Source: Streptomyces sp. NBC_01463
GTDB taxonomy: Bacteria; Actinomycetota; Actinomycetes; Streptomycetales; Streptomycetaceae
Direction of reading: 5' to 3'
Assembly: GCA_036227345.1 (NCBI GenBank)
Contig: CP109468.1
Coordinates: 4,216,001 to 4,280,000, forward strand
DNA: 64,000 nt
A model generated the notes under the pieces. The model saw only the letters and a program-made list of their open reading frames with translations. It had not been told where the DNA came from and searched no databases. The first letter of the stretch is position 1, and every line of letters begins with the position of its first letter. This document shows positions 1-64,000 of this stretch, one piece after another. A program made the position numbers and the translations under genes.

Positions 1-957
1 GACGACCGTCTCCTGGGCCGCCGCCGTGTCCCCCGCCAGCAGCTCCGCGTCCACCGCCACGTTCCGCTTCACCAGGGCCAGGGCGATCGGCCCCAGCTCG
101 TGGTGGCGGGCGGAGCTGGTGATGAAGCCCAGCTGACGGCCCTCGGCCCCGTCCGCGGCGAGCCGCACCGGGGTGCCGTGCCCGGGCAGCAGCACCTCGC
201 TGCCGTCCAGGTGCAGGAAGACCAGGCGCCGCGGCGGCTTGCCGAGGTTCTGCACCCGGGCCACGGTCTCCTGGCCCCGGTAGCAGCCCTTCTGGAGGTG
301 GACGGCGCTGCCGATCAGGCCCAGCTCGTGCGGAATCGTGCGGTGGTCGGTCTCGAAACCGAGCCGCGGACGGTGGCCCTCGACGCGCAGCGCCTCGTGG
401 GCCAGCACCCCGGCGGCCGGGCCGTGCGCCGCCGCGTACGCCTCCAGGTCCGCGCGCGGCAGGAACAGGTCACGGCCGTACGGCGTCTCGCGTACGGCGG
501 CACCCTCCGGCACCTCGGCGATGGAACCGGCCGGCAGGTACACGACCGCGAAGTCCTCGGTGCGGTCGGCGACCTCGACGCGGTAGAAGAACTTCATCGA
601 CTCCAGATAGGCGATCAGCTCACCCTGGGTGCCCGGCTCGACGTGCATCCACACGGTCTCGCCGTCGTCGACGAGGTACATGGCGTGCTCGATGTGCCCG
701 TTCGCCGTGAGGATCAGGGAATCGGTGGCCTGGCCGGGCGCGAGGTCGGTGACGTGCTGCGTGATCAGCAGGTGCAGCCAGGCCAGCCGGTCGCTCCCGG
801 TGACGGTCACGACTCCGCGGTGCGAGAGGTCGACCAGTCCGGAACCATCGGCGAGGGCGCGCTGCTCGCGGAACAGGTCGCCGTAGTGCGCGGCGACGCC
901 TTCGTCGCGCCCCTCGGCGGGGACGGCGCCGGGCAGGGACAGCAGGGGGCTCTTCAT
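1..957 (-). CDS. ygfZ: YgfZ/GcvT-like folate-binding protein (partial, C-terminus beyond window)
   Basis: Members of this family bind tetrahydrofolate and support Fe-S cluster maintenance, and they resemble aminomethyltransferase GcvT. The frame opens at ATG (complement of 955-957) and runs off the left edge, so the C-terminal end is missing. The diagnostic K-G-C-Y-x-G-Q-E motif of YgfZ is visible at about residues 221-228 (QKGCYRGQETV), with the N-terminal GcvT-like region before it. It is transcribed in the same direction as the neighbouring nur, with its start 22 bases past the nur stop, so co-transcription is possible. Only the extreme C-terminus cannot be judged. Confidence 0.88.
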   Translation of the reverse strand, partial: MKSPLLSLPGAVPAEGRDEGVAAHYGDLFREQRALADGSGLVDLSHRGVVTVTGSDRLAWLHLLITQHVTDLAPGQATDSLILTANGHIEHAMYLVDDGETVWMHVEPGTQGELIAYLESMKFFYRVEVADRTEDFAVVYLPAGSIAEVPEGAAVRETPYGRDLFLPRADLEAYAAAHGPAAGVLAHEALRVEGHRPRLGFETDHRTIPHELGLIGSAVHLQKGCYRGQETVARVQNLGKPPRRLVFLHLDGSEVLLPGHGTPVRLAADGAEGRQLGFITSSARHHELGPIALALVKRNVAVDAELLAGDTAAAQETVV

Positions 958-978
958 GCGACCAGCGTACGACTCGAT

Positions 979-1440
979 CTAGGGCGCGGTACCGGGTGTC
1001 GCCTCCTGGGCGGCCGCGGCCGCCTTCGCCGTGCAGTCCGCACAGCGGCCGAAGATCGCGAAGTGCTTCATGTCCGTCTCGAAACCGAACGTGCCCCGAA
1101 GCTTCTCGGTGAACTCGGCGACGACGTCGACATCGGCCTCGATGACGTTCGTGCAGTCCCGGCAGACCAGATGGATGTGGTGATGGCGGTCGGCCAGGTG
1201 GTACGTCGGGGCGCCGTGGCCCAGATGGGCGTGGCTGACCAGATCCAGCTCCTCCAGGAGCTCCAGGGTCCGGTACACGGTGGAGATGTTCACGCCGGAC
1301 GCGGTCCGCCGCACCTCCGACAGGATGTCGTCGGGCGTCGCGTGTTCCAGCGTGTCGACGGCTTCCAGGACAAGCTGCCGCTGCGGCGTCAGCCGGTAGC
1401 CGCGCTGCCGAAGATCGGTCTTCCAGTCGGTGCTCACCAC
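979..1440 (-). CDS. nur: Nickel-responsive Fur-family repressor Nur
   Basis: Fur-family metalloregulator, 153 residues from the first of two adjacent GTG codons. In Streptomyces, Nur represses sodF and nickel-uptake genes when Ni is bound. The winged-helix segment (RQRGYRLTPQRQLVLEAV, then NISTVYRTLELLEEL) precedes the dimerisation domain. Numbered from this start, the histidines known from Nur are all present: H70, H72 and H126 for the nickel site and H33, H86, H88, H90 for the second site. That is why this start is preferred over longer upstream options and why the call is Nur rather than FurA, Zur or CatR. Two CxxC pairs (CRDC near 93-96, CADC near 133-136) are also present. Confidence 0.9.
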   Translation of the reverse strand: MVSTDWKTDLRQRGYRLTPQRQLVLEAVDTLEHATPDDILSEVRRTASGVNISTVYRTLELLEELDLVSHAHLGHGAPTYHLADRHHHIHLVCRDCTNVIEADVDVVAEFTEKLRGTFGFETDMKHFAIFGRCADCTAKAAAAAQEATPGTAP

Positions 1441-1525
1441 AGGCTCCAGTGTAGGTCCGGGTGACCGCCCGGCCCGGGCTGTCCGCAGGAACGGCCGCGC
1501 GGGCGGGCGGAACGGGCCGCGCCGG

Positions 1526-2101
1526 CTACTTGAAGAACGCGATGCCGTCGTCCGGCAGGTCGTCACCGAGGCTCTTCGCCATCGCCTCGACCTCTTCCGG
1601 GGTGACGACCTTCTTCAGGTGCGCCGACATGTACGGCCGCAGCTCGACCTCGGGGGTGGCCTTCTCGCCGACCCACATGAGGTCGCTCTTCACATAGCCG
1701 TAGAGCCGCTTGCCACCGCTGTACGGGCCGGAGGCCGCGGTCCGGGCCACCGCGTCGGTGACCAGGTCGATCTGCGGCTTCTGGTCGGCCAGCTCGCCGT
1801 ACCAGATCTCGATGACGCCCTGGTCGCGGGCCATGACGACCTCGACCTTGCGGTCCTTGTCGATGCGCCAGTAGCCGGACTCGGACTCCAGCGCGCTGAC
1901 CTTGTTCCCCTCGGCGTCGAGGACCCAGGTGTGCGAGACGTACTCCAGGAAGTCCCGGCCGTCGTGGCTGAAGGAGACCTCCTGGCCGAAGTTGCACTTC
2001 TCGGCGCCGGGGAAGTCGGACACGCCCGCGCCCGCCCAGTTGCCCAGGAGGAAGGCCAGCGGGACGAGGTCCGGGTGAAGGTCGGACGGGATCTCGATCA
2101 T
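1526..2101 (-). CDS. Nitrobindin-like (FABP/THAP4-like) heme-binding protein
   Basis: The 191-residue protein has the nitrobindin signature near its N-terminus: a G-x-W-x-G-x-G motif (GNWAGAGVSDFP, about residues 20-31), typical of ten-stranded beta-barrel proteins that bind ferric heme b. The overall length and the C-terminal HLKKVVTPEEVEAMAKSL segment also fit actinobacterial members. No signal peptide or membrane segment is seen, so a cytoplasmic location is expected. The physiological role in Streptomyces (NO or peroxynitrite chemistry, or heme handling) is not established. It follows the short membrane peptide gene and precedes nur on the same strand. Confidence 0.82.
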   Translation of the reverse strand: MIEIPSDLHPDLVPLAFLLGNWAGAGVSDFPGAEKCNFGQEVSFSHDGRDFLEYVSHTWVLDAEGNKVSALESESGYWRIDKDRKVEVVMARDQGVIEIWYGELADQKPQIDLVTDAVARTAASGPYSGGKRLYGYVKSDLMWVGEKATPEVELRPYMSAHLKKVVTPEEVEAMAKSLGDDLPDDGIAFFK

Positions 2102-2160
2102 GAGCGGCTCAGTCGATCTGTGAGGCGGGAGGCGGGGACGCCGGGAACGGGAGGAAGGGG

Positions 2161-2262
2161 TTAGCGCTGACCCTGGTACAGCTTCTTCACGGTCACGCCG
2201 GCGAAGGCGAGAACGCCGAGGCAGACCAGGACCAGCAGGGCGGAGAAGAATGCCTCAAGCAC
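2161..2262 (-). CDS. 33-residue single-pass membrane peptide
   Basis: A GTG-started reading frame of 33 codons ends in TAA (complement of 2161-2163). A good ribosome site (AAGGAG) lies five bases upstream of the start, which argues that it is translated. The peptide is one hydrophobic helix (about residues 3-24, rich in L, V, A, F) followed by a basic tail (VKKLYQGQR). It sits 59 bases upstream of the nitrobindin-like gene on the same strand. Its function is unknown; it could be a stand-alone membrane microprotein. Confidence 0.6.
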   Translation of the reverse strand: MLEAFFSALLVLVCLGVLAFAGVTVKKLYQGQR

Positions 2263-2363
2263 GGGAGCTCCTTGAACGAGCGGTATGGCGGCAGTACAGG
2301 GCCGGGCCCCAGCCTAATGGGTGGGGGCCCGGCCCGTCGGTTCGGGGTTTGCCGCGGGGCGGC

Positions 2364-3245
2364 TCAGCCCAGCAGCTGGTTCTGAAGGATCAGGGTCTGG
2401 TGGAAGGGGACGCGCGGCGTCCCCCCGCCCCCCTTCCGGGACTGGACGACCAGGGCGACGGTGTCGCCGGCGACCAGATAACCCTGCCGGGCCTGCGCGG
2501 CCCCGAAGGGCTTCTGCTCGCTGAACACGTACGACGACGTGTTCACCACTCTTCCCCCGCCCGCCCACGACTCGTCGAGGGCCATCTCGGCCGCACCGGC
2601 CAGCGGATCGCCGGCCGAGGACCCGATGGAGCGCTCGTCGCGGTACGCGTCCGCGTCGGCCGTCGAGTTGAACTGGAGCAGGTAGATCCGGCTCGACGTG
2701 CCGTCCGGCATGGTCCAGCCGCGGGCAGCGATATGCCGCAGGGCCGCGTCCCGCAGGGTGACGCCCAGGCCGGCGCGGGCTTCCTTGTCGTACTCGGAGA
2801 CGAACTGCTGCGTGGAGACCCAGCCGCCCGTCAGCTTCTTGTCCGCCGTTGCTCCGGCCGGGGCCGGGAGCAGCAGCTTGCGCAGGTCGGCGTGGTGGAC
2901 CTCGGCCGTGTTGCCCTCGTGGAAGGGGCGCGGCGCGCCCGCCGGGAGGGCGGGCAGGCTCAGCCGGGGGTACTCCCAGCGTCCGTCACCCTCGGTGGCC
3001 AGCCCCGGCACCTCGGTGCGCTCCATCGAGGTGATGCCGTACGCCGTGCCGGCGCCGACTCCGCCGAGCACCAGGACGGCGGCGGTCCACCGGGCCACGG
3101 CCCGCAGGACCCGCCGCGGCGGCCGGGGTGCGGCGGGCGGCGGGGGCAGGGGCGGCAGCAGCGGCATGGGCGGGAGCTGCGCGGGTGCGGGCTCGGTGAC
3201 CGGTGCGGTGTCGGTGGCGGCCGGCGCGGCCGTCTGCTCGGTCAT
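2364..3245 (-). CDS. Membrane-anchored protein of unknown function, third gene of a paralogous trio
   Basis: The 293-residue protein has a Pro/Ala-rich cytoplasmic N-terminus (about 1-45), an Arg-flanked transmembrane helix (about 48-70) and a large extracytoplasmic domain. The domain starts with a segment containing DLRKLLLPAPAGA. Matching segments occur in the two upstream genes (DLRKLIAPRPAGW and ELSRLLLPVPSGF at equivalent places), so the three look like diverged duplicates. The ATG overlaps the stop of the preceding gene in an ATGA arrangement, which indicates translational coupling. No catalytic motif was recognised. The C-terminal part contains a FxxxADADAYRDE stretch that also resembles its neighbours. 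Confidence 0.75.
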   Translation of the reverse strand: MTEQTAAPAATDTAPVTEPAPAQLPPMPLLPPLPPPPAAPRPPRRVLRAVARWTAAVLVLGGVGAGTAYGITSMERTEVPGLATEGDGRWEYPRLSLPALPAGAPRPFHEGNTAEVHHADLRKLLLPAPAGATADKKLTGGWVSTQQFVSEYDKEARAGLGVTLRDAALRHIAARGWTMPDGTSSRIYLLQFNSTADADAYRDERSIGSSAGDPLAGAAEMALDESWAGGGRVVNTSSYVFSEQKPFGAAQARQGYLVAGDTVALVVQSRKGGGGTPRVPFHQTLILQNQLLG

Positions 3246-4054
3246 ACGTACTCCCCCGGGGACGTGATGTGGTCGAGCTGGTCCTTCACCAGTTCGGCGA
3301 CGGCCGACTTGTCGAAGGGCTTGGTCCCGGACGCGTTGAAGGTGAGCACCAGCTCGCCGTCGTAGGCCGTGCAGAACATCCCCTCGATCGTCTGCTTGCT
3401 GCTCTTCGGGTCCAGGAAGCACGTGGCGTTCTTCTTGTGACCGCTGATCGCCGGGCCGTCCCGGAAGACGCCGATGCTGTCGAAGAGCTCCGACTTGAAC
3501 GTGTAGAGGTCCCGGACGGCCTTCTTGTCCTTCATCCGCACCAGTTGGGTGTCGACGGTCAGGTCGTTGGCGTCCGAGGCGTACGTACGGATCGCGAGGC
3601 CCTGCACATGCAGCTTGTCGATCCGCTTCTCGAACTCCCGGCGCTGCTTGCCCGACAGACCGCGGCTGGCGTCCTTCATCTGGGCGGTCGCCGCGCGGCC
3701 GCTGAGCTCGGTGTCGTTCCCGTACGTCCCGGAGTCCGGACCGAGCCGGAAGCCGGAGGGAACGGGCAGCAGCAGCCTGCTCAGCTCGGTGGAGGCCCGG
3801 CCCCGGGCGACGTCGCCGGCCGGGTCCTTGCCCGGTCCGTGCGCGGGCTTCCGCCAGAGGGCCGTGCTGACCGTACGGTCGGCTCCGTCGACCGTGACCT
3901 TCGTGTACGCGGCCGCGCCGGCGACGGCGGCGAGCACCAGCACGACGGGGACGGTCGCCAGGACGACCCGGCGGGCCCGGCCCTTACGGGCGGGCTCCGG
4001 AGCGGTTCCGGGCGCGGGCCCGGCAGGGGCCGGCGGGGTCACGTCGTCGTTCAC
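3242..4054 (-). CDS. Membrane-anchored protein of unknown function, second gene of the trio
   Basis: GTG start, 270 residues. A short Pro-rich N-terminus (about 1-20) is followed by a basic stretch (RKGRARR), one transmembrane helix (about 28-48) and an external domain. That domain carries the shared L-x-R-L-L-x-P-x-P-x-G motif and two cysteines (ATCFLD and GMFCTAY) that could form a disulfide. The four-base overlap with each neighbour shows this is the middle gene of a tightly coupled operon. The start chosen has the basic-plus-hydrophobic anchor directly after it; the longer open frame upstream lies inside the preceding gene and is not used. Confidence 0.75.
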   Translation of the reverse strand: MNDDVTPPAPAGPAPGTAPEPARKGRARRVVLATVPVVLVLAAVAGAAAYTKVTVDGADRTVSTALWRKPAHGPGKDPAGDVARGRASTELSRLLLPVPSGFRLGPDSGTYGNDTELSGRAATAQMKDASRGLSGKQRREFEKRIDKLHVQGLAIRTYASDANDLTVDTQLVRMKDKKAVRDLYTFKSELFDSIGVFRDGPAISGHKKNATCFLDPKSSKQTIEGMFCTAYDGELVLTFNASGTKPFDKSAVAELVKDQLDHITSPGEYV

Positions 4055-5034
4055 AGGCGCTCCAGCTGTCGCTCGGCCAGCGTCCGGATGTCCTTCTTGC
4101 TGATCGACTCGGTGTCGTAGATGTTGATGTCGACCATCACGTCGCCCCGGTGGAAGACCGCTCTGGCGTGGTGCAGCGGCATGTAGCCGGCTTTCCGTTC
4201 GGCCGGAAAGACGTAGTAGCGGCCCGTGCCGCTGCCCTTGAGCGCGGAGCCCTCGTTGCCCGCGCCGTGGTCGGAGTCGGGCATGTACGCGCGCTGGCCC
4301 TCCGCGTGCTCGGCCGCCGCGGCGCCCGAGCGGAACTGCACCAGCCAGACCGCGGCCGTGCGGTACCGGCCCTTCTTCCAGGCCTTGGCCGCGACCCGGC
4401 GGATGTCCGACTCCAGGAGGTTGGTGTACATGAAGTCCTCGTCCTCGAAGTCGAGTGCGTAGTCCTCCACCCCCATCCACCCGTCCGGCGCGAACATGTC
4501 CAGTTCCTTGTCGTCCTCCCAGCCCGCGGGCCGGGGAGCGATCAGCTTGCGCAGATCACCGTCCGTACGGACCCGGCGGTCCTGCGACGCGGGGAGCGGG
4601 GCCGGCGCCTGGCCGGCGGGCAGTGCCTTGGCCGGGTAGGCGAGGCCTGGCTGCGAGAGCGCGGTCAGCGGGGTCGGTTCGCGCCGGGCCTGCACGCCGT
4701 AGCCGACGGCGGTGCCGGCCGCGATGCCGAGCACCACGGCGGCGGCGATGATCAGGGTGGTGCGGCCGCGCGGGCGCCGCTTCGCCGCGACGGGCCGCGG
4801 ACCGGACGGCTCCTCGGCCGGAGCCTCGGGAAGCGGCGTCACCGCTGCGGGTGCGACTGCCGGTGCGGGTGCGGGTGCGACTGCCGGTGCGGCTGCCGGT
4901 GCGGCTGCCGGTGCGGCCGGCTGTACGACGCCCGCCGCTTGCGGAGCAGATGCTTCCGGTACTGCCGGGTCCACCGCTCCCACCTGGTCGGACGGCTCGG
5001 CCGGTCCGTCAGGAATGGTGTCTTTCGGATTCAA
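4051..5034 (-). CDS. Membrane-anchored protein with Ala/Pro repeat N-terminus, first gene of the trio
   Basis: About 327 residues from a TTG codon preceded by a purine-rich GGGGGA ribosome site; an in-frame GTG at 5049 is the alternative start. The N-terminus holds a long Ala-Pro-Val repeat (about residues 30-75), then KRRPRGR and a transmembrane helix (about 97-117). The outer domain has the trio motif DLRKLIAPRPAGW and an acidic patch (EDYALDFEDEDF). The repeat is encoded by near-identical GGTGCGGCTGCC units around 4860-4920. It heads the operon 5034-2364. Function unknown; a cell-envelope or sensor-like role is only a guess. Confidence 0.72.
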   Translation of the reverse strand: MNPKDTIPDGPAEPSDQVGAVDPAVPEASAPQAAGVVQPAAPAAAPAAAPAVAPAPAPAVAPAAVTPLPEAPAEEPSGPRPVAAKRRPRGRTTLIIAAAVVLGIAAGTAVGYGVQARREPTPLTALSQPGLAYPAKALPAGQAPAPLPASQDRRVRTDGDLRKLIAPRPAGWEDDKELDMFAPDGWMGVEDYALDFEDEDFMYTNLLESDIRRVAAKAWKKGRYRTAAVWLVQFRSGAAAAEHAEGQRAYMPDSDHGAGNEGSALKGSGTGRYYVFPAERKAGYMPLHHARAVFHRGDVMVDINIYDTESISKKDIRTLAERQLERL

Positions 5035-5140
5035 AAGGGGTCCCCCCACGAGACCTGAGGCGCGGATTCCGTTATCCGCGCACCCACCTGACCCCCAAGG
5101 CGCCAACGAGGTTGCACGGCCGAGGATTACAGTTCGGCAT

Positions 5141-5503
5141 ATGCCGAAGAAGCTCGTGATCAAGGTGACCGCAGGTGCCGACTCCGCAGAGCGCTGTTCG
5201 CAGGCGTTCACCGTCGCGGCGGTCGCCGTCGCCAGCGGCGTGGAGGTCTCGCTCTGGCTGACCGGGGAGTCCGCCTGGTTCGCCCTGCCGGGGCGTGCCG
5301 CCGAGTTCGAACTCCCGCACGCGGCCCCGCTGCCGGATCTGATCGAGTCGATCCAGGCGGGCGGCCTGATCACCCTCTGCACCCAGTGCGCGGCCCGCCG
5401 CGACATCACCGAGCAGGACGTCCTGGAGGGCGTACGGATCGCCGGCGCCCAGGTCTTCGTCAGCGAGGTCATGGCCGACGGCGTCCAGGCCCTCGTCTAC
5501 TGA
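5141..5503 (+). CDS. DsrE/DsrF-like family protein
   Basis: A 120-residue protein with the alternating beta-alpha pattern of the DsrE/F fold: KLVIKVTAG at the start, then AAVAVASGVEVSLWLTGES and AGGLITLCTQCAARRDI. The C-x-x-C in LCTQC is notable because related proteins relay sulfur on cysteines. No signal peptide. It is divergent from the membrane-protein trio, and its ATG lies 107 bases from the TTG start of the first trio gene. Its close location to the rhodanese/sseC pair may be coincidental. The family assignment is fairly secure; the substrate is unknown. Confidence 0.75.
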   Translation: MPKKLVIKVTAGADSAERCSQAFTVAAVAVASGVEVSLWLTGESAWFALPGRAAEFELPHAAPLPDLIESIQAGGLITLCTQCAARRDITEQDVLEGVRIAGAQVFVSEVMADGVQALVY

Positions 5504-5516
5504 CGGGGCCGGTCGC

Positions 5517-5849
5517 TCACTGGCGGCGCTTCTTGCCGTCGAGCTCGTCCCACCACGCGTCCGACTCCGGATCGCCGGTGGGACCCTTCGGCGGGGGGCC
5601 GCCCCTGCCGGAGCGGGGCGGGCCCGCGGGCCGGGGCCGGGACCCCGGGGCGGGGTCGTCCCACCAGCGGTCCTCCGGGCCCTTCCGGTTCGCGACCATC
5701 GCCGCGACGGGCGGGATCACCATCGCGACCACGCACATCACGATGGCGGCTGGCATCGACCAGAGCCTCACGAAGGCCCAGGCCGAGACGAAGAGGACGA
5801 GACATCCGCCCATCATCAGGAAGTAGGCGCGCCGGCGTCGGCGGTACAT
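5517..5849 (-). CDS. DUF3099-family two-helix membrane protein
   Basis: 110 residues. A basic start (MYRRRRRAYF) is followed by two transmembrane helices (about 8-28 and 33-53). After these comes a Pro/Gly-rich, partly acidic tail with WWDD and WWDEL motifs, ending in KKRRQ. This is the arrangement of actinobacterial DUF3099 proteins. The ATG at 5849 was chosen because everything upstream in the same frame is low-quality sequence overlapping the terminator region. It converges on the DsrE-like gene with 13 bases between stops. Function unknown. Confidence 0.72.
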   Translation of the reverse strand: MYRRRRRAYFLMMGGCLVLFVSAWAFVRLWSMPAAIVMCVVAMVIPPVAAMVANRKGPEDRWWDDPAPGSRPRPAGPPRSGRGGPPPKGPTGDPESDAWWDELDGKKRRQ

Positions 5850-5918
5850 GAATCCAGCGTAGGCCCGATTCGCCCACCCGGCCGGTCCTGGACCGCGCCG
5901 GCTTGCGCCCGGACGGCA

Positions 5919-5976
5919 CGAAGGGCCGTACCCCGGTTTCAGGAAGGCGTCCAACCCCCTGGGGTACGGCCCTTCG
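5919..5976. terminator. Hairpin terminator downstream of the sulfur operon
   Basis: A perfect 16-bp inverted repeat (CGAAGGGCCGTACCCC at 5919-5934 and its complement at 5961-5976) with a 26-base loop. It lies about 50 bases past the stop of the minus-strand sseC-like gene, the expected place for termination. There is no T-run, as is usual in Streptomyces. Confidence 0.7.
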
Positions 5977-6028
5977 GCCGGTCGTCGGCAGAGCCGCGAC
6001 TACCGCTGCCGCATGTGCGGAAGAGGCA

Positions 6029-6316
6029 CTAGACGGCGATGGCCACCTCGGAGAGGCCGCCCGTCTGCGCCACGACCGTACGGTCGGCGCTGCCGCCCGG
6101 AACCAGGGCGCGCAGCGTCCAGGTGCCCTCGGCCGCGTAGAAGCGGAACTGTCCGGTCGCCGAGGTCGGGACCTCGGCGGTGAACTCGCCGGTCGAGTCC
6201 AGCAGGCGCACGTAGCCGGTGACGGGCTCGCCGTCGCGGGTCACGCTGCCCTGGATGGTGGTCTCACCGGGCTTGATCGTCGAAGCGTCGGGGCCGCCGG
6301 CCTTTGCTCCACACAT
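6029..6316 (-). CDS. SseC-like DUF1416 protein
   Basis: 95 residues starting MCGAKAGGPD and then a single beta-sandwich-like domain (TTIQGSVTRDGEPVTGYVRLLD onwards). This is the DUF1416 family, called SseC in mycobacteria, where it also neighbours a rhodanese. A role in sulfur metabolism is inferred from this conserved linkage. The conserved N-terminal MCG, with a cysteine at position 2, is intact. It lies 49 bases downstream of the sulfurtransferase gene on the same strand and probably shares its transcript. Confidence 0.83.
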   Translation of the reverse strand: MCGAKAGGPDASTIKPGETTIQGSVTRDGEPVTGYVRLLDSTGEFTAEVPTSATGQFRFYAAEGTWTLRALVPGGSADRTVVAQTGGLSEVAIAV

Positions 6317-6365
6317 GGCGTTCTGTCCTTCTGGTCGGGGGTCGTGCTGGTCCAGGTCGTACGGG

Positions 6366-7211
6366 TTACTTGTTGGCGCCGAGCTCGATCGGCACGCCCA
6401 CGAGGGAGCCGTACTCGGTCCACGACCCGTCGTAGTTCTTGACGTTCTCCTGGCCGAGCAGCTGGTGCAGCACGAACCAGGTGAGCGCGGAGCGCTCACC
6501 GATGCGGCAGTAGGCGATGGTGTCCTTCGCCAGGTCGACCTGCTCGTCCTCGTAGAGGGCCTTGAGCTCGTCGTCCGACTTGAAGGTGCCGTCGTCGTTG
6601 GCGTTCTTCGACCACGGGATGTTGCGGGCGCTCGGCACGTGGCCGGGGCGCTGCGACTGCTCCTGCGGGAGGTGGGCCGGGGCGAGCAGCTTGCCGCTGA
6701 ACTCGTCGGGCGACCGCACGTCGACCAGGTTCTGGGTGCCGATGGCCTTCACGACGTCGTCGCGGTAGGCGCGGATCGACTCGTCCTGCGGCTGGGCCTT
6801 GTACTGGGTGGCCGGGCGGGACGGGATCTGGTCGCCGTCGACCAGGTCGCGGGAGTCGAGCTCCCACTTCTTGCGGCCGCCGTCGAGCAGGCGGACGTCC
6901 TGGTGACCGTAGAGCTTGAAGTACCAGAACGCGTAGGACGCGAACCAGTTGTTGTTGCCGCCGTACAGGACGACCGTGGTGTCGTTGCCGATGCCCTTGC
7001 CGGACAGCAGCTCCTCGAAGCCGGCCTGGTCGATGAAGTCGCGGCGGACCGGGTCCTGGAGGTCCTTGGTCCAGTCGATCCGGATCGCGTTCTTGATGTG
7101 GTTCTTCTCGTACGCCGAGGTGTCCTCGTCGACCTCGACGATGGCAACCTTCGGGTCGTCGATGTGGGCCTCGACCCAGTCGGCGTCTACCAGGACGTCA
7201 CTGCGGCTCAT
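6366..7211 (-). CDS. Thiosulfate sulfurtransferase (two-domain rhodanese, CysA/SseA type)
   Basis: The enzyme transfers a sulfane sulfur from thiosulfate to an acceptor such as cyanide through a cysteine persulfide. The 281-residue length fits a tandem rhodanese: an inactive N-terminal domain (about 1-125, with LYGGNNNWFASYAFWYF and LLDGGRKKW) and a catalytic C-terminal domain. The active-site loop CRIGERS places the cysteine at about residue 235. No export signal, so it is cytoplasmic. It is the first large gene of a unit with the sseC-like gene. A leader peptide gene and a palindrome lie upstream, which suggests sulfur-dependent control. Confidence 0.92.
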   Translation of the reverse strand: MSRSDVLVDADWVEAHIDDPKVAIVEVDEDTSAYEKNHIKNAIRIDWTKDLQDPVRRDFIDQAGFEELLSGKGIGNDTTVVLYGGNNNWFASYAFWYFKLYGHQDVRLLDGGRKKWELDSRDLVDGDQIPSRPATQYKAQPQDESIRAYRDDVVKAIGTQNLVDVRSPDEFSGKLLAPAHLPQEQSQRPGHVPSARNIPWSKNANDDGTFKSDDELKALYEDEQVDLAKDTIAYCRIGERSALTWFVLHQLLGQENVKNYDGSWTEYGSLVGVPIELGANK

Positions 7212-7383
7212 TCTGTTCTCCTCCGGGGCAGTCTGCGGCGAGATGATGCGAGTTGGTGCGTGATGGTGCGCGGTCCGGATGTGCGCGGCGCGGGCTCGGC
7301 GCGTGCACCGTCGTCACGCGGGATGGCCCCGACGAGCGGTCGAGGGGCCGGGAATGCGGGAGGTCGAAATCGACAGATCCCGC

Positions 7384-7491
7384 TCAGACAGTGCGACAGA
7401 GCATGGCGGCGACGCGGCACAGGTCCACTGCCCGCCGCTTCGTGAGATCCGCCTGTCCCCGCTGTCGGAGACCGCTAATAGAGCACTGCAT
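7384..7491 (-). CDS. Putative leader peptide upstream of the rhodanese gene
   Basis: A 35-codon frame opens at ATG (complement of 7489-7491) and ends in TGA. Its C-terminal part reads KRRAVDLCRVAAMLCRTV. This basic R-R-x-V-D-L-C-R pattern with late cysteines resembles the small leader peptides found upstream of sulfur-assimilation genes in actinobacteria. No clear Shine-Dalgarno precedes the ATG, so the true start may lie further inside, for example at an in-frame GTG or ACG nearer the basic segment. It lies 172 bases before the sulfurtransferase start. A role in cysteine-dependent attenuation is inference from that family. Confidence 0.55.
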   Translation of the reverse strand: MQCSISGLRQRGQADLTKRRAVDLCRVAAMLCRTV

Positions 7492-7532
7492 GGGACCGAT
7501 CGTAGGGACGTACGGGCGGACATGTCACCGTT

Positions 7533-7551
7533 GTGTCGCATATTGAGACAC
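7533..7551. promoter_or_regulatory. Imperfect palindrome, candidate operator for the sulfur transcript
   Basis: GTGTCGCATATTGAGACAC is a 19-base imperfect palindrome with GTGTC/GACAC arms and an A/T-rich centre. It stands out in very GC-rich surroundings. It lies 42 bases upstream of the leader peptide ATG and some 320 bases upstream of the sulfurtransferase. No factor can be named from sequence alone. Confidence 0.4.
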
Positions 7552-7750
7552 GATCGTCCGGAATGCGAGACGAGAGTCGGAACACGGAGGGTCCGGAGCG
7601 CCTGCCCGGGGCGTGGGGCCCGTCGGGCATCTACGGAACGGACTCCGGCGTCTCAGCATGTGGCGCGGCGGCCCTCAAGGCGCTCAACCGCTGTCACGGC
7701 GCCAAGGGGCGGTCGGGCCACCCAGGGCCTCTACCCGGCCGCGGGAGGTG

Positions 7751-8440
7751 TTATCCGGCGAGACGGACGTCCGTGCCCGTCACGGAGATCTCCAGGCCGT
7801 CGGCGGTGGGCTGGATCTTCTGCAGCTTCAGACCGTTCGGCAGTCCGCCGACCCCGCGCTCGAAGTCGGTCTTCTCGCGGATCAGACCCTCCAGGCCGGG
7901 GATTCCCTCACCCGGGACCTTGTCCGCGTGCACCCGCACGGTGTGGCCGTCGACCAGGGTGACGGTGGACAGGACGCTGCGCGTGATCGTGCGGCCGAGG
8001 ATGTTGACCGCACCGGTCACCTTCACCTTGCCGTTGCCGCCGTACTCGACGACGACGTCCTTGTCGGCCGCCTCGGTCAGGTCCGCGTACGAGATGACGG
8101 CCGTGCCGCTGGCACGGGCCGCGGTGGCGCCGGAGAAGCCGTCGGTCAGCCGGACCTGGCGCAGCTCCGCGTTCATCCGGCTGATCCGGAGCGTGCGGCC
8201 GCCGGCGCTCGTCTCGATGCCGGTGACCTTCACGTCGACCTCGTCGAGCTCCGATCCGGCCACCTGGGTCAGGAACGGAAAGCCCTTGATGGAGACGTCG
8301 GTGGAACCGATCCTCGCCCCCTGGACCACGACCCGGTCCGCCGCCTCCGACTCGGCGAAATACACCGCCGCACGGTCCACGGCGATGAACACACCGGCCA
8401 GAACCACCACGACGACCAGCAGTATTCGCAGCGCTCGCAT
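7751..8440 (-). CDS. LmeA-family (DUF2993) phospholipid-binding exported protein
   Basis: 229 residues: an N-terminal uncleaved or signal-type helix (about 4-22, rich in L and V) followed by a periplasm-like domain with the DUF2993 pattern. That pattern shows as a GxxxxDVSIKGFPFLTQV segment near residues 45-62 and later repeated beta-strand segments. Mycobacterial LmeA binds phosphoinositides and helps mature mannan lipids; the role here is unknown. It stands alone between the sulfur genes and the terminator at 8532. The 259 bases between its stop and the leader peptide ATG hold the palindrome at 7533 and nothing else recognised. Confidence 0.78.
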   Translation of the reverse strand: MRALRILLVVVVVLAGVFIAVDRAAVYFAESEAADRVVVQGARIGSTDVSIKGFPFLTQVAGSELDEVDVKVTGIETSAGGRTLRISRMNAELRQVRLTDGFSGATAARASGTAVISYADLTEAADKDVVVEYGGNGKVKVTGAVNILGRTITRSVLSTVTLVDGHTVRVHADKVPGEGIPGLEGLIREKTDFERGVGGLPNGLKLQKIQPTADGLEISVTGTDVRLAG

Positions 8441-8531
8441 GCCTGTCCTCCCCCACCCCGCGTCCGTCCGGACGCCCGGCGCCCGTGAGCCTACTGCGGC
8501 CGCACGTCACGCCCGGGGTGATCGACGTACG

Positions 8532-8564
8532 GAAGCCCCCCACCGGTTCCCCGTGGAGGGCTTC
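8532..8564. terminator. Hairpin terminator
   Basis: GAAGCCC at 8532-8538 pairs with GGGCTTC at 8558-8564. The stem extends inward (cCCAC with GTGGa) and encloses a short loop. It sits about 50 bases beyond the stop of the minus-strand multipass protein gene (8612) and so most likely ends that transcript. Confidence 0.6.
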
Positions 8565-8611
8565 TCATGCCTGCGCCGCGAAACGGATCGCGGATCGTTC
8601 GCGGAAAGGGC

Positions 8612-9955
8612 CTACGAGAGCATGCGTCCGATCAGGTAGACGGCCGGGGCGGCCGAGGTGAGCGGCAGCGCGACTCCGGCGGTCATGTGCACGAAGCGTG
8701 ACGGGTAGTCATAGCTCGCCACCCGCAGCCCGATCAGCGCGCAGCCGCCGGCCGCGAGGCCGAGCAGTGCGCCCTTGCCGCCCAGGTCCGTGACGGCGCC
8801 CGCCACCGCGCCGGCGCCCGCGGCGACGACCAGCGCCGCCACGACCGAGGCCGGTCCGGGCAGCGGGAGCGCCCGGACGAGCACGGCGAGCGCGACGGCC
8901 ACGCCGCCGACCGTCACCGCGTCCGGAACGGCCGCGAGGTGACCGGCGGCGAGGACCGCGAGGGCGGCCGACGCGACCGTGGCCATCAGCCCCTGCATCC
9001 GCTCGTCGGCGCCCGCCCGGCTGCGCAGCTGGAGCACGACGGTGAGCAGCACCCAGACGCCGAGCGTGCCGAGCATCGCGGCCGGCCCGTTCTCCCGGCC
9101 CGCGGCCAGCAGCGCCACATCGGCGACGAGTCCGCCGGCGAAGGCGAGCGCGATGCCCTGCCGGGCCGGCCACATGCCGTTGAGCCGGAACCACCCGGCC
9201 GCGGTCACCGCCTGGAGCAGCACCAGCGGAACGACCAGGGCGTACGGCCCGACGGCCGCCCCGAGCGCGAGCAGCAGCCCGAGCCCCGCGGTGATCGCGG
9301 CCGGCTGCATGCCGGGGGCGATGATCGGCGAGCGGCCCTCGGCACGGGCGCGCTGGGCGTCGGTGATGCGGCTGTTGCCCAGGGTGGTCGGCGCGCTGTA
9401 GCCGTCCTCGCCCTGCGCGGCGGCCTGCGGCCCGGCCACCGGTGCGGGACCGGCCGCCGGGACGTCCTGTGCCTCGGGAGGCAGCGGGTACGAGCCTGCG
9501 GCGCCCTGCGGCGGCAGCTGGGAGGCGGCCGGTGCGGGCTGGATCGTCGGCTGGTACTGGGTGTCCCAGGTCTGCCCCTCCCACGTCTGGGTGACGCCCT
9601 GCTCACCGGCCGGCCAGCCACCGCCGGCCTGCGCCTGGGGCGCTTGCTGGACCTGTGGGGCCTGGGGCGCCTGTGGGGCTTGTGGGGCCTGCTGCGGGTC
9701 GTACGCGCCCTGCGGGTCGTAAGCGCCCTGTGGGTCGTACGGGACGCCGTACGGCGCCGCATCGCCCGCGTAGGGCGCCTGCTGCCCGTACGAGGGATCC
9801 GGGTACCCCTGCTCCGGATACCCCTGACCGCCGTAGGGCGACGGCTCTGCGTACGGGTACTGCGGCTGCTGCGGCTGCTGCTGCGGCTCCTGTCCGTACG
9901 GATACGGCGGCGGCGGCTGCTGCGGGTACGGCTGCTGCTGATCGCTGCTGCTCAT
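8612..9955 (-). CDS. Pro/Gln/Tyr-rich multipass membrane protein
   Basis: 447 residues. The first ~200 are low-complexity, with PQQP, PYGQ and DPQGAY repeats and then QAPQAPQ repeats. The second half has eight to ten hydrophobic helices rich in Ala, Leu, Gly and Val. The tail-plus-membrane layout is common in Streptomyces proteins of unknown function. The repeats are visible at DNA level, for instance the CGTACGCGCC/CTGCGGGTCGTA unit around 9695-9755. The ATG is followed immediately by MSSSDQQQP, and the stop of the ThiS/MoaD-like gene is 11 bases upstream, so the two are probably co-transcribed. Confidence 0.72.
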   Translation of the reverse strand: MSSSDQQQPYPQQPPPPYPYGQEPQQQPQQPQYPYAEPSPYGGQGYPEQGYPDPSYGQQAPYAGDAAPYGVPYDPQGAYDPQGAYDPQQAPQAPQAPQAPQVQQAPQAQAGGGWPAGEQGVTQTWEGQTWDTQYQPTIQPAPAASQLPPQGAAGSYPLPPEAQDVPAAGPAPVAGPQAAAQGEDGYSAPTTLGNSRITDAQRARAEGRSPIIAPGMQPAAITAGLGLLLALGAAVGPYALVVPLVLLQAVTAAGWFRLNGMWPARQGIALAFAGGLVADVALLAAGRENGPAAMLGTLGVWVLLTVVLQLRSRAGADERMQGLMATVASAALAVLAAGHLAAVPDAVTVGGVAVALAVLVRALPLPGPASVVAALVVAAGAGAVAGAVTDLGGKGALLGLAAGGCALIGLRVASYDYPSRFVHMTAGVALPLTSAAPAVYLIGRMLS

Positions 9956-9965
9956 GTTCTGCGGT

Positions 9966-10220
9966 TCACCCTCCTGCGAACGGCGGGAGCACCTCGACCG
10001 TGCCGCCCTCGGCAAGGCGTACGGTCTCATGGCTCCGGGTCCCGACGGGGTCACCGTCGATGAGGAACGAACACCTTTGGAGTACCCGGCTCAGCTCACC
10101 GGGGTGCTGCGCGCGCACCGCGTCGAGCGCCTCCTTGAGCGTCGCGGCGGTGTACGGCTCCTCCGCGGTTCCGGCCGCGGCCTTGGCGGCGGCCCAGTAG
10201 CGGATCGTTCCCGCGGGCAT
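9966..10220 (-). CDS. MoaD/ThiS-family sulfur-carrier protein
   Basis: 84 residues with a beta-grasp pattern (GTIRYWAAAKAAAGT at the N-terminus) and the obligatory C-terminal Gly-Gly (VLPPFAGG). In this family that terminus is adenylated and thiocarboxylated. It could serve molybdopterin synthesis (MoaD) or another sulfur-transfer pathway; no MoaE or ThiG neighbour is present to decide. It lies between the alpha/beta hydrolase gene and the multipass membrane protein gene on the same strand. Confidence 0.82.
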   Translation of the reverse strand: MPAGTIRYWAAAKAAAGTAEEPYTAATLKEALDAVRAQHPGELSRVLQRCSFLIDGDPVGTRSHETVRLAEGGTVEVLPPFAGG

Positions 10221-10273
10221 GGCGGCGCTCCTCTCGTCTCGCGTCAGCTCACGCGTCGGCTGTCCATCATGGT

Positions 10274-11158
10274 TCACGGCGTCACCGGGTCCATCGCCCA
10301 GTCGGCGATGCGGGTGAGCAAGGTCTCGTCGGCCGCGTTCTCCGCGTGGCCCATGCCGTGCTCCAGCCACAGGCCGGCCGCCCCGCCCGCCGCGTCGGCC
10401 AGCATCCGCGGATGGTCGAGCGGGAAGTACGGGTCCTGGTCGCCGTGGACGATCAGCAGCGGGGCGGGGGCGATCAGCCCGGCGGCCTCGGCCGGGGAGA
10501 GCGGCACCGGGTCCCAGTCGTTCCGGTCGATCCGGGTCCGGAAGCCGTACCGGCCGACGACGCGGCCGGTGGGCCGGGTGACCATCCAGTGCAGCCGCCG
10601 CATCGGGGCCGTCCCCCGGTAGTACCAGCGCGCGGGGGAGCTCACGGACACCACCGCGTCGGCGTGCGCCTCCCCGTGCGCTTCCGTGCGCCCCTCCGCC
10701 TCCCCCTCCGCGCCGGGGGCCGTATACAGCGCCCCGTGCCGAAGCACCACGGAGCCGCCCATCGAGAACCCGGCCGTAACGATGCGCCGGTGTCCGAGCG
10801 ACCGCGCCCAGGCCACCGCGGCCGCCAGATCCAGCACCTCGCGGTCGCCCACCGTGGACCGGCCGCCGGAGCGCCCGTGCCCCCGGAAGGAGAACGTGAC
10901 CACCGCCGCACGCTGGGAGAACACCTCCGCGGCGCGCCGCACCGCGGGGCGGTCGGCCGAACCGGTGAATCCGTGCGCGACGACGATCGCCGTACCCGCG
11001 TCACCGGCCTCCCCGCCCGCGCCGGCATCCGCCGTACACGGTTCGTACACCGCCTCGATCAGGACCCCGTCATCGGTCGGCAACGTGGTCCGCAGCGCAC
11101 CGCGCGTGATCAAGGGAACAGAAGAAGTGCGAAATCGCCCCTCGGACACAGAACTCAT
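10274..11158 (-). CDS. Alpha/beta hydrolase
   Basis: 294 residues of the alpha/beta-hydrolase fold. Features are IVVAHGFTGSADRP (oxyanion region), VTFSFRGHGRSGG, the nucleophile elbow GFSMGG (Ser near 135), an acid in LLIVHGDQDPYF and a histidine in LEHGMGHAEN, which together give a full catalytic triad. There is no signal peptide, so it is cytoplasmic; its substrate is unknown. An acidic insertion (GAEGEAEGRTEAHGEAHAD) just after the elbow is poorly conserved-looking. Its start is 302 bases from glnR, which is divergent. Confidence 0.85.
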   Translation of the reverse strand: MSSVSEGRFRTSSVPLITRGALRTTLPTDDGVLIEAVYEPCTADAGAGGEAGDAGTAIVVAHGFTGSADRPAVRRAAEVFSQRAAVVTFSFRGHGRSGGRSTVGDREVLDLAAAVAWARSLGHRRIVTAGFSMGGSVVLRHGALYTAPGAEGEAEGRTEAHGEAHADAVVSVSSPARWYYRGTAPMRRLHWMVTRPTGRVVGRYGFRTRIDRNDWDPVPLSPAEAAGLIAPAPLLIVHGDQDPYFPLDHPRMLADAAGGAAGLWLEHGMGHAENAADETLLTRIADWAMDPVTP

Positions 11159-11178
11159 GTGGGCTATTCTGCTGGGAA

Positions 11179-11216
11179 GAGGATCCGGGCAAAGCAGCCC
11201 CCGGGTCCTTTTGTGC
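11179..11216. promoter_or_regulatory. Hairpin followed by a T-rich tract in the glnR upstream region
   Basis: GGATCCGGG and CCCGGGTCC form a nine-base stem with one mismatch, followed on the plus strand by CTTTTGTGCTTT. It has the shape of an intrinsic terminator or attenuator. It lies in the divergent 301-base region between the hydrolase and glnR, which also holds the glnR upstream ORF. It could insulate glnR from upstream readthrough or act within a long glnR leader; the sequence does not decide. Confidence 0.35.
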
Positions 11217-11403
11217 TTTCCGCGCGTTGTTACGACGACGTTTCGACAAGCTCAGCGGTCCTGGGCGCGGGCCGCACCGGTAAAAACCGTATGACGAAAT
11301 GTCGTACGGCCCCGCACGAAAAAGCGTACGAAGCAGTGCCGAATACTCCCCCGGGTCCCACCCGGGAGTGCCCCTCTCGCAGGGAACGAGGAGGACCGAC
11401 GTA

Positions 11404-11463
11404 ATGGGCGAGCCAACCGTGCACGATCATCGACCGACGACCCAGGCAGGTGGGCGGCGATGA
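11404..11463 (+). CDS. 19-codon upstream ORF overlapping the glnR start
   Basis: ATG preceded by a strong AGGAGG ribosome site 10-11 bases upstream; the frame codes [19 protein letters not shown] and stops at TGA 11461-11463. That stop overlaps the glnR ATG (11460) in an ATGA junction. glnR itself has only a weak GGTGGGCGG-type site inside this ORF, so coupled translation is plausible. The peptide has no recognisable family and the effect, if any, is likely regulatory. Confidence 0.45.
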
Positions 11464-12263
11464 GTTCACTGCTGCTCCTGACGAATGCCCTCCAACCGTC
11501 GACGGAGGTGCTTCCCGCCCTCGGCCTCCTGCTGCACAGCGTGCGGGTCGCCCCCGCCGAAGGACCCGCTCTGGTCGACACCCCTGGTGCCGACGTGATC
11601 CTCATCGACGGACGCCGCGACCTTCCCCAGGTCCGCTCGCTCTGTCAGCTGCTGCGGTCCACCGGACCCGGCTGTCCGCTGATCCTCGTCGTCACGGAGG
11701 GCGGCCTCGCGGCCGTCACCGCGGACTGGGGCATCGACGACGTGCTGCTGGACACGGCGGGCCCCGCCGAGGTCGAGGCGCGGCTGCGGCTGGCCACCGG
11801 CCGGCAGCAGATCACCTCCGACGACTCCCCGATGGAGATCCGCAACGGTGATCTCTCGGTGGACGAGGCGACGTACAGCGCCAAGCTGAAGGGCCGGGTC
11901 CTGGACCTGACCTTCAAGGAATTCGAACTGCTCAAGTACCTGGCGCAGCACCCGGGCCGGGTCTTCACCCGTGCCCAGCTGCTCCAGGAGGTCTGGGGCT
12001 ACGACTACTTCGGCGGTACGCGGACGGTCGACGTCCACGTACGGCGGCTGCGCGCCAAGCTCGGCCCCGAGCACGAGTCGCTCATCGGCACCGTCCGCAA
12101 CGTGGGCTACCGCTTCGTCGCGCCGGAGAAGGTGGAGCGGGCCGCCGCCGAGGAGGCCAAGGCGGCCGCCGCGAAGGCGGCCACCGAAACCGTCACCCGT
12201 TCGGAGCAGCCCGAGGTAGCGGAGGTCACGGAAGAAGCCCCGGTCCAGCCTGCCAAGAGGTAG
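11460..12263 (+). CDS. glnR: Global nitrogen regulator GlnR
   Basis: 267-residue OmpR-type regulator. In Streptomyces GlnR activates glnA, glnII, amtB and nirBD and represses ureA and gdhA. The receiver-like domain (about 1-105, [20 protein letters not shown] onwards, with [12 protein letters not shown]) lacks the normal phosphorylation pocket, as in orphan GlnR. The winged-helix domain (about 125-220) contains [20 protein letters not shown] and [13 protein letters not shown]. An Ala/Glu-rich tail follows. No histidine kinase is adjacent, as expected for an orphan. The start overlaps the small upstream ORF. Confidence 0.95.
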
Positions 12264-12287
12264 GTCCATCCGCGTAGACTGCCGCGC

Positions 12288-13337
12288 GTGGCCAAGGTGA
12301 CGCGGGACGATGTGGCGAGACTGGCGGGGACGTCGACCGCAGTGGTCAGTTACGTCATCAACAACGGACCCCGGCCGGTCGCCCCGGCCACGCGCGAGCG
12401 GGTACTCGCCGCGATCAAGGAGCTGGGCTACCGGCCCGACCGGGTCGCCCAGGCGATGGCCTCGCGGCGGACCGACCTCATAGGCATGATCGTGCCCGAC
12501 GCGCGGCAGCCGTTCTTCGCGGAGATGGCGCACGCGGTCGAACAGGCCGCCGCCGAGCGCGGGAAAATGGTGCTCGTCGGCAACTCGGACTACCGCGACG
12601 AGCGCGAGGTCCACTACCTGCGGGCCTTCCTCGGCATGCGGGTCTCCGGGCTGATCCTGGTCAGCCAGGGTCCCAGCGAGCGCGCGGCTGCCGAGATAGA
12701 GGCGTGGGACGCCCGGGTCGTGCTGCTGCACGAGCGGCCCGAGGCGATCGACGACGTCGCGGTCGTCACGGACGACGTCGGCGGCGCCCAGCTCGCCACC
12801 CGCCATCTGCTGGAACACGGCAACGAGTACGTCGCGTGCCTCGGCGGCATGGAGTCGACCCCGGCGGTCGGCGACCCGGTCGCCGACCACGTCGAGGGCT
12901 GGCGCCGGGCGATGCACGAGTCGGGCCGCTCCACGGAGGGCCGGCTCTTCCAGGCCCCGTACAACCGCTACGACGCCTACCGGGTGGCGCTGGAGCTCCT
13001 CGCGGGCCCGGACCGTCCCCCGGCGATCTTCTGTTCGACGGACGACCAGGCCATCGGGGTGCTGCGGGCCGCGCGCGAGCTCCGGATCGACGTGCCGGGC
13101 GAGCTGGCGGTGGCGGGCTTCGACGACGTGAAGGAAGCCGGTCTGACCGATCCGCCGCTGACGACGGTCTTCTCCGACCGCCCGGCGATGGCGCGGGCGG
13201 CCGTGGACCTGGTGCTCGACGACTCGCTGCGGGTGTCGGGCTCACGGCGTGAGCGGCTGAAGCAGTTCCCGTCGGCCCTGGTGGTCCGGCGCTCGTGCGG
13301 CTGCGGAGAACCGCCGGCGGCACGGGTGCTGTCCTGA
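12288..13337 (+). CDS. LacI-family transcriptional regulator
   Basis: 349 residues from a GTG. The N-terminal helix-turn-helix ([20 protein letters not shown], residues 3-22) is followed by the hinge and a periplasmic-binding-protein-like effector domain (from [20 protein letters not shown]). The effector domain is typical of sugar-responsive members, though the ligand is unknown. A cysteine pair (SCGCGEPP) sits near the C-terminus, a feature seen in many actinobacterial LacI proteins. It begins 25 bases after the glnR stop, close enough for readthrough, but nothing shows it belongs to the nitrogen regulon. Confidence 0.88.
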
Positions 13338-13429
13338 GGGCTGGCCTTTATATCGGGCATACGAGGTTCTGCCGGGCTTCTCAGGACGTACTCAGGGTCC
13401 TCTCATGTTCGCTGGACACTCTCGTAGAC

Positions 13430-14584
13430 ATGACAGAGAGCCAGCGCCCGAGCGGCGAGTACCCGATGTACCCCTCGTACGGCAACGGCGACGCGGCCTA
13501 CCCGCCGCCGCCGTCATACCAGCCCGCGCAGCCGGTCAGCACGGGCCCCGGAACCACCGTGTGGCCCGGTCCCGGCGCGGCCGACGCGTACGACGGCGGT
13601 GCGGGCCACGGCGGTGACGGCCTCCACGGGCTGCCGCAGCCGGCGCCCGAGCCCGCGCCCTCCCGGCGCCGGGTCCGCCGCCCGGTCGCGCTCCTCGCGG
13701 CCGTGGCCATCGCGGCGGCGATCGTCGGCGGCGGCACCGCCACCGTGATCGGACAGCTCACCGACAACGGCACCACCAGCAACGGCAGCGGCGTCGTCCC
13801 CGGCACGACCGTCGCGCAGAGCAGCAAGGGCACCGTCTCCGGCGTGGCCTCGGCACTCTCACCGACGATCGTCGAGATCGGCGCGACCTCGAACGCGGGC
13901 GAGTCCACCGGCTCCGGTGTGGTCATCACGTCCGACGGCGAGATCGTCACCAACAACCACGTCGTCGCGGGCGCCACCTCCGTCAAGGTCACGCTGAGCA
14001 CCGGCAGGACGTACACCGCGGACATCGTCGGCACCGACGCCGACAAGGACCTCGCGCTGATCAAGCTGCAGGGCGCGAGCGGGCTGAAGACGGCCACGCT
14101 CGGCGACTCCTCCAAGGTCGCCGTCGGCGACCAGGTCGTGGCGATCGGTTCCCCGGAGGGCCTCACCGGCACGGTCACCAGCGGCATCGTGTCCGCGCTC
14201 GACCGTGATGTCACGGTCGCCAAGGACGGCGACAGCGGCAGCGGCAGCGGCAGCGGCAGCGGCCAGGGTCAGGGGCAGGGGCAGGGCGGCGGGCAGCAGT
14301 GGCCGTTCGAGTTCGGCGGACAGCAGTTCAACGGCGAGACCGGCGACTCCACCACCACGTACAAGGCCATCCAGACCGACGCCTCGCTCAACCCGGGCAA
14401 CTCCGGCGGCGCCCTGATCAACATGGACGGCGAGATCATCGGCATCAACTCGGCCATGTACTCGGCGAGTTCGAGCAGCGGTTCCACCGGCTCCAGCGCG
14501 GGCAGCGTCGGCCTCGGCTTCGCCATCCCGGTGAACACCCTCAAGGCCGACCTCGACACCCTGCGGGCCGGCGACGGCTCCTGA
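13430..14584 (+). CDS. Membrane-anchored HtrA-like serine protease without PDZ domain
   Basis: 384 residues. A Pro/Tyr-rich cytoplasmic tail (about 1-75) and Arg-rich stretch precede one transmembrane helix (about 84-105), then a trypsin-like domain. The triad is visible: His in VTNNHVV, Asp in [11 protein letters not shown] and Ser in [11 protein letters not shown] Gly/Ser/Gln linker ([19 protein letters not shown]), coded by GGCAGC and GGGGCA repeats near 14233-14290, splits the fold before the catalytic serine. The chain ends soon after the protease domain, so the PDZ domain of standard HtrA/DegP is absent. It sits next to a two-component system and may be part of envelope-stress control. 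Confidence 0.88.
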
Positions 14585-14673
14585 TCCGCGCCGCCGCACC
14601 CGGGCCGTGCGAGGCTGAGAAACTGGCGGGCGGCGCCCCGCCCCGTACGGACCGAGAAGAGGACGAAGCAGCG

Positions 14674-15405
14674 ATGAGCCCCGCCGAAGACGATCCGCAG
14701 CGCATCCTGATCGTCGACGACGAGCCCGCCGTGCGCGAGGCCCTGCAACGCAGTCTCGCGTTCGAGGGATACGGCACCGAGGTCGCCGTCGACGGTCTCG
14801 ACGCCCTCACCAAGGCGGAGTCGTACGCACCCGACCTCATCGTCCTCGACATCCAGATGCCCCGGATGGACGGGCTGACCGCAGCCCGCCGCATCCGGGC
14901 CACGGGCACCACCACACCCATCCTGATGCTCACCGCCCGCGACACCGTCGGCGACCGCGTCACCGGACTCGACGCGGGCGCCGACGACTACCTGGTCAAG
15001 CCCTTCGAGCTGGACGAGCTCTTCGCCCGCATCCGCGCCCTGCTGCGCCGCAGCTCGTACGCGACGGCGTCGGGTGCCGACCTCCCCGACAACAACGTGC
15101 TGGCCTTCGCGGACCTCCGGATGGACCTCGCCACCCGCGAGGTCAGCCGGGGCACCCGCCGCGTGGAGCTGACCCGCACCGAGTTCACCCTGCTGGAGAT
15201 GTTCCTCGCGCACCCCCGCCAGGTGCTGACCCGCGAGCAGATCCTCAAGGCCGTCTGGGGCTTCGACTTCGAGCCGAGCTCCAACTCGCTGGACGTGTAC
15301 GTGATGTACCTCCGCCGCAAGACCGAGGCGGGCGGCGAACCGCGCCTGGTCCACACGGTGCGGGGCGTCGGGTACGCGCTGCGGGCGGGCGGGGGCGAGG
15401 GGTGA
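14674..15405 (+). CDS. OmpR-family two-component response regulator
   Basis: 243 residues with an intact receiver: acidic pair in VDDEP, phospho-Asp in [13 protein letters not shown], Thr in LMLTARD and Lys in [11 protein letters not shown] winged-helix effector follows (from about 140; [20 protein letters not shown] and [11 protein letters not shown]). A GAAGAGGA-type ribosome site lies upstream of the ATG. Its last codons overlap the sensor kinase start (GTGA), so the pair is co-translated. Targets are unknown; the protease gene just upstream is a candidate. Confidence 0.93.
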
Positions 15406-16838
15406 CGGGGCCCCTGCACCGCTTCCGCACCCTGCCGCTCCGGTCCCGCCTGGCGCTGCTGGTCGCGACGGCGGTGGCGGTCGCGGTGGCGGCGGTCGCG
15501 GCGGCGTGCTGGTTCGTGACGAAGGCACAGCTGGAGCAGCAGCGGGACACGACGCTGCGCTCCACCAAGGTCGACAACGAATACCTGATCGACCTCTACC
15601 AGCACTGCACCGGCATCAGCAAGCAGCCGACCCGGCCCTACACGGGCTTCACCGTCCAGCTCATCGACGCCCAGGGGACGGCCTGCACCTCCCCGGACTC
15701 GTCCGCGCTCCCGGTGACCGCGGACGACCTCGCGGTCGTCAGTCACGAGCGGAGCGGGGCGCTTCACTCCGAGGCCGATGCCGATGGGGTGAAGATGCGG
15801 GTCTTCACCTATCCGGTGACCGTGACGGTGTCCCGCGGGCCGGGTCAGCCGCGCGCCGAAATCGATCTCGGCGTCTCCGTCGCCCGCCCGGTGAGCGAGA
15901 TCGACAAATCCCTCTCCACCCTCGCCTGGGTCCTCCTCCTCGTCTCCGGCATCGGCGTCGTCGGCGCGGGCGCCGCCGGTCTCTGGGTCGCCCGCTCCGG
16001 CCTGCGGCCCGTCGACGAACTCGCCGAGGCCGTGGAGCACGTGGCACACACCGAGGACCTCACCGTCCGCATCCCGGTCGAGGGCGAGGACGAGATCGCC
16101 CGCCTCTCCCGGTCCTTCAACTCGATGACGGCCTCCCTGGCCACCTCGCGCGACCGCCAGGCCCAGCTGATCGCGGACGCCGGCCACGAGCTGCGCACCC
16201 CCCTCACCTCACTCCGCACCAACGTGGAACTGCTCGCCCGCAGTGACGAGACGGGCCGGGCGATCCCGCCCGACGACCGCAAGGCCTTGATGTCCTCGGT
16301 CAAGGCCCAGATGACCGAGCTGGCCTCGCTCATCGGTGACCTCCAGGAGCTCGCCCGCCCGGACGCCGCCCAGCCCGGGCCGCTCCAGGTGGTGCCCCTG
16401 CACGACATCACCCGCACCGCCCTCGAACGCGCCCGCCTGCGCGGTCCCGAGCTGACGATCACGGCCGACCTGGCCCCCTGGTACGTAAGGGCCGAGCCGG
16501 CCGCGCTGGAGCGGGCGGTCGTCAACGTCCTGGACAACGCGGTGAAGTTCAGCCCGCCGCGCGGCACGATCGACGTCGTCCTGCACCGCGGCGAGCTGAC
16601 GGTCCGCGACCAGGGCCCCGGCATCCCCGCCGACGAACTCCCGCACGTCTTCGAACGCTTCTGGCGTTCCCCCTCCGCCCGCCAGCTGCCGGGCTCGGGC
16701 CTCGGCCTGTCGATCGTCGCGCGCACGGTCCAGCAGGCCGGCGGCGAGATCGCCCTGCTGCCCGGCCCCGGCGGCGGCACGGAGGCCGCCATCCGACTCC
16801 CCGGAGCACCCCAGCCACCGCCGGAGCCGCTGGGGTGA
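15402..16838 (+). CDS. Two-component sensor histidine kinase
   Basis: 478 residues from a GTG. A first transmembrane helix (about 17-38), an extracytoplasmic sensor loop (about 39-175, with two cysteines at QHCTG and TACTS) and a second helix (about 177-200) lead to a HAMP segment. The phospho-acceptor H box is [14 protein letters not shown]. The ATPase has N box [19 protein letters not shown] and GSGLGLSIV. The layout is that of a membrane-bound sensor paired with the upstream regulator by a GTGA overlap. The signal sensed is unknown. Confidence 0.93.
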
Positions 16839-16893
16839 GGGGGCGGGGCAACTGCCGGGGTGGGCAACGCGCAGCTCAGCAAGGGTCCGGGCA

Positions 16894-16931
16894 AGCCCTG
16901 TGCCTTTCGTCACAACGAAAGGCACAGGGCT
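16894..16931. terminator. Strong rho-independent-type hairpin
   Basis: A perfect 17-bp stem (AGCCCTGTGCCTTTCGT at 16894-16910 and its complement at 16915-16931) with a CACA loop, 55 bases after the kinase stop. Its position and symmetry mark the end of the two-component operon. The rest of the 284-base gap before the next gene shows no other structure. Confidence 0.85.
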
Positions 16932-17122
16932 GAGAGCAACTGCGCCCTTTCGTGACGTCTGTCCGCGACCGGGGCCCCGGACCGGTCCATAGCGCCGGAA
17001 AAAGCACGCCACCGCCTCCAGCGACAGCCATAGCATCTTCACAGCCGCCCGCGTGATCCTGCCGCCGTGGCAGCCGTTCGCCCCTATTTCTTTCCTTTTC
17101 GGATCCGGACCCAAGGGCTCAT

Positions 17123-18421
17123 GTGAAGATTCGCCGCATTCTCGCCACTGCCGTGGCCGTCGCCGTGACCGCACCCGCCGTACTGCTCTCCGTCACCCCC
17201 GCGTTCGCGGACGCCCCACCGACGGCACAGACGCAGGCCAAGCCGACACTGGAAGAGCTCGAAAAGGCCGCGGCCGTGGCACAGGAGGCCTACGACAAGG
17301 CACTCGCCGCGAAGACCGCCGCCTACGAAGTGCTGAAGGAGGCGCTCTCCGACACGGCACCGCTCACCCTGGCCGCCAAAGCCGCCAAGACGGCCGCAGA
17401 CGAGGCAGGCACCTCCAAGACCGCCGCCGACCAGGCCGTCACCGACGCGAAGGCCGCCCTCGACGCGCTGCCCGAGACGGCCACGGAGGAGGAGCGGACC
17501 GCGGCCGAGACCGCCGTCACCCGGGCCGAGGCCACCGCCGCAGCCGCCGCCGCCGACAAGACGGCAGCCGACGCGAAGGCCAAGGAGGCCGGCAATGCCG
17601 CCGACGACGCACGGGTCGCCGCTGCCCGCGCCTACTCCCTGGTGCAGAAGGCCCTGACAGACGCCCTCCACGCGAAGACCGCCGCCGACGACGCGCTGGC
17701 CAAGGCCCGCGAAGAGGAGAACGAGAACCAGGACTGCGTGGCCGAGCCCGGTCTCACCACCGTCCTGACCGGCGTTCCGGACTCGATCACCGCCGGTACG
17801 ACCACCGCCCTCTCCCTCCGGGTGAGCAACCGCACAGACAAGGCCATGGACGACGTCCTCGCCCACGCCTTCACCCACGCCACCGACACGAGCGGCCTCA
17901 AGGAGACGGACAAGCTCGTGCACCTGCAGTGGTCCACGGCGTCCTCCCCGAAGTGGCACAGCATCGGCGGCGACCACCTGATCGACGGCATCGGCCCGCT
18001 GAAGGCCGGCGCCCACGCCGACATCAAGCTGCGCCTCACCATCGACGCGTCGGCCCCGGCCGGTAACGGCGCCGCCTTCGTGTCGGCCGACTACACCAAC
18101 GAGAACGGCTCCTGCGGGGGCAACCCGGACATCGCCATGTACGACTTCGGTGTCCTCAAGGCCGCGAAGCCGAAGCCCGGCAAGACCGACTCCGGCACCA
18201 CGGGCACGACCGGCACCGGCACCACCGGCACCTCGGGCGGCTCCAACCCGTCGGCCCAGGGCACGGCGTCGAGCAACCCGGTGGCCACCGGCGACGGCAC
18301 CCTCGCCTCCACCGGTTCGTCCGATACCTCGCAGCTCGGCCTCCTCGGCGCTGCGGCCGTGGCACTCGGCGCGGCGGCAATGTTCGTCGTCCGCCGCCGC
18401 AAGGCCGGCTCCCAGGTCTGA
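17123..18421 (+). CDS. Sortase-anchored cell-wall surface protein (LASTG)
   Basis: 432 residues from a GTG. A Sec signal peptide (about 1-30, ending AFADAP) is followed by an Ala/Lys/Glu/Asp-rich region (about 40-200), strongly helical and likely coiled-coil with many AAKTA-type repeats. A beta-rich domain follows with two cysteines (QDCVAE, GSCGGN), then a Thr/Gly linker (TGTTGTGTTGT), and a sorting signal: LASTG, a hydrophobic helix and VVRRRK. LAxTG is the motif used by Streptomyces class E sortases. No enzyme motif is seen; a structural or adhesive surface role is inferred. Confidence 0.86.
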   Translation: MKIRRILATAVAVAVTAPAVLLSVTPAFADAPPTAQTQAKPTLEELEKAAAVAQEAYDKALAAKTAAYEVLKEALSDTAPLTLAAKAAKTAADEAGTSKTAADQAVTDAKAALDALPETATEEERTAAETAVTRAEATAAAAAADKTAADAKAKEAGNAADDARVAAARAYSLVQKALTDALHAKTAADDALAKAREEENENQDCVAEPGLTTVLTGVPDSITAGTTTALSLRVSNRTDKAMDDVLAHAFTHATDTSGLKETDKLVHLQWSTASSPKWHSIGGDHLIDGIGPLKAGAHADIKLRLTIDASAPAGNGAAFVSADYTNENGSCGGNPDIAMYDFGVLKAAKPKPGKTDSGTTGTTGTGTTGTSGGSNPSAQGTASSNPVATGDGTLASTGSSDTSQLGLLGAAAVALGAAAMFVVRRRKAGSQV

Positions 18422-18432
18422 CAGCCGGGAAC

Positions 18433-18488
18433 CGCGGTCAGGGGTGGCAGGCCGGTCGGCCCGCCACCCCTGACCGCGTACTCCGGGG
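18433..18488. terminator. Hairpin terminator of the surface-protein gene
   Basis: CGCGGTCAGGGGTGGC at 18433-18448 pairs perfectly with its complement at 18473-18488 (16 bp); the loop contains a second small GGCC/GGCC stem. It begins 12 bases after the plus-strand stop codon. Confidence 0.8.
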
Positions 18489-18530
18489 CTCCGGAGCCCG
18501 CCGCCTTTTCGACGTCGGTGCGGTCGATGG

Positions 18531-18897
18531 TCACTCCGGCCCAACGGTTCGGTATGAAGTGCGGCTCAATTGGTCTTGCAGCCGTGCGTGCCCGAACCGG
18601 TAGACCGCACCGGACCGCAGCAGCACACCCCGCTCGTGGGCGTCGTCGAGAAAGGCGATCAGTGCCCAGGACAGGCGTCCCCGCAAGGGCAGCCAGATGC
18701 GGCACAGGGCCACCCACTGGCACCACGCGGTCATGGTGAGTCCGTGTCCGATCCCGCCCGCGAACGCGGACACGAGCCCGAACACCAGCCCGCTCAGGAA
18801 GCCGCACAGAGGACCGTGCTGCACACCCTCGGTGATCCCGGCCAAGGGGCCGAGTACGCAGGTCCAGGCGAGCAGGTCGTAGACCCGGAACGGCGGC
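18531..18897 (-). pseudogene. C-terminal relic of a NACHT/STAND-like membrane NTPase
   Basis: The minus frame running from about 18897 to a stop at 18531 is open and codes a Gly/Leu/Phe-rich membrane segment (GPLCGFLSGLVFGLVSAFAG). It continues into LRGRLSWALIAFLDDAHERG and GAVYRFGHARLQDQL. That last block closely resembles the extreme C-terminus of large Streptomyces NACHT-type membrane proteins (LPWRLMxFLxDAHRRGVLRQ-GAVYQFRHARLQ). The N-terminal NTPase part is missing, and the frame continues without a start straight into the next gene's end. I read it as a truncated remnant. An alternative is a small stand-alone protein starting at the TTG at 18845. Confidence 0.5.
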
Positions 18898-19791
18898 TCA
18901 GGCCGCCGGGTTGTGCCGGAGCAGGGACTCCACCAGTCCGGACCGGGTCGCCGGGAAGTCCAGCGGAACGATGCCGAGACCGGTCCAGCCGGACGCCTCC
19001 GCGCCGTCGAGGAACGACTGGACCTGGGGGTTGAGCCGGTCCGCGTTCCCCCGGGGCGGCAGGAGAGCGGCGGTCGAGACGTAGTTCATGAAGAGCTTGC
19101 CCGGCTGCTCCGCCGCCTTGCGGAACTGGGCCTCGATCTTCGGGTACTTGGCGAACGGCTCCGCCATGTAGTCGTCCTGGATGTCGAAGAGGTCCGGATC
19201 GGCGTAACGCACCCCCGGCAGGCCCCCGTTGTCAGCCAGCAGCACCACCTTGCCGCGCGCCTCCCCCAGCGCGGGCAGCGCGGAGTCGATGCGGAACAGC
19301 GGCCGCCAGCCCCTGGCGTCCAGGTAGTCGTCGAAAACCGCCTGGAACGCCGCGTCGCTCTCCTCCGAGTACTCCTGCTTGACCCGCATCAGTACCGTCT
19401 CGGTGGGCCGCGCGGACAGGAAGTCCCGGCAGGCGCCCAGGACATCCCCGAACATCAGGTTCTGGTACGAGGCTCCGTGGTGGATCGCGAAAGACCCGTC
19501 CGTGATCCGGCACCGCACGTCGAGGAAGCGCAGCCCGCTGTTCAGCTGTTCCGCGATCGTCGTGTTCTGGCACTCCGTCCAGGGCCCGCCGTAGCGGGCG
19601 CCGGAGTCGTGCGAGCCGGGGATGGTGAGCCGTCGCAGCTCCGTGGCGTCCGCGATGCCGCTCATCCAGTCCTGAGCGGTGAGGGCTCTGCGGGCCGTGG
19701 CGCGGGCGGGTGCCGTGCCCAGGACCGCGGTGGCGGAAACGGCCAGTGCGCCGGCCAGGAAGTTCCGGCGGTTGGCTGTGTACGGGCTCAT
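18898..19791 (-). CDS. Tat-exported phosphatidylinositol-specific phospholipase C domain protein
   Basis: 297 residues with a twin-arginine signal (ANRRNFLAGALAVSATAVLG, residues 5-24), then a PI-PLC X domain. The two catalytic histidines sit in TIPGSHDSG (about 59-67) and AIHHGASYQ (about 101-109), with an arginine-containing RFLDVRCRI segment between them. Family members cleave phosphatidylinositol or related lipids by general base/acid chemistry outside the cell. It is single-gene, with the promoter region in the gap upstream (19792-20004). Confidence 0.88.
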   Translation of the reverse strand: MSPYTANRRNFLAGALAVSATAVLGTAPARATARRALTAQDWMSGIADATELRRLTIPGSHDSGARYGGPWTECQNTTIAEQLNSGLRFLDVRCRITDGSFAIHHGASYQNLMFGDVLGACRDFLSARPTETVLMRVKQEYSEESDAAFQAVFDDYLDARGWRPLFRIDSALPALGEARGKVVLLADNGGLPGVRYADPDLFDIQDDYMAEPFAKYPKIEAQFRKAAEQPGKLFMNYVSTAALLPPRGNADRLNPQVQSFLDGAEASGWTGLGIVPLDFPATRSGLVESLLRHNPAA

Positions 19792-20004
19792 GCGGGGTCG
19801 CCTCCGGGTGCCGTGTGGGGTCAGCGTGGTACTGGCGTGCGGGCCGGGCCCATGGATTATGTCGGGTGCACGTCACCGCAGGAAGAGGCCGTCCCCCGGG
19901 CATCCGGACACCCGTGGACCCGTTCCGGACAGAGTGGTGCAAGCACCGGCAGCGTGCCGCTGACGCGTGGTTGGAAAAGAGCCCCCACACCGGAGGAGCC
20001 GCGG

Positions 20005-20200
20005 ATGAACCTCGGAACGATCGGCATATGGAGCCTGGCCTTCACACACGGGGACCGCGGCTCGCCGCCGCCCGGTCCGCCGGAGTGCGTCCGTACCTCG
20101 TGGACGTCACCCACACCGCCTGGGCCCGGTCGGACCTGAACACCGCATCCCTGCTGGCCGCGGAACAGACGGTCATCCTCAGCACCGGCCCTGGGACCGC
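20005..20200 (+). pseudogene. N-terminal relic of an F420-dependent LLM-type oxidoreductase
   Basis: An ATG with a good GGAGGA site opens MNLGTIGIWSLAFTHGDRG, which matches the start of luciferase-like F420-dependent oxidoreductases (LGxIGIWS). After about 20 codons the frame degenerates. A second frame further on carries ASLLAAEQTVILSTG, resembling the later LLAATxxLxxATG segment of the same family. The rest of the gene is absent. This suggests a frameshifted and truncated remnant that ends just before the terminator at 20219. The family call rests on pattern memory alone. The preceding 213 bases hold only the likely promoter of the phospholipase gene. Confidence 0.45.
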
Positions 20201-20218
20201 CCGCACCGACTCGGACAC

Positions 20219-20262
20219 GGGCGCGGGGGCGGCGGACCGTCCGGCCCACCGCCCCCGCGCCC
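20219..20262. terminator. Hairpin terminator upstream of the 5'-nucleotidase stop
   Basis: GGGCGCGGGGGCGG (20219-20232) and its perfect complement (20249-20262) make a 14-bp stem. It lies 15 bases beyond the minus-strand nucleotidase stop and can serve readthrough from either side. Confidence 0.75.
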
Positions 20263-20276
20263 CTGCCACGTACGTC

Positions 20277-22142
20277 CTACTGAACGACCGTGATCCGGTC
20301 CGTCGCCGGCGGGGCCAGCGGCGCCGCGGCCGTGGAGTGCGCGGCCAGGTAGGCGTTGAACAGGTCCAGGTCGGATGCGCCGACCAGCTTGTTGGTGCCC
20401 GCACCGAGGGCCGCGAAGCCGTCGCCGCCGCCCGCCAGGAACTCGTTCATGGCGACGCGGTAGCTCTTGGCGGGGTCGATCGCCGCACCGTTCAACTTGA
20501 TCGTGTCCGCGACCACCCGGTCCGCCCCGCTCTTCGTCATGTCGAGCGTGTAGGTGAGGCCCCTGGACACCTGGAGGATCTTCGGGCTGGCCTCGTTCGA
20601 ACCGCTGACCTGCTGCTGGAGCGCGGTGACGAGCTGCGCGCCGGTCAGGTCGACGACGTTCATCATGTTGGTGAAGGGCTGCACGGTGAACGACTCCCCG
20701 TACGTCACCACGCCGTCGCCCTCGCTGCCCGTCGCCTTGTAGACGAGGTCGGCGCGGATGCCGCCCGGGTTCATGAAGGCGACGACCGCCCCGCCCTTGT
20801 CGGCCGGGGCCAGACCCTCGAGCTGCGCGTCGGCGATCAGATTGCCGAGCGGCTTCTCCGGGGCCGTGGAGCCGCGGCCGTTGATGTCCGCGGAGATGAA
20901 GCCCTGCGGCCGGTTGGCGATCGGCGCCGCGAGGGTATTCCAGCGCGCGATGAGCGCCGTCATGTCCGTGGCCTTCGCCTGGTCCCGGGTGACGACGTGG
21001 TTCGCCGAGACCGGGTTCGCGGGCGCGGGGTGGTGCTTGGAGGACTTCGCCGTACCGGAGCCCTTCACCGCCGTGCGCACGATGTCCTTGGTGCGGCGGT
21101 CGTACGTGAGCGTGGTGTCCGTGTACAGCTTGCCGAACGACGCGGCCGACGTGACCAGGCGCGGGTTGCCCGCCGGGTCCGGGATCGTGCAGACGTACGC
21201 CTGGTGGGTGTGGCCCGTCACCAGCGCGTCGACCTTCGGCGAGATGCCCTTGGCGATGTCGGTGATCGGCCCGGAGATGCCGTCACCGGCACCCGGGCTG
21301 TCGCAGTCGTAGTTGTACGAGGACGAGGCCGGGGCGCCGCCCTCGTGGATGAGCGCGACGATCGACTTGACGCCCTGGCGGTCCAGCTCCTTGGCGTACT
21401 TGTTGACCGTCTCGATCTCGTCGTGGAACTTCAGGCCCTTGACGCCGTTGGCCGTCACGATGTTCGGCGTGCCCTCCAGGGTCACCCCGATGAAGCCGAT
21501 CTTGACGCCGTTCTTCTTCCACACGGTGTACGGCTTGAGGATCGGCTTGCCGGTCTTCTCGTCCGTCACATTGGCGGCGAGGTACGGGAAGTCGGCGCCC
21601 TTGAACTTCTTGCCCTGCTCGTAGCACCCCTCGACCGGGTGGCAGCCGCCGTTCTGGAGGCGGGCCAGCTCGGTGGCGCCCTCGTCGAACTCGTGGTTGC
21701 CGACGCTCGTCACATCGAGGTCGATCTTGTTGAGCGCCTCGATGGTGGGCTCGTCGTGGAAGAGACCCGACAGCAGCGGGCTCGCGCCGACCATGTCGCC
21801 GCCGGCCGCGGTGATCGAGTACGGGTGCCCCTTGCGCGCGGTGCGCAGCGAGGAGGCGAGGTACTCGACGCCACCGGCCGGAACGGCCTTCACCGTGCCG
21901 TCGGCCTGCGTCTCGTTGACCGTGCCGGCCGAACCGGCCGGCGGCTCCAGGTTGCCGTGCAGGTCGTTGAAGGACAGCAGCTGGACGTCGACGGTCCGGG
22001 CCGGGGGGTGATGGCCGTGGCCCTTGCCGTGCCCGTGGGCGCCGGCCGGCATGGCGGCGACGAGCGCGCCGACGGTGGCCAGACCGGCCGCGGCGGCGAG
22101 CACCCGCCGGGACGCGCGGTTCTTCTGCGGTGTCGCTGACAT
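20277..22142 (-). CDS. Secreted 5'-nucleotidase / bifunctional metallophosphatase
   Basis: 621 residues. After a signal peptide (about 1-36, with SRRVLAAAAGL) and a His/Gly linker (HGHGKGHGHH) comes the metallophosphoesterase domain. Its motifs are LSFNDLHGNLEP, GGDMVGASPLLS, GNHEFDEG and VTGHTHQAY, the classic dinuclear metal ligands. The C-terminal nucleotide-binding domain (about 410-600) has GNLIADAQLEG, NPGGIRADL and TVQPFTNMMNVV. The enzyme hydrolyses external nucleotides or cyclic nucleotides for phosphate and nucleoside recovery. An AAGGGG ribosome site precedes the ATG. Its place beside the phosphate-related block suggests, but does not prove, phosphate regulation. Confidence 0.93.
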   Translation of the reverse strand: MSATPQKNRASRRVLAAAAGLATVGALVAAMPAGAHGHGKGHGHHPPARTVDVQLLSFNDLHGNLEPPAGSAGTVNETQADGTVKAVPAGGVEYLASSLRTARKGHPYSITAAGGDMVGASPLLSGLFHDEPTIEALNKIDLDVTSVGNHEFDEGATELARLQNGGCHPVEGCYEQGKKFKGADFPYLAANVTDEKTGKPILKPYTVWKKNGVKIGFIGVTLEGTPNIVTANGVKGLKFHDEIETVNKYAKELDRQGVKSIVALIHEGGAPASSSYNYDCDSPGAGDGISGPITDIAKGISPKVDALVTGHTHQAYVCTIPDPAGNPRLVTSAASFGKLYTDTTLTYDRRTKDIVRTAVKGSGTAKSSKHHPAPANPVSANHVVTRDQAKATDMTALIARWNTLAAPIANRPQGFISADINGRGSTAPEKPLGNLIADAQLEGLAPADKGGAVVAFMNPGGIRADLVYKATGSEGDGVVTYGESFTVQPFTNMMNVVDLTGAQLVTALQQQVSGSNEASPKILQVSRGLTYTLDMTKSGADRVVADTIKLNGAAIDPAKSYRVAMNEFLAGGGDGFAALGAGTNKLVGASDLDLFNAYLAAHSTAAAPLAPPATDRITVVQ

Positions 22143-22300
22143 CGGACCCCTTGTGAGTTCAGCGGGAGGTTTGAGGGTGGTGACGAGTCTGGATCCTGCG
22201 TGCCGCAGCCTAGAGTCAACGCGCGTAGCGCGACAGATGTTTGGGGTTACGAAAAGGTTGCCGCCGAGGTTTTCGCGGGGTTCGCCCCTGTCCGGTGTGT

Positions 22301-22590
22301 GGGGGTGGGGGCCCTCCGGGGCGTCTCCTCAAAAACTGGCGTGGCAACCCGACACGTAGCGGGGGCCGGGTAGTACGCCATTTTTCTGCGGGGACGCCCC
22401 TGCACGCCCCCACCCACTCTCGCGTGCGTCTGAACCCCGGCGGTACGAACGCCGCAGACGCTCGGCGGCCGGGTCCGGGGCCGTGCAGGGGAGTCCCCGC
22501 AGGACGACGAACACATACCGGGCTCCCGCCGCGTGGGACTGGAAACGTTCGTCGTCTGAGGAGACGCCCCGGAGGGGCACCGGACCCCCA
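22301..22590. repeat. Long nested inverted repeat (~290 bp, MITE-like)
   Basis: Three concentric inverted repeats: outer CCCTCCGGGGCGTCTCCTCA at 22312-22331 against 22557-22576 (perfect, 20 bp), middle CTGCGGGGACGCCCCTGCAC at 22386-22405 against 22483-22502 (19 of 20) and inner GCGTCTG at 22426-22432 against 22455-22461. The sequence between the outer and middle arms is also partly complementary, so the whole block could fold as one hairpin. It occupies most of the 540-base gap between the nucleotidase and mshD. The flank at 22625-22650 also holds AGCCCGTCCGGCGATTGAGG, a string common in Streptomyces intergenic regions. No ORF is convincing inside. Confidence 0.75.
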
Positions 22591-22682
22591 CCCACCGGCA
22601 AGCGCGCCCCGCGGGGAACCCGCACACAAGCCCGTCCGGCGATTGAGGACGGAACCCCGCCACCCCCCGTACGCTCGTACAC

Positions 22683-23621
22683 ATGACGACTGACGTACCC
22701 CTCCCCGCCCCCGGACGCGAGATCCAGACGCTCGACACCCTCTCCCCCGACCAGGCCGGAGCCGTCTCCGAGCTCCTCGCCGAGGCCGCCCGGTCCGACG
22801 GCCGGCAGGCCGTGTCCGAGCAGGGGCGGCTCCAGCTGCGGGGCGGGCACCGGGAGGGTGTGCGGCACTTCCTGCTGACCGCCGGGGGCGTGCTGGTCGG
22901 GTACGCACAGCTGGAGGACACCGACCCCGTCGAGGCACCGGCCGCCGAGCTGGTCGTGCACCCCGCGCACCGCGGGCACGGGCACGGGCGGGCGCTCGGG
23001 GCGGCGCTGCTCGCCGCGACCGGCAAGCGGCTGCGGGTCTGGGCGCACGGCGGGAAGTCCGCGGCACGTCACCTCGCCCAGGTGCTCGGCCTGTCCCTGT
23101 TCCGCGAACTGCGGCAGCTGCGAAGGCCGTTGAGCCCGCTGAACCTCGCGGAGCCGGTGCTGCCGGCGGGCGTCACCGTCCGCGCCTTCGTGCCCGGCGA
23201 GGACGACGCCGCCTGGCTCGCGGTGAACAGCGCCGCGTTCGCCCACCACCCCGAGCAGGGCTCGCTGACCCAGCGCGACCTCGACGACCGCAAGGCCGAG
23301 CCCTGGTTCGACCCGAAGGGCTTCTTCCTCGCCGAGCGGGCCACCGACGACGGGGGCACCGAGCTCATCGGCTTCCACTGGACGAAGGTGCACGCCGAGG
23401 AGCAGCTCGGCGAGGTGTACGTGGTCGGCATCCGTCCCGACGCACAGGGCGGCGGCCTGGGCAAGGCGCTCACCGCGATCGGGCTGCGCCACCTCGCCGC
23501 CGAGGGGCTGCCCACGGCGATGCTCTACGTCGACGCGGACAACGTCGCGGCCGTGACGGTCTACGAGCGCATGGGCTTCACCACCCACGAGGTGGACCTG
23601 ATGTACCGCACGGAGTCCTGA
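22683..23621 (+). CDS. mshD: Mycothiol synthase
   Basis: 312 residues made of two GNAT acetyltransferase domains. The enzyme puts an acetyl group from acetyl-CoA on the cysteine of Cys-GlcN-Ins, the last step of mycothiol synthesis in actinobacteria. The N-terminal domain (about 1-140) has VVHPAHRGHGHGRALG. The C-terminal domain has IRPDAQGGGLGKAL for CoA binding and LYVDADNVAAVTVYERMGF near the end. Length and domain order fit MshD closely. It is followed by a terminator and is probably monocistronic. Confidence 0.94.
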   Translation: MTTDVPLPAPGREIQTLDTLSPDQAGAVSELLAEAARSDGRQAVSEQGRLQLRGGHREGVRHFLLTAGGVLVGYAQLEDTDPVEAPAAELVVHPAHRGHGHGRALGAALLAATGKRLRVWAHGGKSAARHLAQVLGLSLFRELRQLRRPLSPLNLAEPVLPAGVTVRAFVPGEDDAAWLAVNSAAFAHHPEQGSLTQRDLDDRKAEPWFDPKGFFLAERATDDGGTELIGFHWTKVHAEEQLGEVYVVGIRPDAQGGGLGKALTAIGLRHLAAEGLPTAMLYVDADNVAAVTVYERMGFTTHEVDLMYRTES

Positions 23622-23640
23622 GCTCCCCTCAACACCCCGC

Positions 23641-23669
23641 GGGGCGGCGTCTCTTGACGCCGCCCCTTT
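23641..23669. terminator. mshD terminator
   Basis: GGGGCGGCGTC at 23641-23651 and its complement at 23656-23666 form an 11-bp stem with a TCTT loop, followed by TTTC. It lies 19 bases after the mshD stop and just before the GntR operator. Confidence 0.82.
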
Positions 23670-23678
23670 CTTGCGCCA

Positions 23679-23706
23679 CCCTTTCACTACTCAATTAGTG
23701 AAAGGG
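23679..23706. promoter_or_regulatory. Palindromic operator overlapping the GntR-gene ribosome site
   Basis: CCCTTTCACTA (23679-23689) and TAGTGAAAGGG (23696-23706) are perfect 11-base inverted arms with a six-base A/T-rich spacer. The right arm ends six bases before the ATG and includes the ribosome-binding purines. Such a site at the start of a GntR/ABC operon is the expected autorepression operator of YtrA-type regulators. Confidence 0.72.
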
Positions 23707-23712
23707 GTGAAC

Positions 23713-24123
23713 ATGGCACAGTCCGCAGCGGTCGAGTTCCGCATCGACCGGCGCAGCGGCGTCGCCACGTACCTCCAGATCGTCCAGCAGACCAAGCACG
23801 CCCTGCGTCTGGGGCTGCTGGAGCCGGGTGACCGGCTGCCCACCGCCCGCGAGGTCGTGAAGGCCACCGCCATCAACCCGAACACCGTGCTCAAGGCCTA
23901 TCGCGAGCTGGAGCGCGAAGGGCTCGTCGAGGCCCGGCGTGGGCTCGGCACCTTCGTCACCCGGACCCTCGGCGGCGCGGCGGCCGCCGATGACGCCCCG
24001 CTGCGCGCCGAACTCGCCGGCTGGGCCCGCCGGGCCCGCTCCGCCGGCCTGGACAGGGACGACGTGAGCGCGCTCTTCACCGCCGTACTGGACACGACCT
24101 TCGAGGGGGATCAGCCCGGATGA
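23713..24123 (+). CDS. GntR-family (YtrA-type) transcriptional regulator
   Basis: 136 residues from the ATG; an in-frame GTG at 23707 is an alternative start. The GntR winged helix covers about residues 18-80 (YLQIVQQTKHALRLGLLEPG, then LPTAREVVKATAINPNTVLK and YRELEREGLVEARRGLGTF). The effector part is only about 50 residues and helical, the mark of the short YtrA subfamily, which usually controls an adjacent ABC transporter. The palindrome in front of the gene fits autoregulation. The stop overlaps the ATPase start (ATGA). Confidence 0.9.
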   Translation: MAQSAAVEFRIDRRSGVATYLQIVQQTKHALRLGLLEPGDRLPTAREVVKATAINPNTVLKAYRELEREGLVEARRGLGTFVTRTLGGAAAADDAPLRAELAGWARRARSAGLDRDDVSALFTAVLDTTFEGDQPG

Positions 24124-25022
24124 CAGGCGCTGCGATCGAGGCCGACGGCCTCGGCATGAAGTACCGGGGCAGGGGCGGGGGCTGGGCGCTGCGCAACTGC
24201 TCGTTCCGGCTGCCCGCCGGGCGCGTGTGCGCCCTCGTCGGACCCAACGGTGCCGGAAAGTCGACCCTGCTGGGCATCGCCGCGGGCTTCCTGCGGCCCG
24301 CCGAGGGAACGGTACGGGTGCTGGGCTCGCCGCCCGCCGAAGCCCGTAGCCGGATGGCCTTCGTGGCCCAGGACAAGCCGCTGTACCCGCAGTTGACGGT
24401 GACCGAGACGCTCTGGGCGGGTGCCGAACTCAACCCGGCCACCTGGTCCCAGGAGGCCGCCGAACGCATCACCGCACCGCTTCCCCGGGATGCGAAGGTC
24501 CGCTCGCTCTCCGGCGGCCAGCGCACCCGCCTCGCCCTGGCCCTCGCCCTCGGCAAGCGGCCCGAACTGCTGCTGCTGGACGAGCCGATGGCCGATCTCG
24601 ACCCGCTGGCCCGGCACCAGCTGATGGGCGCCCTGATGGTGGAGGCGGCCGAGCACGCCACGACCATCGTGATGTCGTCGCACATCCTCACCGAACTGGA
24701 GGGCGCCTGCGACTACCTTCTCCTGGTCGACGGCGGCCGCATCCGGCTCGGCGGCGAGACGGACGAACTGCTCGCCGCACACACCCTGCTCACCGGCCCG
24801 GTGCGGGACCTGTCCCCGCACACCGTCGTGGAGTCGCGCACCACGGGACGGCAGCTGACCGCACTCGTCAGGAAGGAGGGTCCGGTGGACACCTCGGCCT
24901 GGGAGACGACGGAACCGTCCCTCGAGGAGCTGCTGCTGGCGCACCTGCGGTCCCCCGACGCACCCGCCCTGCTCACGCCGAGCGCGGACGCCGGGACCCG
25001 AGTGGCGGTGAGCGCGGCATGA
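24120..25022 (+). CDS. ABC transporter ATP-binding protein
   Basis: 300 residues. Walker A is GPNGAGKST (about 40-48), the signature is LSGGQRTRLALAL, Walker B is LLLLDEPMADLDP and the switch histidine is in MSSHIL. A Q-loop (FVAQDKPLYP) is present. It belongs to the CcmA/YtrB-like class that powers ABC-2 permeases. The C-terminal 90 residues (after RIRLGG) form an extra domain. It overlaps both the regulator before it and the permease after it (ATGA), so the three genes form one operon. Confidence 0.92.
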   Translation: MTGAAIEADGLGMKYRGRGGGWALRNCSFRLPAGRVCALVGPNGAGKSTLLGIAAGFLRPAEGTVRVLGSPPAEARSRMAFVAQDKPLYPQLTVTETLWAGAELNPATWSQEAAERITAPLPRDAKVRSLSGGQRTRLALALALGKRPELLLLDEPMADLDPLARHQLMGALMVEAAEHATTIVMSSHILTELEGACDYLLLVDGGRIRLGGETDELLAAHTLLTGPVRDLSPHTVVESRTTGRQLTALVRKEGPVDTSAWETTEPSLEELLLAHLRSPDAPALLTPSADAGTRVAVSAA

Positions 25023-26029
25023 GTACGACCATCGCACCCGCACCGCCCCTCCCTACCAGGTCCGGCCCCACTCTGCGCGCCAGTACCCGCGTCGTTCTGC
25101 GGCAGCACCGGCGGGCCCTGTGGGCCGCGGGCGCACTCGCTCTCGTCGGGGCCCTCGTTCTGGTCGGCTACACACTGTGGGCCGTCCACGTCACCGACGC
25201 GTTCGAGAGCGACCCCTGTTCGTCGGCCGGGGCGAGCGGCGCCCGCTGCGATGCCAGGATCCAGGAGTTCGGCGACTCCATGTCCGAGTTCGGCACGTTG
25301 CTCACGTACACCGGACTGGCCATGCTGCTCCTGCCCGTGTTCGTCGGCGCATTCGTCGCGGGGCCACTGATCGCCAGGGAGTTCGAGAACGGGTCGTACA
25401 AGGTCTCCTGGACGCAGTCGGTGTCCCCGACCCGCTGGCTGCTGGCCAAGCTCGCCGTTCCGGCCCTGCTGCTCATCGCCGTGGTGTCCGTCCTGTCCGC
25501 CGCCTTCGCCTGGGCCCGGTCACACCTGGACTTCGACCACACGTCCAGCTGGTGGTCGCCCCTGGTCTTCCCCGCCATGGGCACCGCGCCCGTCGGCCGC
25601 GCCCTGCTCGGGCTCGCCATCGGTGCGCTCGCCGGCGTCCTGATCCGCCGCACGGTGCCCGCGATGTCCGTGGCAGTACTGGCCCCCTGCGCGTCCATCG
25701 TGGTACTGACCACCCAGCTAGATGCTCTGTGGCCCCTGCGGACGTCGATCAGCACCGAAATCAGCGGCCTAGAGGGGAACTCCTGGGAAGTCGACATGGG
25801 CCGGATCACCGCCGACGGCCGCCGACTGGCGATGGAGACCTGCCGGCCGGACTTCAGCGCTGCGGAGGCCCGCTGCGCGGCGGAGCACCACGCGACCGGG
25901 TTCTACATCGACTACCACCCCACCTCGCACTTCTGGCCGCTCCAGCTCGTCGAGACCGGCATCCTGCTCGTCCTCGCCGCGGCCCTGGTCGCCGTCACGT
26001 TCCGGGTGCTGCGCCGACGGCACGGCTGA
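25019..26029 (+). CDS. ABC-2-type transporter permease
   Basis: 336 residues with about six hydrophobic helices, for example ALWAAGALALVGALVLVGYT near the N-terminus, LLTYTGLAMLLLPVFVGAFV and LLVLAAALVAVTFRVLRRR at the end. The long loop after the first helix has two cysteines (SDPCSSAG, ARCDAR). Another loop near the C-terminus carries a Cys pair (METCRPDF, EARCAAEHH). No ATP-binding motif. It is the membrane partner of the upstream ATPase. The substrate is unknown; YtrA-linked systems are often tied to antibiotic or envelope stress. Confidence 0.85.
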   Translation: MSTTIAPAPPLPTRSGPTLRASTRVVLRQHRRALWAAGALALVGALVLVGYTLWAVHVTDAFESDPCSSAGASGARCDARIQEFGDSMSEFGTLLTYTGLAMLLLPVFVGAFVAGPLIAREFENGSYKVSWTQSVSPTRWLLAKLAVPALLLIAVVSVLSAAFAWARSHLDFDHTSSWWSPLVFPAMGTAPVGRALLGLAIGALAGVLIRRTVPAMSVAVLAPCASIVVLTTQLDALWPLRTSISTEISGLEGNSWEVDMGRITADGRRLAMETCRPDFSAAEARCAAEHHATGFYIDYHPTSHFWPLQLVETGILLVLAAALVAVTFRVLRRRHG

Positions 26030-26044
26030 GGCTCGGGGAACCGC

Positions 26045-26071
26045 GTCCGGGGGCCCCACCGGCCCCCGGAC
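26045..26071. terminator. Terminator of the GntR/ABC operon
   Basis: GTCCGGGGGCC (26045-26055) and GGCCCCCGGAC (26061-26071) make an 11-bp perfect stem with a five-base loop, 15 bases after the permease stop. The following 200 bases before ppk hold its promoter region; a weak PHO-like stretch near 26107-26130 is not distinct enough to call. Confidence 0.78.
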
Positions 26072-26272
26072 CGGGCCCACACCGCTTCCTGCATGTCATG
26101 TCGCCGTTACCGGCCATTCAGACGGTCTTGCGACCCTCACACAATGCAGCCAGCTGTGCCGACCCCCCGCAACGGGAGAATTCCCGGCGGAGAGCGCGCC
26201 GACCACGCGATCTCCGCGATCTCATCCCCCTCCGACGCGCCCCCCGAGCACTCCGCGCGGAAGAATGGGCCC

Positions 26273-28528
26273 ATGAGCCAGCAGCCCAGCTCCGAGGTCC
26301 CGGTCCAGCCCACCGCCCAGCCGTCCGTCGGCTCCCTCGCCGCGCACCGGCCGCACGCCGTCGCCACCGGGTCGGCCGGCCACGCCGCCCTGTCCACCGC
26401 GGCGGATCTCGACCCCGACATCGATGCCGACGTCGACGCGTACGAACCCGATGCCGACGGCGACGAACTGCCCCAGGGCCGATTCCTGGACCGGGAACGC
26501 AGCTGGCTCGCATTCAACGAACGCGTTCTGGAACTGGCCGAGGACCCGTCGACCCCCCTCCTCGAACGGGCTAATTTCCTCGCCATCTTCGCCTCGAACC
26601 TGGACGAGTTCTTCATGGTCCGGGTCGCGGGCCTCAAGCGCCGTATCGCGACCGGTGTCGCCACCCGGTCCGCCTCCGGCCTCCAGCCCCGCGAGGTCCT
26701 CGACCTGATCTGGACCCGGTCGCGCGAACTCATGGCCCGGCACGCCGCCTGCTACCAGCAGGACGTCGCCCCCGCGCTGTCCGACGAGGGCATCCAGCTG
26801 ATCCGCTGGCCGGAGCTGAACGAGAAGGAGCAGGCCCGCCTGTTCACCTTCTTCCGCCAGCGCGTCTTCCCCGTGCTGACCCCGCTGGCCGTGGACCCGG
26901 CGCACCCCTTCCCGTACATCTCCGGCCTCTCGCTCAACCTCGCCGTCGTCGTACGCAACCCGGTCAGCGGCCACCGGCACTTCGCCCGGGTCAAGGTCCC
27001 GCCGCTGCTGACCCGCTTCCTGGAGGCCTCGCCGCAGCGCTACGTCCCCATCGAGGACGTCATCGCCGCCCACCTGGAGGAGCTCTTCCCGGGGATGGAG
27101 GTGCTCGCGCACCACATGTTCCGGGTCACCAGGAACGAGGACCTGGAGGTCGAGGAGGACGACGCCGAGAACCTGCTCCAGGCCCTGGAGAAGGAGCTCA
27201 TGCGACGCCGCTTCGGGCCGCCGGTCCGCCTGGAGGTCGAGGAGTCCATCGACCCGTACGTGCTGGACCTGCTGGTCCGCGAGCTGAAGGTGTCCGACGC
27301 CGAGGTCTACCCGCTGCCCGGGCCGCTCGACCTCACCGGACTGTTCGGCATAGCGTCGCTGGACCGGCCGGAGCTGAAGTTCCCCAAGTTCATCGCCGGC
27401 ACGCACCGCGACCTCGCCGAGGTCGAGTCCGCCTCCGCGCCCGACATCTTCGCCGCCCTGCGCGAACGCGACGTACTGCTGCACCACCCGTACGACTCCT
27501 TCTCCACCTCCGTCCAGGCCTTCCTGGAGCAGGCGGCGGGCGACCCGGACGTCCTCGCGATCAAGCAGACGCTGTACCGGACCTCGGGCGACTCACCGAT
27601 AGTGGACGCCCTCATCGACGCCGCCGAGTCCGGCAAGCAGGTCCTCGTCCTCGTCGAGATCAAGGCCCGCTTCGACGAGCAGGCCAACATCAAGTGGGCG
27701 CGCAAGCTGGAGGAGGCGGGCTGCCACGTCGTCTACGGGCTGGTCGGCCTGAAGACGCACTGCAAGCTCTCCCTCGTCGTCCGCCAGGAGGGCGACACCC
27801 TGCGCCGGTACTCGCACGTCGGCACCGGCAACTACCACCCCAAGACGGCCCGGCTCTACGAGGACCTCGGCCTGCTCACCGCCGACCCGCAGGTCGGCGC
27901 GGACCTCTCCGACCTCTTCAACCGGCTCTCCGGCTACTCCCGCCGCGAGACCTACCGCCGGCTGCTCGTCGCCCCGAAGTCCCTGCGCGACGGGCTGATC
28001 GTCCGGATCAACAAGGAGATCGCGAACCAGCGGGCCGGCCGGCCCGCGTATGTACGCATCAAGGTCAACTCGATGGTCGACGAAGCGATCATCGACGCCT
28101 GCTACCGGGCCGCGCAGGCGGGCGTCCCGGTCGACATCTGGGTCCGCGGCATCTGCGCGATCCGGCCCGGCGTCACCGGCCTCTCCGAGAACGTCCGGGT
28201 CCGCTCGATACTCGGCCGCTTCCTCGAACACTCCCGGGTCTTCTCGTTCGGCAACGGCGGCGAGCCCGAGGTCTGGTTCGGCAGCGCCGACATGATGCAC
28301 CGCAACCTCGACCGCCGCATCGAGGCCCTGGTCCGGGTCACCGACCCCGCCCACCGGGCCGCCCTCAGCCGGCTCCTGGAGACCGGCATGGCCGACACCA
28401 CCTCCTCCTGGCACCTGGGTCCCGACGGGAACTGGACCCGGCACGCCACGGACGCGGAGGGCCGGCCGCTGCGGCACGTACAGGAAATGCTCATTGACGC
28501 CCGGAGGCGCCGGCGTGCGACGCCCTGA
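26273..28528 (+). CDS. ppk: Polyphosphate kinase 1
   Basis: 751 residues. The enzyme reversibly makes polyphosphate from ATP. An Asp-rich leader (about 1-60, [19 protein letters not shown]) precedes the N domain ([20 protein letters not shown]). The phosphohistidine region includes [32 protein letters not shown] and [15 protein letters not shown], which hold the conserved histidines. Length is slightly above the family norm because of the acidic leader. The next gene (CHAD) starts inside its last codons and NUDIX follows, so the three genes form a probable operon for polyphosphate metabolism. Confidence 0.96.
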
Positions 28529-29531
28529 CCACCAGACACAGGCGGACGTGACCGCGGGGGCGGTGCTCGCACCGTATCTGCGGGCACAGGCCGCGGACTT
28601 CCTGCGCAGCCTGCGTCTGCACCGCGAGAACAGTGCCCCCACGGACGCGGGACCCCAGGCCGCCGAACAGGCCGCCTGGGCGCTGCGCCGATCGGCCCGC
28701 CGGATCAGCGGCACCCTGCACACCTTCCGGGCCGCGCTCGACCCGCTCTGGGCCGAGCAGCTGCGCACCGAGCTGGCCTGGCTGTCCGGCACGCTCGGCC
28801 GCGAGCACGCGTACGCGGACCGGCTGAACCGGCTCCTCGACGCACTGCACGGCCTCTCGGGGGCGCCGCTGCCTGCGGCCCGTACCGCGTCCGGCACCGC
28901 CTCCGCCTCCGCCTCCGCCTCGGCCTCCGCCGACAAGGAGCGCGCCGTACTCGGCGTCGGCGCCGCCCGCGCCGGGGCGCTGCTGGAGCGCCAGCTGACC
29001 CTGGCCCGGACCCGCGCCCACTCCGCCGCGCTCCAGGCGCTCGGCTCCTCCCGCTTCCACGCGGTGGCCGACGCCGTCGCGCTGCTCGCCTCCGAGGTCC
29101 CGCTCTCCGCCGCGGCCGCCGACCCCTCCGGCGACCTGCTGCACGACCCGGCCGGCCGCGCCGAGCAGCGCCTGCTCGGCGCCGTCGCCGCCCTCCCCCC
29201 GTACGGGACGACCGAGCCGTACAACGAGGCGCACGACGCGCCCTGGCACCAGACCCGGCTGCTGCTGCGCCTGCACCGGTACGCCCACGAGGTGGTACGC
29301 GGCGCCCCCGATCCGGTCCTGGCCGGCCCCGGCCACGCCCTCGACCTGCACCGGGACGCGGCGGAGGCGGCGGCAGCGGCGGCAGCGGCCGCCCGCACCC
29401 CCCGGATCGCGCCGACGACCGCGTACGCCCTGGGCGTGCTCCACGCCGACCAGCGCCACGAGGTGGAGGCGGCGCGGTCGGTCTTCCGGGAGTGCTGGCC
29501 GTACGCGACCGCGGCGGCGACCCGGCCATGA
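28515..29531 (+). CDS. CHAD domain protein
   Basis: 338 residues from a GTG with a GGAGG site seven bases before it; the start overlaps the 3' end of ppk by 14 bases. CHAD domains are conserved histidine-rich helical bundles that bind polyphosphate. Here the helices carry basic and His residues ([50 protein letters not shown]). A low-complexity Ser/Ala segment ([12 protein letters not shown], coded by GCCTCC repeats) separates the two halves. Position next to ppk supports a polyphosphate role. The protein ends in an ATGA overlap with the NUDIX gene. Confidence 0.9.
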
Positions 29532-29956
29532 CCCGGACGGCGAACGGCACGGTGCGGGCGGCGGGGTGCGTGCTCTGGCGCCGCCCGCCCGCGTCCGCCG
29601 GCGGGGGCGTGGAGTTCTGCCTCGTCCACCGGCCGCGTTACGACGACTGGTCGTTCCCGAAGGGCAAGCTGAAACGCGGCGAGTCCCCGCGGGACGCGGC
29701 TCTGCGCGAGGTCCTGGAGGAGACGGGCCACCACTGTGTGCCGGGTGCCGTGCTCCCCACGGCCCGGTACGTCGCGAACGGCCGCCCGAAGGAGGTCACG
29801 TACTGGTCCGCCGAGGCCACGGCGGGCGCCTTCGTCCCGAACAGTGAGGTGGACGGCGTGCTGTGGCTCCCGGCGTCGGCCGCCCGCACCCGCCTGACCC
29901 AGCCCCGCGACCGCGATCTGCTGGACGCGGCCCTGCGGACCCTGCCGGCCGCGTAA
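29528..29956 (+). CDS. NUDIX hydrolase
   Basis: 142 residues. The Nudix box is intact: G(x5)E(x7)REVLEETG in the segment from GKLKRGESP to EETGHH (about residues 43-67). The core begins with AAGCVLWRR. Nudix enzymes hydrolyse nucleoside diphosphate-X compounds; MutT1-like members next to ppk and CHAD may act on nucleotides or diphosphoinositol/polyphosphate species. The coding overlap with CHAD indicates co-translation. No terminator is obvious within the next 130 bases. Confidence 0.9.
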   Translation: MTRTANGTVRAAGCVLWRRPPASAGGGVEFCLVHRPRYDDWSFPKGKLKRGESPRDAALREVLEETGHHCVPGAVLPTARYVANGRPKEVTYWSAEATAGAFVPNSEVDGVLWLPASAARTRLTQPRDRDLLDAALRTLPAA

Positions 29957-30091
29957 CGCCGGCCGCTCCGCCCCGCCCGCTGTCCGAGGGCGGAATCCGC
30001 CGCCCGGGACCGGGCCGCCCCCGCGTGTGGCGTGCGCCCGGAGCCGTCATGCCGTGGACCCCGCCGCCCCGGAACCGGGCCGCCCGACACG

Positions 30092-30113
30092 GTTCACCTT
30101 CCGTTCACTCACC
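30092..30113 (+). promoter_or_regulatory. PHO box upstream of pstS
   Basis: Two adjacent 11-base direct repeats, GTTCACCTTCC (30092-30102) and GTTCACTCACC (30103-30113), match the GTTCACC-type PHO box bound by PhoP in Streptomyces. The site is 172 bases upstream of the pstS GTG, in a 329-base gap, leaving room for a promoter. A third, weaker unit (CTTCACCTGTT) follows at about 30125. Its placement predicts PhoP activation of pstSCAB under phosphate limitation. Confidence 0.85.
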
Positions 30114-30285
30114 CCCGCAAACCGCTTCACCTGTTCTGCCTAATTTCGGCAGTACACGGTGCGCGGCGAACGACCGCACCACTCCGGGAATCTCCCGCAC
30201 CGGACATGACTTCCGCACCACCCACACCTCGCACGCCGTCGTAGACCGAAACCACCGCGGCGGCTTCTGGAAGGAACACCCGAAA

Positions 30286-31422
30286 GTGAAGCTTCAGCGC
30301 AAGAACCGGCTTCGTGCCACCGCGCTCGGTGCCCTCGCCGTCTCCGGCGCCCTGGTCCTCACGGCGTGCGGTTCGGACAACAACAGCGGTGGCGACACCG
30401 GCGGGAACGCCAGCCAGACGAAGGCCGCCTCGAACGTCAAGTGCGACGGCGCCAAGGGCCAGCTGCGCGCCTCCGGCTCCAGCGCGCAGAAGAACGCCAT
30501 GGACCTCTGGGTCAAGGAGTACATGGCCGCCTGCTCCGGCGTGGAGATCAACTACAACTCCTCCTCGTCCGGCGAGGGCATCGTCGCCTTCAACCAGGGC
30601 ACCGTCGGCTTCGCCGGCTCCGACTCGGCGCTGAAGCCCGAGGAGGTCGCCGACTCGAAGAAGATCTGCAAGACCGGCCAGGGCATCAACCTCCCGATGG
30701 TCGGCGGCCCGATCGCGGTCGGCTTCCACCTGGAGGGTGTCGACAGCCTGACCCTGGACGCCCCCACCCTCGCCAAGATCTTCGACACGAAGATCAAGAA
30801 GTGGAACGACGAGGCGATCGCCAAGCTCAACCCGGACGCCAAGCTGCCGGACAAGGCAATCCAGGCCTTCCACCGCTCCGAGGACTCCGGCACCACGCAG
30901 AACCTCGGCAAGTACCTGAGCGCCACGGCCCCGTCCGACTGGAAGTACGAGCCCGAGAAGAAGTGGCCGGCCCCCGGCGGCCAGGGCGCGACCGGCTCCT
31001 CCGGTGTCGCCACCCAGGTGAAGCAGGTGGACGGCTCGATCGGCTACTTCGAGCTCTCCTACGCCGCCTCGCAGCAGATCACCACGGTCGACATCAACAC
31101 CGGCGGCTCCGCCCCGGTGAAGGCCTCCTCGGAGAACGCCTCCAAGGCCATCGCCGCCGCCAAGGTCAAGGGCACCGGCAAGGACCTGGCGCTCGACCTC
31201 GACTACACCACCAAGGCCGACGGCGCCTACCCGCTGGTCCTGGTGACGTACGAGGTCGTCTGCGACACCGGCAACAAGGCCGACACCCTCGGCACCGTGA
31301 AGTCCTTCCTGACCTACACCGCCTCCGCGGACGGCCAGAAGCTCCTCACCGAGGCCGGCTACGCCCCGATCCCCGAGGCGATCAACGCCAAGGTCCGCGA
31401 GACGGTCGCCGGCCTCTCGTAA
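30286..31422 (+). CDS. pstS: High-affinity phosphate-binding lipoprotein
   Basis: 378 residues starting at GTG after an AAGGAA site. Lipobox LVLTACGS gives a lipid-anchored Cys near residue 24, then a Ser/Gly/Asn linker. The phosphate-binding periplasmic-type domain contains LRASGSSAQKNAMDLWVKEY, GTVGFAGSDSALKPEE and RSEDSGTTQN, the last being the usual phosphate-ligand region. It delivers phosphate to the permease PstCA. It is followed by 130 bases and then pstC, and preceded by a PHO box. This is typically one of the most abundant surface proteins during phosphate starvation. Confidence 0.95.
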   Translation: MKLQRKNRLRATALGALAVSGALVLTACGSDNNSGGDTGGNASQTKAASNVKCDGAKGQLRASGSSAQKNAMDLWVKEYMAACSGVEINYNSSSSGEGIVAFNQGTVGFAGSDSALKPEEVADSKKICKTGQGINLPMVGGPIAVGFHLEGVDSLTLDAPTLAKIFDTKIKKWNDEAIAKLNPDAKLPDKAIQAFHRSEDSGTTQNLGKYLSATAPSDWKYEPEKKWPAPGGQGATGSSGVATQVKQVDGSIGYFELSYAASQQITTVDINTGGSAPVKASSENASKAIAAAKVKGTGKDLALDLDYTTKADGAYPLVLVTYEVVCDTGNKADTLGTVKSFLTYTASADGQKLLTEAGYAPIPEAINAKVRETVAGLS

Positions 31423-31552
31423 CGAGCACGACGCAAGACGTACGACGCAACAGGCGGCCCGGTCCGGTGCACCCCTCCGGACCGGTCCGCCACCCCCATC
31501 CGGTGCACCGCCGCCAGGGGAGCCCCGCTCCCCCACACAGACCGGAAAGACC

Positions 31553-32545
31553 ATGGCTTCCACCACGCAGACAGAGTTTCCACCGGCCCCGCCGGGCAGG
31601 CGCGCCCGCGCCAAGTCCACCGGCCGCGCCGGTGACCGGATCTTCCTGGGCCTCTCCCGCGGCTCGGGCATCCTGCTGCTCGTGATCATGGCGTCGATCG
31701 CCGTGTTCCTCAGCTACCGCGCAGCGATCGCCATCTCCGGGGACGAGGGCAACTTCCTCACCACCTTCGACTGGAACCCGGCCGGCGACCCGCCCGTCTT
31801 CGGCATCGCCGTCCTGCTCTTCGGCACCGTCATCAGCTCGATCATCGCGATGGCCATCGCGGTTCCGATCGCTGTCGGCATCGCCCTCTTCATCTCGCAC
31901 TACGCACCGCGCAAGCTCGCCGGTCCGATCGCGTACGTGATCGACCTGCTCGCCGCGGTGCCCAGCATCGTCTACGGCATCTGGGGCGCGCTCGTCCTGG
32001 TGCCGTACCTGGAGGGCCTGAACCTCTGGCTCGACCAGTTCTTCGGCTGGACGTACATCTTCGAGAAGACCGAGATCGGCGTCGCCCGCTCGCTGTTCAC
32101 CGTCGGCATCCTGCTCGCGATCATGATCCTGCCGATCGTGACCAGCGTCAGCCGCGAGGTCTTCCTCCAGGTCCCGAAGATGAACGAGGAGGCCGCGCTC
32201 GCCCTCGGCGCCACCCGCTGGGAGGTCATCCGCCTCTCGGTGCTGCCGTTCGGCCGCTCCGGCGTGATCTCCGCGTCCATGCTGGGCCTGGGCCGCGCGC
32301 TCGGCGAGACGATGGCCGTCGCCACGGTCCTGTCGCCGAGCTTCCTCATCTCGCTGCACGTGCTCAATCCGGGCGGCGGGACGTTCGCCCAGAACATCGC
32401 CGCGAAGTTCGGCGAGGCCGACGCGTTCGGGCGCGACGCCCTGATCGCCTCCGGCCTGGTCCTCTTCGTCCTCACCCTGCTGGTCAACGGCGCCGCGCGG
32501 CTCATCATCGCCCGCCGCAAGGAGTACTCGGGGGCCAACGCATGA
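31553..32545 (+). CDS. pstC: Phosphate ABC permease PstC
   Basis: 330 residues with six transmembrane helices. The first is at about 40-62 (SGILLLVIMASIAVFLSYRA). The ABC permease EAA-like loop sits around EEAALALGATRWEVIRLSVL. The short cytoplasmic Thr/Pro/Arg-rich tail before it is typical. The stop overlaps the pstA start (ATGA), so the two permease subunits are made together. Membrane partner of PstA and PstB. Confidence 0.95.
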   Translation: MASTTQTEFPPAPPGRRARAKSTGRAGDRIFLGLSRGSGILLLVIMASIAVFLSYRAAIAISGDEGNFLTTFDWNPAGDPPVFGIAVLLFGTVISSIIAMAIAVPIAVGIALFISHYAPRKLAGPIAYVIDLLAAVPSIVYGIWGALVLVPYLEGLNLWLDQFFGWTYIFEKTEIGVARSLFTVGILLAIMILPIVTSVSREVFLQVPKMNEEAALALGATRWEVIRLSVLPFGRSGVISASMLGLGRALGETMAVATVLSPSFLISLHVLNPGGGTFAQNIAAKFGEADAFGRDALIASGLVLFVLTLLVNGAARLIIARRKEYSGANA

Positions 32546-33627
32546 GCCACGCATCCACCAGCGTCCAGGACCGCCCGACGCCCCCCGCGCCCGCCGCGCC
32601 GCGCAACAGCCTCAGCAGCCGGACCCTGCCCCGCCTGGCCCCGCTCGGCTTCGCCGTCGTGTCGATCGCCCTGGGCGTCGGCATCGGCGTGGCCGCCGGC
32701 TGGCACAGCCGCGTCCAGTGGGGCCTGATCTCCGCACTGCTCTTCCTGACGATCTCGTACGTCGCGACCACCGTCGTCGAGAACCAGCGCCAGGCCAGGG
32801 ACCGCCTCGCCACCAGCCTCGTGTGGGTCTGCTTCCTGATCGCCGTCGTCCCGCTGGCCTCGCTGCTCTGGACGACCATCAGCCGCGGCTCCGAGCGCCT
32901 GGACCCCTACTTCCTGACCCACTCGATGGCCGGCGTCCTCGGACCCGAGGCCAGCGGCGGTGTCTACCACGCCCTGATCGGCACCCTGGAGCAGGTCGGC
33001 ATCGCCACGGTGATCTCCGCCCCGCTCGGCCTGCTCACCGCGGTCTACCTGGTGGAGTACGGCAAGGGCGCGCTCGCCAGGGCCGTCACCTTCTTCGTCG
33101 ACGTGATGACGGGCATCCCGTCCATCGTGGCCGGTCTGTTCATCCTCTCGATCATGCTGATCGCGGGTCTCGAACCCTCCGGTCTGATGGGCGCCCTGGC
33201 CCTGACGATCCTGATGATCCCGGTCGTGGTCCGCTCCACCGAGGAGATGCTGAAGCTCGTACCGAACGAGCTCCGCGAGGCGTCCCTGGCCCTCGGCATC
33301 CCGAAGTGGCGCACCATCCTGAAGGTGGTCCTGCCGACCGCGATCGGCGGCATCGCCACCGGCGTCATGCTCGCCGTCGCGCGCATCGCAGGCGAGACCG
33401 CGCCGATCATCCTGCTGGTCTTCGGCAGCCAGCTGATCAACCCGAACCCCTTCGAAGGCGCCCAGTCGTCACTGCCGTTCTACATCTACGAGCAGTACAA
33501 GATCGGTGAGGCCGCGTCCTACGACCGCGCATGGGCCGCCGCCCTGGTCCTGATCGCCTTCGTCATGATCCTCAATCTGGTGGCCCGCGGCATCGCCCGC
33601 TGGAAGGCCCCGAAGACCGGCCGCTGA
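32542..33627 (+). CDS. pstA: Phosphate ABC permease PstA
   Basis: 361 residues, slightly longer than many PstA proteins because of the N-terminal Pro/Ala tail. Two hydrophobic helices (about 34-55 and 59-76) precede the main helix set. The permease loop is seen at [20 protein letters not shown] and the helix [20 protein letters not shown]. The ATGA overlap with pstC and the 24-base gap to pstB indicate one operon. It transports phosphate across the membrane with PstC. Confidence 0.95.
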
Positions 33628-33650
33628 GGCCACGGAAAGCAGTGATTCAG

Positions 33651-34427
33651 ATGGCCAAGCGCATCGACATCAGCGGCCTCTCGGCCTACTACGGCAGCCA
33701 CAAGGCGATCGACGACATCTCGATGACGGTGGAGCCCCGCTCGGTGACCGCCTTCATCGGCCCGTCCGGCTGCGGCAAGTCCACCTTCCTGCGCACCCTG
33801 AACCGGATGCACGAGGTCACCCCCGGCGGCCGCGTCGAGGGCAAGGTGCTGCTGGACGACGAGAACCTGTACGGATCGAACGTCGACCCGGTCACCGTGC
33901 GCCGCACGGTCGGCATGGTCTTCCAGCGCCCGAACCCGTTCCCCACCATGTCGATCTTCGACAACGTGGCGGCGGGCCTGCGGCTGAACGGCAAGTACCG
34001 CAAGAGCGCCCTGGGCGACATCGTGGAGAAGTCGCTGCGCGGCGCGAACCTGTGGAACGAGGTCAAGGACCGGCTGAACAAGCCCGGCTCCGGTCTCTCC
34101 GGCGGTCAGCAGCAGCGGCTGTGCATCGCCCGCGCCATCGCGGTCGAGCCGGACGTCCTGCTGATGGACGAGCCGTGCTCCGCCCTGGACCCGATCTCCA
34201 CCCTCGCCATCGAGGACCTGATCGGTGAGCTGAAGGAGCGCTTCACGATCGTCATCGTGACGCACAACATGCAGCAGGCGGCCCGTGTCTCGGACCGCAC
34301 GGCGTTCTTCAACCTCGCGGCGGTCGGCATGCCCGGCAAGCTCATCGAGATAGACGAGACCGAGCGCATCTTCTCCAACCCGTCGGTCCAGGCCACGGAG
34401 GACTACATCTCCGGCCGCTTCGGCTGA
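33651..34427 (+). CDS. pstB: Phosphate ABC transporter ATPase PstB
   Basis: 258 residues from the ATG (a GTG nine bases upstream is an alternative). Motifs: Walker [11 protein letters not shown]-loop [10 protein letters not shown], signature [13 protein letters not shown], Walker [14 protein letters not shown] and switch His VTHNMQQ. The PstB-typical [18 protein letters not shown] follows Walker A. It energises phosphate import. It closes the pst operon and is followed by a perfect terminator hairpin. No phoU is fused or adjacent; the gene downstream of pit on the opposite strand is the related DUF47 type. Confidence 0.96.
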
Positions 34428-34481
34428 CCGGTCCCCCTGACGGCCTTGGGGTGCTGCATGGCGGTGCCACCACAAGGCGAA

Positions 34482-34521
34482 GGGTCCGCCCCGCTCTCCG
34501 TGAGGAGAGCGGGGCGGACCC
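34482..34521. terminator. Bidirectional terminator between pst and pit
   Basis: A perfect 18-bp stem, GGGTCCGCCCCGCTCTCC (34482-34499) against 34504-34521, with a GTGA loop. It lies between convergent pstB and pit, 55 and 26 bases from their stops. It is among the strongest hairpins in the window. Confidence 0.88.
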
Positions 34522-34546
34522 GTTCGTACGGTGGACCGGCCGGCGG

Positions 34547-35545
34547 TCAGCCGAACAGCAGCAGGACGATCCCGTAGCTCGCCGCGGCGACCAGCGCCGC
34601 GGCCGGCATCGTGATGAACCAGCCCAGGATGATGTTCTTCGCGACACCCCAGCGGACCGCGTTCACCCGCTTGGTCGCGCCCACACCCATGATCGCCGAG
34701 GTGATCACGTGCGTCGTCGAGATCGGCGCGTGGAACAGGAACGCCGAACCGAACATGATCGACGCCCCCGTCGTCTCCGCGGCGAAGCCCTGCGGCGGGT
34801 CCAGCTCGATGATCTTCCGGCCGAGCGTCCGCATGATGCGCCAGCCGCCGGCGTACGTACCCAGCGACAGCATCAGCGCGCAGACCAGCTTCACCCAGAC
34901 CGGGATCGGGTCGCTGTACGTCTCGTGGCCGGAGATGACCAGGGCCATCACCACGATGCCCATCGTCTTCTGCGCGTCCTGCAGACCGTGGCCGAGCGCC
35001 ATGCCCGCGGCCGAGACCGTCTGCGCGATGCGGAAACCGCGCTTGGCCTTGTGCGGGTTGGACCGCCGGAACATCCACATGATGGCGACCATCACCAGAT
35101 AGCCGACCACCAGGCCGATCACCGGCGAGATGAACATCGGGATGACGACCTTGTCGAGCACCCCGTCCCAGTGCACCAGCGTGCCGCCCGCGAGCGCGGC
35201 GCCGACCATGCCGCCGAACAGGGCATGGGAGGACGACGACGGCAGGCCGAAGTACCAGGTGATCAGGTTCCAGATGATCGCGCCGACGAGGGCGGCGAAG
35301 AGGATTCCCATCCCCTTGTCGCCCTCGGGCGTCGCGATCAGACCCTCACTGACGGTCTTGGCGACGCCGCTGCCGAGGAACGCACCGGCGAGGTTCATCA
35401 CCGCGGCCATGGCCAGGGCCGCACGGGGGGTCAGCGCCCGGGTGGAGACCGACGTGGCGATCGCGTTCGCCGAGTCGTGGAAGCCGTTCGTGTACGTGAA
35501 TCCGAGCGCGACGCCGATGGTCACGACCAGTACAAAGGTGTCCAC
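34547..35545 (-). CDS. PiT-family low-affinity inorganic phosphate transporter
   Basis: 332 residues from a GTG. About ten hydrophobic helices. The PiT signature appears twice, as expected for the internal duplication: GFTYTNGFHDSANAIATSVS near the N-terminus and a second FLFHAPISTTHVITSAIMG in the second half. LPSSSSHALFGGMVGA marks the first repeat's Ser-rich loop. It moves phosphate (often as metal phosphate) with protons. The DUF47 gene just upstream on the same strand is its usual accessory partner. It resembles PitH1 of S. coelicolor. Confidence 0.93.
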   Translation of the reverse strand: MDTFVLVVTIGVALGFTYTNGFHDSANAIATSVSTRALTPRAALAMAAVMNLAGAFLGSGVAKTVSEGLIATPEGDKGMGILFAALVGAIIWNLITWYFGLPSSSSHALFGGMVGAALAGGTLVHWDGVLDKVVIPMFISPVIGLVVGYLVMVAIMWMFRRSNPHKAKRGFRIAQTVSAAGMALGHGLQDAQKTMGIVVMALVISGHETYSDPIPVWVKLVCALMLSLGTYAGGWRIMRTLGRKIIELDPPQGFAAETTGASIMFGSAFLFHAPISTTHVITSAIMGVGATKRVNAVRWGVAKNIILGWFITMPAAALVAAASYGIVLLLFG

Positions 35546-35550
35546 GTGGT

Positions 35551-36171
35551 TCAGGACTCCTTGACCGCGATGGTCTCCACCGTGTTCGCGACGTGCTCGA
35601 ACGCGTCGGCAGCCTCTTCCAGCACGTCCACGATCTGCTTCAGCTTCAGCACCTCTATGGCGTCGTACTTGCCGTTGAAGAGCTGGGCGAGCAGCTTGCG
35701 GTGGATCTGGTCGGCCTGGTTCTCCAGGCGGTTGACCTCGATCCAGTACTCGGTGAGGTTGTCCATGGTCCGCAGGTTCGGCATGGCTGCGGCGGTCAGC
35801 TCCGCCGCGCGTGCCAGCACCTCGACCTGCTGCTCGACGCCCTTCGGGAGCTCGTCGACCTGGTACAGCACGACCAGGTCGACGGCCTCCTCCATGAAGT
35901 CCATGATGTCGTCGAGCGACGAGGCGAGATTGTAAATGTCCTCGCGGTCGAACGGCGTAATGAAGGAGGAGTTCAGCTGGTGGAAGATCGCGTGGGTGGC
36001 ATCGTCCCCCGCGTGCTCCGCTGCCCGCATGCGCTCCGCGATCTCGACTCGGGAGGCAGAATCCGCCCCGAGCAGTTCCATCAGGAGTTTCGAGCCCGTG
36101 ACGATGTTGTCCGCGGATGCGGAGAACATGTCGTAGAAGCTCGTCTCCCTGGGGGTCAGACGAAAGCGCAC
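35551..36171 (-). CDS. DUF47-family (PhoU-like) accessory protein of the PiT transporter
   Basis: 206 residues, nearly all helical, with the DUF47/PhoU-like pattern: TPRETSFYDMFSASADNIVT at the start and repeated acidic E/D-rich metal-binding stretches (EHAGDDATH, DREDIYNLASSLDDIMDFM). Such proteins associate with PiT carriers and tune them. Five bases separate it from the transporter start, so they form one operon. No DNA-binding motif. The upstream 200 bases hold the divergent csoR promoter. Confidence 0.9.
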   Translation of the reverse strand: MRFRLTPRETSFYDMFSASADNIVTGSKLLMELLGADSASRVEIAERMRAAEHAGDDATHAIFHQLNSSFITPFDREDIYNLASSLDDIMDFMEEAVDLVVLYQVDELPKGVEQQVEVLARAAELTAAAMPNLRTMDNLTEYWIEVNRLENQADQIHRKLLAQLFNGKYDAIEVLKLKQIVDVLEEAADAFEHVANTVETIAVKES

Positions 36172-36316
36172 GTGGGGTCCTCGGGGTGCTTTGGATTCGG
36201 TCAGGCTGATGCTAGGCGCATCATCCGGCCACGGCTAACCGGCATTCTTCAGTGTCGCGCATCAGGCACAGTGATCAGCACGGGCCCCCGGTCACGTTTC
36301 AGCTGAATTCGTTAGG

Positions 36317-36337
36317 ATATACCCACCAGGGGTATAT
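36317..36337. promoter_or_regulatory. CsoR operator
   Basis: ATATACCC (36317-36324) and GGGTATAT (36330-36337) are perfect inverted arms with a five-base spacer, the TACCC-type half sites seen at copper-responsive CsoR operators. It is 34 bases upstream of the csoR ATG, so it predicts autorepression that copper relieves. Confidence 0.85.
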
Positions 36338-36371
36338 AAACGGCAGGGTAAAGGGAAAACGGGAGGCAGTA

Positions 36372-36755
36372 ATGACCACCACCGAGGCCACCGAGGCGGA
36401 TCGGTCGCCGGACGGCACGGGCGCCACGGCCCCCGCGGACACGGACGCGATCATCACCGACCACGACCGCGGGATACACGGCTACCACCACCAGAAGGCC
36501 GAACACCTCAAGCGGCTGCGCCGCATCGAGGGCCAGATCCGCGGCCTGCAGCGGATGGTCGACGAGGACGTCTACTGCATCGACATACTCACCCAGGTGT
36601 CGGCGTCCACCAAGGCGCTCCAGTCCTTCGCGCTCCAGCTGCTGGAGGAGCACCTGCGCCACTGCGTCGCCGACGCCGCGGTCAAGGGCGGCGAGGAGAT
36701 CGACGCGAAGGTCGAGGAGGCCACCAAGGCCATCGCCCGTCTGCTGCGCACCTGA
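36372..36755 (+). CDS. csoR: Copper-sensing repressor CsoR
   Basis: 127 residues from the ATG, with a polar 35-residue leader longer than in the Mycobacterium protein. The helical CsoR core is HLKRLRRIEGQIRGLQRMVD through the Cu site. Cys69, His94 and Cys98 (DVYC, EEHLRHC) have exactly the spacing (25 and 4) of the Cu(I) ligands in known CsoR proteins. The family folds as an all-alpha dimer of dimers. The palindrome upstream completes the picture. No copper exporter is adjacent; targets must lie elsewhere. Confidence 0.94.
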   Translation: MTTTEATEADRSPDGTGATAPADTDAIITDHDRGIHGYHHQKAEHLKRLRRIEGQIRGLQRMVDEDVYCIDILTQVSASTKALQSFALQLLEEHLRHCVADAAVKGGEEIDAKVEEATKAIARLLRT

Positions 36756-36791
36756 CCGGGGCCGGCTTCCCGCCCGTCGCCCCCTCCCCCG

Positions 36792-36995
36792 TCACCCCCG
36801 GTGGTCCGCCTGCCGGGGGACGGTGGTGCGTTCGGTGATCACCTTCACGTCGAGCACCTCGTCGATCCGGTCCGCGCTGAGCCGCTCCCCGATCGCCGCC
36901 GACGCCGCGATCATGAGCTCGCCGCACAGCTCGATCTCGGCGAGGGCCACATGGTCCGATACGGTCCGCGCGCTGAGCGTCACCACGTCACTCAC
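36792..36995 (-). CDS. Small conserved hypothetical protein (67 aa)
   Basis: A GTG-start frame encoding an acidic, mainly helical 67-residue protein (SDVVTLSARTVSDHVALAEI, CGELMIAASAAIGERLSADR). No signal peptide or membrane helix. It is convergent with csoR, with 36 bases between stops. A single cysteine is at about residue 24. Function unknown; its smooth codon usage and Ile/Leu spacing support it being coding. Confidence 0.55.
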   Translation of the reverse strand: MSDVVTLSARTVSDHVALAEIELCGELMIAASAAIGERLSADRIDEVLDVKVITERTTVPRQADHRG

Positions 36996-37147
36996 CTCTC
37001 ACTGCCGTCGCCGGCTTCCTAGGGTAGGGAGCGGAACACACACCGCGCATGGCACGGACGGACCATTTCGCCGCCGCCAGATGCCTAGGACCTCTCGTCC
37101 GGATCATGCCGCGACCGCTGCCCCGGGGCAGCGCCCGCGCCCGGCGG

Positions 37148-38032
37148 TCACTCCCGCCGCCCCTGCCCGCTCTCCCCGGTGTCGATCTCCCCGGTGTAGA
37201 TGTCGCGCTCGTCCGGCAGCGGTACGGAGACGGGCACCCCGAACCCGTACAGCAGCGTCGTCGACACCACCTCCCGGTCCGGTCCCTCGTTGGCGAAGCT
37301 GAACCGGTGCCGCACCTTGCGCAGCCGGCCCTGCTCGTCCAGATACGCGTCGAACGGCACCGCGTCCGTGCTGAACCCTTTCGCCGCGGCCGTCAGCGCC
37401 CCCCGCGAGGCGGCCGACGCCTGGCGCGCGGCCCGTCCGATGTCGGCCGTCCCCCGGTAGTGCCGCACGGTGACCCCGGCCAGATCGCTCTCCCCCACGT
37501 ACGTCACCGCCCGCACCCCGCGCAGCAGCTCGGCCGCGGCCATCGGATCGGTCACCCCGCCGGTCACCAGATTGCCGTCCGCCAGGGCCGTCGTGTCGAT
37601 CCGCACCCACTTGTCCGCGGGCACCCCGGCGCCGCGGTTCATCATGTAGAGCGCGCCCGGGGCCAGCAGCTCCGTGATGGGCCGGTGCTCCTCCTCGCCC
37701 GCCGCGTCCTGCGGCAGCACGACCTTGAGCCGGCCGGACTGGGTGCGGAAGTCGTACGTCCCCTTGCCCCTGATCGTCACCCGGGTGCCGCCGGACGCCG
37801 TCTCCATCGACGTGCTCACCTCGGCGCTCCCGGCCGCGGAACCCGTTCCCACGAGCACCGCCGCCGCCTGCCGCACCGCTTCGACGGCCCCGGCGCCGGC
37901 CCGGTCGTCGGCCGCGGCACGATCCCCGCCCCCGCCCCCGGCACACCCGGCGGCCGTCGCCATCACGCCCATCACGGCGAGGGCGCACACAGCGCGCGCC
38001 CCGCCTCCGGCCCTGTGCTGCTGCACCACCAT
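37148..38032 (-). CDS. LppX/LolA-like lipoprotein of unknown function
   Basis: 294 residues from the ATG chosen so that the signal peptide is proximal. A basic N-terminus leads to a hydrophobic segment and lipobox (TAAGC), then GGGGG and a disordered Asp/Ala region. The mature domain has the alternating strands of LolA/LppX-type lipid-binding proteins (GGTRVTIRGKGTYDF, SGRLKVVLP, DKWVRIDTT, PFDAYLDEQGRLRKVRHRF). These are often called DUF or LpqX-like in actinobacteria. A longer in-frame start at 38125 is less convincing. Isolated gene. Confidence 0.7.
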   Translation of the reverse strand: MVVQQHRAGGGARAVCALAVMGVMATAAGCAGGGGGDRAAADDRAGAGAVEAVRQAAAVLVGTGSAAGSAEVSTSMETASGGTRVTIRGKGTYDFRTQSGRLKVVLPQDAAGEEEHRPITELLAPGALYMMNRGAGVPADKWVRIDTTALADGNLVTGGVTDPMAAAELLRGVRAVTYVGESDLAGVTVRHYRGTADIGRAARQASAASRGALTAAAKGFSTDAVPFDAYLDEQGRLRKVRHRFSFANEGPDREVVSTTLLYGFGVPVSVPLPDERDIYTGEIDTGESGQGRRE

Positions 38033-38164
38033 CGCCTGCCAACCCCCAACGCCGACCGCCTGCCCGAGCCCCCCACCCGTTCCGCATAACGACAGCCCCA
38101 GCCCCCCGTAACGCCGCTCGCACACCCCTCACCGCCGGACGGCCCCGCCCAGTACCGTGGACGC

Positions 38165-38353
38165 GTGTACGACCAACACACCGCAGAGGGCCCGCCGGCC
38201 GTCCCACCGGCCCGGCCCTCCCACGAACCCACCACCGTCGAACGCGGTTCGTTCTGCACCGCCCGCTGCGGCTGCGGCTGGTCGGGACCGGCCCGCCGGT
38301 CCCGCGACCGGGCCCGCACGGACGCCGAGGAACACAGAGCATCGACGCTCTGA
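38165..38353 (+). CDS. Small cysteine-containing protein (62 aa)
   Basis: A GTG-start frame coding HEPTTVERGSFCTARCGCGW and a basic tail (GPARRSRDRARTDAEEH). The C-x-x-x-C-x-C-x-W spacing in the middle looks like a small metal-binding knuckle. A similar pattern occurs in other Streptomyces short proteins, from memory. It sits 85 bases before the flavoprotein on the same strand. No clear ribosome site is visible. Confidence 0.45.
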   Translation: MYDQHTAEGPPAVPPARPSHEPTTVERGSFCTARCGCGWSGPARRSRDRARTDAEEHRASTL

Positions 38354-38438
38354 CCACCGCACCCTCCTCACCCCCCACTCCTCCCTCCTCCCTCTCCCAG
38401 GGACGGCTCGCTTCCTCTCCCCCCACACCGGAGGTCCG

Positions 38439-40031
38439 ATGACCCTGCTGAAGCGGCGCACCGTCCTGACCGCCGGCGCCGCAGCCGTACTCACCGGCGC
38501 CACCGCAACCGCCTGCGACAGCAAGGACCCCGGCGCACCGGCCGGCGGCTCCACCCCGGCCCCCACGGGGAGCACCGCTTCCCCGGCGACACCGTCGAAG
38601 AGCGCGTCGGCCGTGGCCGCGGACTGGCCGGCGCTGGCCAAGAGCCTCGCCGGTTCCCTCGTACGCCCCGACGACGCGGACTATCCGACCGCCCGTCAGC
38701 TCTACAACACCCGCTACGACGGCCAGAAACCGGCCGCGGTCGCCTACGTCCGGCACGAGGCCGACATCCGCGAGTGCCTGGCCTTCGCCCGCCGCGCCTC
38801 CGTGCCCGTCTCCATCCGCGGCGGCGGACACTCCTACGGCGGCTGGTCGAGCGGCACCGGGCGGCTGGTCGTCGACGTCTCGTCACTGAACCGCGTCGGC
38901 GGGGACGGCACGATCGGCGCGGGGGCCCGGCTCCTCGACGTCTACCAGGGCCTCGCCGCGCACGGCCTGACGATCCCCGGCGGCTCCTGCCCCACGGTCG
39001 GCATCTCCGGCCTGACCCTCGGCGGCGGCCACGGCGTCGTCTCCCGGGCCTACGGCCTGACGTGCGACAGCCTCACCGCCGCCACCCTCGTCACCGCCGA
39101 CGGCAAGACCCTCACCGCCGACGCCAAGCACCACCCGGACCTGTTCTGGGCGCTGCGCGGCGCGGGCAACGGCAACTTCGGCGTCGTCACCGAACTCCGC
39201 TTCCGCACCCGCTCCGCCCCGCAGACCGTCTCCGCCTACATGTCCTGGCCGTGGTCGCGCGCCCGGGCCGTCCTGACGGCCTGGCAGGAGTGGGGCCCGG
39301 ACCAGCCGGACGAGATCTGGTCCTCGGCCCATGTCGCGGCGGGACCGGGCGGCGGCAGTCCGACGGTGTCGGTCTCGGCCTTCAGCCTCGGCACGTACGG
39401 CGATCTGCAGAACGCCGTCGACCGCCTCGCCGACCGGATCGGCGCCTCGGCGGCCTCGGTCTCGCTGCGCCGCCGCAGCTACCAGGAGGCGATGCTCGTG
39501 TACGCGGGCTGCTCGGGCATCACCGACGACCAGTGCCACCTGCCCGGCACCACCCCGGGCCGCTCCCCGCAGGGTTCGCTCCAGCGCGAGACGTACGCGG
39601 CGGCATCCGACTTCTACGACCGCTCGCTGCCGCCGGCCGGCATCCAGGCCCTGCTCGACCGGACCGAGGCCTTCACCCGGATCGGCGAGGACCAGGGCGG
39701 CGGCGGATCGGTCGCCCTCACCGCGCTGGGCGGGGCGGTCAACCGCGTCGACCCGCAGGCCACCGCGTTCGTCCACCGGCGTTCACGGATGCTCGCCCAG
39801 TACATCGGCGCCTGGCGTGCGGGCACGGCCGGCACGGATCAGCAGAAGTGGCTGAAAGACACCCACTCCGCGCTGCGCCGGTACGCCTCGGGGGCGGCGT
39901 ACCAGAACTACGGCGACCCGAAGCTGACGGACTGGCGGCAGGCCTACTACGGATCGGCGGCAGGCCGACTCGGCGAGGTGAAGAAGCAGTACGACCCGGA
40001 GGACGTGTTCACGTACCCGCAGTCGCTGTGA
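38439..40031 (+). CDS. Exported FAD-binding oxidoreductase (berberine-bridge type, probable bicovalent flavin)
   Basis: 530 residues with a basic, Tat-like signal (LLKRRTVLTAGAAAVLTGA) followed by a Ser/Pro/Thr linker. The FAD-binding domain has both covalent-attachment motifs of the berberine bridge enzyme class: the His of RGGGHSYGGW and the Cys of GGSCPTVGISG. The second half carries the substrate domain and ends with the family's YDPEDVFTYPQSL. The enzyme probably oxidises a carbohydrate or alkaloid-like alcohol with O2. A GGAGG site precedes the ATG. No biosynthetic cluster surrounds it, so the substrate is unknown. Confidence 0.88.
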   Translation: MTLLKRRTVLTAGAAAVLTGATATACDSKDPGAPAGGSTPAPTGSTASPATPSKSASAVAADWPALAKSLAGSLVRPDDADYPTARQLYNTRYDGQKPAAVAYVRHEADIRECLAFARRASVPVSIRGGGHSYGGWSSGTGRLVVDVSSLNRVGGDGTIGAGARLLDVYQGLAAHGLTIPGGSCPTVGISGLTLGGGHGVVSRAYGLTCDSLTAATLVTADGKTLTADAKHHPDLFWALRGAGNGNFGVVTELRFRTRSAPQTVSAYMSWPWSRARAVLTAWQEWGPDQPDEIWSSAHVAAGPGGGSPTVSVSAFSLGTYGDLQNAVDRLADRIGASAASVSLRRRSYQEAMLVYAGCSGITDDQCHLPGTTPGRSPQGSLQRETYAAASDFYDRSLPPAGIQALLDRTEAFTRIGEDQGGGGSVALTALGGAVNRVDPQATAFVHRRSRMLAQYIGAWRAGTAGTDQQKWLKDTHSALRRYASGAAYQNYGDPKLTDWRQAYYGSAAGRLGEVKKQYDPEDVFTYPQSL

Positions 40032-40100
40032 ACCGCGGGGCACCCCGCGGGACCGGGCCGTGCCGGGCGTCACCGAGCAGGCGGGACTTCCGGGACAGCC

Positions 40101-40270
40101 CCTAAGGGCTGTCCCGCAATTCCTGGTGGATCAGCGCGCGGCGTCAGATGCGGTGCATCGCAAGGCGGAGAGGCGCCCGCATACTGGACGTATTCGGGCG
40201 TTTCGACAACGCGGCGAGGTGCCGTAGTTGTCGTCGTGCGCCCGCCAGGAATTGCGGGACAGCCCTTAGG
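40101..40270. mobile_element. 170-bp MITE with 26-bp terminal inverted repeats
   Basis: CCTAAGGGCTGTCCCGCAAT begins at 40101 as the left terminal repeat, whose 26-bp length (to 40126) is matched perfectly by the inverted copy at 40245-40270. If the repeat is read as starting at AGGGCTG, the element is flanked by TA on both sides, as left by IS630/Tc1-type transposition. The 118-base middle codes no recognisable protein. It lies between the flavoprotein stop and the PAP2 stop (convergent), so it may also act as a bidirectional terminator. Confidence 0.8.
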
Positions 40271-40277
40271 CCTGCGC

Positions 40278-41012
40278 TTAGGCCGCGAGGCCCTTCTCGC
40301 CCTCCGAGCCGCCGCCCGAACCGGGCCGCGGCTCGGGGATCCCGAGCGCCTCGCCCCGGCCCCCCGCCACGGAAGGGGCGAGCGGCCGGCGCGACCGGAC
40401 GAGCCGGCCCACCCGGCCGGACCGGGCGACGGCGCCGATCAGCGGGGTCAGCAGCATCATCGCGAGGGGCGCGAGGAGCAGCGCGGCGGCCGTGCCGAGC
40501 GCGAAGCCGCCGATGACGTCGGTCGGGTAGTGGACGCCCATGTAGATCCGGCAGAACCCCTCCAGCAGGGCGAGCGCGATCGCCGCGATGCCGAACTTCC
40601 GGTTCGCCACGAAGAGCCCGACGCCGAGGGCCATCGCCATGGTGGCGTGGTCGCTGACGAAGGAGAAGTCGTTCTTCCCGTCGACCAGGACTTCCAGCCC
40701 CTGGTGGTCCTTGAAGGGCCGGGGCCGTTCGACGAAACCGCGGATCGGGATGTTGATCAGCAGGGCGATCCCGGCGGCGAGCGGCGCCCAGACGAGCCCG
40801 GCGACCGCGGTCACCGAGTCCTCGGCCGTGCCGCGCCGGCGGACGCTCCACCAGCACCACAGGACCACCAGGACCATGCCGAGCATGATTCCGTACTCGC
40901 CGACGAACTCCATGATCCGGTCGAACCAGGTGGGAGCGGATCTGGCGAGTCCGTTGATGTCGTAGAGCAGGCTGACATCGGGGTTCGACCCATCCAGTGC
41001 GAGTCCAGCCAT
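40278..41012 (-). CDS. PAP2-family phosphatase, multipass membrane protein
   Basis: 244 residues from the ATG. Five to six hydrophobic helices. The three PAP2 signature blocks are present: K/R-type (RGFVERPRPFKDHQ), the middle S-x-H block (FSFVSDHATMAMALG) and the last C-R-x5-H-x3-D block (GFCRIYMGVHYPTDVIGG). Such enzymes remove phosphate from lipids such as undecaprenyl or phosphatidic acid. The C-terminus is Arg/Gly-rich. The first of the classic K-x6-R-P residues is not a clear lysine, but the core His/Asp pairs are intact. Its promoter must lie within 41013-41280, where nothing else was recognised. Confidence 0.88.
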   Translation of the reverse strand: MAGLALDGSNPDVSLLYDINGLARSAPTWFDRIMEFVGEYGIMLGMVLVVLWCWWSVRRRGTAEDSVTAVAGLVWAPLAAGIALLINIPIRGFVERPRPFKDHQGLEVLVDGKNDFSFVSDHATMAMALGVGLFVANRKFGIAAIALALLEGFCRIYMGVHYPTDVIGGFALGTAAALLLAPLAMMLLTPLIGAVARSGRVGRLVRSRRPLAPSVAGGRGEALGIPEPRPGSGGGSEGEKGLAA

Positions 41013-41280
41013 CTGCCGCGGCCCCTTGCCTTGTCTGCTGCTGCGACGCACACCCATGTGCGCCGCTTTGACGAACCCCCGTGTTCGGTTCGATCACTCA
41101 CGTGCGTGGGGGCGACGCTAGGTCAGTGGCTGCGGCCCCGGTCCAACCAGAGAACGACGCGTCCCGTGCGTACGTTCCACTCTCCACCGAATGATCACCA
41201 TGACGTTATCGAAGAGTGACTCATCGTCGCAGCTCAGGGCCCAGGCTTCACGGAGAGTTCCGGCCACCGGCGCCCGGATG

Positions 41281-42288
41281 TCAGGCCGCGGGCCGGGTGG
41301 TCGGAAGTGCCGCGGCACCGTCCTTGGTGACGCGTGTCGCACCGAAGTAGTCGGGCGTGTCGATCTTGTCGAAGCGGATGACGGCACCGGTGTACGGGGC
41401 GTTGATCATGTACCCGCCCCCGACGTAGAGGCCGACGTGATGGATGGCCCGCGAGTTGGTCAGGTCGTCCGAGAAGAACACCAGGTCCCCGGGGAGCAGT
41501 TCCTCGCGCGAGGGGTGCGGACCGGCGTTGTACTGGTCGTTCGCCACCCGCGGCAGCTCGATGTCCACGGTCCGGTACGCGGCCTGGGTCAGCCCCGAAC
41601 AGTCGAACCGCCCGCCCTGCTCCGGGGTGCCGTTGCCGCCCCACAGGTACTTCGTGCCGAGCTTCTTCTGCGCGAAGTAGATGGCGCCAGCCGCCTGCTG
41701 CGAGGGCTGCACCCGCCCGACGGGCCGGGCGAAGCTCTTCTCCAGGGTCCGAATGATCTTGACGTAGTTCTGTGTCTCCGCGATGGCCGGGACGCCGCCG
41801 GACTTGATGACGCGGTACGCACCGGCGTTGTAGGCGGCCAGCATGTTGTTCGTGGCGTCGCCGGGGACCTTCTTCACGTACCCGGCGAGCTCGCAGTCGT
41901 ACGAGGCGGCGGACGGAATCGCGTCGGCGGGGTCCCAGACGTCACGGTCACCGTCCTGGTCCCCGTCGACCCCGTGCGAGGCCCAGGTCCCCGGGATGAA
42001 CTGGGCGATGCCCTGAGCGGCGGCCGGGCTCCGCGCCCGCGGGTTCCAGCCGCTCTCCTGGTAGAGCTGGGCGGCGAGGAGGGCGGGATTGATGGCGGGA
42101 CAGAGGTTGCCCCACTTCTGGACGAGCGGCTGGTACCTGGCGGGCACGGCCCCCTTGGCCAGACCCACGGCACCGCCCCCACCGCCGCCGAGACCGGCCG
42201 CGGCGGAGTACGTACCGACGACGAGCAGCGCCACGAAGCACATGGCGACGCCGACGCCGATCCCACCAGCCATCCAGAATTTCCGCAC
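41281..42288 (-). CDS. Two-domain cell-wall hydrolase: lytic transglycosylase plus NlpC/P60 peptidase
   Basis: 335 residues. One N-terminal helix (about 5-35) anchors or exports it. The transglycosylase-like domain (about 50-180) has CPAINPALLAAQLYQESGWN, with the catalytic Glu in QESGW, and LAAYNAGAYRVIKSGG. The NlpC/P60 domain (about 205-320) has the Cys of GRFDCSGLTQ, the His of AIHHVGLYVG and a trailing INAPYTGAVIRF. It would cut both glycan and peptide in peptidoglycan. This fusion resembles the wall-opening enzymes of Gram-positive type IV systems (VirB1/TcpG-like). It lies 17 kb from the secretion-like operon, so a partnership is inference. Confidence 0.9.
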   Translation of the reverse strand: MRKFWMAGGIGVGVAMCFVALLVVGTYSAAAGLGGGGGGAVGLAKGAVPARYQPLVQKWGNLCPAINPALLAAQLYQESGWNPRARSPAAAQGIAQFIPGTWASHGVDGDQDGDRDVWDPADAIPSAASYDCELAGYVKKVPGDATNNMLAAYNAGAYRVIKSGGVPAIAETQNYVKIIRTLEKSFARPVGRVQPSQQAAGAIYFAQKKLGTKYLWGGNGTPEQGGRFDCSGLTQAAYRTVDIELPRVANDQYNAGPHPSREELLPGDLVFFSDDLTNSRAIHHVGLYVGGGYMINAPYTGAVIRFDKIDTPDYFGATRVTKDGAAALPTTRPAA

Positions 42289-42425
42289 ACCTCAACCATC
42301 CCCCATCGGTGCGGCGTTCATGGCCGGTTTCGAGGGTGTGTACGAGTCATCCGGGTCAATCAGGGGTCAATGCGGGTGCAATCCCGGGTCGCCGGGGTCA
42401 CCGGGATCACGGCCCGGCGCACAGG

Positions 42426-42465
42426 ACGCCCGGTACGGCGCACGGATCTGCGCCGTACCGGGCGT
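42426..42465. terminator. Hairpin terminator of cassette 1
   Basis: ACGCCCGGTACGGCGCA (42426-42442) and its complement (42449-42465) make a perfect 17-bp stem with a six-base loop. It lies 64 bases downstream of the minus-strand lipoprotein stop at 42529. Confidence 0.85.
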
Positions 42466-42528
42466 GCCGTGCTCATGCCCGGCTCGCTTCCGCCCGCCGG
42501 GCTCCGGCCCCATCCCTCCGACTGCTCC

Positions 42529-43125
42529 TCAGGCCTGCCCCGCGGACCAGTAGTCGGACCGCACGTTGGGACCGGGGAGCGGATAGACACCCCGGTACGC
42601 GGGCCCGTTCGGCTTGGACGCGGAGTCGGCAACCTTCGACTCCTTCACACAGGGGGTGTCCGCCTCGAAGAAGGCCTGCCCCTTGGCACGCACGCTCACG
42701 CTGATGCCGAAACCGTCCTTCGTCACCGCGTAGACCGCCGGGAACACCGCGTCGTCGTTCTTTGCCTTGATGCGGTACTCGCTCGTCCGCCAGAACTTCT
42801 CGACCTGGTCGAGGAAGGTCTGCCGGCGGTCCGCGGACACGATGGTCATGACGGTCCGTCTGCGGGTCACGTCACAGCTGCCCTTGGTCGTCGGGCCGTG
42901 GGCCCACTGCACCTTCGGGTCGATCTGTTTCAGTACGGCGTCGAGCATGCCGTCGGCGTGCTCGGCAGCCCCCTGCATGTCCATGCTCTTCCCCTTGCTG
43001 CCGCTCGGGCTCTCGGAGGCGCCGGCCCCCACGCTCCCGCCCGACGAAGCCGTCTCGCTGCCACAGGCGGACAGCGTGAAACCGGCTGCCAGAGCCACCG
43101 CGATGATCTGGAACCTTCGGCTCAT
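42529..43125 (-). CDS. Lipoprotein partner of DUF1023 cassette 1
   Basis: 198 residues. Signal peptide with lipobox LSACGS (Cys near 21), then a Ser/Gly-rich linker. The mature domain shares MDMQGAAEHADGMLDAVL and HGPTTKGSCDVTRRRTVMTI with the lipoprotein of cassette 2 (45797-46336), showing the two are paralogues. Conserved cysteines are in GSCDVTRRR and ADTPCVKES. The start overlaps the DUF1023 stop (ATGA), so the two are coupled. It might shield or chaperone its large partner, like an immunity or accessory protein; this is inference. Confidence 0.75.
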   Translation of the reverse strand: MSRRFQIIAVALAAGFTLSACGSETASSGGSVGAGASESPSGSKGKSMDMQGAAEHADGMLDAVLKQIDPKVQWAHGPTTKGSCDVTRRRTVMTIVSADRRQTFLDQVEKFWRTSEYRIKAKNDDAVFPAVYAVTKDGFGISVSVRAKGQAFFEADTPCVKESKVADSASKPNGPAYRGVYPLPGPNVRSDYWSAGQA

Positions 43126-45611
43126 CGCTGTTCCTCCATCTTGAGCCGGTCGGCATGTCCCGACACGATAAGAGCAATGCTGTCGGCGGACATCGCGTCC
43201 CGCACCGGATTGAAGTAGTTCGAGTGCGCGTCGAAGCTCACCCCGTCACCGCTGACGAGCGGCTTGCCCGGATCCACGGGGAACCGTACGGCCCCGAACG
43301 CCTTGCTCGCCGGATCCTTGCCGAACCAGAGATCGTCGTCGCCCGGATCGGCCAGGTCCCCGGCCACGTACGCGCCGGCCGGCCCGCCCAGGATCATCCC
43401 GATCGCGCCCACCGCCACCTGCGTCTTGGACGGGAGCTGGGTCACCGGATCGTTGGCCGCGGCGCCGACGTAGACGTGCGCCGCCCCGACCCCGAGATCC
43501 ACGGCGTGGTCCACGCCCACCCCGGGGCTGCCGACGAGGATGATGTCGTCCACCCCCGGAATCCCGTTGAGCCGCTGGGTCGCGGCGCCGACGGCACGGG
43601 AGCCGTAGGAGTGCCCGATCGCCGTGATGTGCGGATCCTTGCCCTGGTGGGTGGCCGCGATGCCGCCCATGAAGTCGTAATAGGCGGCACCGCCCTTCTC
43701 CGCCCGCCCGGTACCCGCGACGGCCAGGCTCTGCAGCCCGTCGGGGGCCTGCGGTGTGTCGTACCCGAGCCAGACGATCGCCGCGCTGGACGGGTCGTAC
43801 CCCTGGGCGCCGATCGCCGTGTCACGGGCGCGCTTGAGGTCGTTCTTCGCGAACTCCTCGTCGAGGGAGGTGTTCAGTCCAGGGACGTAGGCCGACACGT
43901 TCTGCGAGGTGTCGGGGTTCCCGTACGAGACGATCGCCCGCCCCTGGCCCTCGTCGCTGATGCCGATGAGGTACATCGGGGGCTGGCTGTCCTCCTTCAG
44001 CTGCCGCTCGATCTCGCGGAGCCCGGCCAGTTGCTCCTTCGACTGCTTGTCGGTCTGCCCCTCCAGCTTCTCGATCAGATCGGGCAGGTGCCGGCGGTTG
44101 GCCGTGTCCCGGTCGGCGACCGGAATGCCGTCCAGGGCGCCGATCCGGTCCGGGGAGAGCTCCAGGTACCGGTCACGCTCCTGCTGCGTCAGCCCGTTCC
44201 ACCAGGCCTTGCGGCCGGCGGCGCTGGAACCGGTCGGAATGCGGTCGTTGAGGTACTGCCGCTCGGAGTCCCGGACCGCGGACTCTACGCGCGTACCCGA
44301 ACCGGGCAGGCCGGTGACACCACCGACCCCGCCGGACCCCTTGGCCACGTCCCACGCGGCGGCCACGTACTGGCCGTTGCCCCATTTGCCACCGGACTTG
44401 TTGGCGGCCTGGGCGTACTGGTGGGCGACGCCCTTGGCGGTGTCGACGGGGTGCGCGATGGTGTCGACGGCCCCGGTCACGTCGCCCAGCAGCCCGTCAC
44501 CACCGACGAGCCCGGTGAAGAAGTTGCCGTCGGAGCCGCGGTCGGAGCCGGGTTTCGAGGCTTGTCTACCCGCGTCGACTCCTGAAGAAGAACCGGCGGT
44601 TCTGCCCGAACCGGCGGCCGGGTCGGAGGCGCCGGAGGTTCCGGACTTGCTGGAAGTGTCGGAGTTGGCGGCCCCGTTGGCGTTGCCGCCGACGCCGTTG
44701 GCGTTTCCGCCGGCGGCGTTGCCTCCGGTCGCGTCGGACCCACCGCTCTCGGTCGCACCGGAGTCGGCTCCGCCGGAATCGCTTCCACTGGATTCGGCTC
44801 CGCCGGAATCTGCTCCACTGGAATCGGCTCCGCCGGAGTCAGTCCCCCCGGAGTCAGTTCCCCCGGCCACGGTCGCGCCTTCGAACCCGTCACCGGAGCT
44901 GGACCTGCTCCGGACGCCGCCGCCCTTCACATCACTGCCGCCGTCGGCGACGACCTGGGGCGAAGGGCAGGCATTCCCGGTCACCTGGCAGACGGCACCG
45001 CGGAATCGACCGGACACCGGCCCACCGACCCCGGTGGCCAGGAGGCCGCCGACGAGAGCCGCGACGACGAGGACCAGGCCCACGTACTCCAGAGCGGACT
45101 GCCCGGTGTCCAAGCGCCATCTGGCCAACTGGGGTATGTGGAACGGGCGGTGCTCGACGCGCTGTTCGGGGGCGAGCCTGAACCACGCGCGGGACCGGGG
45201 CAGGCACAGGAGGACGAGAACGGCTACCGGCAGCACCAGTTGCATCACGCCCCGGCTGTTGTCCGCGTCGTTGAGCGTCGCGAGCGCGCCGAGCACGAGC
45301 CAGGCGTGAACGGCGAGCAGCCCGCACCAGATGCGGACGCCTCCGGCGCGTACGTACAGCGACAACACGAACCCGGTGATGCCGGGAAGCACGGCGTACA
45401 GCAACATGCCGAGCAGCCGACCGTCCACCGCGTCGGCCGAGGACGCCACGAGCAACACGTTGAACGCGCCGACGATCGTGACGACAAAGAGTAATCGGAC
45501 GAGAGTCAGTACCGCCTGCAAGGGGCGCGACAGCGGTTGTCTGCCCGGGCGGACCTCGGGGGTGCCTACGTCAGCACCATCCGGTAACGCTACTTCTCCT
45601 ATGCCAGACAC
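43122..45611 (-). CDS. Large membrane/pilin-like plus DUF1023 alpha/beta hydrolase protein (cassette 1)
   Basis: 829 residues from an in-frame start. About four hydrophobic helices occupy residues 30-140. Then comes a class-III-pilin-like segment (ALEYVGLVLVVAALVGGLLA, about 173-192) followed by a cysteine-bearing stretch (GAVCQVTGNACPSP). A 120-residue Gly/Ser/Asp repeat region (GGADSSGADSGGAESSG) and a linker (VDTIAHPVDTAKGVAHQYAQ) lead to the C-terminal DUF1023 domain (about 500-829). That domain has the nucleophile elbow AIGHSYGSRAVG. This domain is shared with cassette 2, but the N-terminal half is unrelated. The true start could be a little downstream; the 829-residue length is an upper limit. 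Confidence 0.72.
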   Translation of the reverse strand: MSGIGEVALPDGADVGTPEVRPGRQPLSRPLQAVLTLVRLLFVVTIVGAFNVLLVASSADAVDGRLLGMLLYAVLPGITGFVLSLYVRAGGVRIWCGLLAVHAWLVLGALATLNDADNSRGVMQLVLPVAVLVLLCLPRSRAWFRLAPEQRVEHRPFHIPQLARWRLDTGQSALEYVGLVLVVAALVGGLLATGVGGPVSGRFRGAVCQVTGNACPSPQVVADGGSDVKGGGVRSRSSSGDGFEGATVAGGTDSGGTDSGGADSSGADSGGAESSGSDSGGADSGATESGGSDATGGNAAGGNANGVGGNANGAANSDTSSKSGTSGASDPAAGSGRTAGSSSGVDAGRQASKPGSDRGSDGNFFTGLVGGDGLLGDVTGAVDTIAHPVDTAKGVAHQYAQAANKSGGKWGNGQYVAAAWDVAKGSGGVGGVTGLPGSGTRVESAVRDSERQYLNDRIPTGSSAAGRKAWWNGLTQQERDRYLELSPDRIGALDGIPVADRDTANRRHLPDLIEKLEGQTDKQSKEQLAGLREIERQLKEDSQPPMYLIGISDEGQGRAIVSYGNPDTSQNVSAYVPGLNTSLDEEFAKNDLKRARDTAIGAQGYDPSSAAIVWLGYDTPQAPDGLQSLAVAGTGRAEKGGAAYYDFMGGIAATHQGKDPHITAIGHSYGSRAVGAATQRLNGIPGVDDIILVGSPGVGVDHAVDLGVGAAHVYVGAAANDPVTQLPSKTQVAVGAIGMILGGPAGAYVAGDLADPGDDDLWFGKDPASKAFGAVRFPVDPGKPLVSGDGVSFDAHSNYFNPVRDAMSADSIALIVSGHADRLKMEEQR
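44738..44872. repeat. Coding tandem repeat in cassette 1
   Basis: Imperfect 15- to 30-bp units built on GGAATCGGCTCCGCCG / TCTCGGTCGCACCGGAG encode the GGADSSG/DSGGAES stretch on the minus strand. Unit boundaries drift, as in slippage-expanded low-complexity regions, so its length is likely to vary between strains. Confidence 0.65.
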
Positions 45612-45743
45612 GAAGAGTCTCCCCAGCTTTGTGAGCAGGCGCAGCGACGGTTCCCCCGGTATCCGTATGCGACCACAACGCTGCGGGGTTGTGCATGGGC
45701 CCTAGGGCCCAATGCTGGACTCAACCTGAGGTCAATCAGCCGT

Positions 45744-45788
45744 CCCTTACCCCCACCGACCATGCCGTTCCGGTCATTGGGGGCAGGG
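45744..45788. terminator. Hairpin downstream of cassette 2
   Basis: CCCT..CCCCCA (45744-45755) pairs with TGGGGG.AGGG (45778-45788); an inner GACC/GGTC pair extends the fold. It lies nine bases after the minus-strand lipoprotein stop at 45797. A separate perfect palindrome, TGGGCCCTAGGGCCCA, sits at 45696-45711 in the same 185-base gap. Confidence 0.65.
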
Positions 45789-45796
45789 ACGAGCCG

Positions 45797-46336
45797 TCAG
45801 GAGGCCCCGGCGGACCAGAAGTCGGAGTGGACGTTGGGGCGGGGGATCGGGTAGATGCCTTCGTAGGAGGGGCCGTTGGGAGGTGTCGTCGACTCAGCGA
45901 CTTCGGACTCCTCCACGCAGGGACTGTCCACTTCGAAGAAGGCTTGCCCTCCCCCGAAGATAAGGCTCACGCCGAACCCGTCACGGGTTTGCCCATAGAT
46001 CGCGGGCGAATCTCGGTCATTGTTGACCCCCTTGATTCTGTAATCACGTTTCCGCCAAACCCTCTCCACCAACCCCAGGAAACTACCCCGCCGTTCGTCA
46101 GACACAACAGTCATTACCGATCGGCGCCGGGTCACATCACAGCTACCTGTGGTGGTGGGCCCGTGAGCCCACTCAACAGACGGCTCAATGCTCGCCAGTG
46201 TTGCATCCATAATCCCGTCTGCGTGGTCCGCAGCTGACTGCATGTCCATGTCCGCCCTCTTCTCGCTTATTACGCATCCGGACAGAACTGCGCTTAGGAT
46301 TAGCGTCACCGTGCATCGCAAAACGCGATCCATCAT
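45797..46336 (-). CDS. Lipoprotein partner of DUF1023 cassette 2
   Basis: 179 residues. Lipobox LSAVLSGC with Cys near 21, then KRADMDMQSAADHADGIMDA, which matches the equivalent block of the cassette 1 lipoprotein. Two cysteines are conserved (GSCDVTRRR, DSPCVEE). The gene has more A/T at third codon positions than nearly all neighbours (stretches such as AATCACGTTTCCGCCAAACC). The ATG overlaps the stop of the large gene upstream by four bases, an ATGA junction identical to cassette 1. Function unknown. Confidence 0.75.
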   Translation of the reverse strand: MMDRVLRCTVTLILSAVLSGCVISEKRADMDMQSAADHADGIMDATLASIEPSVEWAHGPTTTGSCDVTRRRSVMTVVSDERRGSFLGLVERVWRKRDYRIKGVNNDRDSPAIYGQTRDGFGVSLIFGGGQAFFEVDSPCVEESEVAESTTPPNGPSYEGIYPIPRPNVHSDFWSAGAS

Positions 46337-48141
46337 CGATACTCCTCGGCCTTGAGCCTCCGAGATTGCCCAGCCGCAACCAGAGCAATGCTGTTCGCGG
46401 ATGAAGCATCTCGATCCGGATCGAAATACTGAGAGTGCGCATCGATAGATAGGCCGTGACCGCTAACAAGCCTTGGCCCGTCATCTACGGGAAATCTCCT
46501 GGCACCGAACGCCTCGCTGGCAGGATCCTTGCCAAACCAAAGATCATCGTCTTCCTTGTCGGCGATCTCACCGAGCAGGTAGGCACCAGCAGGGCCCGCA
46601 GCAGCCCAGCCAACCGCACCAACCGCACCCTGCTGCTTCGAAGGAAGCTTTGTCACAACATCGTTCTCTGCTGCACCAACGAAGACGTGCCCCTTACCCA
46701 CACCAAGGTCATCCGCGCGATCTACACCGACTCCCGGACTGCCCACCAGGACGATGTCATCAACCCCTGGAATGCCGTCTTCATGCTGCGTCGCAGCACC
46801 CACTGTGCGCGAACCGTATGAATGCCCGATCGCCGTCATATGCGGATCCTCGTTCTCATTTGTGGCAGAAATGCCACCCATGAAACCATGGAAGGCTAAT
46901 CCACCTTTCTCGGCCCGCTCATCGCCCATTACGTCAAGACTGTCCAAACCATCCGGAGATTGCGGCGCGTCGTAACCAAGCCAGACGATCGCCGCACTAG
47001 ATGGGTCGTGCTGCTGCATTCCGATCGCCGTATCACGAGCTCGCTTAAGGTCATTCTTCGCAAAATCCGCATCCAACGAAGTATTCAACCCCGGCACATA
47101 AGCCGAAACATTCCGCGCCGTATCCGGATTCCCGTAAGAAACGATCGCGCGCCCGTTCCCCTCATCACCGATGCCGAGCAGGAACATCGGCGGCTGCCGG
47201 CCCGCCCGCAGCTGCCGGTCGATCTCCCGCAGCCCCGCCAACTGCGTCTCCGCCCGCTCACCGTCCCTCCCCTCCAGCTTGCCGATCAGCAGCTGCAGGT
47301 TGTCCCGGTTCGCCGTGTCGCGGACCAGGGCCGGGATGCCGTCCAGATTGCCGATCTGGTCCGGGTACACCGCGAGGTACTCCTCGCGCTGTTCGTCCGT
47401 CAGGCCCGCCCACCACTCGCGCCGCGCCACCGCACTCGCCTCGTACGGGATGCCCGACTTCAGGTAGCCCCGCGCCGCGGCCCGTACCGACGCGGCGTCC
47501 CCCGCCGTGTCCGTCCACGTGCGTTCCGGGACCGTCAGGCCCTCCTCGGCCTTCAGCTTCCGCAGGATCCTGGCGAACCGCCAGTCGATCTCGGCCGCCG
47601 TCCGCACCGCCTTCGCCACCCGGTCCGCGATGTCCTGCGCCTTCGCCGCATGCGGGTTCGGGGCCACCAGCTCCGACGGTGGCAGCAGTCCCGGCGCCGC
47701 CCCCACCGACGCCGTCCCGCCCGCCAGCGGCTTCCCGTCGATCAGGCCCTCCCCCGCCGCCGGATACGTCACCGACCCGTCGGCATGCACCGTGAACCTC
47801 AGCGACTCCGCGTCGTCCAGTGCCTCCCTCAACACCCGTTGCTGGGCCCGCATCTCGAAGGCGAGGCTGTTCAGCGCCGTCCGGACCAGGCCGCACTCCG
47901 TGTAGACGTAACTCAGGTTCCGGCCCAGCCGCCGCAGCCGCCCCACGGCCGCTTCCGCCGCCGCGCCCTGCTGGGTCTCACGCAGGCCGTTCAGCAGTTG
48001 GTGTTCGATCCGGTCACGCCCGGCGTCGGCCCGGTTGCTCGCCTTGCCCCAGCCGTCGGCCGCGCCCTCCAGTTCGGCGCACTTCAGATCCCGTAACTGG
48101 GCCCAGGTCAGCGGCGAGGCAGGGGCGGCAGCGGGCGTCAT
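46333..48141 (-). CDS. WXG-like N-terminus plus DUF1023 alpha/beta hydrolase protein (cassette 2)
   Basis: 602 residues. The N-terminus is a helical, WXG/ESX-like region (SPLTWAQLRDLKCAELEGAA, residues about 9-28, continuing through LNSLAFEMRAQQRVLREALD), typical of DUF1023 proteins. The C-terminal half (about 330-602) is a close relative of cassette 1, with YVPGLNTSL, DPSSAAIVWLGYD and nucleophile elbow AIGHSYGSRTVG. There is a switch in base composition near 47165: upstream codons (N-terminal half) are very GC-rich, while the 46340-47165 stretch has many A/T-ending codons. This suggests that the hydrolase half was swapped in by recombination. It overlaps genes on both sides. Confidence 0.8.
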   Translation of the reverse strand: MTPAAAPASPLTWAQLRDLKCAELEGAADGWGKASNRADAGRDRIEHQLLNGLRETQQGAAAEAAVGRLRRLGRNLSYVYTECGLVRTALNSLAFEMRAQQRVLREALDDAESLRFTVHADGSVTYPAAGEGLIDGKPLAGGTASVGAAPGLLPPSELVAPNPHAAKAQDIADRVAKAVRTAAEIDWRFARILRKLKAEEGLTVPERTWTDTAGDAASVRAAARGYLKSGIPYEASAVARREWWAGLTDEQREEYLAVYPDQIGNLDGIPALVRDTANRDNLQLLIGKLEGRDGERAETQLAGLREIDRQLRAGRQPPMFLLGIGDEGNGRAIVSYGNPDTARNVSAYVPGLNTSLDADFAKNDLKRARDTAIGMQQHDPSSAAIVWLGYDAPQSPDGLDSLDVMGDERAEKGGLAFHGFMGGISATNENEDPHMTAIGHSYGSRTVGAATQHEDGIPGVDDIVLVGSPGVGVDRADDLGVGKGHVFVGAAENDVVTKLPSKQQGAVGAVGWAAAGPAGAYLLGEIADKEDDDLWFGKDPASEAFGARRFPVDDGPRLVSGHGLSIDAHSQYFDPDRDASSANSIALVAAGQSRRLKAEEYR

Positions 48142-48521
48142 CGTTCGACCCCCCGCGTCCGCCTCGCCACCGGGGCGAAGGACGACTTCACGGTCTCGTT
48201 CGTGTCGCCCTGGGCCCGGGCCACGGCCCGCAGGTTCCCGGCCAGGGCCCCGCACTCCCGCCGTGCCGTCTCGATGCGCCGCTCCCAGGACTCGCGTACC
48301 GACCCCAGCTCGGCCAGCGCGGTCAGGCCTGCGGTCCCGGCGAGCAAGCCCTCGTGCGCCGTGGCGAGTTCCGTCCTCACCGGGCCCAGGTGCACCCCCA
48401 TGCCGTCCGCACCCCCCGCGGCCCGCAACCACACCCCGTCGCTGTGGCTCAGCCGGTCCCCGCCGCCCGGGCCGCCCCCACCACCGGTCCCGCCACCGGC
48501 CAGATCACTCAGCCTCTGCAT
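48138..48521 (-). CDS. WXG-like helical protein heading cassette 2
   Basis: 127 residues from the ATG. A Gly-rich N-terminus, then a helical core including the W of SDGVWLRAAGGADGMGVHLG and long amphipathic helices (GPVRTELATAHEGLLAGTAG, VRESWERRIETARREC). This is the form of the small WXG-type proteins encoded just before DUF1023 genes in actinobacteria. A canonical W-x-G turn is not exact. It overlaps the next gene in an ATGA junction, so the trio WXG / large protein / lipoprotein is translated as one unit. Confidence 0.6.
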   Translation of the reverse strand: MQRLSDLAGGGTGGGGGPGGGDRLSHSDGVWLRAAGGADGMGVHLGPVRTELATAHEGLLAGTAGLTALAELGSVRESWERRIETARRECGALAGNLRAVARAQGDTNETVKSSFAPVARRTRGVER

Positions 48522-48691
48522 CCCGTTCACCCCGCTCGCCCGTTCCTTGATCGTGGAGCGGCACTGTGCCAAACGGAGATGTCACGACACGCCGGGCACA
48601 CGGATGCCGGGGCGCGGGCCGGTCGCCCACTCCCCGGGCCTCCCAACGCATCGCCGCCCGGGCGCAGATCACCCGAACGGTGGACCGGGCA

Positions 48692-50473
48692 CTACGCCCC
48701 GTACGTCCTCGGGTCCACCGTGGCGAGCCGGTCCAGCGCGGCGGCCGCCCGGTCCTCCGGCGGGGTGCCGTCCTCCGGGATCTGCCACATGCGGTGCCGG
48801 GGGGCGCCGTCGTCCCCGGCGTACAGCAGGCAGACCGCCGTACGGTCCGGGTCCTGGAAGTCCGTGGCGATCCAGCCCAGTTCCATGTCCCACCGGGTGA
48901 GCAGTTCCGGCCGGTCGCGCAGTCCGGCGGCGATCAGCCGGGACGTCCTGCGAGCCGGCCACGTCCACGCGTGGTCGTTCTCGGCGCGCGCGATCTCCGC
49001 GTCGTACGCCGCCCCGTCGAAGCGCAACTCCGGGATCTCCCGCAGGTACAGCGGCGAGGGCGGCGGGGGCGGGCGGCGCCAGTCGGACCAGACGACCTGG
49101 TCGCCGTCCCGCCGGACGGTGACGTACAGCGCACCGCAGCAGCCCTCGGTGCAGTACGCCTCCGCGAGCTGCACCTCCCGGGGTTCCGCGGTGGCCCGCA
49201 GCACGCCGCTGTCCAGCAGGTCCTCGGGGGAATGCGCGGCACCCCGCCCGAACGCCTCCTGGACCAGCGGCCGGCCGTCGATCAGCATCCGGGACTCCAC
49301 GGTGTGGGCATCGGCCGGGTCGCGTACGACGGTCTCGATCCGGAGGGCCCGTAGCGAGGGACCCGGCCCGCCGATGGCATCCGCACCAGCCGCCGCGTCG
49401 GCGAACGGCCGCTTCCCATTGCGTACGGCCCACTGGAACCGCCGCCGCTCCACACCCTCCGCACCGGGTCCCGGGTCCGCTCCGGGGACCACGACAGCGC
49501 GCCACTCGGGCCGGTCCAGCACGGACTCCACCTGCTCCAGCACCGCCTCGCGCCGGCCCGTCCCCCAGTCGTGCAGCCGGCCGGGGCCGCTGTGGAGGTC
49601 GAAGGCCGCCGAGAGCAGCAGCGCGTAGTGGTCGAGCGTGGGCGCCAGTCCCGCGGCGCACGACACGAACGCCTCGTACGTGCTGACGGCCTCCGCGCAG
49701 AAGAGGATCTCGGCCCGGTCGTCGCGCAGGCTCGTCGCACGGAACAGCAGCCATCCCGTACGCGCCGTCAACGCCTCGCGCAGGGACGGCGTGACGTCCG
49801 GCGACCTCAGGATGTCGGCCGGCCGCACCGCGTCCACGATGCGTCGCGCGGTCTCGGGCCCCACGTTCCGGCGTTCTCTCGGAACCGCCGCGAGCCCCCG
49901 GCGCACCGCCGCCCCGTCGTCCGCCTCCAACGCGGCGACCAGCGAACGCAGTTCCGGCCCTTCGGCGTGATGGCCCAGCCACACCAGTGCCCCGGCCCGC
50001 CGGTCGATGGCGTCGAGCGCGTGCACGGCGGGGGTCACGAGGTCACGCAGCGCGCCCAGGACCTCCAGCAACGGCACGTCCTCCGGCTCGCCCAGCCGGG
50101 CCAGCAGGCCGAGTCCGACGCAGACCGCGGTGGGGGTGGTTCCCGTACGGGCGAGGCGGCGTCCGAGCGCCCGCGCCCGGTCCTCGTGCTCCAGCGCCAG
50201 CTCGCGGACGATGCGGCCGATCTGAAGGTCCCGGACGACTGGTCGCAGTCCGGCGAAACGCCGTTCGGTCTCCGCCGCGGCCCAAACCGTGTCGGGGTCG
50301 GCGAGCAGCGGGGCCACGATCTCCGTCACCGCCGCCCGCGCCTCGGCCCAACTGCGGCTGTACCGAGGCTTCGAGCGGGAGGCACCGGACGGACCGGACG
50401 GACCGGAGAGGTCGGGTAGCGGATATCCCCCTGCGGGGAGCCGGCCATCGGGCTCGTCGCGGCACAGGCGCAC
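48692..50473 (-). CDS. Large hypothetical protein with possible HEAT-like repeats
   Basis: Up to 593 residues from a GTG at 50473; the start is uncertain because a TTG at 50530 and other codons lie upstream. Cytoplasmic, with helix-rich middle parts (PEDVPLLEVLGALRDLVTPA, LRSLVAALEADDGAAVRRGL) that suggest repeat-type scaffolding. A Cys-rich stretch (AEAYCTEGCCGALYVTVRR) occurs near residue 450. The C-terminus has a W-rich segment (DHAWTWPARRTSRL). No catalytic family recognised. It lies between the WXG-like gene and the divergent LtrA gene. Confidence 0.6.
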   Translation of the reverse strand: MRLCRDEPDGRLPAGGYPLPDLSGPSGPSGASRSKPRYSRSWAEARAAVTEIVAPLLADPDTVWAAAETERRFAGLRPVVRDLQIGRIVRELALEHEDRARALGRRLARTGTTPTAVCVGLGLLARLGEPEDVPLLEVLGALRDLVTPAVHALDAIDRRAGALVWLGHHAEGPELRSLVAALEADDGAAVRRGLAAVPRERRNVGPETARRIVDAVRPADILRSPDVTPSLREALTARTGWLLFRATSLRDDRAEILFCAEAVSTYEAFVSCAAGLAPTLDHYALLLSAAFDLHSGPGRLHDWGTGRREAVLEQVESVLDRPEWRAVVVPGADPGPGAEGVERRRFQWAVRNGKRPFADAAAGADAIGGPGPSLRALRIETVVRDPADAHTVESRMLIDGRPLVQEAFGRGAAHSPEDLLDSGVLRATAEPREVQLAEAYCTEGCCGALYVTVRRDGDQVVWSDWRRPPPPPSPLYLREIPELRFDGAAYDAEIARAENDHAWTWPARRTSRLIAAGLRDRPELLTRWDMELGWIATDFQDPDRTAVCLLYAGDDGAPRHRMWQIPEDGTPPEDRAAAALDRLATVDPRTYGA

Positions 50474-50636
50474 AGCGTACGAATGGAGCGAGGGAGGAGT
50501 GAGCGCCTCGCGCTCTGCCCCGGCGCTCAACGGGCGGGGTGGTTCTCGATTCCGTAAGTCATGCGGCGCAGTCTGGCAGGGCCGCCCGCCCCGTTCCAAC
50601 AGGTTTCGCACCCGCAGGGCAGGAAGAATGCGGGCC

Positions 50637-51827
50637 ATGAGTGATTCACAGCCCACCTCCAGCGCCTGGCACCGGCCCATGGTCGCCCGCCTCACCGACG
50701 AGCGGCACCGCACCGCGACCATGCTGGAGCTGTTCTTCGACCTCTGCTTCGTCACCGCGGTGGCCCAGGCCGCTGCCGCCTTCGAGCACGAGCTCGCGGA
50801 GGGACGCATCGGTCACGGCGTCCTCGGCTACGCGATGGTCTTCTTCGCGATCTGGTGGGCCTGGATGAACTTCACCTGGTTCGCCTCCGCCTACGACACC
50901 GACGACGTGCCCTACCGGCTCCTGACCCTGGTCCAGATCACCGGGGCGCTCGTCCTGGCCGCAGGAGCGTCCGAGGCCCTCGTGCACGAGGACTTCACGG
51001 TCATCACCTGGGGCTACGTGATCATGCGGCTGGCCATGGTCACACAGTGGCTGCGTGCCGCCAGGTCCGACCCCGAACGGCGCCGCACCTGCCTGCGCTA
51101 CGCCGTGGGGATCCTCGTGGTGCAGATCGGCTGGCTCGTCCGCCTCACCCTGCCCGACGACATCGGGGTCGCCACCTTCGCCGTCCTCGTCGTGGCCGAG
51201 ATCGCCGTCCCCGCCTGGGCGGAGCGCGCGGCCACCACCACCTGGCATCCGCACCACATCGCCGAGCGGTACGGCCTGTTCACCCTGATCGTGCTGGGCG
51301 AGTCGATCACCGCCGCCACGGGTGCGGTACGTGCCGCGCTCGACACCCACGCGCCGCTCGGCGACCTCGCCGTCCTCGTCGTCGGGGGTCTCCTGACCGT
51401 CTTCGCCCTGTGGTGGCTCTACTTCGCGCAGAGCGCTCCTGAACGGCTCACCACCCTGCGCGTGGCGCTGCTCTGGGGCTACGGCCACTACCTCGTCTTC
51501 GCGTCCGCCGCGGCCGTCGGCGCCGGCCTCGCCGTCAACGTGGCCCATGCGACGGGCCACGGTCACCTCTCGGACCGTGCGGCGGCAGCGGCGTACACCG
51601 TTCCGGTCGCCGTGTTCGTCTGCCTCGTCTGGCTGCTGCACCACCGGAGCGACGGACTGCGCCGGGCGGCCGACGCCGTCCACCCGGTCGCGGTCCTCGC
51701 CGTCCTCGCGGCGACGTTCGCGCCCGGCCCCTACCCCGCGCTCGTCACGGGCCTCGTCACGGCGCTGCTGGTCACCACGACGGTGATCCTGTCCGCACGC
51801 GCCAAGGCCAGGACCGGAACCTCCTGA
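50637..51827 (+). CDS. Low-temperature-requirement A (LtrA) family membrane protein
   Basis: 396 residues from the second ATG (an ATG nine bases upstream is an alternative, and the AGGAAG purines fit both). The family hallmark is RTATMLELFFDLCFVTAVAQ near the N-terminus, followed by FWWAWMNFTWFASAYDTDD-like text, and about ten transmembrane helices. The HHIAERYGLFTLIVLGESIT segment is another strongly conserved block. The substrate and activity of LtrA proteins are unknown. It ends just before a perfect palindrome terminator shared with the convergent gene. Confidence 0.92.
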   Translation: MSDSQPTSSAWHRPMVARLTDERHRTATMLELFFDLCFVTAVAQAAAAFEHELAEGRIGHGVLGYAMVFFAIWWAWMNFTWFASAYDTDDVPYRLLTLVQITGALVLAAGASEALVHEDFTVITWGYVIMRLAMVTQWLRAARSDPERRRTCLRYAVGILVVQIGWLVRLTLPDDIGVATFAVLVVAEIAVPAWAERAATTTWHPHHIAERYGLFTLIVLGESITAATGAVRAALDTHAPLGDLAVLVVGGLLTVFALWWLYFAQSAPERLTTLRVALLWGYGHYLVFASAAAVGAGLAVNVAHATGHGHLSDRAAAAAYTVPVAVFVCLVWLLHHRSDGLRRAADAVHPVAVLAVLAATFAPGPYPALVTGLVTALLVTTTVILSARAKARTGTS

Positions 51828-51846
51828 CTGCGGCCAGGACCCGGAT

Positions 51847-51886
51847 TGAGGCTGTCCCCTCCCGGGCCCGGGAGGGGACAGCCTCA
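51847..51886. terminator. Perfect 40-bp palindromic terminator
   Basis: TGAGGCTGTCCCCTCCCGGG at 51847-51866 is followed directly by its complement to 51886. Both halves are 20 bases, so the hairpin has no free loop except what steric need opens. It serves the convergent LtrA gene and the gene ending at 51884, whose TGA stop lies inside it. Confidence 0.85.
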
Positions 51887-53074
51887 GCCCCGGCCCCTGG
51901 CCGTCTGTCCCGGCAGGGCGATCCCCTGCGCCTGGGCCGTCTTCCCCGGGCGCAGCGTCCACGGCACCGGCGAGGTGTCGGTGAGCCATCCGTCGGCGAG
52001 GATGCCGCCCACGACGAGGCCGCGCAGCGAGCGCGACAGCTTCTTCCAGCCCAGGCCCTTGCACAACTGACCGTACGAGGGCCCGTGTCCGTGCTCGGCG
52101 CGGAAGGCCAGGGTGAACTCGGCGGCCTCCCGGCCGCACTCCGGATGCGCGTCCCGCCACACCTCGTGGTCACCGGCCACCGGCCGGGGCGCGGGGACGG
52201 GTGTGGGCGAGGACATGAAGGCCCTGGCGACCCGCCCGAAGGAGCACCGGCACACCGCGCACTGCTCCACGGCCTCCACGTGCCGCAGCAGCGCCGGACT
52301 GATGCCCGACTTCCACGCCGCCCACTGCTCCGGGGTGACCTCCACGAGTTCCTCGGCGGCCGCCGCCTCACGCACCGCCCGCCGCTCGGCCTCCTCGGCT
52401 TCCTGTGCCGCGACTTCCTCGGGCGTACGGAACATGCCGGCGAGGTGCCGCACCGCCGGACCGAGCCGGTACGTCCGGCCGGAGATCTCGGTCAGGAACC
52501 CCTTGTCGAGGAGGACGGGCACGGCCCCGTAGCAGGCGACGGGCAGCTCGGCGGGAGCCTCCCCGACCAGTTCCTCGGTGCAGTACGCCGCCAGGAACAG
52601 CGCGGCGAGCCGCGCGGCCGGCGGGGTCTTCTTCACCGGCTTGGCGATCCGCGTGCGCATGGCCCATCCCGAGACCTTCGACCGCACCCCCTTGCCCAGG
52701 GGCAGTACGTGCCCGGGCCCCGGTGACATCTCCGGCACGATGATCCCGGCCGGCTTGTCCGGGTCACCGTCGAGCAGCGAACCGGGCACCTGCCAGCCGG
52801 CCGCGATCAGTTCGGCCACGGCCCCCTGCGGATCGTCCAGCCGCAGCGACCGCAGATCGGTGCCGGTGAGGTTGCCGAGCCCGGTCCGCGCGGCCCGGAT
52901 CGCCACGACGACCGCGAGGAGTTGCGCGTCGACGGAGGTCAGCGGCAGCCCCGCGACGTACGAGAGGAGTTCGCGCGCCGCCTCTCCCTGTCGCGTCGTC
53001 AGCAGGAAGGGCAGGGGCGCGGGCGGCGGAGCCGGCTGAGTGGGGGGCTCGGGCGAGACGGCAGGCTTGGGCAC
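51884..53074 (-). CDS. Hypothetical protein with a Cys-rich motif
   Basis: 396 residues from a GTG that has a TTAGAT box just upstream (CCGTTAGATGTGAT). That box would suit a leaderless transcript; an in-frame GTG at 53125 is the alternative. A Pro-rich N-terminus (VSPEPPTQPAPPPAP) leads to mostly helical sequence, with EQCAVCRCSFGRVAR as a possible small zinc site near residue 275. Later blocks (GWKKLSRSLRGLVVGGILAD) look like a winged-helix pattern. I do not recognise the family. The Arg/Lys content suggests nucleic-acid binding, but that is inference. Confidence 0.55.
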   Translation of the reverse strand: MPKPAVSPEPPTQPAPPPAPLPFLLTTRQGEAARELLSYVAGLPLTSVDAQLLAVVVAIRAARTGLGNLTGTDLRSLRLDDPQGAVAELIAAGWQVPGSLLDGDPDKPAGIIVPEMSPGPGHVLPLGKGVRSKVSGWAMRTRIAKPVKKTPPAARLAALFLAAYCTEELVGEAPAELPVACYGAVPVLLDKGFLTEISGRTYRLGPAVRHLAGMFRTPEEVAAQEAEEAERRAVREAAAAEELVEVTPEQWAAWKSGISPALLRHVEAVEQCAVCRCSFGRVARAFMSSPTPVPAPRPVAGDHEVWRDAHPECGREAAEFTLAFRAEHGHGPSYGQLCKGLGWKKLSRSLRGLVVGGILADGWLTDTSPVPWTLRPGKTAQAQGIALPGQTARGRG

Positions 53075-53368
53075 ATCACATCTAACGGTGATCAGACCGC
53101 AGAAGTCACGCGTGACGTGGGCCACACCGCAGGGCTGGCCCTTGAGCGGCCCGACGAAAGGGAGACCTCGCGGGACGCGGCCGTACGGGGGACCGCGGCA
53201 CCGCCATTCCGGGGGACGTCAGCGGGACGTCAGGGAGGCGTTAGCAGAACATGAGCGGCGGGCGGGAAGCTTCAGAAGTCAGCAGGTCAGGAGGGGGAGC
53301 GGTTCGCCGCAAGTTCCGGGCCACGGCTGGACGACCACACTCGACCGCCACACACACGGGGATTCCTC

Positions 53369-54154
53369 ATGCGCACGAACCGCACCCGCATCCGCACCGC
53401 CACCATCGGCGCCGCCGCCACCGCCGCACTCGCCCTGGCGCTCACCGCCTGCGGCGGCGACGGCAGCGGCACGAAGTCCGCCGGCCCGGCGAACAACTCC
53501 TCCACCTCCTCCGCCGGCACGTCCGGCGCGGCCAAGTCCCACGACGCCAACTCGGACACTGACAAGGACGCGAACGCGGACGCCGCAACGACCGGCGGCT
53601 CCGCGAAGGCGGTCACGTCCAGCACGGGCAAGTCCAACGGCGGCGCCGCCAAGGCCGGCGGCACCACCGGCGGCGACACCAGCGACAGCTACGCCTACAA
53701 GCACCCGTGCAAGAGCGAGGACCTGTCGGTACGGGTCTACGCCCGCGAGGGCTCGGCCACCCAGCAGGTGATCGAGGTCAACAACACCGGGGCGAACTCC
53801 TGCGGGCTGAGCTACTTCCCGCGTGTCAGCCTGGGCAGCGCGACCGCGAAGGACCACAGCGGCGACATCAGGCCGCTGATCCCGAGCGGCCTGGGCGGCG
53901 CTCCCGCGTACCCGGTCAAGCCGAAGACCGCCGCCATCGCGGTGATCGACCTCAACCCGAGCGGCGGGGGCTCCGGCGTGACCTGGATCAACGAGCTGAA
54001 CGTGCTGGCCGACGGCGACCACATGCCCAACGCGGAGCAGCTCAACTTCCCGCTCGGCCCGGACGTGAAGGTCCTCGACCCGAAGCTCGGTCTCTACGAG
54101 AGCACGGTCGCCGACGCCGTGGCCTCCATGAAGCAGGCGGACACGAAGTCCTGA
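53369..54154 (+). CDS. DUF4232 lipoprotein
   Basis: 261 residues. Signal with lipobox LALTACGG (Cys near 28), a long Ser/Gly/Asn/Thr-rich linker (about 30-105), then a beta-rich DUF4232 domain (KHPCKSEDLSVRVYAREGSA, EVNNTGANSCGLSYFP) with two cysteines likely joined. DUF4232 proteins are surface-exposed in actinobacteria and of unknown function. The gap before it (53126-53368) shows no other clear feature. Confidence 0.82.
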   Translation: MRTNRTRIRTATIGAAATAALALALTACGGDGSGTKSAGPANNSSTSSAGTSGAAKSHDANSDTDKDANADAATTGGSAKAVTSSTGKSNGGAAKAGGTTGGDTSDSYAYKHPCKSEDLSVRVYAREGSATQQVIEVNNTGANSCGLSYFPRVSLGSATAKDHSGDIRPLIPSGLGGAPAYPVKPKTAAIAVIDLNPSGGGSGVTWINELNVLADGDHMPNAEQLNFPLGPDVKVLDPKLGLYESTVADAVASMKQADTKS

Positions 54155-54162
54155 CCCGCCGC

Positions 54163-54180
54163 CCCCGACTGCGGTCGGGG
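54163..54180. terminator. Short GC-rich hairpin between convergent genes
   Basis: CCCCGAC (54163-54169) and GTCGGGG (54174-54180) flank a four-base loop, nine bases after the lipoprotein stop. It is compact but perfect and could end either transcript. Confidence 0.6.
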
Positions 54181-54246
54181 AGGCCGCCCCGTACGCCCTC
54201 CTCGACCGCGCACGCCGTGCCGGAGACGCCGGCCCCGCACCGGGCG

Positions 54247-54609
54247 TCAGCGCCGCACCAGTGCCAGCAGGCTCAGTCCGAACATCAGCACACCCAGCGG
54301 GAGATGGACCGAGGGCACGTGCGCGATGCCGAGGACGACCTGGACCGAGGCGAGCACGAGGAAGCCGGACGCGTACCAGATCGGCCGGACCGGCCCGCCG
54401 CCCGGCTTCCACGCCAGCACCGCCGCGAGGACGTACAGCATCGACGCCCCGTACATCACCCGCGCGCCGGCGCTGTGCAGCGTCTCTCCGTAGGACGAGG
54501 TCAGCAGCAGTCCGGCGGAGACCGCCTGGAGGAAGATGGTCAGGGTCTGCAGAGCGACCGCGATCTGCAGAAACGAGAAGTGGTGCCGTTCCGTCGCCTG
54601 GGTGGCCAT
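54247..54609 (-). CDS. Four-helix membrane protein (120 aa)
   Basis: Residues 1-120 hold four hydrophobic segments: FLQIAVALQTLTIFLQAVSA, GARVMYGASMLYVLAAVLAW, WYASGFLVLASVQVVLGIAH and LPLGVLMFGLSLLALVRR. Charged residues in the loops are few. It is divergent from the sigma-factor gene, with 103 bases between starts, so both may share a control region and this may be a target or partner of that sigma factor. Function unknown. Confidence 0.7.
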   Translation of the reverse strand: MATQATERHHFSFLQIAVALQTLTIFLQAVSAGLLLTSSYGETLHSAGARVMYGASMLYVLAAVLAWKPGGGPVRPIWYASGFLVLASVQVVLGIAHVPSVHLPLGVLMFGLSLLALVRR

Positions 54610-54712
54610 GACGCGGTCCCCTTTTCCGCCCCCGGGGGCAGTAGATCGATAAGGTCTCACCGGCCCGACGACGCGGGCCCGCGAAAGGTAAGGCGAGGGG
54701 GCGGTCGGGAAC

Positions 54713-55639
54713 ATGGGAGCGGCGGGGGCGAGTGCCGAGGGGATAGCCGGCGAACGGCGCCAACTGTTGAACGTCGCGTACCGGTTGCTCGGATCGGTGG
54801 CCGAGTCCGAGGACGCCGTGCAGGAGGCGTTCGCCCGCTGGTACGCGCTGCCACGCAGCCGGCAGGACGAGATCGTGTCCCCCGGCGCCTGGCTGACGAC
54901 GGTGACCGGACGTATCTGTCTGGACGTGCTCGGCTCGGCGCGGGCACGGCGTGAACGGTACGTCGGCGCATGGCTGCCCGACCCCTTGCCCGGGCACGCC
55001 GCGCTGAACCCCGGCCCCGGCCGGAGCACCGCCCCCGCCTCCACCGACCCCGCCGACCAGCTGGTCCTGGACGAGTCGGTGACCATGGCCTTCCTCGTCG
55101 TCCTGGAGTCGATGACGCCCGCCGAGCGGGTGGCGTTCGTCCTCCATGACGTCTTCCGGTACCCCTTCGCCGAGATCGCCGGCATCCTCGGCCGGACCCC
55201 CGCGGCCTGCAAACAGCTCGCGGCCTCCGCCCGACGGCGGGTGCGCCCCGCGCGGGCGCCCGTGTCGGCGGCCGGCCGGGCCGAAGCGGTGCGGCAGGTC
55301 AAGGAGGCGTGGGAGACCAAGAACATCGCGGCCCTCGTCGACCTCCTCGACCCGGCCGCCGTGATGACCGCCGACGGCGGCGGCATGGTCGGCACCGTCC
55401 TGCGCCCGATCGAGGGCGGCGCACGCATCGCCCAGTACATGGTCGCCATCGCCGACAAGGCCCCGGGCCTCGAACTCCTGGAGCGCCCGGTCAACGGGCT
55501 GCCGGGCCTGGTGGCCCAGCAGGGCGGCGCCGTCATGACCGTGGCCGCGTTCGACATCGCCGACGACGGCCGCATCAGCCGGATCTGGGCGGTGCGCAAC
55601 CCGGAGAAGCTGCGCCCGTGGACACGGGACGGCTCCTGA
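54713..55639 (+). CDS. ECF41-type sigma factor with SnoaL-like C-terminal domain
   Basis: 308 residues. Region 2 includes LLNVAYRLLGSVAESEDAVQEAF and WLTTVTGRICLDVL. Region 4 contains MTPAERVAFVLHDVFRYPFA and EIAGILGRTPAACKQLAASA. The ECF41 marks are the WLPDPL element between the sigma domains and the NPEKLRPW motif at the C-terminal end of the NTF2-like domain (about 195-305). In this group the C-terminal domain replaces a separate anti-sigma factor. The carboxymuconolactone decarboxylase-type partner usually adjacent to ECF41 genes is absent here; the divergent membrane protein takes its place. Confidence 0.93.
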   Translation: MGAAGASAEGIAGERRQLLNVAYRLLGSVAESEDAVQEAFARWYALPRSRQDEIVSPGAWLTTVTGRICLDVLGSARARRERYVGAWLPDPLPGHAALNPGPGRSTAPASTDPADQLVLDESVTMAFLVVLESMTPAERVAFVLHDVFRYPFAEIAGILGRTPAACKQLAASARRRVRPARAPVSAAGRAEAVRQVKEAWETKNIAALVDLLDPAAVMTADGGGMVGTVLRPIEGGARIAQYMVAIADKAPGLELLERPVNGLPGLVAQQGGAVMTVAAFDIADDGRISRIWAVRNPEKLRPWTRDGS

Positions 55640-55755
55640 CAGGCACGGCGGTGGGAGCCGGAAGGCGGGAAGGAGGCGGGGCGGGGGAAGGGAACGTTCC
55701 GCGGCGACCGTCTCGTTAGGCCTGCGGCCGTCCACGTCACCCCGCCGCCACGTCA

Positions 55756-55803
55756 CCCCGTCGCCCCGTCGCCCCGTCGCCCCGTCGCCCCGTCGCCCCG
55801 TCG
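55756..55803. repeat. Octamer tandem repeat just before the DUF5701 start
   Basis: Six perfect head-to-tail copies of CCCCGTCG, flanked by related partial units (for example CACGTCAC and CGCCACGTCACC to the left). The array ends 13 bases before the GTG start. Slippage in such a position could change the distance between promoter and start. Confidence 0.85.
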
Positions 55804-55816
55804 CCCGAGGAGCACC

Positions 55817-56545
55817 GTGCCCGAATCCACCCCCGCCACCACCACCGTTCTCCCCGCGCTTCCGCCCCTGAGCGCACAGGCCGAGCAACTGATCGAACTC
55901 GGGGTGCACGAGATCGCCGGGCTCTCCCCCAACGAGATCCGCGACTTCGCGGCGGAGGCGGAGGCGAAGGCGAGGGAGGCCGGCGGGAGTGCGGACACCG
56001 CCGAGGCCGCCGGGAACGGCGAGGGACTCGGCGACGGACGCGGCGGCCTGCTCGCCGTCCACCCGGACCGGGCCCCCGCATCCGCACTCGCACCGCTGCT
56101 CCGCCGCGACGACAAGCCGGGATTCGTCGTCGTCGACATGCCGGACGTCGACCTCTTCACCCCGCTCGACACCATCGCCCTCCCCGACGCACCGCTCTAC
56201 GTCCTCAACGGCGTCGACCGCGGCGACCAGATGGCCAACTGGAGCCCCGACGAGGCACTCCCCGCCCTCACCGCTCAGGGCCGCACCCCGCTGCTGCTCG
56301 CCGAGGGCATCCACTGGGTGCTGCAACAGCCCGCGGCCCTGGAGCGCAATCACTGCTTCATGACCATCGGCTCCCGGCTGCGCAAGGCCAACGGCGCATT
56401 CGACGCCCGTACGCCGGCACTCTGGATCAGCAACGGCACCGGCCGGGACGGCCGGGAGCGGCGCAACGCCCCGAAGGCCGGGTGGTGCTGGGCGGGCAAC
56501 CGGCACACCTGGCTGGGCTTCGGCTCCACGACGGGCCGCCACTGA
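55817..56545 (+). CDS. DUF5701-family protein
   Basis: 242 residues from a GTG, with the ribosome site GAGGAG nearby. Early helix PLSAQAEQLIELGVHEIAGLSP; an acidic insertion at about 55-80; then LLAVHPDRAPASALAPLLRR, DDKPGFVVVDMPDVDLF and the conserved C-terminal set GRTPLLLAEGIHWVLQQP, FMTIGSRLRKANG and ALWISNGTG. I recognise the block pattern as DUF5701, actinobacterial, function unknown. The gene is preceded by an octamer array. Confidence 0.75.
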   Translation: MPESTPATTTVLPALPPLSAQAEQLIELGVHEIAGLSPNEIRDFAAEAEAKAREAGGSADTAEAAGNGEGLGDGRGGLLAVHPDRAPASALAPLLRRDDKPGFVVVDMPDVDLFTPLDTIALPDAPLYVLNGVDRGDQMANWSPDEALPALTAQGRTPLLLAEGIHWVLQQPAALERNHCFMTIGSRLRKANGAFDARTPALWISNGTGRDGRERRNAPKAGWCWAGNRHTWLGFGSTTGRH

Positions 56546-56614
56546 GGCGTTTTTCGAAAGTAGCGCCGTCTGCCCGAAAGGCGGGCCCGGCCTAGGGAAC
56601 GGGAGACTCATGTC

Positions 56615-57226
56615 ATGTCCCACACCACACGCCTCAGACGTACTGCCGCGGCAGCCGTCCTCCTCGCGCTCACCGTGACCGCGTGCGGAACGGAACACGC
56701 CGGGCAGCGGCAGTCCCGGTCAGCGTCCGGGCAACAGTCCCGGTCCGCGATCCCGCGACCGTCGTTCACCCCCAGGCCCAAGTGCGCCCAGCCCTCCGAG
56801 ACCCCGAAGGGCCCGCCCTCCTCCGCGTCGCCCAGGGCGAGCGCGGCCATGTCACCCCGAGAGGGCAACGACGACGACCGGCCTCCCAACTACGCCGACA
56901 ACCACGCCTATCGCATGTCCGCCGAGCTCACTCCGGAGAAGCGCGCCCTGGGCGAGGCGTCGGCCGGACTCATCCGGTCGGAACTGGAGAAGGCCCGGAC
57001 GGAGGGCGACGTCAGTGTGCAGCGGATCACGGCGGCGCTGGAGCACCTCGGCTGCGGCAAGGAGCACGGGGTCTACATCTGGCACGACTTCTACAGCGTG
57101 CACACGGGGGACGTGTGCGTGTCGGGGCACGTGACGGAGCGGGAACTCACCATCGCGGTGCACGGCGCCTACGCCGAACCCCAGCCGGGTACGGGCCCGT
57201 GCGTGGAGAACCGGGGAGGTCACTGA
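56615..57226 (+). CDS. Hypothetical lipoprotein
   Basis: 203 residues. Lipobox LTVTACGT (Cys near 24), a Ser/Gln/Pro linker, then a domain with RALGEASAGLIRSELEKART and GVYIWHDFYSVHTGDVCVSG. Two further cysteines (LGCGKEHG, TGPCVEN) may form a disulfide with the one in DVCVSG. The organisation of the C-terminal domain is not one I can name. It follows the DUF5701 gene by 69 bases and may be on the same transcript. Confidence 0.7.
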   Translation: MSHTTRLRRTAAAAVLLALTVTACGTEHAGQRQSRSASGQQSRSAIPRPSFTPRPKCAQPSETPKGPPSSASPRASAAMSPREGNDDDRPPNYADNHAYRMSAELTPEKRALGEASAGLIRSELEKARTEGDVSVQRITAALEHLGCGKEHGVYIWHDFYSVHTGDVCVSGHVTERELTIAVHGAYAEPQPGTGPCVENRGGH

Positions 57227-57384
57227 CCCGGCACCCGGCCCGGGGCCGCCGTGAAGCAGTGCCGTTCGCCCGCCCGGACCAGACAGGCCCTGACATGGCC
57301 CGGAATGGCACCGGATGCGGCGGCCATGGATGTGGAGACCGAACCCGTCGCGTCGTGGAGCACTCCAGGTCCTCGGCATCCTTG

Positions 57385-57476
57385 CCGGTGCACGTGGCCC
57401 CGTGGTGCCGGTGCACGTGGTCCCGTGGTGCCGGTGCGCGTGGTCCCGTGGTGCCGGTGCACGTGGTCCCGTGGCA
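57385..57476. repeat. 23-bp minisatellite, four units
   Basis: Four head-to-tail copies with a consensus CCGGTGCACGTGGTCCCGTG plus GTG; single-base changes distinguish units 1, 3 and 4. It lies in the 464-base gap between the lipoprotein and DUF402 genes. No spacer structure, so it is not CRISPR. The open frames across it arise from the repeat. The part at 57490-57580 might be decayed coding sequence but gives no family. Confidence 0.85.
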
Positions 57477-57690
57477 GCCGGGTCCGGGCACCGTCGGAGG
57501 AGCTCAGCGACCCGATCACGCAGCAGGCGCTCGGCACCCAGCACCTCATGGCCTCCGTCGAGGGCTTACTGCGCCGCCCGGTCTGCCGCTCCGCGTCCCC
57601 CCGCGTGCCAGGGCGCAGGGCCTGCCGACGACCGGCGGGACCTGCGCCTTCCACGTGTCCGACGCACGCACCGCGGGCATGATCAATCAC

Positions 57691-58419
57691 ATGAAAACCG
57701 ACAAGCAGGACGTCGCGAACAACCGCACGAGCAGCGAGAAGGGACGGATCCTGCACTGGAACTTCTTCATAGGCGGCCATCTGAGCGCCTCCGTACCCGT
57801 GCGCCTCGTCGAACGCACGCCCGAGGGCCAACTGGTCTGGATGGAGACGGGCACCCCGATGTGGCGCACCGCCCTCCCGCGCGGCGCCACCCACCTCCGG
57901 GACATCGCACCGCACGAGCGCCCCGCCGAGGGCTATCCCGTCGTCGCCGACCGGTGGCCGATGGGCGACGCGCTCTTCTACCAGCCGGCCGGGGCCGCGC
58001 ACTCCGTCCTGTGGCTCTTCGGCCGCAGACAGAAGTTCCGCGGCTGGTACGTCAATCTGGAACGGCGCGTCCACCGCGGCGACGACATCGACATCACCGA
58101 CCACGAACTCGACATCAACGTGGCACCGGACCGGACCTGGTGCTGGAAGGACGAGCAGTCCTTCGCGGAGAAGACCGGCCATCCCGCGTACTGGACGGCC
58201 GAGGAAGCCGTGGCCATCAGGACCGAGGGAGACACCGTGGCCCGGCTCGCCGAGGCCGGAACCTTTCCCTTCGACGGCTCCTGGTGCGATTTCCGGCCGC
58301 CCCCGGCCTGGACGACCCCGCCCAGACCCCCCGTCCCCCGCCACCCACTCCTAAGCCCGTCGACCGTCCCGACGTTTCCGACCTCCCCGACCTCCCCGGC
58401 CTCCCAGCAGAACCTCTGA
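57691..58419 (+). CDS. DUF402 (FomD-like) protein with Pro/Ser-rich tail
   Basis: 242 residues from the ATG (an upstream ATG at 57679 gives four more). The DUF402 core contains FYQPAGAAHSVLWLFGRRQK, RGWYVNLERRVHRG and DITDHELDINVAPDRTWCWKDE, the last carrying the acidic residues that bind divalent metal in known members (nucleotide or alkyl phosphate phosphatases). The tail (about 195-242) is PPVPRHP and TSPTSP-like and looks disordered. Whether it is enzymatically active here is unknown. Confidence 0.8.
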   Translation: MKTDKQDVANNRTSSEKGRILHWNFFIGGHLSASVPVRLVERTPEGQLVWMETGTPMWRTALPRGATHLRDIAPHERPAEGYPVVADRWPMGDALFYQPAGAAHSVLWLFGRRQKFRGWYVNLERRVHRGDDIDITDHELDINVAPDRTWCWKDEQSFAEKTGHPAYWTAEEAVAIRTEGDTVARLAEAGTFPFDGSWCDFRPPPAWTTPPRPPVPRHPLLSPSTVPTFPTSPTSPASQQNL

Positions 58420-58469
58420 TGGGTGCGGTTCGAGCCCAGTTGCGAGTCTCGGTCAGGGTGGCGTGATGG

Positions 58470-58689
58470 CGATCATTGCCCGGCGTCACCCTCCGTGATA
58501 CACAGAGTAACCATACGCAAATCACTCACACACCGATTCGATCCGCAGGTCAGGGCGGTCAGACCGGTCAAATGTACGAGATCCGGGTAAAGAGAGCCGC
58601 CAAGTCGTCGTACGAGAGCAGTTTCATCAGCGAAGATAGAGGGTGACCCGTGCCGTGCGGTACGGGCGCCGAACTACCCAACAGGGGCG
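58470..58689 (+). promoter_or_regulatory. Probable promoter region of the secretion-like operon
   Basis: This stretch is clearly lower in GC (for example around 58495-58540: TACACAGAGTAACCATACGC) than either flank. A T/A-rich run is expected for a promoter; GTGAT at 58496 and ATCAC at 58527 make a weak inverted pair. No start site can be fixed from sequence. Next to it is a strong string of purines (AGAGAG) and then the first gene. Confidence 0.35.
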
Positions 58690-59007
58690 GTGACTTACAT
58701 GATCCTGGCAGCTGAAAAGGGCGACATCACCACCATCATCGGCGGAATCGCCCCGAACTGGGGGCCGTTCGGGACCCTCGGCAACGAGGCCCGCGTCATG
58801 ATCGAGGTCGTGATGGCGATCGCGATCCTGCTCTGTCTCGGCATCGCGGTCTGGGGAGCGGCGAAGCAGCGCATCGGCGCGACGGCCCTGCGTGACACGT
58901 TCAGTGCGGAACAGGGCAAGGGGCTGATCGTCGCCGGCCTGACCGGTGTGTTCATCATCGGATCGCTGGGAACCTTGTTCACCATCGTCTACGGGATGGC
59001 CGTCTAA
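58690..59007 (+). CDS. Two-helix small membrane protein, first gene of the secretion-like operon
   Basis: 105 residues from a GTG (MTYM...), or 102 from an inner ATG at 58699. Two hydrophobic helices: MIEVVMAIAILLCLGIAVWG (about 37-56) and GLIVAGLTGVFIIGSLGTLF (about 77-96), joined by a Lys/Arg/Gly loop. The size and pattern are like VirB2/TrbC pilin-type or VirB3-like parts of conjugative systems, but no diagnostic motif distinguishes them. It precedes the TcpC-like gene by 183 bases, which hold nothing else recognised. Confidence 0.65.
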   Translation: MTYMILAAEKGDITTIIGGIAPNWGPFGTLGNEARVMIEVVMAIAILLCLGIAVWGAAKQRIGATALRDTFSAEQGKGLIVAGLTGVFIIGSLGTLFTIVYGMAV

Positions 59008-59190
59008 CCAGCCGTCGGCCCGCTCCCCGGGGCAGTCCCGCCCCACCTCCCACCATCCGTCCGTCGTGCCCACCGGCAGAGGTTGCGTCTCCCTGATGTC
59101 GAGTCACCACACCGCGTCCGCGCGGAAACCAGCACGACTACCGTCGTACCACGAGGCGGTTCAGGCAACGGTTGAGGGGGCGTACGCGGC

Positions 59191-60054
59191 ATGAGTCTCG
59201 ACGACGACGGCTACGGCAACGACTCGGGGCGCTCCGGCGACGGCTACAGCACCATCGGCGGCACCCGCCAGACCCGTACCCGCCTCCCCGACGGCGAGGG
59301 CGGCGACGGCTACGGCCCCCGCCGCCCGGCCCGCAGCTCCCGCTCGCTGGTCACGGTGGTCGGCGTGATCGTCCTGCTGCTCGGAGCCATCGCGTTCGCC
59401 AACATGGGCGGGGACGACGGGGACAAGGGCGGCACCTCGGGAAACAACGGCACCCAGGCAGGCACGGCACCGACGGCGGCTACGGGGACGAAGCCGGTGA
59501 CGGGGAAGAACGGCGAGATCGCGGCGGGCTTCGCGCATGACCAGCAAGGGGCGCAGAGCGCTGCGGCGAACTACTCCGTGGCGCTCGTGTCCGCTGACAT
59601 CCTGAAGCCGGCTCAGCGCCCTCAGATCGTGCGGCAGGTCTTCGTCACCAGTCGGGTCGACGAGCTTGAGACAAAGTTCAACAACGCCTACACCAAAGAC
59701 TTCCTCGACAAGGTCGGCCTTGATGAGAGCGGCAATGCTGCTGCGGGCATGACATATGTGTCGAGGACCGCGCCGGTCGGTACCAAAGTCACTCAACTCT
59801 CGGACTCCTCCGCGACCGTGGAGGTGTGGTGCACAGGAGTCTTCGGCACCGCTGGTGTCGGCTCCACCAATCCCGTGAGCAACGACTGGTTCACCATGAC
59901 GTTCAAGCTCCAATGGGAAGGCGGCGACTGGAAGGTCGACAGCTTCTCTCAGAAGGACGGCCCGGCGCCGGTCAATACCGACCGTACGGCCTCCAACGCC
60001 GATGAGATCGCCAAGGCTGTCGAGGAGTACGGAGGGTTCACCTATGCCCGCTAA
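59191..60054 (+). CDS. TcpC/VirB8-like membrane protein
   Basis: 287 residues. An acidic cytoplasmic segment (GEGGDGYGPRRPARSSRS) precedes a single transmembrane helix (LVTVVGVIVLLLGAIAFANM, about 53-72) and then a Gly/Thr linker. The external NTF2-like domain includes ANYSVALVSADILKP and WFTMTFKLQWEGGDWKVDS. This is the membrane layout of Gram-positive VirB8/TcpC proteins. Codon use after about 59560 has more A/T third positions than the start of the gene, continuing into the next gene. Confidence 0.72.
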   Translation: MSLDDDGYGNDSGRSGDGYSTIGGTRQTRTRLPDGEGGDGYGPRRPARSSRSLVTVVGVIVLLLGAIAFANMGGDDGDKGGTSGNNGTQAGTAPTAATGTKPVTGKNGEIAAGFAHDQQGAQSAAANYSVALVSADILKPAQRPQIVRQVFVTSRVDELETKFNNAYTKDFLDKVGLDESGNAAAGMTYVSRTAPVGTKVTQLSDSSATVEVWCTGVFGTAGVGSTNPVSNDWFTMTFKLQWEGGDWKVDSFSQKDGPAPVNTDRTASNADEIAKAVEEYGGFTYAR

Positions 60055-61393
60055 ATCGCGGAACGCACTCAAGCTGGGTGCGTTCCTGGCGAGCGTCCAA
60101 GCAACCGTGGTGATTCTGGCAACCCGCGCTGCGGCGGCCCCCACTCCTTCTCCCTCCCCGCCCAGCAACGGGAACTGCTCCCTCATCGTCGGCCCGGCCA
60201 AGGACTACTGCGAAGGCAGCAACTCCGCTCCCAAATCCAACGCCCCCGACAGCGTCGACCCCGCCCTCGACCCCCTCACCTCCCTCGGCCGCGGCTGCGC
60301 CGACGCCGCGGCCTGGATCGTGGGCAAGCTCAGCGAAGCCGTCAAAAGCACCGCGAACGTCGACTTCACCAACACCCGCTTCCTCCAGCAGTACGCGATC
60401 GTCTTCGCCGCCTCCACCGTGCTGACGCTCGTCCTGTGGCTGCTCGCCGTCGCCAAGCGGGCGATCCGCGGCGTGCCGCTGACCACCGCGATCTCCGAGG
60501 CCATCGGCTTCCTCTGGCTCACCGTGCTCGCCTCGGCCTTCACCCCGCTGATCCTCTACACGATCGTCTCCGCCACCGACGGCGTCACCGAGGTCATCGC
60601 CTCGTCATCTGGCGGGCAGACCGACGTCTTCTTCGGGTCGTTCGCCGAGGCGCTCAAGAAGGACTCCGACATCGGCGGCGGCCCGATCATGCTGATCGTC
60701 GTCTCGCTCGTGTCGATCCTCGCCGCCGGAATCCTCTGGCTTGAGCTCGTGATCCGCGCCGCCCTGCTCTACGTCGGCGCCCTGCTCGGAACCGCCGTGT
60801 ACGCGGGGCTCGTCGACAAGAACATGTGGGGACACGTACGCCGCTGGGCGGGCATCATGATCGCGGTGATCATGGTGAAGCCGGTCATCGTCATCGTGCT
60901 CGGACTGGCCGGCGCACTGTCATCGGACGACGGGCCCGACGCGTTCTCGGCCGTCGTCTCCGGGCTGGCCATCATCCTGCTGGCGATCTTCGCCTCCGGC
61001 ATGATCTACCGCTTCGTCCCCGGCTTCGGCGACGAGATCCAGGGCGCCCGCACCAACCGCAAGCAGGCCACCGACGGCTCCCAGGCCGCCGCGATGATCA
61101 GCTCCCCCGCCGCTCTCGTCTCGCAGGGCATCAAGACCCACAGCAGCCGCGGCGGCGGCCAGGACGGCGGCAGCAACAGCGGCGGCGGACGGCCCGCCAA
61201 CCCGGTCAGCGGCGGAGTCGCCGCGCACAGCTCCCGCAACTCCGGGAGCGGGGTCGGCGGCGGATCTGTCCCCTCCGCCGCACCTCCGCCCCGCAGCGGT
61301 TCGGGCCCCACCTCCGGCACCCCGCACAGCAGCCGCGGCTCGCGCGGATCAGGCAGTTCAGGTAACAAGAGCACAGGAGGTGGCGGGCGTTGA
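60044..61393 (+). CDS. Polytopic VirB6/TrbL-like membrane protein
   Basis: 449 residues from the ATG, overlapping the previous gene by 11 bases. A hydrophobic first segment (about 11-32) is followed by a cysteine-containing loop (GNCSLIVG, KDYCEGS). Five to six central helices follow, for example QYAIVFAASTVLTLVLWLLA and GIMIAVIMVKPVIVIVLGLA. The last 110 residues are Gly/Ser-rich. Such proteins form the inner channel core of conjugative systems. The pattern agrees with the SCO6881-type partner of SCO6880. It ends at a TTGA overlap with the next gene. Confidence 0.75.
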   Translation: MPAKSRNALKLGAFLASVQATVVILATRAAAAPTPSPSPPSNGNCSLIVGPAKDYCEGSNSAPKSNAPDSVDPALDPLTSLGRGCADAAAWIVGKLSEAVKSTANVDFTNTRFLQQYAIVFAASTVLTLVLWLLAVAKRAIRGVPLTTAISEAIGFLWLTVLASAFTPLILYTIVSATDGVTEVIASSSGGQTDVFFGSFAEALKKDSDIGGGPIMLIVVSLVSILAAGILWLELVIRAALLYVGALLGTAVYAGLVDKNMWGHVRRWAGIMIAVIMVKPVIVIVLGLAGALSSDDGPDAFSAVVSGLAIILLAIFASGMIYRFVPGFGDEIQGARTNRKQATDGSQAAAMISSPAALVSQGIKTHSSRGGGQDGGSNSGGGRPANPVSGGVAAHSSRNSGSGVGGGSVPSAAPPPRSGSGPTSGTPHSSRGSRGSGSSGNKSTGGGGR

Positions 61394-62940
61394 GCACGCA
61401 GTCCCATCCGATCGCGCCCCGCCGTACGTATCTCATCGGCCGGGCCCGGCCGAACGCGATGGTCGGCAAGAACCGCGAGACCGGCGAGATCGCCCTGATC
61501 ATCGCCGGGGCGTTCCTCGGCATGATGAGCGGACTCCTCGTCCCGGTCCTGTCGCTGCGGATCGTGCTGCTCACCGGCTTCCCGATGCTCGCCCTGGCGA
61601 TCGTCTACGTCCCGTACAAGCACCGCACGTTCTACAAGTGGTTCGAGATCAACCGCAGCTTCAAGCGCTCCCTGCGCCAGGGCACGGCCTACCGCTCCTC
61701 CGCCATGGAGGCCGGCGTCAGCGCCGACGGGCGCGAGGTCGAGATCGGGCCGCCCCCCGGCATCGGCCGGATCAACTGGCTGGCCGCCCCCTTCGGCCCG
61801 GACGAGATCGCCGTACTGCTGCACGCCGACCGCCGCACCGTCACCGCCGCGATCGAGATCGAGGGGCCGGGCGTCGGGCTGCGCGACAGCGAGGACCAGG
61901 AAGCGCTCGTCGACCGCTTCGGCACGCTCCTCAAGCACGTCGCGAACGGCGACGGCTTCGTGACCCGCATCCAGATGCTGGCCCGCACCCTGCCCGCCGA
62001 CCCCGACGCCCACGCCAAGGACGTCGCCCAGCGCGGCGACAAGGCCTCCCCCGGCTGGCTGCAGGAGTCCTACGACCAGCTCCAGTCGATGGTCTCCACC
62101 TCCAGCGAGCAGCACCGCGCCTACCTCGTCGCCTGCATGGAGTTCGACCGCGAGCTCGCCGCCGAGGCCAACGCCATGGCCCGCGCCGCCCGCCCGCACG
62201 CCGGACGCAAGCTCGACCGGGACGCCGGGCTCGCCGTCGTCATGGCCCGCGAGCTCACCGACATCTGCGCCCGCCTCGCCGAGGCCGACATCCGGGTGCG
62301 CCAGCCGCTCGGCCAGAGCCGTCTCGCCTCCCTCGTCCATTCCATGTACGACCCCGACCACCCCATCGACCACATCCAGGCCATGACGAAGCGCAACGCC
62401 TGGCCGGCCGAACTGGACGCGGTCGAGCCCACGTTCCTCCAGGCCAAGACCCGCGAGTCCTCCACCCGCGCCCCCTGGTGCCACTCCACGGCCTGGGTGA
62501 AGGAGTGGCCGATGACACCCGTCGGCGTCAACTTCCTCGCCCCGCTCCTCGTCCACACGCCCGACGTGATCCGTACGGTCGCGGTCTGCATGGACCTGGA
62601 ACCCACCGAGGTCGCCATCGAGCGGATGCTCACCGAGAAGACCAACGACGAGGCCGAGGCCAGCCGCCAGGCCAAGATGAACCGCACCGTCGACCCCCGC
62701 GACATCGCCGCCCACGGCCGGCTCGACCAGCGGGGTGAAGATCTCGCGAGCGGCGCGGCCGGGGTGAACCTCGTGGGGTACATCACCGTGTCGTCGCGTT
62801 CCCCCGAGTCCCTCGCCCGCGACAAGCGGACGATCCGGGCCTCGGCCGGCAAGTCGTATCTGAAGCTGGAGTGGTGCGACCGCGAGCACCACCGCGCCTT
62901 CGTGAACACCCTGCCCTTCGCCACCGGCATCCGCCGCTAG
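61390..62940 (+). CDS. SCO6880-family protein (N-terminal half of a split VirB4)
   Basis: 516 residues from a TTG. Two adjoining hydrophobic helices near the N-terminus (GEIALIIAGAFLGMMSGLLV and LRIVLLTGFPMLALAIVYVP) and a large soluble part with SDPDHP-like motifs. I recognise the block RPNAMVGKNRETGEIALIIA as the start of the SCO6880 family, which resembles the non-ATPase half of conjugative VirB4-type ATPases. The ATPase half is the separate next gene, 42 bases further on. It therefore forms part of a secretion/transfer-type apparatus. Confidence 0.78.
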   Translation: MSTQSHPIAPRRTYLIGRARPNAMVGKNRETGEIALIIAGAFLGMMSGLLVPVLSLRIVLLTGFPMLALAIVYVPYKHRTFYKWFEINRSFKRSLRQGTAYRSSAMEAGVSADGREVEIGPPPGIGRINWLAAPFGPDEIAVLLHADRRTVTAAIEIEGPGVGLRDSEDQEALVDRFGTLLKHVANGDGFVTRIQMLARTLPADPDAHAKDVAQRGDKASPGWLQESYDQLQSMVSTSSEQHRAYLVACMEFDRELAAEANAMARAARPHAGRKLDRDAGLAVVMARELTDICARLAEADIRVRQPLGQSRLASLVHSMYDPDHPIDHIQAMTKRNAWPAELDAVEPTFLQAKTRESSTRAPWCHSTAWVKEWPMTPVGVNFLAPLLVHTPDVIRTVAVCMDLEPTEVAIERMLTEKTNDEAEASRQAKMNRTVDPRDIAAHGRLDQRGEDLASGAAGVNLVGYITVSSRSPESLARDKRTIRASAGKSYLKLEWCDREHHRAFVNTLPFATGIRR

Positions 62941-62982
62941 CCCCGCACGACCGAGAGAGACGAAAGGGAGGTCGGTCACGCC

Positions 62983-64000
62983 ATGCGAGATCCGCTGTCC
63001 GCGTTGTCGGACGCCTTCACCGCCTTCCTCTTCGGGAAGGTGGAGACGACCCGGCTGCCCGTCCGCACCTCGACCGGACAGGCCCAGGCGGTCTACCTGC
63101 CCACCGCCGCCCCCGGCCTCGGCGACTCCGGCGTGATCATCGGCCGCGAGGTGTACTCCGGCAAGGGCTACATCTACGACCCCTTCCAGCTCTACGGCCA
63201 GCAGCTCCCCGCCCCGCACTGGCTGGTGCTCGGCGAGTCCGGGAACGGCAAGTCCGCGCTGGAGAAGACCTACGTGCTCCGCCAGCTCCGCTTCCGCGAC
63301 CGCCAGGTCGTCGTCCTGGACGCCCAGGGCGAGGACGGCGTCGGCGAATGGAACCTCATCGCCCAGGAGCTCGGCCTCACCCCCATCCGTCTCGACCCCA
63401 CCTCCGCGCTCAACGGCGGCATCCGGCTCAACCCGCTCGACCCGGCGATCACCACCACCGGGCAGCTCGCGCTGCTGCGCACCATCATCGAAGTCGCCAT
63501 GGGACACGGCCTCGACGAACGGTCCGGCTTCGCGCTGAAGGTCGCGCACGCCTATGTGAACGAGACGAAGACCGAGCGGCAGCCCGTCCTGATGGACATC
63601 GTCGACCAGCTGCGCCACCCGGAGCCGGAATCCGCCGAGGCGATGAACGTCGACATAGACGACGTACGGGCCTGGGGCCTGGACGTCGCCCTCGTCCTGG
63701 ACCGGCTCGTCGACGGCGACCTGCGCGGCATGTTCGACGGACCGACCTCCGCCGACATCGACCTCGACGCCCCGCTGATCGTCTTCGACCTCTCCCACAT
63801 CGACCGCAACTCCATCGCCATGCCGATCCTGATGGCGATCGTCGGCGTCTGGCTGGAGCACACCTGGATCAGGCCCGACCGGAAGAAGCGCATCTTCCTG
63901 GTCGAGGAGGCCTGGCACATCATCAACTCCCCGTTCGTGGCGCAGCTCTTCCAGCGGCTGCTGAAGTTCGGCCGCCGGCTCGGTCTCTCGTTCGTCGCCG
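62983..64000 (+). CDS. VirB4/TraC-type ATPase (partial, continues beyond window)
   Basis: The ATG at 62983 follows an AGGGAGG ribosome site; the frame runs off the right edge after 339 codons. Walker A is LGESGNGKSALEKT (about 84-97) and Walker B is RIFLVEEAWHIINS (about 304-317). An HLDPTSALN-like stretch precedes them. This is the ATPase domain of conjugative secretion motors. The split from its N-terminal half is typical of the actinobacterial SCO6880 arrangement. The C-terminus and later genes lie outside the window. Confidence 0.88.
   Translation, partial: MRDPLSALSDAFTAFLFGKVETTRLPVRTSTGQAQAVYLPTAAPGLGDSGVIIGREVYSGKGYIYDPFQLYGQQLPAPHWLVLGESGNGKSALEKTYVLRQLRFRDRQVVVLDAQGEDGVGEWNLIAQELGLTPIRLDPTSALNGGIRLNPLDPAITTTGQLALLRTIIEVAMGHGLDERSGFALKVAHAYVNETKTERQPVLMDIVDQLRHPEPESAEAMNVDIDDVRAWGLDVALVLDRLVDGDLRGMFDGPTSADIDLDAPLIVFDLSHIDRNSIAMPILMAIVGVWLEHTWIRPDRKKRIFLVEEAWHIINSPFVAQLFQRLLKFGRRLGLSFVA

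Follow-up and report, generated by a model that had tools for sequence, protein, structure and literature searches.

We propose, with a probability of roughly 0.77, that two tandem cassettes in a 64,000-nucleotide stretch of Streptomyces sp. NBC_01463 DNA (the window) are polymorphic exported toxin-immunity pairs, with a hydrolase as the antibacterial toxin and a lipoprotein as the immunity protein. The toxin would be the C-terminal DUF1023 α/β hydrolase, most likely an esterase or phospholipase acting on a lipid target outside the cytoplasm. Anchored to the outside of the producing cell's membrane, the translationally coupled lipoprotein would bind the hydrolase and inhibit it. In cassette 2, a WXG-like head and a small upstream partner would direct export via an ESX/type VII system, and in cassette 1 the same toxin, preceded by a membrane and prepilin-like head that occurs in further Streptomyces toxins too, would follow a membrane/pilin-type route. 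Cassette 2 is proposed to diversify through joint replacement of the toxin tip and the lipoprotein: homologous recombination would act between two conserved edges, one at the start of the hydrolase domain and one at the 3′ end of the lipoprotein gene.

The earlier note had described five open reading frames in the two cassettes, each large protein coupled to a lipoprotein by an ATGA overlap. All five were present on the minus strand where it had placed them, and both couplings were borne out. In the window sequence ATGA overlaps were found at 48138/48141, 46333/46336 and 43122/43125. The gene order of cassette 2 is a small WXG/EspC-like partner, a WXG-like head with the DUF1023 hydrolase, and an LppA-like lipoprotein. 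The features are as follows (edges of the exchange block are approximate):

48138-48521, minus strand: cassette 2 small helical partner, 127 aa from ATG (listed from TTG at 48572)
46333-48141, minus strand: cassette 2 effector, 602 aa from ATG at 48141 (upstream in the same open frame, GTG at 48432)
47494..48141, minus strand: head A, residues 1-216 of the cassette 2 effector
46819..46821, minus strand: Ser441 in GHSYGS, cassette 2 effector, putative catalytic residue
46660-46662, minus strand: Asp494, cassette 2 effector, putative triad member
46435-46437, minus strand: His569, cassette 2 effector, putative triad member
45870..47050, minus strand: exchange block, cassette 2 hydrolase residues ~365-602 and lipoprotein to ~residue 155
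45797-46336, minus strand: cassette 2 lipoprotein, 179 aa, proposed immunity protein, LppA-like fold
43122-45611, minus strand: cassette 1 effector, 829 aa, GTG start; head B, Gly/Ser/Asp linker and DUF1023 module
44967..45611, minus strand: head B, residues 1-215 of the cassette 1 effector
45084..45104, minus strand: type-IV-prepilin-like motif G170/Q-S-A-L-E-Y in head B
43125..44282, minus strand: cassette 1 DUF1023 module, residues 444-829
42529-43125, minus strand: cassette 1 lipoprotein, 198 aa, proposed cognate immunity protein, lipobox LSAC

Both large proteins matched Pfam Abhydrolase_8 (= DUF1023, PF06259), the cassette 1 effector at 2.5e-32 and the cassette 2 effector at 2e-34 (112.4 and 119.2 bits against a gathering score of 20.5). 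The likeness of their C-termini, noted earlier, was real, but its length had been put too low at ~270 residues: the common module spans 386 aa with 68% identity and no gaps. The GHSYGSR elbow was found in both proteins. S441, D494 and H569 are invariant across 59 aligned proteins, and residue order and predicted fold suggest that they form the catalytic triad. The AF2 model of the cassette 2 effector (pLDDT 85.7, pTM 0.84; helices 21-56 and 60-113) consists of a WXG-like helical head, a linker, the DUF1023 α/β hydrolase and a C-tail. In open-licence papers on DUF1023/Abhydrolase_8 no role was found assigned to DUF1023; a predicted function is offered here for these actinobacterial hydrolases and for the LppA-like lipoprotein superfamily.

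The two window lipoproteins are 56% identical, as expected from the earlier claim that the cassettes share a lipoprotein, and both have the lipobox Cys at residue 21. Neither matched LppA or any other Pfam or NCBIfam family above cut-off. Their best fold matches were LppA (PF16708) and DUF4853 lipoproteins, for which we found no toxin-partner role described, and Pfam LppA was seen in 7/49 relatives at E<=1 (best 4.1e-5). In the window and loci L039-L158, a member of the lipoprotein superfamily lies <=700 bp downstream of 125 of the 129 DUF1023 frames scoring >100 bits and follows 105/106 head-A DUF1023 genes; the four unpaired frames are the source genome's three DUF1023 genes without head A and one contig-edge fragment. 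Pairing was kept in 191/191 close relatives (>=300 bits; 161 sources). Outside Streptomyces, the lipoprotein profile matched nine genomes, seven with loci; a DUF1023 frame is directly upstream of the lipoprotein in six of these (L277-L282, all of family f17) and not in the seventh (L276, f19). Because frames from these same loci fed the profile iterations, the procedure selected for homology but not for position. Confinement of the lipoprotein to close DUF1023 relatives was rejected, since 13 distant hydrolases precede a different-looking lipoprotein that iterated profiles place in the same superfamily.

Lipoproteins apart from a DUF1023 gene are few. Eleven of 136 superfamily frames were not adjacent to a DUF1023 frame (window and L039-L158; 121 sources, mostly retrieved via a hydrolase or head match). 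No DUF1023 module match was listed for 12 of the 78 Streptomyces genomes with lipoprotein matches (in the module search, seven candidates were scored in each genome and matches at E<=1e-40 retained). Seven of the 12 had weak lipoprotein matches only (E 3e-5 to 9e-4); of the five strong cases, three have another head-A-type gene beside them (L118-L120) and two are solitary (L116, and L117 on a 3.9-kb contig). Loci were retrieved for module matches better than 1e-70 and 13/16 weaker ones, together with 20 hand-picked head matches without a module partner. The search proposed earlier for this gene pair in other genomes thus returned near-universal pairing, and a lipoprotein occurring widely without DUF1023 genes was not seen among them. 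Displacement was seen at L119, L120, L118 and L277, and at L119, L120 and L277 the lipoprotein is accompanied by a hydrolase tail remnant only. Extra lipoproteins are present at L062 (3), L104, L076 and L146, the extra copy in L104 and L076 belonging to another clade. Displaced tails and orphan lipoproteins, which mark polymorphic toxin-immunity loci, were found (L119, L120, L277, L118, L116, L117 and L062). Pairing counts, displaced remnants and the joint exchange described below support the earlier view of an effector-like protein with a dedicated co-encoded lipoprotein.

In cassette 2, one block of ~1.2 kb (window ~47,050-45,870) that holds the hydrolase tip and lipoprotein is swapped between Streptomyces on a conserved head that stays. 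Median dS over 390 type-A pairs was 0.36 for the head, 0.32 for the linker, 1.72 for the hydrolase and 1.33 for the lipoprotein (head identity >=0.82 in the main type-A set; linker identity >=0.82 for type A in the comparison with type B). Near-identical genes were removed before pairs were counted (134/154 type A kept), and some of L159-L238 are of the same species as L039-L118. Across type-A pairs, identity correlated at 0.88 between hydrolase and lipoprotein and at 0.15 between head and hydrolase. Hydrolase dS exceeded 1.5x that of the head in 30 of 38 disjoint pairs, the reverse in none. Synonymous identity dropped from 0.69-0.93 to 0.29-0.49 at ~47,040 and was back to 0.59 at 45,895 and 0.88 at 45,850 in 90 pairs picked because their heads are alike and their tips are not; this profile therefore locates the change and says nothing of its frequency. 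From about 47,150 onward, GC in cassette 2 is 0.54-0.63, down from 0.72. The two main tip classes need five changes on the head tree. A 10-gene group present in both the hydrolase and the lipoprotein tree was rejected by head data (delta lnL 344, AU p 1.3e-7), and head clades were rejected on hydrolase data (p 0.012, 9e-6 and 2e-5) and on lipoprotein data (p 2e-6 and 0.001) with the exception of clade L043+L192 (p 0.19), the one of seven AU tests against exchange; all these p-values are optimistic, since the groups were chosen after the trees were inspected. Head-swapping, the driver that the earlier note had favored, was rejected for cassette 2, in which the moving parts are the hydrolase tip and lipoprotein and the head is conserved. 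A shared head with exchanged tails and a co-moving 3′ partner, as in polymorphic toxin-immunity systems, was found in this cassette.

Cassette 1 was analyzed with all type-B pairs, contig-edge loci (L052, L094, L114 and L115) being left out. Type-B dS was 0.55 for the hydrolase, 0.57 for the lipoprotein and 0.50 for the flank, with a correlation with the flank of 0.95. Lipoprotein and hydrolase identities correlated at 0.93 (378 type-B pairs), with medians of 0.82 and 0.87, respectively. An NlpC/P60 gene lies <=700 bp from 34 of the 36 type-B genes that have this neighbor. Cassette 1 is vertically inherited and its head merely fast-evolving. Head-swapping was not seen here either, as tail, lipoprotein and flank evolve together. 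Where cassette 1 copies occur at type-A loci, they behaved differently from cassette 2 in 11 of 12 disjoint locus pairs (reverse, 0). Cassette 1 thereby provides a built-in control for exchange in cassette 2, a natural experiment in which the tip and its presumed protector swap as a block and the sister copy, at the same locus with a different head, stays.

The N-termini had been called unrelated, and an all-against-all comparison of 100 heads placed them in separate clusters; no alignment of the two as one domain was seen. By hydropathy, TM-like segments were present in the cassette 1 head and nowhere in the cassette 2 effector. Head A is predicted to be a helical hairpin, and its profile matched EsxB residues 10-101 at E 0.03, with EsxA/EsxB making up 6 of the 14 chains listed at E<=1. 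Pfam at E<=1 gave PPE in 6 (best 1.9e-5) and WXG100 in 13 (best 0.0078) of 59 head A proteins, and no match in the head of the window effector. A small partner homologue precedes the effector gene in 75/85 type-A loci; six of the remaining ten have a non-matching candidate and four have none. Among 22 small partners, Pfam at E<=1 found WXG100 in six (best 1.6e-4) and T7SS_ESX_EspC in four (best 2.4e-6). The window small partner had no Pfam match and no Pfam/NCBIfam family above cut-off, and judged by its relatives it is probably WXG/EspC-like. Y-x3-D/E occurs within residues 50-110 in 69/85 heads, a raw count without a chance baseline; this is not the canonical place of the C-terminal YxxxD/E export signal. 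The source genome has EccD over cut-off, as well as a single WXG100 gene that passes it (4.6e-12), next to a weaker one that does not (3.6e-4). EccD was found in 227/246 Streptomyces genomes, including all 76 that bear the module (hypergeometric 6e-4, with relatedness ignored and lists compared by eye).

Head B has TM-like segments at residues 37-55, 66-84, 94-112 and 119-137, and a fifth at 177-195. The G/QSALEY motif precedes this last hydrophobic stretch, as in a type IV prepilin leader. The xxAxE[YFL] motif was present in 50/57 head-B frames, with Gly at the cleavage position in 50/50. At E<=1e-4, head B matches came from at least 89 of 246 Streptomyces genomes, and many of the weaker ones cover the pilin-like part only. 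From these, 20 head-B loci and 12 pilin-only loci were hand-picked, and Pfam was run on 8 and 5 proteins, respectively. Of the eight proteins that carry head B at other loci, Tox-REase-5 forms the C-terminus of three, ADPrib_exo_Tox that of one and a Scabin-like domain that of another; one of the two scanned neighbors of such proteins was Imm52.

A pair co-inherited because the enzyme needs its lipoprotein, as a dedicated chaperone/foldase or membrane anchor of a secreted nutritional or envelope-remodelling lipase, would also explain the pairing. We consider this improbable, because lipoproteins occur without an effector or with a tail remnant only, in triplicate, or with a further copy from a different clade. 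Block exchange on a conserved head, and a head B common to nuclease and ADP-ribosyltransferase toxin domains, also look weapon-like. It is very unlikely that no recombination took place and that the cassette 2 hydrolase and lipoprotein are just fast-evolving under relaxed codon usage, low GC3 inflating dS. A GC3 step-down at a similar position in many though not all type-A loci and the L043+L192 test would fit; however, the other AU tests reject it, the L218-L086 pair is closer in the hydrolase (identity 0.95) than in the head (0.84), identity recovers inside the lipoprotein 3′ end, and the cassette 1 copy at the same loci behaves otherwise.

That cassette 1 is a domesticated non-weapon derivative, such as a surface-anchored envelope esterase, and cassette 2 a toxin is a more serious contender, to which we give about half the credence of a toxin role for both. 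Vertical inheritance, the conserved hydrolase and lipoprotein and the NlpC/P60 neighbor are consistent with it, but the same head family bears known toxin domains and the co-encoded lipoprotein is retained.

By analogy, the functionally closest known system to our proposed toxin-immunity pairs appears to be TslA-TilA, a Staphylococcus aureus T7SS phospholipase A toxin with its immunity lipoprotein (PMC10730906). As the available text describes it, that system likewise joins a lipase-type hydrolase to a helical T7SS domain with small helical partners, and has an immunity lipoprotein gene beside a polymorphic toxin domain, with multiple immunity copies. In TslA, however, the lipase is N-terminal, the helical domain C-terminal and the partner genes 3′, whereas here the helical head comes first and the hydrolase last. 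TilA is a DUF576 lipoprotein, whereas ours are LppA-like, and the list of 15 families at E<=1 for the 49 scanned does not contain DUF576; and TslA-TilA is T7SSb, whereas cassette 2 would be actinomycete ESX. Neither TslA nor TilA was among the fold matches listed, an absence that carries no weight. If the proposal is true, type VII secretion equips actinomycetes with a lipase-type antibacterial arsenal similar to that of staphylococci. Among open-licence papers on DUF1023, Streptomyces or actinobacterial T7SS toxins and immunity lipoproteins, none describing the DUF1023-lipoprotein pair was found. LXG/WXG polymorphic toxins also have a conserved export head, a variable toxin tail and an adjacent immunity gene, and a lipase-like Tox-AB hydrolase3 with T7SS (WXG) is part of that survey (Zhang et al., 2012, PMC3482391), in whose available text the words DUF1023, pilin, prepilin and Flp were not found. 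Unlike in the systems surveyed there, variation here is mostly allelic within one toxin family, with the toxin-partner block exchanged. EsaG/TipC, as far as the available text goes, similarly undergo homologous recombination via conserved blocks, at gene ends for TipC, but there it is immunity paralogues that recombine, whereas the block that moves in cassette 2 comprises the hydrolase tip with the lipoprotein gene (PMC9484751).

Tentatively, and with more doubt than belief, we suggest that a prepilin peptidase cuts head B and that the toxin is freed from, or built into, a Tad/Flp-type pilus-like apparatus. No description of a prepilin-type trafficking route for polymorphic toxins was found in open-licence papers on prepilin or pilin-like toxins. 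If true, prepilin-led toxins may mark a second export route, and a single Streptomyces locus would deliver one toxin family by way of two secretion systems. The bare pilin segment, without the rest of head B, leads PT-HINT and deaminase toxins, and one toxin led by it lies 3.4 kb from the sole Peptidase_A24 (prepilin peptidase) match in the source genome.

The two tandem cassettes that the earlier note had described at window 42,529-48,521 are present; they lie on the minus strand, and ATGA overlaps couple the genes of each.

Genes of the two cassettes
48138-48521, minus strand: cassette 2, 127-aa helical ORF
46333-48141, minus strand: cassette 2, 602-aa protein with head A
45797-46336, minus strand: cassette 2, 179-aa lipoprotein
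43122-45611, minus strand: cassette 1, 829-aa protein with head B
42529-43125, minus strand: cassette 1, 198-aa lipoprotein

The large proteins are 68% identical over 386 C-terminal residues, a stretch that includes the Abhydrolase_8/DUF1023 domain, and the lipoproteins are 56% identical. Directly downstream of the cassettes lies an SLT + NlpC/P60 cell-wall hydrolase gene (41281-42288). Among cassettes with that gene in the locus, it is found within 700 bp of 34/36 of type B (DUF1023 gene with head B, as in cassette 1) and 43/82 of type A (head A, as in cassette 2). Upstream of cassette 2, a 705-aa protein (48695-50809) matches PBECR2 at no better than E 0.098 and has no confident family.

The C-terminal module was matched in 76 of 246 Streptomyces genomes (E<=1e-40) and the cassette 1 lipoprotein in 78 (E<=1e-3), the weakest of these by a match spanning little beyond the leader region. 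A search of other genomes for DUF1023 genes followed by the lipoprotein, as the earlier note had suggested, returned the pair for 191 of 191 modules in the sources with close relatives. When divergent DUF1023 genes were included, a member of the lipoprotein superfamily lay within 700 bp 3' of 125/129 frames, and of 105/106 frames with head A; of the four unpaired frames, three are DUF1023 genes of the window's own genome that lack head A, and the fourth is a fragment at a contig edge. A class-wide lipoprotein profile search matched 14/296 genomes, 5 of them Streptomyces. A DUF1023 frame is directly upstream of the lipoprotein in six of the seven out-of-genus loci (L277-L282, all of family code f17), and none is found there in the seventh, L276. 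Lipoprotein divergence is high: profiles of clade I miss the other clades, and iterated profiles unite all (clade numbers are labels coined in this analysis). A search of a protein database found 535 lipoprotein relatives; none of the 120 listed has a Pfam domain, and where a name is given it is hypothetical protein, lipoprotein or, once, LppA-like lipoprotein. The genome belongs to a Streptomyces: when the 271 named relatives of the large protein are ranked, the best 80 bear Streptomyces titles (one '[Kitasatospora] papulosa'). At seven loci with divergent cassettes (L124-L127, L129, L130 and L132) the hydrolase is followed ~0.4-1 kb downstream by another small gene (PAELRASA...), whose WXG likeness was judged by eye only.

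The window was compared with the locus of a close relative (G179, L039) in 150-base steps. In cassette 2, nucleotide identity was 0.82-0.93 over the head and only 0.59-0.77 over 47,100-45,900, with a GC drop over that stretch in both sequences. In cassette 1 it stayed at 0.80-0.94 save in two places, the repeat linker (0.62-0.75) and a stretch made up of the lipoprotein gene's end and the intergenic DNA behind it (0.70-0.76); the gene upstream of cassette 2 gave 0.69-0.91. In 390 pairs of non-redundant type-A genes, chosen for similar heads, median dS was 0.36 for the head, 0.32 for the linker, 1.72 for the hydrolase and 1.33 for the lipoprotein; identities correlated at 0.88 between hydrolase and lipoprotein and at 0.15 between head and hydrolase. 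Hydrolase dS exceeded head dS more than 1.5-fold in 30 of 38 disjoint pairs, and the reverse was seen in none. Among type-A genes the jump in divergence is sharp: it sets in at ~47,050 and is over by ~45,870, within the final part of the lipoprotein gene. Variable patches of the hydrolase lie near residues 368-382, 398-427 and 503-532. At the hydrolase boundary (45950-47190 in the window) GC3 steps down from about 0.9 to 0.6-0.7. Many type-A loci, though not all, show this step, which may stem from selection or from a common donor pool of low GC.

Cassette 1 is a built-in control: its hydrolase (dS 0.55) and lipoprotein (0.57) diverge like the adjoining SLT-NlpC/P60 gene (0.50), and the hydrolase correlates with the flank at 0.95. 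In 11 of 12 disjoint locus pairs the divergence of the cassette 2 hydrolase exceeded that of the cassette 1 hydrolase by a factor above 1.5, and in none was it the other way round. Trees of head, hydrolase and lipoprotein were built from 27 tandem loci. A 10-gene group appears in both the hydrolase and the lipoprotein tree, and an AU test on the head data rejects it (p 1.3e-7). Conversely, head clades were rejected by the hydrolase data in three of three AU tests (0.012, 9e-6, 2e-5) and by the lipoprotein data in two of three (2e-6, 0.001), the head clade L043+L192 not being rejected by the latter (AU p 0.19). The two tip classes require five changes on the head tree.

Among 100 hydrolase frames, 85 carried head A and 14 head B, and one was unassigned. 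A long helical hairpin is predicted for head A, which distantly resembles Esx, WXG100 and PPE proteins. In front of 75 of the 85 head-A genes lies a homologue of the small ORF of cassette 2; some of these relatives are WXG/EspC-like. EccD is encoded in the window's own genome, as is, ~1.8 Mb away, a WXG100 gene with a weaker match beside it. EccD was matched in 227/246 Streptomyces genomes, and by comparison of listings these include all 76 module-bearing (hypergeometric 6e-4) and all 92 head-A genomes (9e-5), figures that ignore relatedness. Head B, made up of four TM-like helices, the G|QSALEY motif and then one more hydrophobic helix, was matched in at least 89 of 246 Streptomyces genomes, two of which (G182 and G193) have strong matches and lack EccD. 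We looked at 20 further head-B loci and scanned eight proteins and two neighbours with Pfam. The tails were Tox-REase-5 (three), ADP-ribosyltransferase exoenzyme (one) and Scabin-like (one), with no Pfam match in the other three; one neighbour was Imm52 and the other had no match. On these grounds each of the two heads resembles a delivery head.

If the hydrolase tip is an exported toxin, the lipoprotein would be its immunity partner; it might instead be a foldase. Displaced tails and surplus lipoproteins bear on this choice. At L119, a clade-III effector and its own lipoprotein directly precede a 78-aa frame that retains the C-terminal ~60 residues of a clade-I hydrolase, together with that hydrolase's clade-I lipoprotein. 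At L120 a tail remnant and lipoprotein similar to these come after a head-A-like protein of a different kind and another membrane protein. L118 encodes a head-A-like protein whose tail is another one, then a lipoprotein of a different type, and then one of the cassette type. In L277, a locus from another family, a lipoprotein follows each of the hydrolase pieces and also a tail fragment that lacks its head. Three lipoproteins stand in a row at L062, one is extra at L104, L076 and L146, and a lone one is found at L116 and L117. Such remnants, extra and solitary lipoproteins are more in keeping with orphan immunity and the displacement of cassettes than with a foldase. At L156, a truncated head A and a leftover linker fragment, with an ORF resembling a transposase (by eye) just downstream, represent a decayed cassette.

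Two papers (PMC11878206, PMC9966272) cite a 2005 assignment of DUF1023 to the alpha/beta hydrolases, and their passages on it name no biological role; a Micrococcus DUF1023 gene appears in a mutation table (PMC8467076). Weapons of the type VII secretion system (T7SS) in Streptomyces are not a new idea, because exported alarmone synthetases, encoded beside T7SS components and putative immunity genes, have been predicted there (PMC12691689). New here are (i) forward-arranged putative hydrolase toxins with LppA-like candidate immunity; (ii) the exchange of tip and lipoprotein gene as a block; and (iii) a paralogue whose head is prepilin-like, the newest of the three points and the least tested.

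Pilin-like segments were also seen elsewhere. At ~3.285-3.291 Mb of the window's own genome, a bare pilin-like segment, GQGALEYVG, heads a PT-HINT protein of 576 aa (L296:14521-16248), and the genome's only Peptidase_A24 (prepilin peptidase) match, L296:10187-11155, lies 3.4 kb from it. Five Streptomyces genomes (L289, L290, L291, L293 and L294) have closely similar short frames with the Flp-like pilin segment RGQTAFEYLGIILVVVAIIG; the L289 frame, the sole one scanned, had no Pfam match, and by eye the frames resemble a stand-alone pilin of ~75 aa.
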